NCBI GenBank assembly: GCA_029567095.1
Contig: JAKQLP010000098.1
Location: forward strand, 1-42,232
Reading direction: 5' to 3'
From: a bacterium
GTDB taxonomy: Bacteria; Patescibacteriota; Dojkabacteria; B142; OLB20
DNA length: 42,232 nucleotides
Shown: piece by piece, positions 1-42,232 of the stretch
Numbering within the stretch: position 1 is the first letter of the stretch
How the letters are laid out: the number at the start of each line of letters is the position of its first letter
Position numbers and translations under genes: made by a program
The notes under the pieces: model-generated
Told to the model about the DNA's origin: nothing
Databases searched by the model: none
Seen by the model: only the letters and a program-made list of their open reading frames with translations

Positions 1-1
1 C

Positions 2-529
2 TGCACGATCGGACAATATGTTGTAATAGATGGCCCAGTATATATTGATGATGATGTGGAAATAGGTCCTCATGCATATATCAGGCCCGGAACTGTTATT
101 TTAAAAGGATGCTCAATTGGGCATGCTGCTGAAATTAAAAATTCCATAATGATGGAAGGGGCAAAGATTGCTAATCATTGCTTCTTAGGAGATAGCATTA
201 TTGGTAAAAAGGCCAGATTAGGAGGACATAGTGAGACCGCTAACCGCAGATTCGATCAACAGCCAATAGAATTTACATACAGAGATTTTAAAATCCAGAC
301 CCAAATGCCTAAATTAGGATTAGTCTTGGGAGATGGCTCCAGACTTGGTGGCGGAGTTTTTACTGCGCCTGGGACAATGATCGGTTACAATTGCTTTATA
401 AGTACAATGGCCTTTGTTTCAGGATATATTCCACCAGGTAAATTTATTAAGGTGCAGATGGAAACAGACATGATAGACAATAGATTCAGTAAAGAACTAG
501 AACATTCCAAATTATTTGAAAGAGTTTAA
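2..529 (+). CDS. Left-handed beta-helix (hexapeptide-repeat) sugar nucleotidyl/acyltransferase, C-terminal part
   Basis: The reading frame is open to the left edge, so this is the 3' part of a longer gene; the GTG at 56 is internal. The visible protein is a run of hexapeptide turns of the [LIV]-G-x4 kind (IGPHAY, IRPGTV, IGHAAE, IGKKAR), which build a left-handed beta-helix. The C-terminal half resembles the acyltransferase or oligomerisation part of GlmU-type bifunctional sugar-phosphate nucleotidyltransferases. The nucleotidyltransferase half, if there is one, lies outside the window. It ends 2 bases before a GalU-like gene, so the two are probably co-transcribed and feed nucleotide-sugar synthesis. 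The fold is secure; the exact sugar substrate cannot be told. Confidence 0.75.
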   Translation, partial: CTIGQYVVIDGPVYIDDDVEIGPHAYIRPGTVILKGCSIGHAAEIKNSIMMEGAKIANHCFLGDSIIGKKARLGGHSETANRRFDQQPIEFTYRDFKIQTQMPKLGLVLGDGSRLGGGVFTAPGTMIGYNCFISTMAFVSGYIPPGKFIKVQMETDMIDNRFSKELEHSKLFERV

Positions 530-531
530 AT

Positions 532-1407
532 ATGAAGATTAAAAAAGCAATCATCACAGCTGCAGGTTATGGGACCAGATTTTTCCCATTAACCAAATCA
601 ATTCAAAAAGAAATGATCCCTCTTCTTAATAAACCACTTATCGATCATTTAGTTGATCAATGTATTGAAGCTGGGATCGAAGAGATCATATTTGTAGTAA
701 ACACAGCTAATGATCAGATCAGGAAATACTATAGTGATGACGAAGTCCTCTACAACTACCTTAATAGAATGGGAAAACAGGATAAGTTAGATAAGATCAA
801 AAACATTCCTCTAAAGGCAAAGTTTACTTTTATAACACAACCACCTGATGGTCAATATGGTACTGCTGTCCCTGTCATGCTTGCCAAAGAACATGTCGAA
901 AATGAAGAAGCGTTTTTAGTTCTTACAGGAGATGATCTTTTCTTTAATCCTGATGGGACAAATGAAATTAAAAGGATGATCGAATACTTTAATCAAACTA
1001 ATGCTGATGGGTTAATAACTTGTATAGAGGTTCCAGATAATGAGGTCCATAAATATGGCATAGCCATATATGATGAAGTTGAAGGAGTTAGGTATTTAAA
1101 GGATCAGATCGAAAAACCGGAACAGGTCATTTCAAATCTGGTTACTATTAGTAAATATATCTACAAGCCTTCGATTTTCCAATATTTTGAAGGCCAGCAA
1201 ACTGATCCCAAATCCGGAGAATTGTACTTAACAACAACATATAAGGCTATGGCTCAGAAAGAGAAAGTAGTTCTCTATACTCCAAGCGGTCACTATCTAG
1301 ATAGTGGAGATGTTTTCACCTGGTTAAGTGCGAACCTGCTTTTAGCCAAACAAGACAAGGAATTGTGGGATAGATTACTTGAATATATAGCTAAGATTAA
1401 AGAATGA
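532..1407 (+). CDS. GalU-like UTP-glucose-1-phosphate uridylyltransferase (paralogue 1)
   Basis: This 291-residue protein has the length and layout of bacterial GalU, which makes UDP-glucose from UTP and glucose-1-phosphate in the cytoplasm. The nucleotide-binding loop AAGYGTRFFP with the following KEM is at residues 10-28, GDD is at 133-135, and the conserved EKP is at 194-196. Near the C-terminus it has YLDSGD where GalU normally has a TGDP-type motif, so the sugar pocket may differ. A second and more canonical GalU lies at 37612-38499. The gene starts 2 bases after the upstream gene and overlaps the next by 4 bases (ATGA), so this is one operon. There is no Shine-Dalgarno sequence. Confidence 0.85.
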   Translation: MKIKKAIITAAGYGTRFFPLTKSIQKEMIPLLNKPLIDHLVDQCIEAGIEEIIFVVNTANDQIRKYYSDDEVLYNYLNRMGKQDKLDKIKNIPLKAKFTFITQPPDGQYGTAVPVMLAKEHVENEEAFLVLTGDDLFFNPDGTNEIKRMIEYFNQTNADGLITCIEVPDNEVHKYGIAIYDEVEGVRYLKDQIEKPEQVISNLVTISKYIYKPSIFQYFEGQQTDPKSGELYLTTTYKAMAQKEKVVLYTPSGHYLDSGDVFTWLSANLLLAKQDKELWDRLLEYIAKIKE

Positions 1408-2234
1408 AACTGCAACAGATAGAATTAGACTTCATTGAAAGATTCACTAGTATTGTTATCCCCGCTCTAGAAAAAGAGGCCGAGATTATCTCCCAGAGCT
1501 ATTTTAATCAGGATTTTGAATCTAATATTAAATTAGGAAGTGATCCTCGAGACCATCTTGATGTTGTAACAAGACTTGATAATGAAGTGGAAGAGCGAAT
1601 CTATAATCTGCTTCATAAGTATTTTCCTAGCTTAGGCTTTAATCTGGAAGAACATAAGTCCTGGCAAAGTCAAAGCTCAGAATTCAACTGTTATCTCGAT
1701 CCTGTTGATGGCACCAAGTATTTTGCTAAGCAAGTGCCTCTTTTTAGCACTCAGGTAGGATTGAGTTTTAAGGGAGAGCCAGTATTGGGGCTTGTGATCA
1801 ATCCATTAACTAAAGAAATATATTTTGGTTCTGAATTAACTCCTTCCCAAAGGAATGGTAAGGCGATCAGAATTTCTGAAACCAAAGACCTAAGTGATGC
1901 TATGCTAAATATCGGGATTGTTCCCTATCGTCCTAATTGGGATAAGGAGAAAGATTGGATCTTCTCAAAGCTATTATTACTTGAGAATAATGCATACAGG
2001 ATCAGAAAGATCGGAAGCAGTGCTTTAATACTATCCTGGGTAGCCCAAGGTGCTATGGATGGTGCTCTCTATCTTGTGGCTGATCCTGATTATGACACAA
2101 TGGCTGGTCAGGCTCTTGTTAAATATGCAGGAGGTAAAGCTCAAAAGATTTCAATACCAGGGATTGAAGAGCCCAGACTTCTATGTACTAATAATTCACT
2201 CTTTGAGCAAATTAAAGAGTTACTTCTGTCATAG
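1404..2234 (+). CDS. Inositol monophosphatase family phosphatase
   Basis: This 276-residue protein belongs to the Mg2+-dependent inositol monophosphatase superfamily. The metal ligands are visible: EE at residues 82-83, DPVDGT at 99-104, and the C-terminal DYDTMAG around Asp231 followed by AGG. Family members dephosphorylate inositol-1-phosphate, fructose-1,6-bisphosphate, 3'-phosphoadenosine-5'-phosphate or histidinol phosphate, and the motifs alone do not separate these. Its place as the last gene of a sugar-nucleotide operon suggests a sugar-phosphate or nucleotide-phosphate substrate. The 3' end overlaps the convergent uvrA by 6 bases. Confidence 0.85.
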   Translation: MKLQQIELDFIERFTSIVIPALEKEAEIISQSYFNQDFESNIKLGSDPRDHLDVVTRLDNEVEERIYNLLHKYFPSLGFNLEEHKSWQSQSSEFNCYLDPVDGTKYFAKQVPLFSTQVGLSFKGEPVLGLVINPLTKEIYFGSELTPSQRNGKAIRISETKDLSDAMLNIGIVPYRPNWDKEKDWIFSKLLLLENNAYRIRKIGSSALILSWVAQGAMDGALYLVADPDYDTMAGQALVKYAGGKAQKISIPGIEEPRLLCTNNSLFEQIKELLLS

Positions 2235-5165
2235 ATATTTTTTAAGCCACTCACCAGTATAGCTATTGGGATTGTTACTTACTTCAAGTGGTGTTCCTTC
2301 AGCAATTATCCTGCCCCCATTGTCTCCACCTTCTGGTCCTAGATCAATTATCCAATCTGCAGTTTTAATTAGATCTAAATTGTGCTCTATCACAACGACA
2401 GTATTACCTTTAGAAACTAGGGCATGCAACACAACCAGGAGTTTATGGAGATCCTCGAAATGTAGTCCGGTAGTAGGTTCGTCCAGTATATATATTGTTC
2501 TCCCTGTACTTCTGCGACTTAGTTCAGTTGCTAATTTTATCCTTTGTGCTTCTCCTCCAGACAAGGTGGTAGCAGGTTGTCCGAGCTTGATATAGTCGAG
2601 ACCTACTAATTTCAAAGTCTCCAGTTTTGTTCTGATATTATTGATATTACTAAAGAAATCTAATGCTTTTTCAACAGTAAGATCAAGGATTTGGGCGATA
2701 TTGAGGCCTTTGTAGTCAATCTGTAAAGTCTCTCTATTGTATCTAAGACCATGACATTCGTCGCAGGTAACATATACATCTGGCAGAAATTGCATTTCAA
2801 TTTTAATTACACCGTCACCCTGGCAAGCTTCACACCTACCTCCTCTAACATTAAAGCTAAACCTGCCCATTTTGTAGCCTCTGGCTCTAGCTTCCCTGGT
2901 AGAAGAAAAGAGCTCGCGAATTGGGGTAAATATACCTGTATATGTTGCCGGATTTGATCTGGGAGTTCTTCCAATGGGAGATTGGTCAATACTAATGACC
3001 TTATCAAGATTTTCTAGCCCTTCTATAGAATCATAAGCTCCAGGAATTGCTTTGGTATCATAGAAATACCTATTCAAGACCTTTGATAATGTTTCATTTA
3101 TTAATGAAGATTTACCGCTTCCTGAAACTCCGGTTATAGCTACAAACTTGCCAAGAGGGATCTTTAAATCAACTTTTTTTAAATTATTCTCTCTAGCTCC
3201 TTTTAATACTAAATACTTTCCTAAATTATTCTTACTGTTCACGGAAATGGTCCTAAATAGAATAGATTTTGAGGCTTGGTCTGTTTCCTTTTTGATCTGC
3301 TCAACATCAATTTGCTTCTTACCACTTAAATAGGCTCCAGTTATCGAGTTTTTATCCTCAATGACTTCAGCTACACTGCCTTGAGCTATTATTCTCCCAC
3401 CATGCTCTCCCGCTCCGGGCCCCATATCGATGAGATGATCGGCATGCAGCATAGTATCCTGATCATGTTCAACCACAATAATTGTATTATCTAGATCTCT
3501 TAATTTCTGAAGAGTTTCAATTAATTTGCTGTTATCCCGCTGATGTAAACCAATAGATGGTTCATCAAGTACATATAGGACTCCACTTAGACCACTGCCA
3601 ATTTGGGAAGCTAGCCTAATTCTTTGCGACTCTCCACCACTAAGTGTGGTAGCACTTCTATTTAGGCTTAGATAATTTAATCCAACAGCTAAAAGGAAAT
3701 CCAGTCTGGTATCGATCTCTTTTATGACCTGTTTAACTACTTGTTTTTCAATCTCGCTTAAGGCATCTTCTTCATTTGAAGCTAAGATCAATCCTCTAAC
3801 CCAGTTTTTAAGATCACTAAGCGACATCATTGACACTTCATTGATATTCTTACCCAGTATTGTGACCGCCAAAGCTTCGGGCCTCAATCTCTTGCCTAAA
3901 CATAATGGGCAGGGTAATTCCCTCATATATCTTTCGATCTCATGCCTGATAAAATCGGATTCCGTTTCTTTATACCTGCGATTAAGATTGGGGATCACTC
4001 CTTCAAATTTCATTTGCATTGTGGCATTTGTATTTCTATTGCCACTGATATAGTTGACTTTGTAGGTCTTACCTTTACTGCCCCACAATACAAGGTCTAA
4101 AGCTCTTTGATCCAATTGTCCAATTGGTATCCGTAATGAGAATCCTTCAGCCTCTGAAACAGCTTTTAAAACCTGCATATGCCAGGAGTCCATGTTGTCA
4201 GCTACTCGTGACCAGGGATATATGCCTCCTTCACTAATGCTAAGATTCGGGTTATACAAACTGGAAGCGTCTATCTCCAGGATTTGTCCCAAGCCACTGC
4301 ACTTTTCGCATGCCCCAAATGGAGAGTTGAACGAGAAAGTGTGAGGTTCGATCTCGGGAAATGATTCGCCACTATCAGGATCAACTAGTTTTTCTGAAAA
4401 GAATAGCACTTCTTTCTGATCAACAAGCAAAGCTTTCAATTCTCTATTGCCCTGAGTAAGCGCTAATTCTACTGAATCTGTCAATCTTTTGATTAATTCA
4501 CTATTTCCCTTAGAATCCTGGTTCAATACTAATCTATCTACCACAATTTCAATATCATGCGCTTTGAAGCGGTCAAGTTTGATGTCTTCTTCTAATGAAA
4601 ATATTTCCCCATCAACTCTAACCCTTAAATATCCTTGGGATAGTAAGCGCTGGAATAATTCTTCATAAGTACCTTTTCTATTCTTGATTATTGGAGACAA
4701 TATCATGATCTTTAATTCTCCAAGTTCTCTTCTTAAAGGAAGATCTATTATTCTATCTACTATTTGTTGAACAGTCTGTGATTCCAGTCTTTTTCCACTT
4801 TTAAGACTATGAGGATGTCCAGCTCTGGCAAATAGTAATCTTAGATAGTCATAGATTTCAGTTACAGTTCCTACAGTAGATCTGGGATTATGGCCTCCGG
4901 TTTTTTGATCAATTGAAATTGCAGGAGAAAGTCCTTCGATGCTATCTACATCTGCTTTTTCCATCATGCCTAAAAATTGCCTAGCATAAGCAGACAGTGA
5001 TTCAACGTATCTTCTTTGACCTTCAGCATATATTGTGTCGAAAGCCAATGAAGATTTTCCAGAACCCGATAATCCAGTGATAACCACAAGCTTATTCTTG
5101 GGAATAGTAACATCAATGTTTTTAAGGTTATGAGCTCTAGCTCCCTTAATTACAATATTCTCCAT
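2229..5165 (-). CDS. uvrA: Excinuclease ABC subunit A
   Basis: UvrA is the damage-sensing ATPase of nucleotide excision repair; it loads UvrB at lesions. The 978-residue protein has two ABC ATPase halves. The first Walker A (GLSGSGKS) is at residues 31-38, and an [12 protein letters not shown] signature lies in the first half with [12 protein letters not shown] in the second. The zinc-finger cysteine pairs CEKC/CPLC and CEAC/CDEC are present. Length is slightly above the usual 940. I chose the ATG at 5165, which gives the family N-terminus [14 protein letters not shown]; in-frame ATG 5174 and TTG 5183 lie upstream, and the TTG is 6 bases from a TATAAT. uvrB is elsewhere in the window and uvrC is not seen. 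Confidence 0.97.
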
Positions 5166-5189
5166 CAAGATCATTAAAATCAAATCTTA

Positions 5190-5219
5190 ATTATACTAAA
5201 TATTGCTTAGCTCAAACAA
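5190..5219 (-). promoter_or_regulatory. Predicted uvrA promoter
   Basis: Read on the minus strand: TTGTTT (5214-5219), an 18-base spacer, then TATAAT (5190-5195). The -10 is preceded by ATTTAG, as in the rsmA promoter. Transcription would begin near 5183, leaving at most an 18-base leader before the preferred ATG at 5165. No Shine-Dalgarno sequence is seen. Confidence 0.55.
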
Positions 5220-5230
5220 TATATATACCC

Positions 5231-5287
5231 ATAATGAATAACTTGCACCTTTAGCCCATTTTCTCTATACTTGATAATGAATAACTT
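5231..5287. repeat. 14-bp direct repeat flanking a promoter
   Basis: ATAATGAATAACTT occurs exactly at 5231-5244 and again at 5274-5287, 43 bases apart (about four helical turns). The first copy overlaps the start of the -35 box of the downstream promoter and the second covers the predicted transcription start. This is compatible with a two-site operator on one face of the helix, but a chance duplication in AT-rich DNA is possible. Confidence 0.55.
5243..5271 (+). promoter_or_regulatory. Predicted sigma-70-type promoter for the 5303 surface-protein gene
   Basis: TTGCAC (5243-5248), a 17-base spacer and TATACT (5266-5271) match the bacterial housekeeping consensus well. The expected start is near 5278, leaving a leader of about 25 bases with no Shine-Dalgarno sequence before the ATG at 5303. 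Confidence 0.65.
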
Positions 5288-5302
5288 TTTATTGCCTAAA
5301 TT

Positions 5303-6637
5303 ATGCCCGATTTAGATAATTCAACCCCTGCAGAGAGACCAACTCTCACCCAAAAAAGAGCCCCTGGAAGTACACCAGCAATGGGAGTCCCTGGTTCCTT
5401 ACCTAAGATTGGAGCTTTTGATAAACCAATTAGATTACAATCCAGCCCTGCTGGTGAAGGAACACCCCCTAGCGATCAGCCTAAAAGCTCATCAGCTAAG
5501 ATAGTAGTGTGGGTAGTGATAGTGGCTGCACTTGCAGTTGCTTCATATTTCGCATTACGTAATGTGCTTTCCGGTCCAACAGATAATGGCGGGGAAATAG
5601 TAGAACCTACTGCTACAGTTATCGAGGAAGATCCCTTGGCAATGTATGTTGCCGAAGGAGTCAAGCTTGATGAAGAAGCTAGTGATCTGCAAGATCCTCT
5701 AGCTTACACCTCAGAACCACAAAAGGTCGGAGAAACTAGCGAAGCATTATTCACACTTGATGATCTTATGGTTAGCCGATATGAGACTTTCACTAGGGTT
5801 GCCTTCTATCCATCTTTAAGTGAGGGTGATAGTGTAGTACCTGAAGTTATGGCAGAATATTCATCCAATCCTGATTCTTATGATCAGATCACTCTTACTT
5901 TCCTAAATACCTCTTTTTCAGAGGATCTAAGCTTACTTGATGGTGAAAGTTTATCTCCTGGATCAGATACTGTATCTAGTGTCATGGGAGAGACAGCAAC
6001 CAGTGTCGAAGGTGCTCTACAGTTTAATGTAGATCTCTCTCAACCAACTACCTATGTTCTACATATTGCAGCTGGAGATATCCCAATAATTTATCTCGAC
6101 ATAATGGAAGTGGCGGTATTAGTTACTGATACTCCTGAGACAACAGTTTCTCCTTCAGTGGATGTAACAACAACTCCTAAGGTAACTACCACTACTACCA
6201 CTACACCAGCTCCAGGCACTTCAGTGTATGAGACAACCTACTCTATTGAATCTCAGGAATTAAGAGATGGTCTAACAAGTAACACTGCTTCTGCAGGATT
6301 GTTTGAAAATGATAAATCTTTTAATTGGGGTGATTTCAGTGATGCTTTCTATTTCTATAGAGCCCTGAATAAAGGGGATGGCGGAACAAAATATCCAAAA
6401 GTAACTGCTAAATATGAAGGGAATATTTTGGTTGTAGAGGTTCAAAACCTACAAAGCAGAAATGTTTCCTCACCAGCCATTACTTTCCCAGGTGCTAGGG
6501 ATGTCCAATCACTGGATGCTTCTCAGTCTGGAAATGTATTAAGGTTTGAATTCACAGTAAGCTCACAGAAACAGTACAAATTGTCATTTAAGGAGTACAT
6601 GGGATCTGAAAGTTTGTTGATCCAGATCAAGCACTAA
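5303..6637 (+). CDS. Membrane-anchored surface protein with duplicated domain
   Basis: I do not recognise this 444-residue protein as a named family. The first 67 residues are rich in Pro, Ser and Thr and would be cytoplasmic. One transmembrane helix follows (about 68-88, VVWVVIVAALAVASYFAL), and the remainder would be exported. Two related modules lie outside. The first (roughly 145-270) contains TRVAFYPSLSEGD followed by PEVMAEY; the second (roughly 310-444) contains FYFYRALNKGDG followed by PKVTAKY. A Thr-rich linker (TTTPKVTTTTTTTPAPG) joins them. The beta-rich pattern is loosely like AMIN-type wall-binding domains, but this is only a guess. It is a single-gene unit with its own promoter and a strong terminator. 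Confidence 0.8.
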   Translation: MPDLDNSTPAERPTLTQKRAPGSTPAMGVPGSLPKIGAFDKPIRLQSSPAGEGTPPSDQPKSSSAKIVVWVVIVAALAVASYFALRNVLSGPTDNGGEIVEPTATVIEEDPLAMYVAEGVKLDEEASDLQDPLAYTSEPQKVGETSEALFTLDDLMVSRYETFTRVAFYPSLSEGDSVVPEVMAEYSSNPDSYDQITLTFLNTSFSEDLSLLDGESLSPGSDTVSSVMGETATSVEGALQFNVDLSQPTTYVLHIAAGDIPIIYLDIMEVAVLVTDTPETTVSPSVDVTTTPKVTTTTTTTPAPGTSVYETTYSIESQELRDGLTSNTASAGLFENDKSFNWGDFSDAFYFYRALNKGDGGTKYPKVTAKYEGNILVVEVQNLQSRNVSSPAITFPGARDVQSLDASQSGNVLRFEFTVSSQKQYKLSFKEYMGSESLLIQIKH

Positions 6638-6653
6638 GTAAGGATTAAATACT

Positions 6654-6686
6654 AAAAACGCTCCCTTAAAAAAGGAGCGTTTTTTT
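6654..6686. terminator. Bidirectional rho-independent terminator
   Basis: ACGCTCC (6658-6664) pairs perfectly with GGAGCGT (6674-6680). A run of T follows on the plus strand (6680-6686) and a run of A precedes (6654-6658), so it also works as a T-tailed hairpin on the minus strand. It lies between the convergent 5303 gene and pth, serves both, and is the clearest terminator in the window. Confidence 0.9.
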
Positions 6687-7245
6687 ATAGTTGAAAATGT
6701 CTTCTAATGATGAGATCGAATACCAGCTTAATCTGTTCCAGTTCTTCCTTTCCCAGATCATAAAGTACATAATCAAGACCGGGGATAGGTATGCCGTTTC
6801 TATTTTCGATCCCTATTCTGATTCGATAAAATTTGGATGTGTTTAATTCAGCCGTAATGGAATTTATACCATTATGTGATTTGGGACCTTTTTCGAACTG
6901 CATTTTGTAGTCACCTATATCAAGATCCAGATCATCATGAACTACCACAATATTATTAATTACTTTGTTGTAGTTTAAAAATTTTCTAACAGCAACCCCT
7001 GACAGGTTCATTAAGGTCTTAGGTTTTATTAGGAATAGATTCAAGTCTGGTACGTAGTATTTGATATATATCTTCTGATCTTGCTTAATAACCACATAAC
7101 CTCTTAATTGAATTTGGGCCAGCAGATGATCAAGGAAAAGAAAACCAATATTGTGTCTGGTGTTTTCATATTCTTTACCAATATTTCCTAATCCTACTAT
7201 GAGAATTGGAGCTTTATCTTCCTTTAAATCGAATTTAATGTTCAT
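6685..7245 (-). CDS. pth: Peptidyl-tRNA hydrolase
   Basis: Pth releases peptides from peptidyl-tRNA that drops off the ribosome. The 186-residue length is normal. The N-terminal GLGNIGKEYENTRHNIGF holds the conserved Asn and the catalytic His of the TRHN motif, and the later KPKTLMNLSG and HDDLD elements are typical. The start codon overlaps the 3' end of dtd by 11 bases, so the two tRNA quality-control genes are translationally linked. It is the last gene of the run beginning with the SEDS gene at 9723, and the terminator covers its stop codon. Confidence 0.96.
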   Translation of the reverse strand: MNIKFDLKEDKAPILIVGLGNIGKEYENTRHNIGFLFLDHLLAQIQLRGYVVIKQDQKIYIKYYVPDLNLFLIKPKTLMNLSGVAVRKFLNYNKVINNIVVVHDDLDLDIGDYKMQFEKGPKSHNGINSITAELNTSKFYRIRIGIENRNGIPIPGLDYVLYDLGKEELEQIKLVFDLIIRRHFQL

Positions 7246-7696
7246 CTTTTAAATGGTCACTGCTTAGAATAAATGAAACAGGGCCATCATTAATTGATTC
7301 AACCAGCATGTGGGCTCCGAATACTCCTGTTTCAATACTAAATCCCTCTTTCTTAAGTTTATCGCAAAATGCATTATAAATATATTCTGCCTGACTAGGG
7401 GCCATAGCTTTAGTGAAAGAGGGCTTGGTCCCCCTATTTAATTCCCCATAAAGAGTAAATTGGGATACTACCATTAGTTTTACCTCTTCTTCTTTTATGC
7501 TTTTAGCAAAATAGCGACCATTACCCTCAAAGAACTTTAATGTTTGAAGTTTATTTACGATATAGCTAATATCGTTGTCATTATCCTGCTGGTGAATCCC
7601 AACAAGTATCAGTAAGCCTTTATCTATTCGGGAAATAAAATCGCTGTCTTTTACTGTAACTTTAGCTGAAGTGACCCTTTGAATAAGAGCTATCAT
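7235..7696 (-). CDS. dtd: D-aminoacyl-tRNA deacylase
   Basis: Dtd hydrolyses D-amino acids from mischarged tRNAs. The protein is 153 residues, close to the family norm of about 145. The N-terminus MIALIQRVTSAKVTV, the SQFTLYG block and the GPVSFILSS block match the DTD fold, where the SQxT and GPV elements form the chiral proofreading pocket (here SQFT and GPVS). It lies 19 bases after rpmA and overlaps pth, within a translation-related operon. Confidence 0.96.
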   Translation of the reverse strand: MIALIQRVTSAKVTVKDSDFISRIDKGLLILVGIHQQDNDNDISYIVNKLQTLKFFEGNGRYFAKSIKEEEVKLMVVSQFTLYGELNRGTKPSFTKAMAPSQAEYIYNAFCDKLKKEGFSIETGVFGAHMLVESINDGPVSFILSSDHLKDEH

Positions 7697-7715
7697 CTTT
7701 AAGGGTAATAAATGA

Positions 7716-7979
7716 TTATTTAGAAACTACTTCGACCTTTTTTTGTCCCTTATGGGAGCCAGTCATGTTTTTGAAGTTAACAACACCGTCTTTGGTTGCG
7801 AAGATTGTATAATCTTTACCAATATCAGTGTTTTTACCTTGATGGAACTTTGTTCCCTTTTGTCTTACGATTATTCCGCCAGCTTTGATAGCCTCACCAC
7901 CAAATACCTTTACTCCAAGTCTTTGACCTGGTCTTCTTACATGTCTGTTAGCTGCTCCTTGTTGTTTTGTATGTGCCAT
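7716..7979 (-). CDS. rpmA: Ribosomal protein bL27
   Basis: The 87-residue protein matches bL27 across its length, with [25 protein letters not shown] as the landmark. The N-terminus begins directly with [13 protein letters not shown], so there is no cleavable extension of the Firmicutes type. The N-terminal arm reaches the peptidyl-transferase centre. The region around residues 12-20 departs from the usual GGSxNGRDS pattern. The gene sits 10 bases after rplU, the usual L21-L27 pairing. Confidence 0.97.
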
Positions 7980-7989
7980 TGTTTAATTT

Positions 7990-8310
7990 TTAACCAATCT
8001 TATTGATCTTTAAGACAGTGATATATTCTCTTTGTCCTGATCTTTTTCTGTATCTGGATTTTGCTTTGTAAGTGTATGTAGAGACTTTCTCTCCTCTTTT
8101 TTGTTCTAGGATTTCAGCTTCGACTTTTGCTCCTTTAACAAGGGGCATACCAACTTCGATCTTATCTTTATCAACTAGAAGCAAAACTTCTTCAAAAGTG
8201 ATTTTTGCTCCTTTTTCACCAGCGATTTTATCAACTTCGATAACACCATTTTCTGGTGTATAGTATTGTTGATCCTTGTATTTTATTACCGCAAATTTGT
8301 TAATAGCCAT
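7990..8310 (-). CDS. rplU: Ribosomal protein bL21
   Basis: This 106-residue protein is bL21 of the large subunit. It begins with FAVIKYKDQQYYTPENG and ends with the KYRKRSGQR-like RNA-binding element and a TVLKI strand typical of the family. It follows the SEDS gene by 6 bases and precedes rpmA by 10, so all three are probably on one transcript. Confidence 0.96.
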   Translation of the reverse strand: MAINKFAVIKYKDQQYYTPENGVIEVDKIAGEKGAKITFEEVLLLVDKDKIEVGMPLVKGAKVEAEILEQKRGEKVSTYTYKAKSRYRKRSGQREYITVLKINKIG

Positions 8311-8316
8311 AATTAC

Positions 8317-9723
8317 CTAATTCATCAATAGACTTCGAGATGTTACCATTAAATTGTCAGCGATGTCAACTGAACGTTGACTGCTTTGTACACTTTGAAC
8401 CAGGCCCAGGCAGATTAAAATCATAACTGTAGCGCTTCCACCATAACTGATCAAAGGTAACGGGATGCCGGTAACTGGAAGCAATCCCATATTCATACCT
8501 ATATTAATAAAAATATGAAGGAATAGCAAAAGGCAAATCCCTAAGGCTACATATTTCCCGAAGTTATTGCGACTATTCCTGGCTACTCTTAAAATCCGAA
8601 TTAATAGCAGGAAATAGATAAATAAAAGAATAAGAACTCCAATAAATCCAAATTGTTCAGCATAGGCTGCAAAGGCAAAGTCGGTAAATGATTGGGTTAA
8701 AACGCTAAGACTTGATTGCGTGCCCTGCAGATAACCTCTACCGGTTAACATACCAGAACCAATAGCTATTCTTGATTGAATGATTTGATAGCCTGAACCT
8801 GTAGGATCTGATTCTGGCCCTTCAAAATATGTCAGTACTCTTTGTTTCTGATAGTCGGTCATAACTCCATTCCAGATATTAGGTATCCCCACTATTATTA
8901 CTATGCCTAATATTAGGAATGTAATGAATATTTTGGGAGATATTTTTAAGGCAATGATACTAGCAATTAAAACTATTAGAATAATTAATGTTGCTAACCA
9001 ATTTATACTCTGGTATTGCGTTATTACAAAATCAGGAGATTGAAATCTTACTTCGAAGATCTGAAGAGCCAGAGAAATGCCAAGACTTAAGACCATAACG
9101 ATCTTCGTTAAGAGCATAGGTTTTGGGAAAAGTATCAGGATCATCAACAGCCATAGACTTAAACTTATCATGGCATTACCTAGAGAAGGCTGAATAAGTA
9201 TTAATACAATTAAAGGGATAACTAGAAGTGCATTTTTTAGAAGGATCATGGCCACAGGGCGAGAAAGAAGAGCCTTGGGAATTTTTTTGTTGTTCTTTCG
9301 AAATAGGGGCTTGGATTCATACAATTTTATATCATTAAGGTTTTTGGCACTTAGTAGAATTATAGCTATTTTGGCATATTCAGCTGGCTGCAGAGAAAAG
9401 AATCCGATATCAATCCATCTATTGGTTCCTGCTCTAGTTTCTCCAAAGAACTTAACTACGATCAATAACCCCAGGATTAGGATATACATAATCTTGATAA
9501 ATCCTTCATCCTCAAACCAGGACAAATCAATGCTAATTAAAAGGAAATAGATGATAAATCCTAAGATCAGAAAAAGGATCTGTTTTGGTAACATTTGGCC
9601 TAGAGATGATTCTGAAGGATAGGTAAATGTAGTTGAATATATAATTAGCAAGCCGATGGCGCTTAGTATAAAAACCAGGATGGTAATAAAAGGGTCCTGA
9701 TTTTTTAGTTTTTGCCAATTCAT
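8317..9723 (-). CDS. RodA/FtsW-family (SEDS) peptidoglycan glycosyltransferase, RodA-like
   Basis: SEDS proteins polymerise lipid II into glycan strands together with a class B penicillin-binding protein. This 468-residue protein has about ten hydrophobic helices and the family blocks RAGTNRWIDIG, the large loop with LTGRGYLQGTQS, and the C-terminal GIPLPLISYGGSATVMI. The ATVMILICLGLVQSV ending is closer to RodA than to FtsW. The other SEDS gene (35178-36446) sits beside murG and looks like FtsW. Co-location with ribosomal protein genes is unusual for rodA. The -10 box is 11 bases from the start codon, so any leader is very short. Confidence 0.93.
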   Translation of the reverse strand: MNWQKLKNQDPFITILVFILSAIGLLIIYSTTFTYPSESSLGQMLPKQILFLILGFIIYFLLISIDLSWFEDEGFIKIMYILILGLLIVVKFFGETRAGTNRWIDIGFFSLQPAEYAKIAIILLSAKNLNDIKLYESKPLFRKNNKKIPKALLSRPVAMILLKNALLVIPLIVLILIQPSLGNAMISLSLWLLMILILFPKPMLLTKIVMVLSLGISLALQIFEVRFQSPDFVITQYQSINWLATLIILIVLIASIIALKISPKIFITFLILGIVIIVGIPNIWNGVMTDYQKQRVLTYFEGPESDPTGSGYQIIQSRIAIGSGMLTGRGYLQGTQSSLSVLTQSFTDFAFAAYAEQFGFIGVLILLFIYFLLLIRILRVARNSRNNFGKYVALGICLLLFLHIFINIGMNMGLLPVTGIPLPLISYGGSATVMILICLGLVQSVQSSQRSVDIADNLMVTSRSLLMN

Positions 9724-9741
9724 ATATAATCAGATTATAGT
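9712..9741 (+). promoter_or_regulatory. Predicted nth promoter sharing its -10 with the divergent SEDS gene
   Basis: On the plus strand TTGCCA (9712-9717), an 18-base spacer and TATAGT (9736-9741) precede nth. On the minus strand the overlapping bases 9734-9739 read TATAAT, 10 bases before the SEDS start codon at 9723. One symmetric element, ATTATAGT, would therefore serve both directions. Confidence 0.45.
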
Positions 9742-9765
9742 TTAAAATTATATCTTAACCCACAA

Positions 9766-10398
9766 GTGCAGGACAAACACTCTGATCAAATATTAAAGAT
9801 CTTACTAGATACTTATCCAAGTGCTAAGTGTGCTCTTATTCATCAGGATCCCTGGCAATTACTGGTAGCTACTATACTTTCTGCCCAATGTACTGATGAA
9901 AGGGTGAATAAAGTTACACCTCCCCTATTTATGCGCTATAGATCTGTGTCTGATTTTGCCAAAGCGGATCTAACTGATCTCGAGCAAATGATCAGGCCGA
10001 CAGGTTTTTTCAGACAGAAAGCAAAATATATTAAAGCAGCAGCCATAAAGATAACAGAAATCTATTCAGGTCAGATCCCAACCACAATGGAGGAATTATT
10101 ACAAATACCAGGTGTGGCCAGGAAAACAGCAAATGTGGTTCTTTCAACTGCTTTTAATGTTAATGAAGGAGTTGTTGTTGATACCCATGTTAAAAGGTTG
10201 TCTCAAAGATTGGGTTTGAGTGAATACAGTGATCCTATTCGCATAGAAAGAGATTTAATGAATCTATATAAAGGGAATAACAGAGAAAGAATATCTACTT
10301 TACTAATTCATCATGGCCGCAAGATCTGTAAAGCTAGAAAACCATTGTGTGAGCAATGTCCACTTGCTAAGATTTGCCCTAGTGTTAATTTAGGATAG
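9766..10398 (+). CDS. nth: Endonuclease III (DNA glycosylase/AP lyase)
   Basis: Nth removes oxidised pyrimidines in base excision repair. The 210-residue length is typical. The helix-hairpin-helix LLQIPGVARKTANVV supplies DNA contacts, the following VDTHVKRLSQRLGL contains the catalytic Asp, and the C-terminal cysteines (C-x6-C-x2-C-x5-C, CKARKPLCEQCPLAKIC) bind a 4Fe-4S cluster. The catalytic Lys lies in the helix-hairpin-helix (ARKTA). The start is a GTG, supported by the length and the promoter position. The 3' end overlaps the convergent exchanger-like gene by 9 bases. Confidence 0.96.
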   Translation: MQDKHSDQILKILLDTYPSAKCALIHQDPWQLLVATILSAQCTDERVNKVTPPLFMRYRSVSDFAKADLTDLEQMIRPTGFFRQKAKYIKAAAIKITEIYSGQIPTTMEELLQIPGVARKTANVVLSTAFNVNEGVVVDTHVKRLSQRLGLSEYSDPIRIERDLMNLYKGNNRERISTLLIHHGRKICKARKPLCEQCPLAKICPSVNLG

Positions 10399-11343
10399 AA
10401 GCAGGATCAAGGCGCTGATCAGATAGATGATATATGATATCAGCAATAAGGTACCTTCCTTCCAGTTCAAATTACTCTTGGTTCTGGAATAATAGTTGAA
10501 TAATAGTAAGAGTAAAGCCAGAATGAGTGTTGTAAAATAGTAGAAAATTGATCCACTGATCACAATTGGTTCTATCAGGATTATAATTCCAAGTATTAAA
10601 GTCGTATTACTTATCAAGCTTGTAAATAGTTCACTTAAGCTTAATTTGCTCTCCTCTTTATTATTTAGCTCCATTTCAAAGATCAGTTCTGGTATAGCTC
10701 CTAAGGGGGCTATCAGGACCGCCCCTATGGCGAATAGAGGGAAAGCGGTCAATATTTGAATTTCTAGTGCTTTTTGAACAATATTATCCGATAATACCCA
10801 AATCCCTAAAAAGCCACCAATCAATAAGACAATTGATAACATTGCCTTTCTGGTACTTAATTTAGTTTTTTTAAGGATAGAGTAATTTCCTTTAAGACCA
10901 CTTAAAACGAATAAGTAGATCAAGTAAGAGATAATTAATAGAACTCCATCTAATCTTGATAATCTTCCATCAAATGCCAGGATAACATTCAAAAGGGCCG
11001 CGAAGGATAAAAGATTTAAATTGTCATTTGAGAATATTTCATTTGTTTTGAGCTCTTTTTTGTAGATTGAAATAATACCTGCTACTAAGGAGATCAATAT
11101 TATTGCAGTACCTAAAGCATTCCCTACCGCAAGTTCAGGAACTTGGCGATTTAGAGAGTTCAAGGCAATGAAAAGCTCGGGAATAGAAAGCATCAATCCA
11201 ATGGTCACAATTATTATGACCTTTCTGCTTAATCTAAAGTTTTGAGCTAGCTTAAGCCATAAGTTCATAAGTAAACCATTTAAGGGGATCATTATGATAA
11301 GTATGGCAAATACCTGGAATAATAAAAGAAGTGAATCTATCAT
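10390..11343 (-). CDS. Sodium/calcium exchanger-like membrane protein (CaCA superfamily)
   Basis: This 317-residue protein has about ten hydrophobic helices and two inverted alpha repeats. The first has SIPELFIALNS with AVGNALGTA (residues 53-80, acidic residue Glu56). The second has APLGAIPELIFEM (from about 212, Glu219) followed by SLISNTTLILG. Paired P-E motifs of this kind carry the ion site in cation/calcium exchangers. The usual GTS before PE is replaced by MLS and LGA, so the ion specificity is uncertain. It probably moves Ca2+ or another cation across the membrane. It is a single gene on the minus strand, divergent from truB. Confidence 0.8.
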   Translation of the reverse strand: MIDSLLLLFQVFAILIIMIPLNGLLMNLWLKLAQNFRLSRKVIIIVTIGLMLSIPELFIALNSLNRQVPELAVGNALGTAIILISLVAGIISIYKKELKTNEIFSNDNLNLLSFAALLNVILAFDGRLSRLDGVLLIISYLIYLFVLSGLKGNYSILKKTKLSTRKAMLSIVLLIGGFLGIWVLSDNIVQKALEIQILTAFPLFAIGAVLIAPLGAIPELIFEMELNNKEESKLSLSELFTSLISNTTLILGIIILIEPIVISGSIFYYFTTLILALLLLLFNYYSRTKSNLNWKEGTLLLISYIIYLISALILLLS

Positions 11344-11401
11344 GAGAGCTAAGGCATGGTAAATATGATATTATTACTTCTTAGTTTAATGATTTGAGCA
11401 G

Positions 11402-12223
11402 ATGAATACAAGAGCCAATTTTGAATTGAATAAGATTTATAGGGATGATTATGGGCGTCCTAATGGCATTTTACTAATGAACAAAGAAGCGGGTATCTCT
11501 TCTCATGATCTAGTAGATAAAGTTAGAAGAAAATTAGGAACAAAAAAAGTGGGTCATGCAGGAGCCCTTGATGTGTTTTCCAGTGGGCTGATGTTAATTC
11601 TGGTCGGTAAAGCTACAAAATTAGCTAACGAATTGTTGGGACTTGATAAAGCATATATTGCGAGAATGGTCTTTGGGCTTTTCAATTACACTCAGGATCC
11701 CGAAGGAGAATTATTATCAATTAAAAGTAGAGTATTGCCTGAAAAGAATGCTATTTCTGTCCTTTTGCAGAATATGATCGGGGCAAATAAACAGTTTGTA
11801 TCAATCTACAGTTCTGTAAAAGTTAATGGTGTTAAATTAAGAAAGTTATTGAGAGACCCCAGATATATATTTGAGATCGAAGAAAAGGATGATATTAAAA
11901 AGATCATTCTTAAAAGAAGAGAATCTCAAGAGCTAATAAAAGAAGTTGTTGTGCCTAGAAGAGATATAACGATATTTGATATTAAATTATTGAATAGTGG
12001 ATTCCTTAAAGGAGCAGATCTTCCTTTTCAAGGGTTAGCCCCTGAAGAAGAGTATGGATTCGCTGATATTTATGTTAAATGCTCCAAGGGCACATATATT
12101 AGACAATTAGGCGAAGACATAGCCAAGGCTTTAGGTACAACAGCAGTACTTGCACAGTTACAAAGATGCGAATTAGGTCAATATGATCTAACCAAAACGA
12201 TAGGATTGGATGAGATTGAATGA
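11402..12223 (+). CDS. truB: tRNA pseudouridine-55 synthase
   Basis: TruB makes pseudouridine 55 in the T-loop of tRNAs. The core GILLMNKEAGISSHDLV and KVGHAGALDVFSSGL are present, the latter with the catalytic Asp (Asp59 by count) in the family GHTGTLD position. The later KCSKGTYIRQLGEDIAKALG block is also typical. The segment after SSVKVNGVKL is unusual: the common YxLAR-G-x-R motif is replaced by about 40 charged residues before the VPRRDITIF strand. A 10-bp tandem duplication lies at the stop codon. The gene ends 10 bases before the convergent M23 gene. Confidence 0.94.
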   Translation: MNTRANFELNKIYRDDYGRPNGILLMNKEAGISSHDLVDKVRRKLGTKKVGHAGALDVFSSGLMLILVGKATKLANELLGLDKAYIARMVFGLFNYTQDPEGELLSIKSRVLPEKNAISVLLQNMIGANKQFVSIYSSVKVNGVKLRKLLRDPRYIFEIEEKDDIKKIILKRRESQELIKEVVVPRRDITIFDIKLLNSGFLKGADLPFQGLAPEEEYGFADIYVKCSKGTYIRQLGEDIAKALGTTAVLAQLQRCELGQYDLTKTIGLDEIE

Positions 12224-12233
12224 GATTGAATGA
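12211..12233. repeat. 10-bp tandem duplication at the truB stop codon
   Basis: TGAGATTGAA occurs twice in tandem (12211-12220 and 12221-12230), followed by another TGA. The second unit supplies the truB stop codon. It looks like a recent slippage duplication that left the truB frame end and the neighbouring convergent gene intact. Confidence 0.7.
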
Positions 12234-13463
12234 TTATTCTGCTAAATGCAGATAGAAAGTGTATTTCCCTTGATTACAGTTATCTTTGGTTTCACAGATC
12301 TTTCTCCAATAACCACTACTCCAGCTTCCTCCTTTATACATCCAGCCATCATGTGCTGCATAGATATAGGCGTGGGTGTTAGGAGATGCAATATCTATAG
12401 CGTCATGCCATTTACCCCAGCGCCATCCATATGCAGAAGTATAATAGAAAGGGCTTCTAAGAGGCCATTCTATAGATCCATTACCACCACAGCCACTGAT
12501 TACACCGGAAGGCAATAAACTACAAGGGTTAACTGAAGAGCCATTGACCTTAGTTCCAAAATGAAGATGTGCTCCACCCGGACCTGAGGGAATTACATAA
12601 CCCGAATATCCTTGTCTGCCGATTATTGTGCCTTTTAGCACATAAGTGCCACTTCCTAGATTTTTAATATTATTGAACAATTCCTGTTCAATTTTATTCT
12701 GCATGGCCAATGTTTTCTGCTCTTCTTCTGTATAGATGCTGATCAAATTATTATTCTGCTGAATTGAGGCTGTAACTTCATTACGTTTTTTGTAAAATAC
12801 TGCTCTTTGCTGATCGAGCTCTGTTTGCTTTGTGGATAGGACTTGTTTTTCCTCTTCCAATGTCGTTTGGTCCTTAATTACTTGAGCTTTATTCTGTTCC
12901 AGCTCAACTTGTTTTGATTCTAATTCTTGTTTTTGGAAATTAAGATTACTTAACATGGCGTTGGTCTCCATCTGGAATGAATTCTGGTAGACACTGTATT
13001 TGATAATATCTGTACCTTGGGAAGAAAAGAACATATCAATTTGCGAAAAGGTCTTTTCATCAATATATATATCAACTAATCTTTTATCTGTTTCTTCCTC
13101 TAACTTCCCAATATCCAGCCTCGCCTGCTCTATTTGTTTTGTAGTAGTATCGATGTTTTGAGTAAGTATTTCGATTTGCAGATTTAATTCCTGAATGATC
13201 AATTCCTTTTCTTGGATCTCATTATCAAGCAGATCTATCTGAGACTGAAGTTTAAATATTTCAGCACTATAAGCGTTTTGGAGACTTTTATCACTATTAA
13301 CCTTGCTCTGGATATTGTTTTTCTCATTACGTATCTCTTGTAGTTTTCTTTGAACTTCCTGTAAGTCTTCCTGAAGTCCGGCCTTTACAGATAAAGGAGT
13401 AATGCCAAGCAGTAATATGGAGATTATGAGGATCGTATTTAATCTGATGAGCAATGATCTCAT
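12234..13463 (-). CDS. Coiled-coil M23 (LytM) peptidase with circularly permuted catalytic domain; EnvC/PcsB-like partner of FtsEX
   Basis: The 409-residue protein has a signal peptide (1-28, VKA cleavage site), a long coiled coil (about 30-265) and a C-terminal M23 metallopeptidase region. In ordinary M23 domains the order is HxxxD, then the YxHL histidine, then the final HLHF. Here HLHF comes first (His299, His301), preceded by VLKGTIIGRQGYSG, then HDAID (His353, Asp357), and the protein ends at YTFYLHLAE (His406). Every zinc and catalytic position is present, but the domain is cut open between YLHL and the KG-x-IIG strand. The gene is 20 bases after ftsX, as expected for a wall hydrolase controlled by FtsEX. 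Function is inferred from motifs and context. Confidence 0.88.
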   Translation of the reverse strand: MRSLLIRLNTILIISILLLGITPLSVKAGLQEDLQEVQRKLQEIRNEKNNIQSKVNSDKSLQNAYSAEIFKLQSQIDLLDNEIQEKELIIQELNLQIEILTQNIDTTTKQIEQARLDIGKLEEETDKRLVDIYIDEKTFSQIDMFFSSQGTDIIKYSVYQNSFQMETNAMLSNLNFQKQELESKQVELEQNKAQVIKDQTTLEEEKQVLSTKQTELDQQRAVFYKKRNEVTASIQQNNNLISIYTEEEQKTLAMQNKIEQELFNNIKNLGSGTYVLKGTIIGRQGYSGYVIPSGPGGAHLHFGTKVNGSSVNPCSLLPSGVISGCGGNGSIEWPLRSPFYYTSAYGWRWGKWHDAIDIASPNTHAYIYAAHDGWMYKGGSWSSGYWRKICETKDNCNQGKYTFYLHLAE

Positions 13464-13483
13464 AATATCTAGTATATCATAAT

Positions 13484-14413
13484 TTAATATATATATTTTC
13501 TGATGGCTATGATACTGTTGAATGCTCCGACTACTGCGCCAAAAAGTAAAGTGCCAGCAAGTAGCAGGATATATTGCATAATATCTAAACTGGGCCAGGA
13601 TAGATTCCCGAACAAATTGATAATGAAAGTTACAGCAGCGCTAGTTTTATTAACGTAAAAGATAGCAAAATACAGAATGAAAATAATGGAGTTGGCGATA
13701 AAAGAGCCGACCATGCCATAGAAAGCTCCCTCCAGAATGAACGGCGAACGGATAAACCAGAGACTTCCTCCTACCAGCTGCATAATCCCAATCTCTTCGG
13801 CACGAGAGAATGTTCTGAATTCTACTGTTAACAATGTGAATAGGAATATCACTACTAATAGGAGCCCAATAATAATTCCCCCTCCCAATCTTAACCAGTA
13901 AAAAAGTGTACGGATCATATCAATTGATTCTTTGGAGTAACGAACAGCAAATATGTCTGCATTATTGATCTTTTCTTGGGAGAGATAACTGATCATTTCA
14001 TCAGCATCTTCAATTTTATTAAGTCTGATCCCAAGGCTGGGTGGCAAGACATTGGACCTAATGTTTTGGGCAAGTTGAGGATCTTTTCTTTCCTGAACTT
14101 CTTTAAATTCGGTTATAGCTCCCTTCTCATCTGTGTATTCAACATGCAGCACTTCATCCATGGCTACAAGTCTGTCATTTAATTCTTTAATCTTTATCTC
14201 TTCAGTTCCTGCATTGAAAAAAACATAGATATGCGGCTTATTTTCTATTGATAATAGAAACAGATTTGATAAATAGGCAAGAAATAGGAAAATACTAGCT
14301 ATGAAAAATGCCAAACTCATGACTAAAACCGAAGCCCAGGCTAGCCAGCCACTTCTTCTGATCTGTTTTTTAGTATTATCTATTGATCTATTTAGGGATG
14401 TAAGTAAACTCAT
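13484..14413 (-). CDS. ftsX: Cell-division ABC transporter-like permease FtsX
   Basis: FtsX is the membrane half of FtsEX, which converts ATP hydrolysis by FtsE into activation of wall hydrolases outside the cell. The 309-residue protein has one N-terminal transmembrane helix (about 23-54), an exported loop of roughly 120 residues (with HIYVFFNAGTEE at its start) and three C-terminal helices, the standard FtsX topology. The EEIGIMQLVGGSLWFIRSPF block after the second helix is the conserved coupling region. It lies 11 bases after ftsE and 20 bases before the M23 peptidase. Confidence 0.95.
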   Translation of the reverse strand: MSLLTSLNRSIDNTKKQIRRSGWLAWASVLVMSLAFFIASIFLFLAYLSNLFLLSIENKPHIYVFFNAGTEEIKIKELNDRLVAMDEVLHVEYTDEKGAITEFKEVQERKDPQLAQNIRSNVLPPSLGIRLNKIEDADEMISYLSQEKINNADIFAVRYSKESIDMIRTLFYWLRLGGGIIIGLLLVVIFLFTLLTVEFRTFSRAEEIGIMQLVGGSLWFIRSPFILEGAFYGMVGSFIANSIIFILYFAIFYVNKTSAAVTFIINLFGNLSWPSLDIMQYILLLAGTLLFGAVVGAFNSIIAIRKYIY

Positions 14414-14424
14414 TTTCTAATATA

Positions 14425-15570
14425 TTAAGATTTATACTTCTTGATCGCCTTGTTTACTGCTTTGAGCTGAATATCGGTTAGTTTGTCGATATTACGTAAC
14501 TGTTCATTGCCAGCTTCAATTAAGTCATTAATATCTCCATAACCTTTATCCCTTAGGTATTTCTTTAAGGACTTATTTAAATCCATGTCTTCGATCTTAA
14601 TAGCATCCTTGTTAGCTGAATCTTCCTTTACTTCACCATCTTCCGTTTTAGTATCTTCCTCGATTTTGACCTCTGCGCTAATTTCTTCTTTTTTGGCTGT
14701 TAGTACAACCTTAGGTTTCTTCTTGATCGAAAAGGATATTTTCTTTTTTGAAGCTGGAGCTTTTTCGATAGTTTCTTTTTCAACTATGGGAGTGCTCTCT
14801 TCAATTGCAGGTTCAATTTTCTTGACCTGGCTTTTTAGTTTTACCGGCTCTTCCTGTGTGGACGTGATGATTTTTAAACTGTATTCATCCACATCATCAT
14901 AGCCACCCTTAAAATCATCTCTCACGATCTGACCGTTTTGAAGGCGAATGACTCTTTTATGCATTGAATTAACAATGTCAGAGCCATGGGTGCTCATAAG
15001 AACTGTAGTCCCCCAGTTGTTAATTTTGTATAGGATTTGTGCTATATCCCAAGCTGACTCGGGATCTAGATTCCCTGTGGGTTCATCAGCTATCAATAAT
15101 TTGGGATTATTAGCCATGGCCCGAGCAATTGCTACTCTTTGCTTTTCTCCTCCTGATAATTGGTAAGGAAAAGCTCTCATTCTATGGGTAAGCCCTACTA
15201 TGTCTAATAGATAAGGAACATTTTCTTTAATCTCACTGTCTGGTTTACCAGCAGCTTCCATGGCAAAGGCAATATTCTCATATGCTGTAAGTTCATTAAT
15301 AAGCTTGAAATCCTGAAAAATCACTCCGATCTTCCTTCTAAGTTGATATACCTTTTCCCTATTAAATCTAGTTATATCTTCATCATCGAAGTATATCTTG
15401 CCAAGGGAAGGTACTTCTTCTCTGATTAGTAATTTGATGATAGTAGTTTTGCCTGAACCTGAAGGACCTACTAAAAAAACAAATTCACCATCCTCAATAT
15501 TAAAATTTAGCTCATTGAGGGCTGTATAGTTATTGTCGTAAGTTTTTGAGACAGTTACAAATTGAATCAT
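14425..15570 (-). CDS. ftsE: Cell-division ATPase FtsE with long C-terminal tail
   Basis: The first 225 or so residues are a standard FtsE ATPase: Walker A GPSGSGKT (35-42), Q-loop VIFQDF (about 84-89), signature QLSGGEKQRVAIARA (137-151) and Walker B LLIADEPTGNLD. Unlike ordinary FtsE (about 220-230 residues), it continues for about 155 residues. The linker is highly charged and rich in Lys and Glu (about 227-328). The last 50 residues (SLKKYLRDKGYGDINDLIEA to KYKS) look like a helix-hairpin-helix-type bundle. The ATG at 15570 is chosen over the TTG at 15576 because it gives the usual start MIQFVTVSKTY. The tail is cytoplasmic and of unknown role. Confidence 0.94.
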   Translation of the reverse strand: MIQFVTVSKTYDNNYTALNELNFNIEDGEFVFLVGPSGSGKTTIIKLLIREEVPSLGKIYFDDEDITRFNREKVYQLRRKIGVIFQDFKLINELTAYENIAFAMEAAGKPDSEIKENVPYLLDIVGLTHRMRAFPYQLSGGEKQRVAIARAMANNPKLLIADEPTGNLDPESAWDIAQILYKINNWGTTVLMSTHGSDIVNSMHKRVIRLQNGQIVRDDFKGGYDDVDEYSLKIITSTQEEPVKLKSQVKKIEPAIEESTPIVEKETIEKAPASKKKISFSIKKKPKVVLTAKKEEISAEVKIEEDTKTEDGEVKEDSANKDAIKIEDMDLNKSLKKYLRDKGYGDINDLIEAGNEQLRNIDKLTDIQLKAVNKAIKKYKS

Positions 15571-15626
15571 AATCAATTGTTATAAGTATATAGTTTATAT
15601 AAATACAGGCATTTATGCAATTAAAA

Positions 15627-15647
15627 CTTAGCTTTCACTAAGCTGAG
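15627..15647. repeat. Stem-loop in the ftsE/sppA divergent intergenic region
   Basis: CTTAGCTT (15627-15634) pairs with AAGCTGAG (15640-15647), with one G-T pair and a 5-base loop. No T run follows, so it is not a terminator. It lies between two divergent starts and could be an operator or leader structure. Confidence 0.4.
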
Positions 15648-15690
15648 CGTTCTGATATATTGTATTAATGTTAAATTATTATTGATATTT

Positions 15691-16761
15691 ATGGAAAACA
15701 GCACCTCGAATAATAAATCCGGTAGGAAAGTTCTATTCCTTATTATTCTATTTAGTTTACTACTTCTTTGTGCCCTGTGCTTTTTATGTACAGCTGCCTT
15801 TTACTCAGCGGGCATGGATACAGATCTCTCAACATTAAGTACTACTTCTAATCTGGATCTTGTCTATGCAGGTGGTGATAGTTCTAGTGAAAACAAATTA
15901 TTGGTGGTTCCCATCCAGGGAGTAATCCTTAATGAAAAACCGGATGATATTCTGGCATTATTATCTGTTGATGTGACATATGGATATGAAGTTAAAAATA
16001 TACTAGCAGAGGCAGCCGCTGATAGCTCAATAAAAGGTGTATTATTAGCAATTGATTCTCCAGGTGGAACCATTACCGGATCTAAAGCGATTTCCGATGG
16101 TGTTGCAAACTATATTGAACAAACAGGTAATCCGGTCGTAGCTCATATAATGGGAACTGGAGCATCAGGTGGATATTGGTCCGCTGCTGCCGCCGACTAT
16201 ATCATTGCCGATTCAGGTAGTCTGGTTGGAAGTATTGGCGTAATATTCGGACCATTCAAGTATTACAATGAGGTAACCTCTGAGAGTTCACAGGGAGAAA
16301 GTGTATCAGCAAGCTCCATTGATACTTATTACATTACATCTGGTGAATTAAAGGATTTTGGTAACCCCTATAGATTGATGACTGAGGAAGAGATGGAGAT
16401 CTTACAGGAAGACACAGACAGTGCCTATAATGAATTTGTTAAATACATCAGTGAAAGAAGAGGTATCCCGGAAAGTACAATTAAAAATCAAATAAAAGCA
16501 CTGCCCTATGGAAATGAGAGGGCTTTATCTTTGAAATTGATAGATGCCAATGGACCCAGAGAGTCTGCTTATGAATATTTAAGCAGTCAAGCAAGCCTCG
16601 GAAGTGATTATCAATTGGTAAAAGTATTTGAAGAGGTTTCTTTTTGGGATCTATTTCTAGGAGCGACAAATGCAGTTGAGCCAATGGAGGCCTCGACCTT
16701 TATCGAAGGGCAATTACATAACAAGTTGCTCTATCTATATGGGAGCCCAAGTGCATATTGA
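15691..16761 (+). CDS. sppA: Signal peptide peptidase SppA-like serine protease
   Basis: SppA degrades cleaved signal peptides in the membrane. The 356-residue protein has one N-terminal transmembrane helix (about 13-36) and a single SppA/ClpP-like domain of the short Bacillus type. The nucleophile is Ser159 in GASGGYW. The general-base lysine is probably Lys221 in SGELKDFGNPYR, the family position. SPGGTITGS (123-131) forms the oxyanion region. An insertion of about ten residues rich in Ser (SSQGESVSASS) separates the dyad. The ATG at 15691 is preferred to TTG 15682 because it gives a normal N-in leader. It precedes the LysM gene by 89 bases. Confidence 0.93.
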   Translation: MENSTSNNKSGRKVLFLIILFSLLLLCALCFLCTAAFYSAGMDTDLSTLSTTSNLDLVYAGGDSSSENKLLVVPIQGVILNEKPDDILALLSVDVTYGYEVKNILAEAAADSSIKGVLLAIDSPGGTITGSKAISDGVANYIEQTGNPVVAHIMGTGASGGYWSAAAADYIIADSGSLVGSIGVIFGPFKYYNEVTSESSQGESVSASSIDTYYITSGELKDFGNPYRLMTEEEMEILQEDTDSAYNEFVKYISERRGIPESTIKNQIKALPYGNERALSLKLIDANGPRESAYEYLSSQASLGSDYQLVKVFEEVSFWDLFLGATNAVEPMEASTFIEGQLHNKLLYLYGSPSAY

Positions 16762-16794
16762 TAAGGTAGGCATTGCTTAATTGTATATTTTTTT

Positions 16795-16817
16795 GTTAAG
16801 ATATTTTTAGTCTTAAC
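16795..16817. repeat. Inverted repeat upstream of the LysM gene
   Basis: GTTAAGA (16795-16801) and TCTTAAC (16811-16817) are perfect inverted arms with a 9-base loop. The second arm overlaps the proposed -35 of the LysM gene, and no T run follows. It could be an operator. Confidence 0.4.
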
Positions 16818-16842
16818 TGCCCCCCTATTTACTTCATATTAT
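16813..16842 (+). promoter_or_regulatory. Predicted leaderless promoter of the LysM gene
   Basis: TTAACT (16813-16818), an 18-base spacer and TATTAT (16837-16842). The -10 ends 8 bases before the ATG at 16851, so transcription would begin at or next to the start codon. Confidence 0.45.
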
Positions 16843-16850
16843 TTGCTATC

Positions 16851-17381
16851 ATGGCCAAAGCTACACAAGTACCTGATCGTGAACTACAGGAATTTCAGGA
16901 TAGTTTAAAATTCAAGTTAAGATATTTAACTTCTTTCTTTTCAATAATCCTTATCGTTTTAGGGCTTTATCTATTATTAAGTGGCCTATTTGGTTTAGCA
17001 GTAGTAGATGAGGCCACAGACAATACTGTTCTTGTTGATCAGATCACAGAGCAAGAACAGGGCGGAAAGATCGACGGAGCAGTTAGTACCGGTAGAATTG
17101 AGGCGGCCACATTAAGTGCACAGGAGAAATCCGAGGCTAATCAATCTTTAATGTCTGAAAGAGGGAAATGGATCGCCACTGATTATGCTCAGGGTGATAT
17201 TGGCTTAGGAGAATATACTGTTAAAAGAGGCGATACATTATGGGAAATCGCTGAAGCTAGTTATGGCAGTGGGTTTGAATGGAAAAAGATTTTGGAAAAT
17301 AATAAAGATCAGATCGGCTTTTTACCAGATGGATCTCAAGCTTTGATCATACCTGGGCAGGTTCTAAAGATAGTTAAATAG
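16851..17381 (+). CDS. Membrane-anchored LysM-domain protein
   Basis: The 176-residue protein has a short cytoplasmic N-terminus, one transmembrane helix (about 24-51), a polar linker and a single C-terminal LysM domain (about 121-175; YTVKRGDTLWEIAEASYGSG and then IIPGQVLKIVK). LysM domains bind N-acetylglucosamine in peptidoglycan, so the protein probably tethers the membrane to the wall. No catalytic domain is present. It follows sppA but appears to have its own promoter, and it ends 3 bases before the convergent prfB. Confidence 0.9.
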   Translation: MAKATQVPDRELQEFQDSLKFKLRYLTSFFSIILIVLGLYLLLSGLFGLAVVDEATDNTVLVDQITEQEQGGKIDGAVSTGRIEAATLSAQEKSEANQSLMSERGKWIATDYAQGDIGLGEYTVKRGDTLWEIAEASYGSGFEWKKILENNKDQIGFLPDGSQALIIPGQVLKIVK

Positions 17382-17384
17382 CTA

Positions 17385-18485
17385 TTAACTCCTAACCTGA
17401 GCATCAATAAATTTTTGGAGTTCACCATCAAGTACTGATTCAGGATCACTGGATTCGATCTTGGTCCTGAGATCTTTAACTAATTTATAGGGATTTAGGA
17501 CATAGTTTCGGATCTGATTTCCCCATCCTGCAATTTTATACTCCCCTTTTATATCATCCTGTTCAGCCTCCATCTTTTCCATTTCCTTTTGAAAAAGTTT
17601 ACCTCTTAAAATATTCATGGCTGCCTCTCTATTACGCAGCTGAGATCTTTCAGATTGGGAAGTGACGACAATTCCGGTTGGTTTGTGAACGATCCTAACA
17701 GCTGTTGCCACTTTATTTACATTTTGGCCTCCAGCTCCCGATGATCTTACAGCATGGAATTCGATATCTTCTTCTTTAAGATTAACTGCAATATCATCTT
17801 CAATCAAAGGAGTAACTTCAACTCCTGCAAAAGAGGTTTGTCTTAAGCCCTGAGCGTTAAAAGGAGACACTCTGACCAGTCTATGAGCGCCATGTTCCCT
17901 TTTTAACAATCCATAAGCATAGGGGCCTCGAACTTCTAGAGTCACGGAATCAACCCCAGCCTCATTTCCATCGATCTTATTTATTATGTCTGCTTGAAAA
18001 CCGGCTTTTTCAAAATAACGAAGATACATTCTTAAAAGCATTTCAGCCCAATCATTAGCTTCAGTTCCCCCCTGACCGGCATGAATACTTAGCAAGGCAT
18101 CATAGGAATCAAATTTCCCACTTAAAAAGGTCTTTATCTCTAATTTAGAAATGGTTTCATCAAGTTCATTTAACTGATTTGTCAGTGCATTAAGCTCAGC
18201 TTCGTCTTGTTCTTTGCCTTCACTTTCTAATAGCTCTATCATTACAGGAATATCCTGTAATTTAGAATTAACGCTTTTAGTTAGCTCCAGTTCTTCCTCT
18301 ATCATACCTATTTGCTTCATAACTTTACCTGCTTTTAAAGCATCATTCCAAAACTCGGAAGATCCTGACTCTGTCTTTAATTCGGATAAATGACTCATTT
18401 TTAAATCAGGATCAAGCTTCTTTTCTATGGAAGCAAATCTAGATTTCAAGTCCTCAAACTTTTGATTTATCTCATTTATGCTCAT
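17385..18485 (-). CDS. prfB: Peptide chain release factor 2
   Basis: RF2 terminates translation at UAA and UGA. The 366-residue protein carries the RF2 stop-recognition SPF (207-209, in [17 protein letters not shown]) and the hydrolytic GGQ (252-254). The frame is uninterrupted: the in-frame UGA and slippery CUU that autoregulate many prfB genes near codon 25 are absent. Its presence fits UGA being a stop codon here, unlike the code-25 relatives. The start codon overlaps the stop of the upstream SPFH gene by one base (TAATG), which suggests translational coupling. Confidence 0.97.
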
Positions 18486-19411
18486 TAGCTTTTGTTCTTA
18501 TTCACCTCATTCCCAACAATTATTGAATCTCTGATCTGGGAAGCAATATCACTCATTCCTGCTGGGGTATGTGGTAACAGGATGGTATTTGTTTTTGAGG
18601 AAGATGAGATCTCTTTTAAAGTGTCGAAATACTGAGTTAACAGTACCAGATTCATGACTTCCTGAGCACTAGAACCAGATACAGTTTTCTGAAAGTCATC
18701 GACGGATTCCCTTAACCCTTCAATAATAGCTTTTCTTTGATCGGCAATACCTTTACCTTGTAAGGCTTTGGATTCTGCCTCGGCTTGTGCGGATTTAACT
18801 TTAAGGATTTTCTCGGCCTCTCCTTTCTCATTGGCTGCTACTCTTAATCTTTGAGCGGCGTTAATCTCGTTCATAGATTCTTTCACTTTAGAATCAGGTT
18901 CAATATCAGTAACTAAAGCATTAAGAATTTCAAACCCGAAACCTACCATGGTCTCATTTAATTCTTCTTTAACAGCAATAGCAATTTCGTCTTTTTTCTC
19001 AAATAGATCATCCAGATTAATTTTTGGTACCTTAGCTCTTACTACATCAAAAACATAGGAATTGATCTGCAGTTCGGGATTTTCTAGTTTGTAAAAAGCA
19101 TCATATACTTTATCCTGAAGGACATAGTATTGAACCGATACCATGATATGTACAAAAACGTTATCAAGTGTTTTTGTCTCAGCCTTTACATCTAGTTGCT
19201 GAACTCTTAAATTCATTTTACCAGCTATGCTTTCAATGAAGGGTATCTTAAAATTGAGTCCTGGCCTTGCTTGTCTAGCATATTTACCAAATCTTTCAAT
19301 AATAGCTATGGTTTGCTGCCCGATTGTAAAGAAGGACATAAAGAATAGTACGATCAAGAGTAAGAAAAGACATGGTCCGAGTAAAGATAATATTCCTAAT
19401 GTGTAATCCAT
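18485..19411 (-). CDS. SPFH/band 7 family membrane protein
   Basis: The 308-residue protein has one N-terminal transmembrane helix (about 5-28) and then the SPFH core: [30 protein letters not shown], the region with [15 protein letters not shown], and a helical part ending in [23 protein letters not shown]. Members such as HflC, QmcA and eukaryotic HIR proteins form ring-shaped membrane scaffolds, often around proteases. No FtsH or NfeD partner is adjacent in the window. It is co-transcribed with prfB. The role beyond membrane scaffold is unclear. Confidence 0.9.
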
Positions 19412-19417
19412 GATAAT

Positions 19418-19446
19418 AGAATAAAAAGTAAGTGGATATGCTTTAA
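19418..19446 (-). promoter_or_regulatory. Predicted leaderless promoter of the SPFH-prfB operon
   Basis: On the minus strand, TTAAAG (19441-19446), a 17-base spacer and TATTCT (19418-19423). Six bases separate the -10 from the ATG at 19411, so the mRNA would start at the initiation codon. Confidence 0.45.
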
Positions 19447-19511
19447 TGATAACAAAATCATGCTAATCAGACAATAAATCGCGAAATGATACGATAAATA
19501 ACTTAATAATC

Positions 19512-19540
19512 TTGTTAATAGCTATATTATTTAGTAAAAT
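19512..19540 (+). promoter_or_regulatory. Predicted rpsT promoter
   Basis: TTGTTA (19512-19517), a 17-base spacer and TAAAAT (19535-19540), preceded by ATTTAG as in the uvrA and rsmA promoters. A leader of about 20 bases with no Shine-Dalgarno sequence precedes the rpsT ATG. Confidence 0.6.
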
Positions 19541-19567
19541 CAAAGAGTTTAATTAATACATATTGAT

Positions 19568-19840
19568 ATGCCAAATATTGCATCTGCAAAAAAAGCCTTA
19601 AGGGTAAGCAAGCGAAGACAAAAGGTTAATACCCGTGTCGAACGTGAGTACAAAATTAAGGTAAAGGACCTGAAAGAAGCTGTCTCTAAAGGTAGCAAGA
19701 CTCTAACTAAGAAGATCAGCAGCCTATATTCCAAGGTCGATTCTGCTGTTAAAAAAGGCGTTATTCATAAGAAGAAGGCCAGTAGAATCAAATCTAGAAT
19801 GGCTGGTTTAGCAAAAAAAACACAGGCTCCAAAAAAATAA
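19568..19840 (+). CDS. rpsT: Ribosomal protein bS20
   Basis: The 90-residue, strongly basic helical protein matches bS20 of the small subunit: MPNIASAKKALRVSKRRQ at the start and the KGVIHKKKASRIKSRMAGLAKK block near the end. It heads a plus-strand run with a small membrane protein 7 bases later and an AI-2E family transporter, with no terminator between. Confidence 0.96.
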   Translation: MPNIASAKKALRVSKRRQKVNTRVEREYKIKVKDLKEAVSKGSKTLTKKISSLYSKVDSAVKKGVIHKKKASRIKSRMAGLAKKTQAPKK

Positions 19841-19847
19841 ATAAAAG

Positions 19848-20390
19848 ATGAGGAAAACACTGCTCAAACTCATAGAATATTCGATTCTTCCAGCGATATT
19901 ACTTTTCGTAGGTAAGCTCTTAGGTTTATATATAATAGCTTCACTCTTTGGTGTGCCTATTGATTGGCAGGCCGAAGATAAATCATTACTGTTTTTCTCA
20001 ACTTCAGTAGCTAAAGAGAACTTAATGCTAGTCTCTACCTACTCTGACCTATTCATGTTTACTCTAATGAGTTTGGGCATGAGCTTTATTTTGATCCAGG
20101 CCATATATTTACATGACAGTCATATTTCCAATTTAACAATCTCCCAACTTGCTAAGTTAAATCTATTATCATTGATCCGTTCCTCATTTGAGCTATATCA
20201 TAGTGGAGTTATCTGGTTAGGATTTTTATGGCTGGGGTGCATTTTGGTTGCCATAAATTATTTTCAAGGCATTTCTCAACTTTGGGTCCTACTAATTTCT
20301 CTATTATTTTCAATTTCATTTAGTATAATCTTCTTTAGAGATCTATTCTCTGAAATTGAATTATCTAAACAAAACAACTATGCAGGATAA
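19848..20390 (+). CDS. Four-helix integral membrane protein of unknown function
   Basis: I do not recognise this 180-residue protein. It has about four hydrophobic helices (roughly 13-35, 67-88, 118-137 and 141-162) joined by short polar loops, and no catalytic motif. It lies 7 bases after rpsT and overlaps the transporter gene start, so it is expressed with both. It could be a small partner of the transporter, which is inferred only from the overlap. Confidence 0.7.
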   Translation: MRKTLLKLIEYSILPAILLFVGKLLGLYIIASLFGVPIDWQAEDKSLLFFSTSVAKENLMLVSTYSDLFMFTLMSLGMSFILIQAIYLHDSHISNLTISQLAKLNLLSLIRSSFELYHSGVIWLGFLWLGCILVAINYFQGISQLWVLLISLLFSISFSIIFFRDLFSEIELSKQNNYAG

Positions 20391-21459
20391 AATCAAACTA
20401 GAACTATCTCCCCGCTCAGTAGCACTCTCATTCTTAGTTATTCTAAGTTTCTTTGTAGCTTGGGAATTAAGATCTGTATTTTTTATGTTCTTTATTGCTT
20501 TTATTATTAGTGCCGCCCTTAGGCCTTATGTGAAAAAGTTAACCGATCTGAAGGTGCCCAAGATGTTAGCGATCGCTTTGATCTATGGAGTAGCCCTATC
20601 GACCATAATGTTTTTTCTACTTACAATTGTTAATGAAGCATGGTTTCAGTTAACTAATCTAATTTCACAATTACCAAATTTAGTGTATTCGATCCTGACA
20701 AATCTAAGCCTGCCTGATCAATTACAATTTATTGATCCCGAGCTTGTTAAAGAGAGTCTCAAGGAATTAGTAACCTCCCTACTAAAGATCGACGGCGGAT
20801 TATTTTCCTCCGGAATTTCTGGAGCCTGGGGTATTTTAAGCTTCGCCTCTGGCCTTACAATAATTTTAGGTATGATAACCATTCTGTCTTTGTATCTATT
20901 GGCAAGAGATAATAGTGTGGGGAATTCCGTTGTTGGCTATTTGCCACATGCTTCGCAAAAAAGATTTTTAGAATTATTTCAAAGGATCGAAGAAAAGTTG
21001 GGTAAGTGGTTTAGGGCTCAAGTATTTTTAATGCTTTTGGCCGGTGTAGTTTCCTGGATTGGACTAACCTTGCCTGCTTTGTTCCTACCAAACTATACCT
21101 TGCATAATTACGCTTTGCCTATTGCAATGCTGGTTTCATTATTGGAAATTGTCCCAGGCACAGGGCTTAGTGTAGGTGCCATATTATCATTGTTAATTGC
21201 TCTTTCCACTCAGCAAACCTTTATGATTATCTATGCTCCCCTACTCTTCATTGGAATGCAACAATTAGAAGGTATGCTCATTATTCCTAAACTAATGAAG
21301 AAAGTGATCGGGCTTGATCCTATCATTACTCTACTATCTTTAGTTTCAGGATTTATTCTTTTCCAGGTGGTTGGGGCCATCTTGATCGTACCTATTCTAG
21401 CTGTAATTCAAATTGTAATTGAGTTCTATTCTGAGGATATTAAAGCGCAATTACGTTAG
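20380..21459 (+). CDS. AI-2E family transporter (PerM/UPF0118-type membrane protein)
   Basis: The protein is about 359 residues, with paired N-terminal helices, a polar middle region and several C-terminal helices. The AI-2E signature features are seen: an FFIAFIISAALRPYVKKL segment near the start and, toward the C-terminus, EIVPGTGLSVGAILSLL and GLDPIITLLSLVSG. The family has been linked to autoinducer-2 export and, more broadly, to small-solute or Na+/H+ transport, so the substrate is unknown. I chose the ATG at 20380, which overlaps the upstream gene by 11 bases, over the TTG at 20356. Confidence 0.9.
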   Translation: MQDKIKLELSPRSVALSFLVILSFFVAWELRSVFFMFFIAFIISAALRPYVKKLTDLKVPKMLAIALIYGVALSTIMFFLLTIVNEAWFQLTNLISQLPNLVYSILTNLSLPDQLQFIDPELVKESLKELVTSLLKIDGGLFSSGISGAWGILSFASGLTIILGMITILSLYLLARDNSVGNSVVGYLPHASQKRFLELFQRIEEKLGKWFRAQVFLMLLAGVVSWIGLTLPALFLPNYTLHNYALPIAMLVSLLEIVPGTGLSVGAILSLLIALSTQQTFMIIYAPLLFIGMQQLEGMLIIPKLMKKVIGLDPIITLLSLVSGFILFQVVGAILIVPILAVIQIVIEFYSEDIKAQLR

Positions 21460-23573
21460 GAGCTTTTTTCAAGATCTTTAAGCAAATCTCTGCACTCTGC
21501 AGCTTTCTCATATTCCTGCATATCTGCATAGATCTCCATTTGAAGTTGTAGTTCTTTTAGTACCAATTTTTGAGCTTTAGGATCTAGAGCAGGATACATT
21601 TCTATTCTCTTCATCAAGCTCAGCATTTCCTTTTCCTGCTCCTTATCCTCTTCTTCTTTAGTAGTGAGCGTATCGCTAATATCTTTTGTAATACCGGTAG
21701 GAGTGATATTCATGCTCTTATTATATTCATCCTGAACCTTCCTTCTTCTTAAAGTTTCGTCTATAGCCTGTTTCATGCTGCCTGTAATATGAGCCGCGTA
21801 CATTACGACACGTCCGTCAATGTGTCTAGCTGCTCTTCCCATGGTTTGGATCAAAGAAGTCCTGGAACGAAGGAACCCTTCTTTATCTGCATCCATGATG
21901 GCTACTAGGGATACCTCCGGAAGATCTAGTCCTTCTCTTAAGAGATTGATCCCAATAAGGCAGTCGAACTTGCCTAATCTTAGATTTTTTAATATCTCTA
22001 CTCTTTTTATGGAGTCTAGATCGGAATGAATATATGTAACTTTAATACCAATTTGAGTTAAATAGCCTGCTAGATCTTCGGCCATTCTTTTTGTTAGTGT
22101 TGTCACTAAGACTCTTTGCCCTTTCTCAACCGTAGCCTTAATCTCGTTGATCAGATCATCGATTTGATTAGCCTGATGTTTATCCTGAGATACAATTTTC
22201 ATTTCCATATATCCATTAGCTACTACATCTTGCTTGAGCTTATCAAAAGAGTCTGCATCAGGAGGCCTAATATCAACGATTGGATCTAGTAGTCCGGTCG
22301 GTCTTATTAATAGTTCAGCTTTCCCAATATATTTGGACCCATCATTTAGTATAATTTCCGGATTGATACTAAGATTCAATTCTTCTTCATCAGGTGTAGC
22401 TGAAGTGTAGATAACCTGATCTAATCTCTTTTGGAATTCATGGTATTTAAGTGGTCTATTATCAAGTGCAGCTTTTAGTCTGAATCCATAATCAACTAAA
22501 TTCCCTTTTCTCATTTTATCCCCGTTATACATCCCCCTAACTTGAGGCAATGTGATATGGGATTCATCCACAAATAGTAGCCAGTCATCAGGGAAATAGT
22601 CGATAAGAGTTGAAGGAGGTGTGCTAGGCTCTCTTCGATCAATGTATCTTGAATAATTCTCTATGCCACTGCAATAACCTGTCTCCACCATCATTTCCAT
22701 ATCAAAATTTACCCTTTGCTCTAGTCGATAAGCTTCGATCTTTTTACCCGCCTCTAAAAAATTTTGTACCTCCAATTTTAAATCTTCCCGAATTTGAGGA
22801 ATTATTGCCTTAAGAGATTCATATGGAGTAACGAAGTGTTTGGCAGGAAATAGCTTGTATGAATCAGGCCTTTCTAGCACCTCTCCTGTTAAAGGATTGA
22901 TGGTTTTTAAAGCTTCGATCTGATCTCCAAAATATTCAATTCTTAAAGCCTCATCACTAGATGAGAGGTAAATCTCTACATTATCTCCCCTTACTCTGAA
23001 AGTGCCTGGTCCAAAATCATGTACAGTACGTTCATACTGCATATCGGAAAGATGCCTTAATAGCTTTTCCCGATTGTAGGTCATGCCTTTTTCCAGATCT
23101 CTTGATAAAGTCTCGTAATCATCAGGGTCTCCCAAGCCATATATGCAGGAAACGGAAGCCACGATCAAAGTATCTCTTCTTGTTAATAGAGCTTGAGTGG
23201 CAGCATTTCTGTATTTCTCAATTGTTTTGTTAACTTCCGATTCCTTTTCAATATATAGATCTCTCTGAGGAATATACGCTTCAGGCTGATAATAGTCGTA
23301 ATATGAAATGAAATACTTAACAGCATTATTAGGAAAGAAGTTTTTGAACTCGGAAAATAGTTGAGCTGCTAATGTTTTGTTATGAGCCAAGATCAAAGTT
23401 GGCTTATTGATCTTTTCGATAAGATTAGCCATGACAAATGTTTTACCAGAACCAGTGACTCCTGTTAAAGTCTGATGTTTCATTTCTGCTTCCAGGCCTT
23501 GATAGAGTTTTGCTATAGCATCAGCTTGGGCCGGTGCTGGTTTGAATTTTGAGGCTAACTCAAATTTACGCAT
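21456..23573 (-). CDS. uvrB: Excinuclease ABC subunit B
   Basis: UvrB verifies lesions and positions the UvrC nuclease in nucleotide excision repair. The 705-residue protein has Walker A TGVTGSGKTF (37-46), the beta-hairpin region ISYYDYYQPEAYIPQRDLYIEK, DESH in motif II and the C-terminal UVR coiled coil (AECRDLLKDLEK) that binds UvrC. Its start overlaps the 3' end of tgt by 8 bases, so tgt and rsmA are probably on the same transcript. The 3' end overlaps the convergent transporter gene by 4 bases. Confidence 0.98.
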   Translation of the reverse strand: MRKFELASKFKPAPAQADAIAKLYQGLEAEMKHQTLTGVTGSGKTFVMANLIEKINKPTLILAHNKTLAAQLFSEFKNFFPNNAVKYFISYYDYYQPEAYIPQRDLYIEKESEVNKTIEKYRNAATQALLTRRDTLIVASVSCIYGLGDPDDYETLSRDLEKGMTYNREKLLRHLSDMQYERTVHDFGPGTFRVRGDNVEIYLSSSDEALRIEYFGDQIEALKTINPLTGEVLERPDSYKLFPAKHFVTPYESLKAIIPQIREDLKLEVQNFLEAGKKIEAYRLEQRVNFDMEMMVETGYCSGIENYSRYIDRREPSTPPSTLIDYFPDDWLLFVDESHITLPQVRGMYNGDKMRKGNLVDYGFRLKAALDNRPLKYHEFQKRLDQVIYTSATPDEEELNLSINPEIILNDGSKYIGKAELLIRPTGLLDPIVDIRPPDADSFDKLKQDVVANGYMEMKIVSQDKHQANQIDDLINEIKATVEKGQRVLVTTLTKRMAEDLAGYLTQIGIKVTYIHSDLDSIKRVEILKNLRLGKFDCLIGINLLREGLDLPEVSLVAIMDADKEGFLRSRTSLIQTMGRAARHIDGRVVMYAAHITGSMKQAIDETLRRRKVQDEYNKSMNITPTGITKDISDTLTTKEEEDKEQEKEMLSLMKRIEMYPALDPKAQKLVLKELQLQMEIYADMQEYEKAAECRDLLKDLEKSS

Positions 23574-24714
23574 GCCTTAAATTATGAATATGTTGCATAT
23601 AGAAAGTAAGATTATGAATTGTAGCATATCTATATCCGGTTGGGTTGTGAGTTCTTAGTAGATAACGAAGATAAGCCCGATCGATTGTTTTACAGGTTAG
23701 ACAGGAGCATTTAGCATCAATGGGGTTTTTATCGAATTGATATTGACCATTTTTAATATGCAAAACATCATAAGTTTTATAGGATCTATCCCCTTGCCCT
23801 TTATGTACATAGAGGTAGGCATGTCTAGCATTGCGAGTAGGAAGAACACAATCAAAAATATCCCAGCCTGCTTTGTAGGCATATTCTAGGTCGTCCGGAC
23901 TGCCTATACCTAAGCCATAGCGGATCTTATCAACAGGAAGAAGATTAGCAACGTAACTTATTAGTTCATGATAGAAGCCCTGAGGGGCGTCATTTTTCCA
24001 GGAATTTCTAGAATGCAATGGCAATCCCCCGAAGCTATATATATCAAAACCAATTTCTATAAGTTGCTCTGCACTTATTTGCCTATATTTAAAATTATTT
24101 GCTCCTTGGACTACGGCGGCTAGTAATGGCCTTTCTATCTGGGGATTATTAAAGTCATTCTCAGTTAGATCATGTAGCCGTAAAAACTCTTGTTTAGATC
24201 TTTTAGCCCATTTGGTAGTCCTTTCTACCGATCTTTTAATCTTGGCAAGAGAAGTATCCTCAATAACCGGCTCATCTAGTACAACTCTAATATCAGATCC
24301 TATCTTATGCTGAATTTGCTGAGAGATCTCAGGACTTAGGAAGTTGAATTTCCCATTGGCCTCAGCACTAAAACTGCATCCAGCATCAGTGATCATATTG
24401 CTCTTACTCTTATTCCTGTGGATGAGTGAAAATACTTGATATCCGCCCGAATCCGTAAGAATGGGGTTTTTAAAGTCCATGAATTTATGAAGACCACCGT
24501 ATTTCTCTAGATAATCGCTACCGATCTTTTGCTCTATATGCAAAGTTGTAGTTACTAAAGCCTCTACCCCACTTTGCCTTAAATCATCACTTCCTACCGA
24601 AGTTATTGCTCCATAGGTAGCGTCCGGCATGAATAAGGGAGTTTTTAGCTCACCATGTTTTGTATGGACTTTAAATTTTCTTTTACAATTTTTAATCTCA
24701 AGTTCTACTTTCAT
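23566..24714 (-). CDS. tgt: tRNA-guanine transglycosylase
   Basis: Tgt swaps guanine 34 for a queuine-type base in tRNAs with GUN anticodons. The 382-residue protein has both catalytic aspartates: Asp88 in LTDSGGYQVF and Asp288 in FDCVLPTRN. The zinc site is complete (Cys336, Cys338, Cys341, His367). No queuosine synthesis genes (queC, queD, queE, queF, queA) are in the window, so whether it uses preQ1 made by the cell or imports a base is open. It overlaps rsmA by 4 bases and uvrB by 8. Confidence 0.96.
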   Translation of the reverse strand: MKVELEIKNCKRKFKVHTKHGELKTPLFMPDATYGAITSVGSDDLRQSGVEALVTTTLHIEQKIGSDYLEKYGGLHKFMDFKNPILTDSGGYQVFSLIHRNKSKSNMITDAGCSFSAEANGKFNFLSPEISQQIQHKIGSDIRVVLDEPVIEDTSLAKIKRSVERTTKWAKRSKQEFLRLHDLTENDFNNPQIERPLLAAVVQGANNFKYRQISAEQLIEIGFDIYSFGGLPLHSRNSWKNDAPQGFYHELISYVANLLPVDKIRYGLGIGSPDDLEYAYKAGWDIFDCVLPTRNARHAYLYVHKGQGDRSYKTYDVLHIKNGQYQFDKNPIDAKCSCLTCKTIDRAYLRYLLRTHNPTGYRYATIHNLTFYMQHIHNLRHA

Positions 24715-25484
24715 TTCTTTAAAGCTTGGTAGAGTTTAGTCCAATGTTCAAATGCAAGCTCCCCTGCCCTGCTCTTTTCAGATAATCCCATTTTTTTAAG
24801 TTCAGATTCGATTTCTAATTTATCAAAACCAGCATTCGCAAGGTTTCGGGAGAGGATCTTTCTGGGAGCACTAAATGCGATCTTCACAAATTTAAGTAAA
24901 GATTCTGGCTTATCAAATCTCGGACCTAATTGTTCGAATTTAATTATGGCGCTTTCTACCTTTGGTTCAGGATTAAAAAAGTGAGCAGGTAGGGTTTTGA
25001 TATAACTGATCTTGCCTGCATAAGTATTAGCTAGAATATTTAAGAATCTACCTTTAAATGCATAATCACTGGCAACTTCTTTCTGAAGAATAAAGCACAT
25101 ACAAGCTGGCTTTATTGTAGTTTTTAAAAATAGATTTATGATCTGTTTAGAAATGTTGTATGGCAGGGCTCCTATTAATTTAAAACCCTTATTTAGGCCT
25201 AATTCAGCTAGATCCAGTTGCAGTATATCTGCATTGATTAATTTGAAATTAGTAAATCCAGCGAATCTTTCATTTAAAGTCGGGATCAATTCACTATCAA
25301 TTTCCACTGCAGTTAACTGGGCCTTCCTTTGTAAAATTATATCGCTTACTGCTCCATCTCCAGGTCCTATCTCTAATACATTATCCCCTTCTTTGATATC
25401 TGCCGCATCCACAAATTCAATTATTGATTCGAAATCAATTAAAAAATTCTGGCCTAATTGTTTTTTGAAATTATGTTCGTTCAT
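24711..25484 (-). CDS. rsmA: 16S rRNA adenine dimethyltransferase (KsgA/RsmA)
   Basis: RsmA dimethylates two adjacent adenines in the 3'-terminal helix of 16S rRNA late in small-subunit assembly. The 257-residue protein starts with KKQLGQNFLID and has the S-adenosylmethionine loop VLEIGPGDGAVS (36-47) and the catalytic LPYN (107-110) motif. It heads a minus-strand operon with tgt and uvrB. A TATAAT ends 7 bases before the start codon. Confidence 0.97.
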   Translation of the reverse strand: MNEHNFKKQLGQNFLIDFESIIEFVDAADIKEGDNVLEIGPGDGAVSDIILQRKAQLTAVEIDSELIPTLNERFAGFTNFKLINADILQLDLAELGLNKGFKLIGALPYNISKQIINLFLKTTIKPACMCFILQKEVASDYAFKGRFLNILANTYAGKISYIKTLPAHFFNPEPKVESAIIKFEQLGPRFDKPESLLKFVKIAFSAPRKILSRNLANAGFDKLEIESELKKMGLSEKSRAGELAFEHWTKLYQALKK

Positions 25485-25491
25485 GTTATTG

Positions 25492-25499
25492 ATTATACT
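25492..25499. promoter_or_regulatory. Shared symmetric -10 element for rsmA and the divergent 25505 gene
   Basis: ATTATACT (25492-25499) reads TATAAT on the minus strand, 7 bases before the rsmA start codon. On the plus strand it reads TATACT, 5 bases before the ATG at 25505. Both -35 regions are poor. Both transcripts would be leaderless or nearly so. Confidence 0.45.
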
Positions 25500-25504
25500 A
25501 AATA

Positions 25505-26239
25505 ATGCAGGAAATATGTATTTGGTATATAATTATATTCATATATATTAAATATATCTTTATCTTGTCCTACAGAAATATTTCCAGTTCAGAATTATCT
25601 TTTGAACAAGAGCACCTTTTCAAAGTAACGGATAGGATATTACTCCCTGCAGCTGGTGCTATGCTAGCTGATCGATCAGTTCTGGATATTATCAGAAGCT
25701 TCGGTAAAGTTATGCCTATTGGCAGTATATTATGGGGAGAAGGTCTTCTATCTGGAAGGCACTTTAGTGAGTTCCAATTATCTAATAGACAAGTGTTGGA
25801 AGATAGTTCTATAGGTATTTATTGGAAGCATGGTGAGCCTATAGAGCAACTGGCGATCAATACCAAAGCTGGCGTTAGAAATGAAGTGCAGACTGGGACT
25901 TTGCCTCTTGATGTAATTAATTTTCTTGCCAGTCATTTTCAATTGACACCCCAATTAATGGCGATGGCTTATGATATGGGATCAAGTTTAATTGGAGAAC
26001 AGCCTTTAGGATCTATGCTTGATAATATTAAAATGAATATGGCAGGAGCTGGTATCCAATTTGCTCTGCATAGAGGAGTGGTTAAGGTTCTAATTGAAGG
26101 GTTTTATGGAGATAAAGCTACTATGCTTAATGATCTTGATAATATTCGTTTAAAGACTCAACAGGTAAAAAGAAGATTAAAGCTGGGAGAATTACTACAA
26201 TATATTCCTAACGTTCAATCAGGATTCGAATTAGATTAG
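25505..26239 (+). CDS. Protein of unknown function
   Basis: I do not recognise this protein (244 residues from the ATG at 25505). The first 20 residues are a run of aromatic and aliphatic residues translated from very AT-rich DNA. They may be a membrane segment, or the true start may be the TTG at 25565. The rest is soluble-looking, with a helical C-terminal half and a Gly/Ala/Met-rich stretch (MAYDMGSSLIGEQPLGSMLD). No catalytic motif is evident. Codon use looks like its neighbours. It is a single-gene unit followed by a weak hairpin terminator. Confidence 0.65.
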   Translation: MQEICIWYIIIFIYIKYIFILSYRNISSSELSFEQEHLFKVTDRILLPAAGAMLADRSVLDIIRSFGKVMPIGSILWGEGLLSGRHFSEFQLSNRQVLEDSSIGIYWKHGEPIEQLAINTKAGVRNEVQTGTLPLDVINFLASHFQLTPQLMAMAYDMGSSLIGEQPLGSMLDNIKMNMAGAGIQFALHRGVVKVLIEGFYGDKATMLNDLDNIRLKTQQVKRRLKLGELLQYIPNVQSGFELD

Positions 26240-26266
26240 TAGGCCAATTTTTAATAAAATTGCCCA

Positions 26267-26286
26267 CCAGTGAAAACATTGGTTTT
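26267..26286 (+). terminator. Weak rho-independent terminator after the 25505 gene
   Basis: CCAGTG (26267-26272) pairs with CATTGG (26277-26282), with one G-T pair and an AAAA loop, followed by TTTT. The T run is short. A second inverted repeat lies just before (26243-26265, AATTTT/AAAATT arms). The rest of 26287-26418 shows no gene. Confidence 0.4.
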
Positions 26287-26418
26287 AAAAATTGTTTATG
26301 AAAAAGTTCAAAAAAAGGGACCCTCGTAGATCTCTCCATAATTTACATTGAAAATTGTAGGGATATTGTGCCTTAACTTAGAAGTATAATCAATAACTTA
26401 TAGTGGGAAAATTTCAAT

Positions 26419-26495
26419 TGGTGGGCGCCAGAGGATTCGAACCTCTGACCTATTCAGTGTAAATGAATTGCTCTAGCCAGCTGAGCTAGGCGCCC
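26419..26495 (-). tRNA. tRNA-Val (UAC)
   Basis: A complete cloverleaf of 77 bases including an encoded CCA. The acceptor GGGCGCC/GGCGCCC pairs perfectly, the D stem is GCTC/GAGC, and the anticodon stem ATTCA/TGAAT encloses the loop TTTACAC with anticodon TAC. The T arm is AGAGG-TTCGAAT-CCTCT. It lies 7 bases after tRNA-Phe on the same strand. Confidence 0.97.
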
Positions 26496-26502
26496 CTTTA
26501 TT

Positions 26503-26578
26503 TGGTGCCGAGGGCCGGGCTTGAACCGGCGACACCACGATTTTCAGTCGTGTGCTCTACCAACTGAGCTACCTCGGC
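26503..26578 (-). tRNA. tRNA-Phe (GAA)
   Basis: A complete 76-base cloverleaf with encoded CCA. Acceptor GCCGAGG/CCTCGGC, D stem GCTC/GAGC, anticodon stem CACGA/TCGTG around CTGAAAA (anticodon GAA), and T arm GCCGG-TTCAAGC-CCGGC. It is the first of the two tRNAs after the promoter at 26592-26620. Confidence 0.98.
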
Positions 26579-26591
26579 ATTAATGCCTTAG

Positions 26592-26620
26592 ATTATATGC
26601 AATTATATCAATTATTACAA
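26592..26620 (-). promoter_or_regulatory. Predicted promoter of the tRNA-Phe/tRNA-Val pair
   Basis: On the minus strand, TTGTAA (26615-26620), a 17-base spacer and TATAAT (26592-26597). The expected start is a few bases before mature tRNA-Phe. It lies between the end of mraY and the tRNAs. Confidence 0.7.
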
Positions 26621-26622
26621 TC

Positions 26623-27720
26623 CTAGAAAAAAGCTAACCATAAGGCTAATATATTGCAGGCAATGGCAAAGATCCAGAATCTAACCACTACTTTATCTTC
26701 TCTCCAGCCTATCATTTCGAAATGGTGATGCAGGGGGGCCATTTGTAATATTCTTTTCCCAAATAAGCGCCTAGAGATACTTTGAACTATTGTACTTAGC
26801 ATCTCTATCACAAAGGGGAAGCAGGCGATTAAAAGCAATAAGGGCTTACCTACAGCAAAACTTAATATAGTTAAAAACGCCCCTAAGGCAAAAGAGCCGG
26901 TATCCCCCATTTGGACCCTAGCAGGATTAACATTGAAGTAGAGGTATGTTAACAAAGAACCAACCCCAGATCCGGCCAGTAAGGCAACAGGATAATTATA
27001 GGTGAACATAGCGATCATCATAAAGCTTAATGCACTTATCATACCAATACCACCGGCCAGCCCATCCATACCATCTGTTACATTAACAGCGTTAGTTGTG
27101 GCCATAAAGACAACTATGGCTAAAGGAATCATCCAAGCACCAATATCATAACTTCCAATAAAAGGGATCCATAAACTCGAGCCTATGACCCTATACACCC
27201 AGATACCTAAAATCCCTCCAATTAAAGCTTGGATAAGTATCTTTTCATGAGCTCTTAGCCCACTGCCGGGATTGGATTCGAACATATGCATGATAGTTGA
27301 GAAAAGATACCAGGGTAAGGTGAGAAAATAGAAGATCCGCATCAAGATACTTTTATGGACTCTAACCAGTTTCCAGGCTCGATCTATTGTTTTTACTCTT
27401 CTGGTTTGTCCAAAGATGTTAAGCAGATCATCAGCTGCGCCTAAGAGGGCGGCAGCTGAGAATAAATGCAGAGGTATTCTGGTATAGATATTGTAGTTAA
27501 AGATATAGTTGATCAACAATATGGTCAGGATAAAAATAAGACCTCCCATTATCGGTGTGCCATATTTTTCTTTCCTATCTTCAATTACAGTTGAAAAATC
27601 AACTTCGATCTTTCGAACGACCTTGAATCTATAAAGCAGGCTGATTACCGGTATGGCAAGTAGTCCAGCTAGAATAGTGCTAAGAAGAATGAAAGTAATA
27701 ATATTGTGGAACAGGATCAT
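26623..27720 (-). CDS. mraY: Phospho-N-acetylmuramoyl-pentapeptide transferase
   Basis: MraY makes lipid I from UDP-MurNAc-pentapeptide and undecaprenyl phosphate, the first membrane step of peptidoglycan synthesis. The 365-residue, multi-helix protein has the start GTPIMGG (54-60), the catalytic DD (97-98), the NAVNVTDGMDGLAGG block (210-224) and HHHFE (331-335). About 45 extra residues, including a hydrophobic stretch, separate the DD motif from the GLRAHEKILIQ region, so the protein may carry an additional membrane segment. It has the clearest Shine-Dalgarno in the window, GGAG 8 bases before the ATG. mraY is away from murG here. Confidence 0.96.
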   Translation of the reverse strand: MILFHNIITFILLSTILAGLLAIPVISLLYRFKVVRKIEVDFSTVIEDRKEKYGTPIMGGLIFILTILLINYIFNYNIYTRIPLHLFSAAALLGAADDLLNIFGQTRRVKTIDRAWKLVRVHKSILMRIFYFLTLPWYLFSTIMHMFESNPGSGLRAHEKILIQALIGGILGIWVYRVIGSSLWIPFIGSYDIGAWMIPLAIVVFMATTNAVNVTDGMDGLAGGIGMISALSFMMIAMFTYNYPVALLAGSGVGSLLTYLYFNVNPARVQMGDTGSFALGAFLTILSFAVGKPLLLLIACFPFVIEMLSTIVQSISRRLFGKRILQMAPLHHHFEMIGWREDKVVVRFWIFAIACNILALWLAFF

Positions 27721-27735
27721 AAATTATTCTCCATT

Positions 27736-27770
27736 AAAAAAAGCTTGAATAAGTTTAAAACTAATCAAGC
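27736..27770 (-). terminator. Terminator-like hairpin in the mraY leader (possible attenuator)
   Basis: On the minus strand, GCTTGA and TCAAGC (27765-27770 and 27743-27748) form a stem extended inward with one mismatch, followed by seven Ts (27736-27742). It lies between the predicted promoter and the GGAG ribosome-binding site of mraY. No gene upstream on this strand would need a terminator here. Confidence 0.45.
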
Positions 27771-27790
27771 ATATTAGCCTGTCTGTTACA

Positions 27791-27818
27791 ATTGTATCAA
27801 ATTTAAAAGGTGTGGCAA
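27791..27818 (-). promoter_or_regulatory. Predicted mraY promoter
   Basis: On the minus strand, TTGCCA (27813-27818), a 16-base spacer and TACAAT (27791-27796). The transcript would start near 27784 and meet the terminator-like hairpin after about 14 bases. An alternative is TTGATA with an 18-base spacer to TAATAT, which overlaps the hairpin. Confidence 0.4.
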
Positions 27819-27889
27819 TTACCTTAGAACTAAATGTTAAAACGATGATTAATATAATATAATTCAAAAGTATCATAACCAAAATAATA

Positions 27890-28894
27890 ATGAAAAAAGA
27901 TATAACTTCCAGAAAGATCCAGCATATAAAAATTGTATTAGAAAATAACGTTGAACCTATCCCCTCCTCACTTGATAATTATAGGCTCCCATATAAGGCT
28001 TTACCTGAGATCGATCTTAATAAGATCGATACTAGCTATAATTTCTTAAATTCAAAATTATCATTCCCTTTTATTGTGGCATCTATGACAGGTGGTGCCC
28101 AAATGGCAGAAACTATAAACAGAAATTTAGCTTTAGCTTGTGAGCAGGAAAAAGTGGCTTTAGCTCTAGGCTCCATGAGGGTTATTCTCAAAGATCCAGA
28201 CAGTCTGAAAAGTTTTAATGTGAGATCATTATGCCCCAGTATCCCACTCTTTGCTAATATGGGGCTTGTGCAATTGAATTACGGATACGGTGCCGATGAG
28301 ATCAATAGATTAATTGATGCCATTTCAGCAGATGGGATATTTTTACATGTTAACCATATGCAGGAAGCAATCCAACCTGAGGGAGATACTAATTTTGAAG
28401 GCCTATTATCCAAATTAGAAGCAATAATTTCTAAGCTTAACAAGCCAGTATTCATCAAAGAGGTCGGTTCCGGAATTGATTACCATAGTGCTAAAGCTTT
28501 ATTTGAAATGGGAGTAAAGTGGATCGATGTCTCAGGTCAAGGAGGTACAAGCTGGACCAGCGTGGAGGCTTACAGAAGAGATGATGATCTGGGATTTGCA
28601 TTTCAAGAGATTGGTATCCCTTTAGACCAAGCTTTAATTGATGCAAGGAAGATTGAAGGTTTAAATATTATTGCCTCAGGAGGTATTCGAAATGGACTAG
28701 ATATGGCTAAAGCAATAATTCTTGGAGCGGACATGGTTAGTGCAGCAAAGCCACTATTACAACCTGCCTTAACTTCCTCTGATAACGTAGCTTCTCAATT
28801 TCAAAGGTGGAGAAAAGAATTAAAATTAGCTATGTTTGCTTGTGGAGCATCTGATCTGACCTCTCTACAAGAATTAGAACTAAAAAAAATATGA
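27890..28894 (+). CDS. fni: Isopentenyl-diphosphate delta-isomerase, type 2
   Basis: The type 2 enzyme interconverts isopentenyl and dimethylallyl diphosphate using reduced FMN. The 334-residue TIM-barrel protein has MTGGA (66-70), the HVNHMQEAIQPEGD block with the catalytic Gln158 and metal-binding Glu159, and later glycine-rich FMN-phosphate segments (SGQGGTS, ASGGIR). It would supply precursors for the undecaprenyl carrier that MraY and MurG use. No other isoprenoid gene is in the window. It overlaps the DHH gene by 4 bases. Confidence 0.95.
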   Translation: MKKDITSRKIQHIKIVLENNVEPIPSSLDNYRLPYKALPEIDLNKIDTSYNFLNSKLSFPFIVASMTGGAQMAETINRNLALACEQEKVALALGSMRVILKDPDSLKSFNVRSLCPSIPLFANMGLVQLNYGYGADEINRLIDAISADGIFLHVNHMQEAIQPEGDTNFEGLLSKLEAIISKLNKPVFIKEVGSGIDYHSAKALFEMGVKWIDVSGQGGTSWTSVEAYRRDDDLGFAFQEIGIPLDQALIDARKIEGLNIIASGGIRNGLDMAKAIILGADMVSAAKPLLQPALTSSDNVASQFQRWRKELKLAMFACGASDLTSLQELELKKI

Positions 28895-29817
28895 AAAAGC
28901 TAATCATTACTGCAGGTGATCTATGGAGTGATATCGATATATTAGCCTGCGCTTTAGCCTATGAGCAATTATTACGATTAGAAGGTAAAGATGCCAGAGC
29001 AGTTTTGACTGCACCATTAAATCTAACTGTTACTAAAGATATTAGAGATTTAGGTTTAGATTTTGAACAAGAGTTCCATTACGATAACAATAAGGTCGAA
29101 TTCATAGTAGTAGATATTTCCTTGCCTCAATATTATGCCAAATTTGTTGATCTAAATAAGGTGGTCGAGGTATTTGATCACCATTTTTATGATGAGCTTG
29201 GCGATTTAAAAGCACGTCTAGGAAATTCCTGCCATATTGAAAAGGTAGGAGCTTGTGCAACTTTAATTTGGGAAGAATTCCAAAAAAGAGGTTTCTCGAA
29301 GCAGATAAGTCCTCTCAATGCTCTATTGATCTATACAGCTATAATCTCGAATACGTTGAATTTTAAAGCGGGAGTAACAACTGATAGGGATATTAAAGCT
29401 AGTGAAGAACTAATTAAGATAGCCAACCCGCCTCACGACTGGAAACAGCGCTATTATGAGCAGATAGAGGAGTCGATAATGAAAGATCCTATAACTAATA
29501 TGCAGCTTGATACAAAAATCATTGATCTAAAATCAGGATCAATTGCCATCACTCAAATCGAATTATGGGATAGTTCAAGATTTTTTAAAAGCAATAGTGA
29601 TATCCTTGACAACTTCTTATATTCTCAAGATACAAAATTCGCTTTCATAACAAGTCCTAGTATAAATAAAGGATGCAACTATCTTTATGCTTTAAACTCT
29701 CAGAGCGAAGAGTTATTAAAAAGCATTTGGCCAGAACTAGAATTCAAAAACAAGATTGCACAAACAAAGAAACTCTATCTTAGAAAGGAAATTTTACCAC
29801 TGTTACTCAACCTCTGA
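28891..29817 (+). CDS. DHH-family phosphoesterase, PpaC-like
   Basis: The 308-residue protein belongs to the DHH superfamily (Mn-dependent inorganic pyrophosphatases, exopolyphosphatases, RecJ relatives). Metal ligands are visible in SDIDILACA (Asp14, Asp16), VVDISL (Asp75) and the signature VFDHHF (DHH 96-98). The AIISNTLNFKAGVTTDRD block resembles type II pyrophosphatase. The usual HxxxD of the first motif is absent (the sequence reads GDLWSDID), so activity may differ. Translational overlap with the isomerase gene suggests a role in removing pyrophosphate released during prenyl synthesis, but that is inference. Confidence 0.8.
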   Translation: MKKLIITAGDLWSDIDILACALAYEQLLRLEGKDARAVLTAPLNLTVTKDIRDLGLDFEQEFHYDNNKVEFIVVDISLPQYYAKFVDLNKVVEVFDHHFYDELGDLKARLGNSCHIEKVGACATLIWEEFQKRGFSKQISPLNALLIYTAIISNTLNFKAGVTTDRDIKASEELIKIANPPHDWKQRYYEQIEESIMKDPITNMQLDTKIIDLKSGSIAITQIELWDSSRFFKSNSDILDNFLYSQDTKFAFITSPSINKGCNYLYALNSQSEELLKSIWPELEFKNKIAQTKKLYLRKEILPLLLNL

Positions 29818-30216
29818 TTCTGGAATGTTCGAGGCTTTAAATCTTTTCCCAGTCAATTCCTCAAGGGCCATGGTCATTGTTTTTTCAGCACTTTTACTAC
29901 CCTTTAAGGCCAAGAGATCTCCCCAATCAGTTTCAGGATCAGTTACATAGGAAATGATTTTAATATTGGGATTAAGAGATTTTAATTTCTTGGTTAGTAT
30001 AGAGCCGTCTTGAAAGCTATTTCCAAGATAATCTGAAATTATAGCGATATCTGGATTTAATTGTTTAGTTTCGATCCGCTTAACAATGGCTCGTGCTTGC
30101 TCAATATTTTTAGCTGTAGCTGACATCTTCAATCCCATATTGAAACAAATAAGTTCAACTACAGTAAAAAAACTTTCGTCCTCATCAAATTGTATTATTA
30201 TTGGTTCTTTGTTCAT
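29803..30216 (-). CDS. Stand-alone receiver (CheY-like) domain protein
   Basis: The 137-residue protein is a single response-regulator receiver fold with no output domain. The acidic pocket (Asp11, Asp13), the phospho-acceptor aspartate (Asp62 in IIISDYLG), a Ser at the switch position (Ser89) and a lysine (Lys105) are in place, so phosphorylation is possible, though the surroundings are divergent. No histidine kinase is in the window. Its start overlaps the stop of the helicase-nuclease gene by one base (TAATG), which suggests coupled translation. The 3' end overlaps the DHH gene by 15 bases. Confidence 0.8.
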   Translation of the reverse strand: MNKEPIIIQFDEDESFFTVVELICFNMGLKMSATAKNIEQARAIVKRIETKQLNPDIAIISDYLGNSFQDGSILTKKLKSLNPNIKIISYVTDPETDWGDLLALKGSKSAEKTMTMALEELTGKRFKASNIPESEVE

Positions 30217-33200
30217 TAAAAATTCAAAGGCAATTCATGTAAATGGGGGTTGTCACATGCATTATATGTATCAGAGTTAACTTTTGTAAAGTCTAAAGCC
30301 ATTATCTTCTGATAAGTTTCCTTCATTAAGGCTATAACAGGAGTTGTACTTTCAGGATTAAGAGTGAATTCTTTACTAACGTATTGATCATTATTATCCT
30401 TTTGAATAAATTCTACCAAACCCTGAGTAACATTCCCTTTGATCGTATGGGAATTCTCTACCAAGAGCTTGTAGAATACCAATTGCAGATAATAATCACC
30501 CAGATTATTAACACTTAGTCTTGAAGAAGCAGAGGCAGGATTACCTGTCTTGTAATCGATCACTTTAAGAATGCTGTTTTGATTATCTAGAAAGTCGATC
30601 CTATCGATCTTCCCGCTTATAGGTACATCATCAATTACAATCCCTTGATGAGAGAAATTAACCTCATTCAAAGATTTTTGCGGGAAGCTGGCCTGTTTAT
30701 CCTGATAATAATCGGTAAGAAGTTTCTGACCTTGTTTTAAGGCATCTAGAAAATCCCTTTCTTCAAGCTTGTCTGATTTCAATGAATAGGCAAAATCTTG
30801 CAGAACATTTTCTAGAGGAATGATTTGCCCAGTATTCATATATGATTCCATTAATCCTTTTAAAGCATAATGAATACCTGAGCCTAAGGCTGCACTTTTA
30901 CTCTTGATGGAGGGTATTCTTAAAATGGAATTGTAGAAGAAACATCTAGGACATTTGCGATAACTAATTATATTAGAAACATTGAGTCTAAAATCTTTGA
31001 GAATATTCTCTATGAGATTCCTACCTAGTTCGGAAAAATTAACATTATTATCAGCTTTAACGATATTAATTAAAGCCTGAGCCTCTTCTTGTTCACTTCG
31101 GTTCATAACATTGTAATTAATATATTCTTCTGGAATTTCCTTAATGAATTTGGAAGGGTTATTCTCTTTTTGTTTGTTGTTAAATCTGGAATAGGAAATA
31201 TATAATCCCTGTTTGGCTCTGGTCATAGCAACATAGAATAACCTGCGCTCTTCATCATTTTCCACTGAAACCAGCTGATTCTGCATTAGACCGAAAGGAG
31301 GCTTGATCCGATTCATACTGGGCCTAGCTCCCCATTTACGATCCTGACATTTAATAATAAAAACATAACTGAATTCCTGCCCTTTAGCTCCATGTGCAGT
31401 CATCATTCTAATAGATTCATCACTATCGATGCCCCATAATTTATCAACCATTTCAATCCCATAGCGCTCATAAACTTCAAGATCACTAATGAATTCACTT
31501 AAATTGTATTGTTCTTGGGTTGAGCTTAAGGTCTTTAATTCCTGATAAAGTCTGGCTAATTTATTAAGTATAACTGTGCTGTCGGGTTTAGCCATTGTTG
31601 ATGCCAGGAAGCCACTTTGTTCAAGCAGACGATTGAAATATGTTATTGCATCCTGATTGTACATACCTTGACGCCAATCTAACAATTTCTGGGAAAGCTC
31701 TGTAAATTTTAAAGGCTCACTCACAGTTGCCTTTTCTAAATGCTCTTTCGAGCTAATAATATCTTGATAGCTAAGTTTATTCTCTCTAGCGTAAGTATAG
31801 ATTTTAGCTAGATCAAGCGAATTAAATCCCCAGAAATCATAATTGAGAATCACGAATAATGTTTTAGCATCGTCAGGATCAATAAGGTAATTCAATAAAT
31901 TTATTAATTTCCTGATTTCCATGCTATCTAGAATATTTTCCCCTTTTTCTAATCTATACTTTAATCCTGCTCCGTTTAAAGCCGTGACCATATCATCAGC
32001 ATCCCTATTATCCCTATAGATTATGGCTATATCTTTGCCTTTTACTCCCTGATCAATTAAGCCTTTGATCCTGTTTACTATACCACTACTTTCATGCCAA
32101 GGATCCTTGTATTCACACACCTCGATCTTTTGATGAACCAGTTCTGTATTTGAGGCATGCAGATTTTTATTGATATTAGGTATCATTTCATCGATCTGCA
32201 GCCCATTATGCTTGATAACGCTTCTTGATGCATCCAGGATCAATTGATGCGAGCGATAGTTCTCAGTTAATGTGATGACTTTGATCTTAGACAGGTAGGT
32301 GTTATAGAAGAAGGCCATGTTCTCAACACTAGCACCTTGGAACCTAAATATTGACTGGTCATCATCCCCTACTACGAAAATATTAGGATCAGGCCAAAAA
32401 CTACCTAATAATCTTAATACTTCATTCTGGGAGCTGTTCGTATCTTGAAATTCGTCCACTAGAATATATTGATATCTTTCCTGATATTCACTTAATAGCT
32501 CTTTATCGCTTTTGAATCTATTCACAACAGAAATGATCATATCATCATAGTCATACTTGCCTTCATCTTTAAGTGATGTCTGGTAATTTTTAAAGATTTT
32601 TACAAATTCAACTTGTTTGGCAGTAATACTGCTTGAGAAACCTGTCTGGAATTGATCAATGATATTGTTTCTTAGTTGAGTTAATTTGCCACTCCCGAAT
32701 TCCTGATAAAGGCTCATTAGATAAATAACAAACGGGAAACTAGCAAAGCCTAGATTTTGCAGTTCTACAAAAAATTGAGTAAAAACAGTATCGTTCAACT
32801 TTCTGTAATGCAGGGACTTTAATTCCTGAAATTTGTGTTTGGTTTTTGTGTAGAAATCAATATTTAAAGCTATCTTTTCCTCGATCTTTGTAACCTCGAT
32901 ATTGTCTCTTTTGAAGCCTGAGATTAAAGTTTGAATATCTCTGATATATGTTTCGCTCCTTCCAAATGGTTTTAGAACCGAGTCGAAGGGGAGCTGTTCA
33001 ATTAAACTGCTAATAATTTTTAATTTATCGATATCATTTAAAGGCTCGATCTTGTCACCCAGATCGGCAAAACGTCCAGGATGATTTTGAATCACTTCAT
33101 TGCAAAATCCATGAAATGTATAGATCCTGACATTGTAAGCAAGGGGGCCAATAATACTGATAAGTCTTCTGCGCATTGTGTTAACAGCAGAATCGGTAAA

Positions 33201-33401
33201 GGTTAGACAAAGAATATTCTCAGGATTCAATTGGGTTTGTTTTAATATATTGGCTATACGCATAGCAATAGTTTGAGTCTTGCCCGAACCAGGACCTGCA
33301 ACTAGCATTACAGGACCATCAATAGTATCAACTGCGTCTTTTTGAGCCGGATTAAGCTTCAGGCTCATTTGTTCGAAGAGATTGGAAAGTTCTGAATCCA
33401 T
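30216..33401 (-). CDS. UvrD/PcrA-type helicase fused to a PD-(D/E)XK nuclease
   Basis: The 1061-residue protein is a superfamily 1A helicase with a RecB-like nuclease tail, comparable to AddA/AdnA-type end-processing enzymes. Helicase motifs: Walker A AGPGSGKT (35-42), DEFQDT, GDDDQSIFRFQG, TENYRSH, TAHGAKGQEF and VAMTRAKQ. The nuclease region begins near Cys817 (KCPRC) and has HYAL (His844), GKIDRID (Asp933), IDYKTG (Asp949, Lys951) and the downstream Gln-Tyr-like LQLVFYK. Only Cys817, Cys820 and a lone Cys1049 are placed for the 4Fe-4S staple that such nucleases often have. It likely processes double-strand breaks. It is co-transcribed with the receiver gene. Confidence 0.92.
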   Translation of the reverse strand: MDSELSNLFEQMSLKLNPAQKDAVDTIDGPVMLVAGPGSGKTQTIAMRIANILKQTQLNPENILCLTFTDSAVNTMRRRLISIIGPLAYNVRIYTFHGFCNEVIQNHPGRFADLGDKIEPLNDIDKLKIISSLIEQLPFDSVLKPFGRSETYIRDIQTLISGFKRDNIEVTKIEEKIALNIDFYTKTKHKFQELKSLHYRKLNDTVFTQFFVELQNLGFASFPFVIYLMSLYQEFGSGKLTQLRNNIIDQFQTGFSSSITAKQVEFVKIFKNYQTSLKDEGKYDYDDMIISVVNRFKSDKELLSEYQERYQYILVDEFQDTNSSQNEVLRLLGSFWPDPNIFVVGDDDQSIFRFQGASVENMAFFYNTYLSKIKVITLTENYRSHQLILDASRSVIKHNGLQIDEMIPNINKNLHASNTELVHQKIEVCEYKDPWHESSGIVNRIKGLIDQGVKGKDIAIIYRDNRDADDMVTALNGAGLKYRLEKGENILDSMEIRKLINLLNYLIDPDDAKTLFVILNYDFWGFNSLDLAKIYTYARENKLSYQDIISSKEHLEKATVSEPLKFTELSQKLLDWRQGMYNQDAITYFNRLLEQSGFLASTMAKPDSTVILNKLARLYQELKTLSSTQEQYNLSEFISDLEVYERYGIEMVDKLWGIDSDESIRMMTAHGAKGQEFSYVFIIKCQDRKWGARPSMNRIKPPFGLMQNQLVSVENDEERRLFYVAMTRAKQGLYISYSRFNNKQKENNPSKFIKEIPEEYINYNVMNRSEQEEAQALINIVKADNNVNFSELGRNLIENILKDFRLNVSNIISYRKCPRCFFYNSILRIPSIKSKSAALGSGIHYALKGLMESYMNTGQIIPLENVLQDFAYSLKSDKLEERDFLDALKQGQKLLTDYYQDKQASFPQKSLNEVNFSHQGIVIDDVPISGKIDRIDFLDNQNSILKVIDYKTGNPASASSRLSVNNLGDYYLQLVFYKLLVENSHTIKGNVTQGLVEFIQKDNNDQYVSKEFTLNPESTTPVIALMKETYQKIMALDFTKVNSDTYNACDNPHLHELPLNF

Positions 33402-33443
33402 TTTCGATAGTTATTATTACTCTATTCTAACAAATTAGATAAA

Positions 33444-33471
33444 TTAAAAGTATTAGATGTTTTGTTATAAT
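33444..33471 (+). promoter_or_regulatory. Predicted xseA promoter
   Basis: TTAAAA (33444-33449), a 16-base spacer and TATAAT (33466-33471), with an expected start near 33478 and a leader of about 14 bases before the ATG at 33492. Confidence 0.45.
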
Positions 33472-33491
33472 GAGCAGGATTACGAAGAAAA

Positions 33492-34679
33492 ATGGAACCA
33501 AGATTTAGCGTTTCCCAATTCAATAACATGATTGATCTAACTCTGAAAGGAGTTGGGGATGTAGCCGTGGAGGGAGAAATAACTTCTCTAAATGTTTCTT
33601 CCAAAGGTGGAGTTAACATAGTTATTAAAGACCCTAAAGAATCAGCTGTATTAAATATTTCAGGATATGCTCCCAGAGTGGAAGGTTTGAATTTAATAAC
33701 GGAGGGCATGCAGGTAGTTGCCTTTGGAGTACCTAGTCTTTGGAGTGCAGGTGGCAGGTTCTCGTTGACCATATATAAGATCATCCCTATGGGAGCGGGA
33801 GCATTAAAAGAGGCTTACGAAAAACTAAAGGCAGCATTAAAAGCTGAAGGACTATTTGATGAAAGCAGAAAAAGGCCTTTGCCGGAAATTGTCACTAGAG
33901 CAGCCTTGATAACAGGGAAAGACAGTGCTGCTCAAAGTGATTTTTTAAAGATAATTAGAGAGAATAAAGTCGGGATCGAATTAGACTTATACAATGTGCA
34001 AGTTCAAGGGAAATTTGCCGAACAGGAAATATTACAAGCTTTAAACTATGTAGATACAATGCATTATGATTGTATATTTTTAGTTAGAGGCGGTGGCAGT
34101 TTGGAGGACTTGATCACTTTCAATTCTGAAAAAGTAGCTAGACAGATATTTGCTATGAAAACGCCTGTGATTGTAGGAGTTGGTCATGAAAAGGATGAGA
34201 GCATAGCTGATTTTGTCGCTGATATCAGGGCCTCTACCCCATCGCAGGCTGCCTATTATCTGTTCATGCATAATCAACAATTTTTAGAAGCCCAAGAACT
34301 AAAATTGGAGCAAATGGCCTCCAGTCTTAGACTGCAAAATTCAAAAGCTTTGCAGTATATATCCCAGCGCTACAAGGGAATAGCGTCAGTATTGAGATTA
34401 AGATCTGAACAAATTTTTAGAAAAGTTGAGGTTTTAGCTGCTAATTTAAGAGAATATAAATCAAATATCGCTTTAGTTTCTCAAAAGTTAAATTCATTGA
34501 TAAGGATATTGAATTCTCTTGATCCTCAAAATGTATTACATAGAGGCTATGCAATTGTGAGAAGTAAAGGCAAGATCATTAAGGATATTAATTCATTAAA
34601 TGTAGGTGAGGATATCGATATTAAAGTTAATAAAGGAACAATTATTTCTAAAATATTAAAATTAAATAACGATGGATAA
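33492..34679 (+). CDS. xseA: Exodeoxyribonuclease VII large subunit
   Basis: XseA is the catalytic subunit of exonuclease VII, a single-strand DNA exonuclease in mismatch repair and recombination. The 395-residue protein has an N-terminal OB fold (VAVEGEITSLNVSSKGG), the catalytic block FLVRGGGSLEDLITFN with VGVGHEKDESIADFVADIRASTPSQAA, and a coiled-coil tail. It is slightly shorter than the E. coli protein. It overlaps xseB by 8 bases. Confidence 0.97.
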   Translation: MEPRFSVSQFNNMIDLTLKGVGDVAVEGEITSLNVSSKGGVNIVIKDPKESAVLNISGYAPRVEGLNLITEGMQVVAFGVPSLWSAGGRFSLTIYKIIPMGAGALKEAYEKLKAALKAEGLFDESRKRPLPEIVTRAALITGKDSAAQSDFLKIIRENKVGIELDLYNVQVQGKFAEQEILQALNYVDTMHYDCIFLVRGGGSLEDLITFNSEKVARQIFAMKTPVIVGVGHEKDESIADFVADIRASTPSQAAYYLFMHNQQFLEAQELKLEQMASSLRLQNSKALQYISQRYKGIASVLRLRSEQIFRKVEVLAANLREYKSNIALVSQKLNSLIRILNSLDPQNVLHRGYAIVRSKGKIIKDINSLNVGEDIDIKVNKGTIISKILKLNNDG

Positions 34680-34884
34680 AAAAGAGCAATTAAAATCTAA
34701 GGTGGCTAAGATTGATGAGCTGGTCGCCTATTTTGAAAACAGCAGTGAAGATTTTGATCTGGAAGAAGGATTGGAAAAGTATGAAAAAGCCCTAGCTTTA
34801 GTTAAAGAAGTTAAGGAACAGATGGAAAAGTTCGAATTGAAAATTAAAGCTATAGAAGATAAATATCTTAATCCTGAGGATTGA
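34672..34884 (+). CDS. xseB: Exodeoxyribonuclease VII small subunit
   Basis: The 70-residue acidic helical protein has the XseB pattern FDLEEGLEKYEKALALVKEV and forms the small subunits that coat the XseA coiled coil. Its start lies inside the end of xseA. The 3' end overlaps the convergent DUF1858 gene by 17 bases. Confidence 0.95.
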   Translation: MDKKEQLKSKVAKIDELVAYFENSSEDFDLEEGLEKYEKALALVKEVKEQMEKFELKIKAIEDKYLNPED

Positions 34885-35122
34885 TTGTCTCTTTTAAATG
34901 ATCCTCTAGTCTTTCGATCATTTCGTCAAAATCGGCCTCAATTATTCCATGAGCCTCTGCCCCCTGTCTTAAGGTCTCAAAGCCAGCCATGATGCAGCCT
35001 ACGCAGTGGAATTCGTATTCATTGATCAGGAAATCAACAGCTAGAGGATAGCGCTCGGTCAAGTCGATAATCAGCATATCCGGGTCGATTTTAATTTTAG
35101 TGCTTTTCCTTTCCGATTCCAT
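34868..35122 (-). CDS. DUF1858 domain protein
   Basis: The 84-residue protein is mostly one DUF1858 domain: DPDMLIIDLTERYPLAVDFLINEYEFHCVGC and then FETLRQGAEAHGI. The CVGC (CxxC) motif could bind a metal, an Fe-S cluster or a disulphide. The domain often accompanies hybrid-cluster or Ric/ScdA-type iron-sulphur repair proteins, but here it stands alone. The start codon at 35122 sits close to the divergent ftsW gene. Confidence 0.88.
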   Translation of the reverse strand: MESERKSTKIKIDPDMLIIDLTERYPLAVDFLINEYEFHCVGCIMAGFETLRQGAEAHGIIEADFDEMIERLEDHLKETINPQD

Positions 35123-35177
35123 TTACACAGTAAAATATGCTATAAATAATAGCACAATAATTGTACTATTAACTATT

Positions 35178-36446
35178 TTGGTCAAGTTACCCAGTTTTAT
35201 AAAACAAAGGGAATCAAATCTTAATGCCAGCCGAAATCCCAAAAAGTCAGGCTTGGATTATACTCTTTTCTCTGTAATTCTCGGTCTTTCAATTTTCGGA
35301 AGCTTAATGGTCTATAGCGGCAGTGCTATTGTGGCTGTTAAACAGGGATTTGAACCTCATCATTATTTCATCAGACAAATAACCTGGATTGCCCTGGGTT
35401 TAGTTGGTATGTATCTGGCCTATAAAATTGATTATCGAACCGTTGCTAAATTATCCCTCCCTGCATTCATAGTGACCATTGCCCTATTAATTCTAGTACT
35501 CTTTATTAATGAGGGAGAAGATGTTAGACGCTGGATAAAGCTTGGGCCCTTTGATCTGCAGCCTTCTGAGATTGCGAAGTTAACTACCCTGATCTATCTT
35601 TCTAGTCTATTGGCAAAACATAAGGAAGTTAAAACAATAAATAAACAAACGTTTACAGAACATGTAAAAAGCGAATTACTTCCCTATTGGGGAGCTGCTG
35701 CTATCGTTCTGGTTTTGATCCTCCTGGAGCGGGATATGGATACTACTCTCATGCTGGGGGCAACTACTTTTATTGTCTACTTCATTGCTGGGAGGGATCT
35801 ATTACATACATTAGGCTCTATAATCACCGGTTTATTGACCTCAATAATTCTAGCAGGGGCTATGGTTGTTGAGAAGTACAGGTTAACTAGACTTGGCACC
35901 TATTTTGATTTTTGGAACAAAGGTACTATCTCCGATCCTTACAGCAGTGGTTTTCAATTTAGGCAAATCCTGGTAGCAGTTGCTTCCGGAGGAATATTTG
36001 GAGTGGGATTTGGTGAATCCAGGCAGAAATATCATTATTTAGGAGAAACCGCTTTTACTGATACGATCTTTGCCATATTTGCCGAGGAATTTGGTCTGGT
36101 AGGGTGTGTGATATTAGTTTCAGTTTTTGTTTTCATATTCCTCAAGGGCTATAAAATAGCTATGGGGGCAAAAGACAGGCTCGGATTTTTACTAGCTATT
36201 TCCATAACTACTTGGATCACATTACAGGCCGTATTGCATATCGGAGCTAATGTGGCTTTGATACCAATCAATGGTAATACTTTGCCTTTTCTTAGCTATG
36301 GAGGCAGCTCTACAGTTATTAATCTGAGCGCTATTGGGATCCTATTAAATATTGCTAAAGGAGGAAGCCAGAGTGAAGAAAGAAGGGTTGTAAGTTTGCC
36401 TCAAAGAAACAGAGCGCAATTGCATAAATTACGTAAAAGACGATAA
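35178..36446 (+). CDS. ftsW: FtsW-like SEDS peptidoglycan glycosyltransferase
   Basis: The protein has about ten hydrophobic helices and the FtsW blocks RRWIKLGPFDLQPSEIAKL, a large loop with SSGFQFRQILVAVASGG and the C-terminal NTLPFLSYGGSSTVINLSAIGILLNI, which is more FtsW-like than the 8317 gene. FtsW is the septal glycan polymerase. It is 8 bases before murG. The start is uncertain: an ATG at 35100 overlaps the divergent gene and adds 26 unlikely residues, while the TTG at 35178 is 8 bases after a TACTAT and gives MVKLPSFIKQ. I use the TTG. Confidence 0.9.
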   Translation: MVKLPSFIKQRESNLNASRNPKKSGLDYTLFSVILGLSIFGSLMVYSGSAIVAVKQGFEPHHYFIRQITWIALGLVGMYLAYKIDYRTVAKLSLPAFIVTIALLILVLFINEGEDVRRWIKLGPFDLQPSEIAKLTTLIYLSSLLAKHKEVKTINKQTFTEHVKSELLPYWGAAAIVLVLILLERDMDTTLMLGATTFIVYFIAGRDLLHTLGSIITGLLTSIILAGAMVVEKYRLTRLGTYFDFWNKGTISDPYSSGFQFRQILVAVASGGIFGVGFGESRQKYHYLGETAFTDTIFAIFAEEFGLVGCVILVSVFVFIFLKGYKIAMGAKDRLGFLLAISITTWITLQAVLHIGANVALIPINGNTLPFLSYGGSSTVINLSAIGILLNIAKGGSQSEERRVVSLPQRNRAQLHKLRKRR

Positions 36447-36454
36447 AATCAAGT

Positions 36455-37615
36455 ATGAAAATAAGTCCCAAAGACAGAATCATGCTAATAGGAGGACACT
36501 TGACTCCTGCTCTAGCTTTAGCTCAATATTTCCAAGTGAAAGGGATTGTAAATCTAGTTTGGGTGGGAACCAGATTTGTACAAACTGGTGCTAACAATAA
36601 TTCATTTGAATATGATGAGGTCAGGAAATTGAACATCCCTTTTATTGAGCTGAAAACAGGTAAATTGTGGCGAAAGTGGACTTTTAAAACTTTATTAAAA
36701 GCTATCTACAACTTACTATTGATACCCTGGGGATCATTACATAGTTTATTCATACTGCTTCGCTATAATCCCAAATTAATAATCGGATTTGGGGGATATT
36801 TGCAGGTACATTTAATGTATTGGGGTAAGCTGTTAGGTAAATCCTGTGTAATTCATGAGCAGACTACTGTTGCCGGGACTTCTAATAAAGCCGTTAAAGA
36901 CTTGGTTGATCGGATTTTCATTTCCTGGCCGGAAACAGCTAAATATTTCCCAGAATCTAAAACCTTACTTTCAGGAAATCCAATTAGATCTTTCCTACTA
37001 GAGGAAGTAAACGATCCTAGATTATTCAATAATGATAAACCCACAATTTTAGTTACTGGGGGAAATCAGGGATCTAACACAATTAATTGGAGATTATTAA
37101 AGTTCTTACCTGAACTACTTAAAGAAGCCAATGTTATTCATCAGGTTGGGAATTCAACTGTTACCAATGATTTGAACCAAGCAAATGAATTCGCTCAATC
37201 CTTAGAACCGGATTTAAGATCCTCGTACATTTTCTTTAGCGGTAATTTCTCAGAAGATTTTGCCAGATACATGAGAGCATCTGATCTATTCGTTTGTAGA
37301 GCTGGAGCTAATACAGTTACTGAGATATTAGCACTAAATAAAAGAGCGATCTTGATACCTATTCCCTGGAGCTCAGAGCAGGAACAACAAAAGAATGCTC
37401 AACTTGTAGCTAAAATAGGTTTGGGCTATATCTTAAAACAATATGATGCTATGCCTCCTCAAGAACTTCACAATGCAATTAGATTAGGCCTGGAGAGAGT
37501 TAAAAGTAACAAAGATTTTTTGGGCAGGAATTTCAATGAAGCAATAGATGCTTCCAAGAAACTGGTGAAAATCAACGCCTGCGAAATTATTACCAAAGAG
37601 CTTGTTTTGTTCTAA
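36455..37615 (+). CDS. murG: MurG-type N-acetylglucosaminyltransferase
   Basis: MurG adds GlcNAc to lipid I to make lipid II at the inner face of the membrane. The 386-residue protein has the two-domain GT-B layout: LIIGFGGYLQVHLMYWGKLLGKSCVIHEQTTVAG, the middle loop ILVTGGNQGSNTINW, and RAGANTVTEILALNKRAILIPIPW with an EQEQQKNA tail. The N-terminal glycine loop is shortened to LIGGHLTPAL (residues 11-20), lacking the full GGTGGH. It follows ftsW in one operon, and the 3' end overlaps the convergent galU by 4 bases. Confidence 0.92.
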   Translation: MKISPKDRIMLIGGHLTPALALAQYFQVKGIVNLVWVGTRFVQTGANNNSFEYDEVRKLNIPFIELKTGKLWRKWTFKTLLKAIYNLLLIPWGSLHSLFILLRYNPKLIIGFGGYLQVHLMYWGKLLGKSCVIHEQTTVAGTSNKAVKDLVDRIFISWPETAKYFPESKTLLSGNPIRSFLLEEVNDPRLFNNDKPTILVTGGNQGSNTINWRLLKFLPELLKEANVIHQVGNSTVTNDLNQANEFAQSLEPDLRSSYIFFSGNFSEDFARYMRASDLFVCRAGANTVTEILALNKRAILIPIPWSSEQEQQKNAQLVAKIGLGYILKQYDAMPPQELHNAIRLGLERVKSNKDFLGRNFNEAIDASKKLVKINACEIITKELVLF

Positions 37616-38499
37616 TTACTTAATTCCCTTAGTAACTCTTTAGTACCCTCACCCATTTTAGGATGATTTAAATAGTATTTGATTTGAGCTTTAAGATATC
37701 TTATGGGATCTCCCGTCGTCATCCATTCACCTTCTACTACTTTAAACATCAATTTGGCTTCTCTTGATAGTTTGTCGTTAGCATCTTGGAGCCAGAGTTC
37801 ATGATCCTTCCCAGTACTATCAGCTTTTAGATGATCGAACACACTATAAGGTAAGACCATCCTTCCGTAACTAACAAGATTTGACGGTGCTTCTTCAATA
37901 CTTGGTTTTTCTATTAGATACTCAAAAATTCCACTCTTTTCCTCTTCATTGTATTCACTAGGCTTAATTATGCCGTATCTACTCACCTCATGTCTGGGAA
38001 CTTCCTGAACCGCCATAACAGCATCGCATTCGTGAGAGTTGTAAAAATCAACAACTTGAGCTAATGCTCCTCTGCCATGAGTTAAGACCATATCATCGCC
38101 CCACATCATGGCAAATGGCTCTCCTTCTGTTAAGTATGGCTTTGCTGATAAGATTGGTGATCCATTACCATAAGGTAGTTGTGGATCTTGCTGTATAAAT
38201 CTGATATTTTCAAATTCCAAAACTTTTTCTACTTCAGAAAATCTTTCAGATTTACCTTGTAGGTCTAAAAGTGCTTTAACATCTGGTGCTGGTTTCTTAA
38301 AATAGTCTTCAATGAGACTATGTTCTTCCCTTGTTACAATTATTATCTCTTCTATCCCAGCTTCCTTACATTCTTCAACCAGATACTGAATTGAAGGTTT
38401 GTCTATTATGGGGAGCATTTCTTTGGGAATGTTTTTCACAAAGGGAAGAAATCTTGATCCGAATCCTGCGGCAGTGATAACGGCTTTTGATACTTTCAT
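37612..38499 (-). CDS. galU: UTP-glucose-1-phosphate uridylyltransferase (paralogue 2, canonical)
   Basis: The 295-residue protein is the more typical GalU of the two in the window. It has AAGFGSRFLPFVKNIPKEM (residues 10-28), a GDD motif, IEKPS and the C-terminal TTGDPIRYLKAQ, the last being absent from paralogue 1. It makes UDP-glucose for cell-surface glycans. It appears monocistronic and divergent from cysS. An AGTTAA/TTAACT inverted repeat lies 10-24 bases before its start. Confidence 0.93.
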   Translation of the reverse strand: MKVSKAVITAAGFGSRFLPFVKNIPKEMLPIIDKPSIQYLVEECKEAGIEEIIIVTREEHSLIEDYFKKPAPDVKALLDLQGKSERFSEVEKVLEFENIRFIQQDPQLPYGNGSPILSAKPYLTEGEPFAMMWGDDMVLTHGRGALAQVVDFYNSHECDAVMAVQEVPRHEVSRYGIIKPSEYNEEEKSGIFEYLIEKPSIEEAPSNLVSYGRMVLPYSVFDHLKADSTGKDHELWLQDANDKLSREAKLMFKVVEGEWMTTGDPIRYLKAQIKYYLNHPKMGEGTKELLRELSN

Positions 38500-38508
38500 A
38501 AAAAAAAT

Positions 38509-38523
38509 AGTTAAATATTAACT
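38509..38523. repeat. Inverted repeat upstream of galU
   Basis: AGTTAA (38509-38514) and TTAACT (38518-38523) with a 3-base centre. It is symmetric and close to the galU start, as an operator would be, but short and AT-rich, so chance is possible. Confidence 0.3.
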
Positions 38524-38590
38524 ACTCGTTGTAGAGTCATCTTAGACAAAAATCATCAAAAAAGCAAAAATATCTGTAAAGTTCAATATT

Positions 38591-38621
38591 TTGTTTATGC
38601 TAAAATATGCTCAGTTATTAT
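38591..38621 (+). promoter_or_regulatory. Predicted cysS promoter region
   Basis: TTGTTT (38591-38596) and TATTAT (38616-38621) with a long 19-base spacer; the -10 ends 6 bases before the chosen ATG at 38628, giving a leaderless start. An extended -10, TGCTAAAAT (38598-38606), is an alternative with a 15-base leader. Confidence 0.35.
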
Positions 38622-38627
38622 TCTAAG

Positions 38628-40025
38628 ATGCTGCATTTAACAAATACACTTACCAAGAAGAAAGAAGATTTCGTGCCATTATCTAAAGATGAAGTAAAGA
38701 TCTATCATTGCGGTCCTACCGTATATTGGAATCAGCATATTGGTAATATGAGAGGTATGTTGATGGGAGATCTTCTTAGAAGATCGTTAATATATCTTGG
38801 ATACAATGTCCGATATGTTCGTAATTACACTGACTTTGGACACTTAACTTCAGATGCTGATGAGGGCGAGGATAAAATGGAAAAGGCTGCTAAAAGAGAG
38901 CAATTGGACCCTCAAAAAATTGCAGATAAATATATTAAGCAGTTTGAAGAGGATACCGAGGCTCTAAATATTTTAGACCCTACAGTTAAAGCTAGAGCAA
39001 CAAATTATCTAGAGGAAATGATCGATATGGTCTCTATCCTGTTAGAAAAAGGCTTTGCTTATGAAACTCCAAAGGCAATATATTTTGATGTTAGTAAATT
39101 TAAAGACTATACTGCCCTTTCAGGCCAAAATTTGGAATTGAATCAAGTAGGTGCCGGAACAGGAACAGTTTCAGATCCTGATAAAAGGAATCCCCAAGAT
39201 TTTGCATTATGGTTTTTTAAAACAGGACCTCATAAGAATGCACTTCAATATTGGCCCTCTCCTTTCAAATCAAGTGAGGTGGAGAATGGGTATGGATTTC
39301 CAGGCTGGCATATTGAATGTTCAGCTATGGTCAGAAAAGAGCTAGGTAAATCGATTGATATACATTACGGAGGGGTTGAGCATGTTCCTGTGCATCATAC
39401 AAATGAAATTGCTCAAAGTGAAAGTGCTAATGGAGTTAGATTTGTCAATTATTGGCTACATAATGAGCATTTGAACTTGAATGATAAAAAGATAGCTAAA
39501 TCGGATGGTAACTTTATACTTTTATCGGAGATCACAAAGAAAGGTTATGATCCAATGTATTTGCGCTATCTGTTCTTACAGTCGCATTACAGATCAAAAC
39601 AGAATTTTACCTGGGAAGCGCTAGACTCAGCTAAAAATGCCTATATTAAACTAGTCAATACTGCCAATTCCTGGGGAGATAAACAGGGCGTTTTAATAGA
39701 ACAAGCTATTAATGATTTCAAAGAAGCTTTAGAGGATGATATTAATATTCCAGCTGCTTTAGCAGTTGTCTGGGAGATGGTCAAATCAGATCATGAAGAG
39801 GCTGATAAATTAGCCACTCTACTTGATTTTGATAAGGTCTTAGGTTTAAAGTTGCAGGAACATATTATTGCTAAACGAAATGAAAGCAAGGAACTGGATC
39901 CTGAAATAATTGAGCTAATTAAAAAGAGAGAGCAAGCCAGGGAGAATATGGATTGGCAGGAAGCAGATAAGATAAGGGCTAGGTTGAAGGATGAATTTGG
40001 GTATAGTATAGTTGATGCTAAGTAA
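38628..40025 (+). CDS. cysS: Cysteinyl-tRNA synthetase
   Basis: The class I synthetase charges tRNA-Cys. The 465-residue protein has the HIGH-type site CGPTVYWNQHIGNMRG, the zinc-binding cysteines and histidines (CGP, GWHIECSAM, HHTNEIAQSE) and a KMSKS-type loop written KIAKSDGN rather than KMSKSLGN. The C-terminal helical domain is short but present. I chose the ATG at 38628 (MLHLTNTLTKKK), the family-like start, over the ATG at 38607. It is monocistronic. Confidence 0.96.
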   Translation: MLHLTNTLTKKKEDFVPLSKDEVKIYHCGPTVYWNQHIGNMRGMLMGDLLRRSLIYLGYNVRYVRNYTDFGHLTSDADEGEDKMEKAAKREQLDPQKIADKYIKQFEEDTEALNILDPTVKARATNYLEEMIDMVSILLEKGFAYETPKAIYFDVSKFKDYTALSGQNLELNQVGAGTGTVSDPDKRNPQDFALWFFKTGPHKNALQYWPSPFKSSEVENGYGFPGWHIECSAMVRKELGKSIDIHYGGVEHVPVHHTNEIAQSESANGVRFVNYWLHNEHLNLNDKKIAKSDGNFILLSEITKKGYDPMYLRYLFLQSHYRSKQNFTWEALDSAKNAYIKLVNTANSWGDKQGVLIEQAINDFKEALEDDINIPAALAVVWEMVKSDHEEADKLATLLDFDKVLGLKLQEHIIAKRNESKELDPEIIELIKKREQARENMDWQEADKIRARLKDEFGYSIVDAK

Positions 40026-40047
40026 GACACAATAAACTATAGGATTG

Positions 40048-40056
40048 TGGTATAAT
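40048..40056 (+). promoter_or_regulatory. Extended -10 promoter of the 40080 gene
   Basis: TGGTATAAT (40048-40056) is an exact TGn-TATAAT extended -10; no good -35 is seen. Transcription would start near 40063, about 17 bases before the ATG at 40080. Confidence 0.55.
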
Positions 40057-40079
40057 AGTACGATATTTGTCCGCAAGCA

Positions 40080-40742
40080 ATGCGGCTTAAGATCTTACAG
40101 GAGAATATCCTTAAAGATTTGAAAAAAGTAAATAAACTGCCAGTGATTAAAAAAAGCATAATACTATTTCTGGTCTTACTGCAGCTCTCAACTATTCTAG
40201 GAGTTAGCTATGTCTTTGGAGCCAATCTATTTCCTGCTAAAAGTGTTTTAAACCTTGATTATTCTCATGATGTGCTACTTAGTAAGGCCACTTTGGAAGA
40301 GGTGCAGGAAGCTTTAGCTATTGAACCAATATTAGCTGAACAGGAAAAGGTTGAAAGAGAAAGAGATGCAAAAATTGAAAGATTATTAAACTTTCTTAAA
40401 AAACAGAAATCCCCAGTGGCAACTAGAGAATATGCTGCTCAAATAATCGATCTGTCTGATGCTAATAATGCTGATTTTAGGATAATCGTTGCTATTATGG
40501 GAGTTGAATCGGGTTTTTGTAGAGTTCCTGTTAAGAAGAATGGCAACACCTATAACTGTTTTGGATATTTAAACGGCGTAAAATATGCTTCCTTTGAAGA
40601 TGCTTTTAACAATCTGATCCCCAAGATCGCTGTCCAGTATGCTAACAAATACGGCTGGGACTTTGTATCCTTAGCAAAAGCATATGGGCAACACTCATGG
40701 GAGAAGACCTCCAAATATATGTATAATTGGGCTAGTAGCATC
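40080..40742 (+). CDS. Membrane-anchored lysozyme/lytic-transglycosylase-like protein
   Basis: The 221-residue protein has an N-terminal membrane helix (about 26-50), a helical linker and a C-terminal domain of about 110 residues that resembles the glucosaminidase/transglycosylase fold. The key evidence is IIVAIMGVESGF, whose Glu is in the position of the catalytic acid of lysozyme-like enzymes, followed by a small-domain NTYNCFGYLNG and ASFEDAFNNLIPKIA. Cysteines in SGFCR and NCFGY could form a disulphide outside the cell. I infer a peptidoglycan-cleaving role. It has its own extended -10 promoter. Confidence 0.75.
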
Positions 40743-40757
40743 TAATCCCCTTTTTGT

Positions 40758-40786
40758 TTGTCAAGCTCCTAAAAAAAAGATATATT
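40758..40786 (+). promoter_or_regulatory. Predicted dnaE promoter
   Basis: TTGTCA (40758-40763), a 17-base spacer and TATATT (40781-40786) form a good housekeeping-type promoter. The start would be near 40793 and the leader about 33 bases, with no Shine-Dalgarno sequence. Confidence 0.65.
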
Positions 40787-40803
40787 AAAAGGAATAATAT
40801 ATC
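40779..40803. repeat. Inverted repeat over the dnaE -10 and start site
   Basis: GATATATT (40779-40786) and AATATATC (40796-40803) are perfect 8-bp inverted arms, 9 bases apart. The first arm contains the -10 box and the second lies just after the expected start, which is the position of a repressor operator. It could also fold in the RNA. Confidence 0.5.
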
Positions 40804-40825
40804 CCTAATAATTCTTGTATCCTAA

Positions 40826-42232
40826 ATGGGTAATCCTTTTGTGCATCTGCATTTACACTCTGAATATTCACTGCTTGATGGTATCAGTAAGATCAGGCCT
40901 CTTCTAGATCGTATTAAAAAGTATGAGATGAGTGCCGTGGCCTTAACTGATCACGGTAGTCTGGCTGGGGCATATGAGTTTTGGGCTACCTGTAAGGAAT
41001 ACGGAGTAAAACCAATTATTGGATGTGAAGTATATGTTGCTGAGCGTACCAGATTTGATAAAGAAACAGGAATTGATGATAAAAGAAGCCACTTAACCTT
41101 ACTAGCTAAGAACAAACAAGGCTACCAAAATCTATTAAAATTGGTTTCTCTTGCCAATATTGAAGGCTTTTATTACAAACCAAGAATTGATAGAGAGTTA
41201 ATAACTAAATACAGTGAGGGGATAATTTGTCTAAGTGGCTGTTTATCTGGAAAACTTAGTCAATTACTTCTCCATGATAAAAATGATGAGGCATTAGAAT
41301 GGCTAAATTTCCTTAAAAAGAATTTCCAAGAAGTATATGTGGAATTGACAAGGTTTGATCATCCCGAAGTAGAGAATGCTGTGCCCAAATTAATAAAAAT
41401 TGCTAAAGATACCTCTACCCCATTAGTCGCTACTTGTGATTCCCATTATTTGGATCAAGAGGATTATGTAATCCAGGAGATAGCCTGGTGCATTAGTGAT
41501 GGCAAAAGATTGAATGATCCCCAAAGAAGACAAGCTCCTGTGGCGGAATTTTATGTTAAAAGCTCAGAACAGATGAAAGAGCTTTTTAAAGATCTTCCTG
41601 AGGCGATTGAAAATACGTATAAAATTGCTGAGAGCGTGGAGATGTATCCTATTGAATTTCAACGTATTCAGCCTCGCTATGATGCTGATCTTGACCATGA
41701 CCAGACTAAGGAGCTACTAAAAGCTCATGTAATGAAGAAGATCTCCACACGCTATGACAAGGTTGATAAAAGTCTGCAGGACAGGATCGATTATGAACTA
41801 AAAACCATAGATCAAAAAGGATACAACGATTACTTTTTGGTTGTTGAAGACTATATCGCCTGGGCTAAAAGCAGAGGGATTCTAGTAGGTCCTGGCCGAG
41901 GCTCAGGTGCTGGAAGTGTTGTGGCATATATTCTAGGTATTACTAATCTGGATCCAATTAAGTGGGAATTGATCTTCGAAAGGTTCTTAAACCCGGAAAG
42001 GCCCTCCCCTCCTGATTTTGATGTGGATTTTCAAGATGATAGAAGAGATGAATTATTTGAATATATGAGCCATAAATATGGAGAATCTAATACATCATAT
42101 ATCGGTACTTTTGGAAGATTGAAGACCAAGGCCGCTATAAGGGATGTGGCCCGAGTAATGGGCTTGGACCTTTCACTTGCGGACAGGCTCAGTAAGATGG
42201 TCATAGTTAAATTCGGTAAAGTCTACCCCATT
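40826..42232 (+). CDS. dnaE: DNA polymerase III alpha subunit, 5' part
   Basis: The frame is open to the right edge (469 codons), so only the N-terminal part of the replicative polymerase is visible. It begins with the PHP domain (VHLHLHSEYSLLDG, then LTDHGSLAGAYEFW) and continues into the polymerase core (GPGRGSGAGSVVAYILGI, then RPSPPDFDVDFQDDRR, where the paired aspartates are catalytic). The PHP histidines look intact, so proofreading by this domain is possible. It belongs to the DnaE, not the PolC, type. Regulation is probably through the palindrome at 40779-40803. Confidence 0.97.
   Translation, partial: MGNPFVHLHLHSEYSLLDGISKIRPLLDRIKKYEMSAVALTDHGSLAGAYEFWATCKEYGVKPIIGCEVYVAERTRFDKETGIDDKRSHLTLLAKNKQGYQNLLKLVSLANIEGFYYKPRIDRELITKYSEGIICLSGCLSGKLSQLLLHDKNDEALEWLNFLKKNFQEVYVELTRFDHPEVENAVPKLIKIAKDTSTPLVATCDSHYLDQEDYVIQEIAWCISDGKRLNDPQRRQAPVAEFYVKSSEQMKELFKDLPEAIENTYKIAESVEMYPIEFQRIQPRYDADLDHDQTKELLKAHVMKKISTRYDKVDKSLQDRIDYELKTIDQKGYNDYFLVVEDYIAWAKSRGILVGPGRGSGAGSVVAYILGITNLDPIKWELIFERFLNPERPSPPDFDVDFQDDRRDELFEYMSHKYGESNTSYIGTFGRLKTKAAIRDVARVMGLDLSLADRLSKMVIVKFGKVYPI

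Follow-up and report, generated by a model that had tools for sequence, protein, structure and literature searches.

Few cell-wall enzymes are as common as the M23 peptidases, whose definition rests on the order in which their motifs occur. We have analyzed a gene from a member of the Dojkabacteria (Patescibacteriota) whose product carries the motifs of an M23 domain in another order. The question raised by this locus is whether such a protein holds one complete but rearranged domain or the remains of several, and what it would do next to the cell division genes ftsE and ftsX. The stretch of DNA analyzed, referred to here as the window, comprises positions 1-42,232 of contig JAKQLP010000098.1 (assembly GCA_029567095.1). 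The features that bear on the question all lie on the minus strand and are listed below, with the evidence for each in brackets.

12234..13463, minus strand: 409-aa ORF, product predicted to be secreted, with a coiled coil and a circularly permuted M23 domain (ATG start; Pfam, homologues)
13380..13463, minus strand: putative signal peptide, residues 1-28, a hydrophobic run ending VKA-G (by eye; predicted helix 2-18)
12663..13376, minus strand: coiled-coil hairpin of two helices, 30-142 and 152-267, presumed to bind FtsX (AF2 model, Foldseek)
12504..12653, minus strand: residues 271-320, the C-terminal half of the M23 fold, here in first position (half-domain HMM; Pfam positions 57-96)
12558..12569, minus strand: HLHF, residues 299-302, with predicted catalytic H299 and Zn ligand H301 (motif, conservation)
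12483..12503, minus strand: residues 321-327, the linker that connects the ancestral C-terminus to the ancestral N-terminus (half-domain HMM, rotation scan)
12237..12482, minus strand: residues 328-409, the N-terminal half of the M23 fold, here in last position (half-domain HMM; profile-profile alignment)
12393..12407, minus strand: HDAID, residues 353-357, with predicted Zn ligands H353 and D357 (motif, conservation)
12243..12254, minus strand: YLHL, residues 404-407, with predicted catalytic H406, three residues before the C-terminus (motif, conservation)
13484..14413, minus strand: ftsX (PF18075 FtsX_ECD, PF02687, NCBIfam FtsX models)
14425..15576, minus strand: ftsE with a C-terminal extension of ~165 aa (TIGR02673 FtsE above cut-off, residues 3-216)

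The genes follow one another in the order ftsE, ftsX and M23 ORF, separated by gaps of 11 and 20 bp. A first-pass annotation, made from the sequence alone, had placed the M23 gene at 12234-13160; the motif order that it described is borne out, but its extent is not, as it left out the first ~100 codons of an ORF that reaches 13463. A scan of genome contigs with single-protein patterns returned one close relative; the closest named relative is Candidatus Dojkabacteria (L037, 57% identity), which places the window in that lineage of Patescibacteria. We also considered whether a missing remainder of the domain might be hidden 3' of the YLHL stop; this was excluded, since the next gene is a convergent truB that ends at 12223. 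The FtsE extension is charged and of low complexity, with a short helical segment at its end, and no Pfam family matched it above cut-off. Five further M23 proteins (L001-L005) are encoded in the same genome; the motif order is ordinary in L001, L002 and L005 according to half-domain models and in L004 by eye.

Reviews describe the M23 family by H(x)nD followed by HxH, and in InterPro the domain boundaries are set at Hx3D and HxH (PMC9662197). The linear order HxxxD, YxHL, HxH is not found in the window protein. Its M23-type domain of ~140 residues instead reads V-x-x-G-x-x-IG, HLHF, HDAID and YLHL, followed by AE and the stop. The Pfam family PF01551 matches above cut-off in two stretches, and it is the earlier part of the protein that matches the later profile positions, 57-96. 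When the two halves are rotated in silico, the match becomes a single stretch covering positions 3-96 of 96 and the score rises from 36.3 to 47.0 bits. Profile-profile alignment to an ordinary-order M23 template gave the same picture. In the native order, query positions 56-141 align with template positions 4-85 and query positions 3-48 with template positions 83-128; after rotation there is one alignment of 124 columns to positions 4-129 of the 131 in the template, with an E value of 4e-44. The two halves tile the whole ordinary fold with an overlap of ~2 columns, no gap and no repeat. The split Pfam match, the gain on rotation and the profile-profile alignment all uphold the circular permutation proposed in the first-pass annotation, as the single full-length match upholds its statement that nothing is missing once the order is rotated.

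The arrangement is not peculiar to the window protein. All 29 aligned relatives (29/29) have the same motif order, with H, H, D and H invariant, and the permuted order was checked protein by protein in 75 distinct sequences. For a rotation scan, a model derived exclusively from domains of ordinary order was used to score 74 permuted ones. The best rotation point fell inside the linker in 70 of the 74, where 20% would be expected by chance, and the mean best score increased from 41 to 78 bits after rotation. Each half is present once, the order of the halves is swapped and the ancestral ends are joined, and by the evidence of these alignments the C-terminal domain of the ORF is one complete M23 domain with its halves exchanged.

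Two other explanations of the motif order bear on the same data. Two separate degenerate M23 domains in tandem, each without one half, would share their history with a permutation that arose by duplication and loss of the outer halves. This alternative, already named in the first-pass annotation, is disfavoured by the tiling of a single fold by the two halves; moreover, the extra half is present in no member and the order is conserved in 75 proteins, so that we consider it highly improbable. The other is an error of assembly or binning, a concern because the window comes from a fragmented assembly of 143 contigs. The same order recurs across dozens of genomes (75 distinct proteins), among them the single-contig genomes G017, G271 and G300, and the chance that an artefact accounts for it is negligible.

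The domain, read as a single permuted M23 unit, has the residues expected of a zinc peptidase. The Zn ligands H353, D357 and H301, the catalytic histidines H299 and H406, and also Y404 are all found in the window protein. Four of the five metal and catalytic residues are kept in all 74 untruncated permuted domains and all five in 70 of them, in agreement with the claim of the first-pass annotation that every such position is retained; the Zn ligands of H(x)nD and HxH are each conserved in 70 to 74 of the 74 relatives. In distant permuted domains (L030-L036) the first zinc histidine stands, by eye, two or three residues further from the aspartate than in HxxxD. The second catalytic histidine, that of YxH (H406 in the window protein), is present in 74/74 and lies at the end of the chain, whereas in the M23 fold it normally lies ~30 residues before HxH. 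The chain ends two residues after this histidine in 38 of the 72 proteins with a recognizable YxH, and mostly within five residues in the others. The new C-terminus is tightly placed, with the catalytic histidine 2-5 residues from the end in most members.

The new termini fall where the YxHL strand would otherwise be followed by the V-x-x-G-x-x-IG strand, at the position given in the first-pass annotation; this is none of the loops L1-L4 that line the groove. In EnpA these loops join strands 1 and 2 (L1), 4 and 5 (L2), 9 and 10 (L3) and 10 and 11 (L4) (PMC8269130). Since the cut between the YxHL strand and the strand that follows it spares all four, it would be consistent with retained catalysis.

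Compared with the M23 family at large (PF01551; LytM, lysostaphin, EnpA, ShyA), the window protein has the same five metal and catalytic positions, the tyrosine Y404 and every segment of the fold, and it gives a full-length match once rotated; it differs in that its halves are in the opposite order. It resembles EnvC in having a putative signal peptide, a coiled coil similar to that of 8tzl by Foldseek, a C-terminal M23-type domain and the link to FtsX. In EnvC the motifs stand in the ordinary order, the zinc site is degenerate (PMC11627006) and the N-terminus of the LytM domain is preceded by a restraining arm (PMC7668044), whereas the window protein has all of its zinc-site residues and its coil runs into a different strand. 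Among the LytM-containing partners of FtsEX none is better known than EnvC, whose zinc ligands have been lost (PMC11627006). By its example the permuted domain might also be a non-catalytic regulator that activates an amidase encoded elsewhere. The window protein does not have the zinc-less, degenerate domain that marks such an activator. A pure regulator would not need the zinc ligands and both catalytic histidines that 70 of 74 members retain, and we regard this role as unlikely.

Like the EnvC, PcsB and RipC class generally, the window protein is predicted to be secreted, combines a coiled coil with a cell-wall domain at its C-terminus and is genetically linked to ftsX. PcsB and RipC are FtsEX-activated hydrolases with CHAP or NlpC/P60 domains. 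The window protein is like them in having the predicted hydrolase directly on the coiled coil and its gene beside ftsX, and some permuted relatives have a weak match to the CC_PcsB family; PcsB and RipC are cysteine peptidases, whereas the window protein would be a metallopeptidase. Circularly permuted NlpC/P60 domains (YaeF/G6R, LRAT) offer a precedent for permutation in a superfamily of peptidoglycan hydrolases (PMC6403190), although theirs is a papain-like fold unrelated to M23. We found no description of a permuted M23 domain in the open-access literature; subscription papers were outside the scope of this search and we claim no priority. A sequence-profile search of the PDB likewise found no chain in the permuted M23 order.

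The structure of the isolated domain was predicted with AF2 as one compact domain (pLDDT 88.6, pTM 0.85; five models between 86.6 and 88.6), with the strands located as in M23. The full-length model scored lower (pLDDT 80.4, pTM 0.54) because of the long coil. With the full-length model, Foldseek matches include FtsEX-bound EnvC (8tzl), the N-terminal domain of RipA (6ewy) and, more weakly, PcsB (4cgk). With the isolated-domain model, Foldseek, which aligns sequentially, returned nothing from the PDB, M23 structures included, though matches to half-domains at least were expected. We infer from the models that the two halves fold into one ordinary M23 barrel in which the five residues would meet at one zinc site.

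The same residues could in principle be brought together in trans, the first half of one chain pairing with the second half of another in a domain-swapped dimer. Such a swap is compatible with the sequence, and coiled-coil chains lying side by side could permit it. We consider it improbable for three reasons. AF2 folds a single chain compactly (pTM 0.85); no member has too short a linker, and in some, where almost none is left, the ancestral ends evidently lie side by side; and solved complexes show one EnvC or RipC per FtsX dimer (PMC11627006, PMC10694151).

The profile search of Patescibacteria genomes that the first-pass annotation had proposed was run with a profile of the permuted domain, and 381 genomes were covered. 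Matches were counted if they spanned at least profile positions 30-150 within one open frame; the counts are lower bounds, as weak matches fall outside them. The permuted domain was found at full length in at least 103 of the 381 genomes, belonging to 44 families, and at least 76 of these genomes, from 36 families, fall outside the class of the window genome. The unlabelled relatives that had been anticipated do exist: Pfam splits permuted proteins into two M23 fragments, so they are present in databases without being recognized as permuted. The linkage to ftsEX seen in the window also recurs, with ftsX directly upstream and on the same strand in 79 of 96 permuted ORFs (duplicates included); FtsX itself was found in 377 of the 381 genomes. 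The permuted arrangement is conserved in a large family of Patescibacteria proteins, usually encoded directly after ftsX.

There are exceptions to this linkage. In family f12 of the same class as the window genome (L014, L017-L022) the permuted gene lies away from ftsX with its architecture unchanged, and L230 (G015:C22:77500-82500) is a second permuted M23 protein, an open frame of 341 aa with a membrane anchor and without the long coil. These cases suggest that FtsX is not always the partner. Other genomes combine the two forms. In G140 (L125:506-2945) two M23 genes follow ftsX in tandem, the first coding for a permuted form and the second for a coiled-coil protein of ordinary order, and L060 (G165) has both permuted and ordinary forms. 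In other Patescibacteria the ftsX-adjacent genes encode a similar coil with a CHAP, C39-like or ordinary-order M23 domain. Since ordinary M23, CHAP and C39 domains occur on similar coils beside ftsX, the FtsX partner appears to be an exchangeable slot for catalytic domains. CHAP or C39-like domains on ftsX-adjacent coiled-coil proteins were observed in L164, L177, L107, L109, L100 and L159; the C-terminal domains of L164 and L177 are C39-like by eye and have no Pfam match.

Mobile elements were also searched. Matches in Microcystis phage seemed at first sight to be permuted, judging by coverage, but the protein has the ordinary order. Plasmid matches were to half-domains only, none reaching 80% query coverage, and a scan of viral contigs with the window protein found no relative. 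Foldseek of the domain model against viral models (BFVD) gave one significant match, A0A510E7V3_3 (1191 aa, E 7.3e-4, TMq 0.54), which may be an M23 protein of viral origin in permuted or tandem form.

The usual evolutionary route to circular permutation is duplication of a domain followed by loss of the outer halves. Among the permuted proteins inspected there were no intermediates with 1.5 domains or an extra retained half. A tree was built from 74 permuted domains, rotated, and 44 ordinary domains over ~144 columns. The permuted or ordinary label changes 6 times on this tree, as against 35.6 times in shuffles. A constraint that places the permuted domains in one clade was not rejected (p-AU 0.575), and the constrained tree was better by 5.6 log units. 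Because the domain is short, this makes a single origin compatible with the data rather than proven. Transfer of the permuted domain between lineages is possible.

How FtsEX might control the enzyme can be considered by comparison with characterized systems. It is established that the coil regions of EnvC (PMC7668044), PcsB (PMC11627006) and RipC (PMC10694151) hold these proteins in an inhibited state, from which the FtsEX cycle frees them. Gene order and the resemblance of the coils suggest that the coiled coil of the window protein would likewise bind the extracellular domains of FtsX; as in those systems, it would keep the permuted domain inactive until the ATPase cycle of FtsE frees it. 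If the halves form one barrel with one zinc site, the window protein would hydrolyse peptidoglycan itself, unlike EnvC. By analogy it most likely acts as a peptidase at the septum, which FtsEX would activate by way of the coiled coil.

The restraining arm of EnvC continues into its LytM domain at the N-terminal end (PMC7668044). In the window protein the second coil helix enters the V-x-x-G strand after ~5 residues, and the linker ties the ancestral N-terminus to the ancestral C-terminus. With the coil helix running into this strand and the strand of the catalytic histidine left as a free C-terminus, movement of FtsX may reach the domain at a different point than in EnvC; this is the part of the proposal of which we are least sure. 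Taken as a whole, the locus is in our judgment probably best explained, from sequence, as encoding a secreted, FtsEX-associated M23/LytM zinc endopeptidase with a circularly permuted catalytic domain. A broader proposal, which we hold tentatively and with rather less than even confidence, is that a single ancient permutation of M23 gave rise to a standard FtsEX-controlled septal hydrolase in much of the Patescibacteria, and that placing the coil on an inner strand and the catalytic histidine strand at a free C-terminus changed how the force from FtsEX opens the enzyme.

The occurrence of the permuted domain in about a quarter of the sampled Patescibacteria means that the order of motifs in M23 is not fixed, and that annotation by motif order, together with the domain boundaries drawn from it, is wrong for this family. 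The family is also a natural experiment on the control of hydrolases by FtsEX: linkage to ftsX has persisted although the coil connects to another strand, and the need for the restraining-arm geometry of EnvC thereby becomes testable. To our knowledge cell division has hardly been studied in this phylum, and for many Patescibacteria the permuted protein would now put a name to the enzyme that, by analogy, is likely to cleave the septum.
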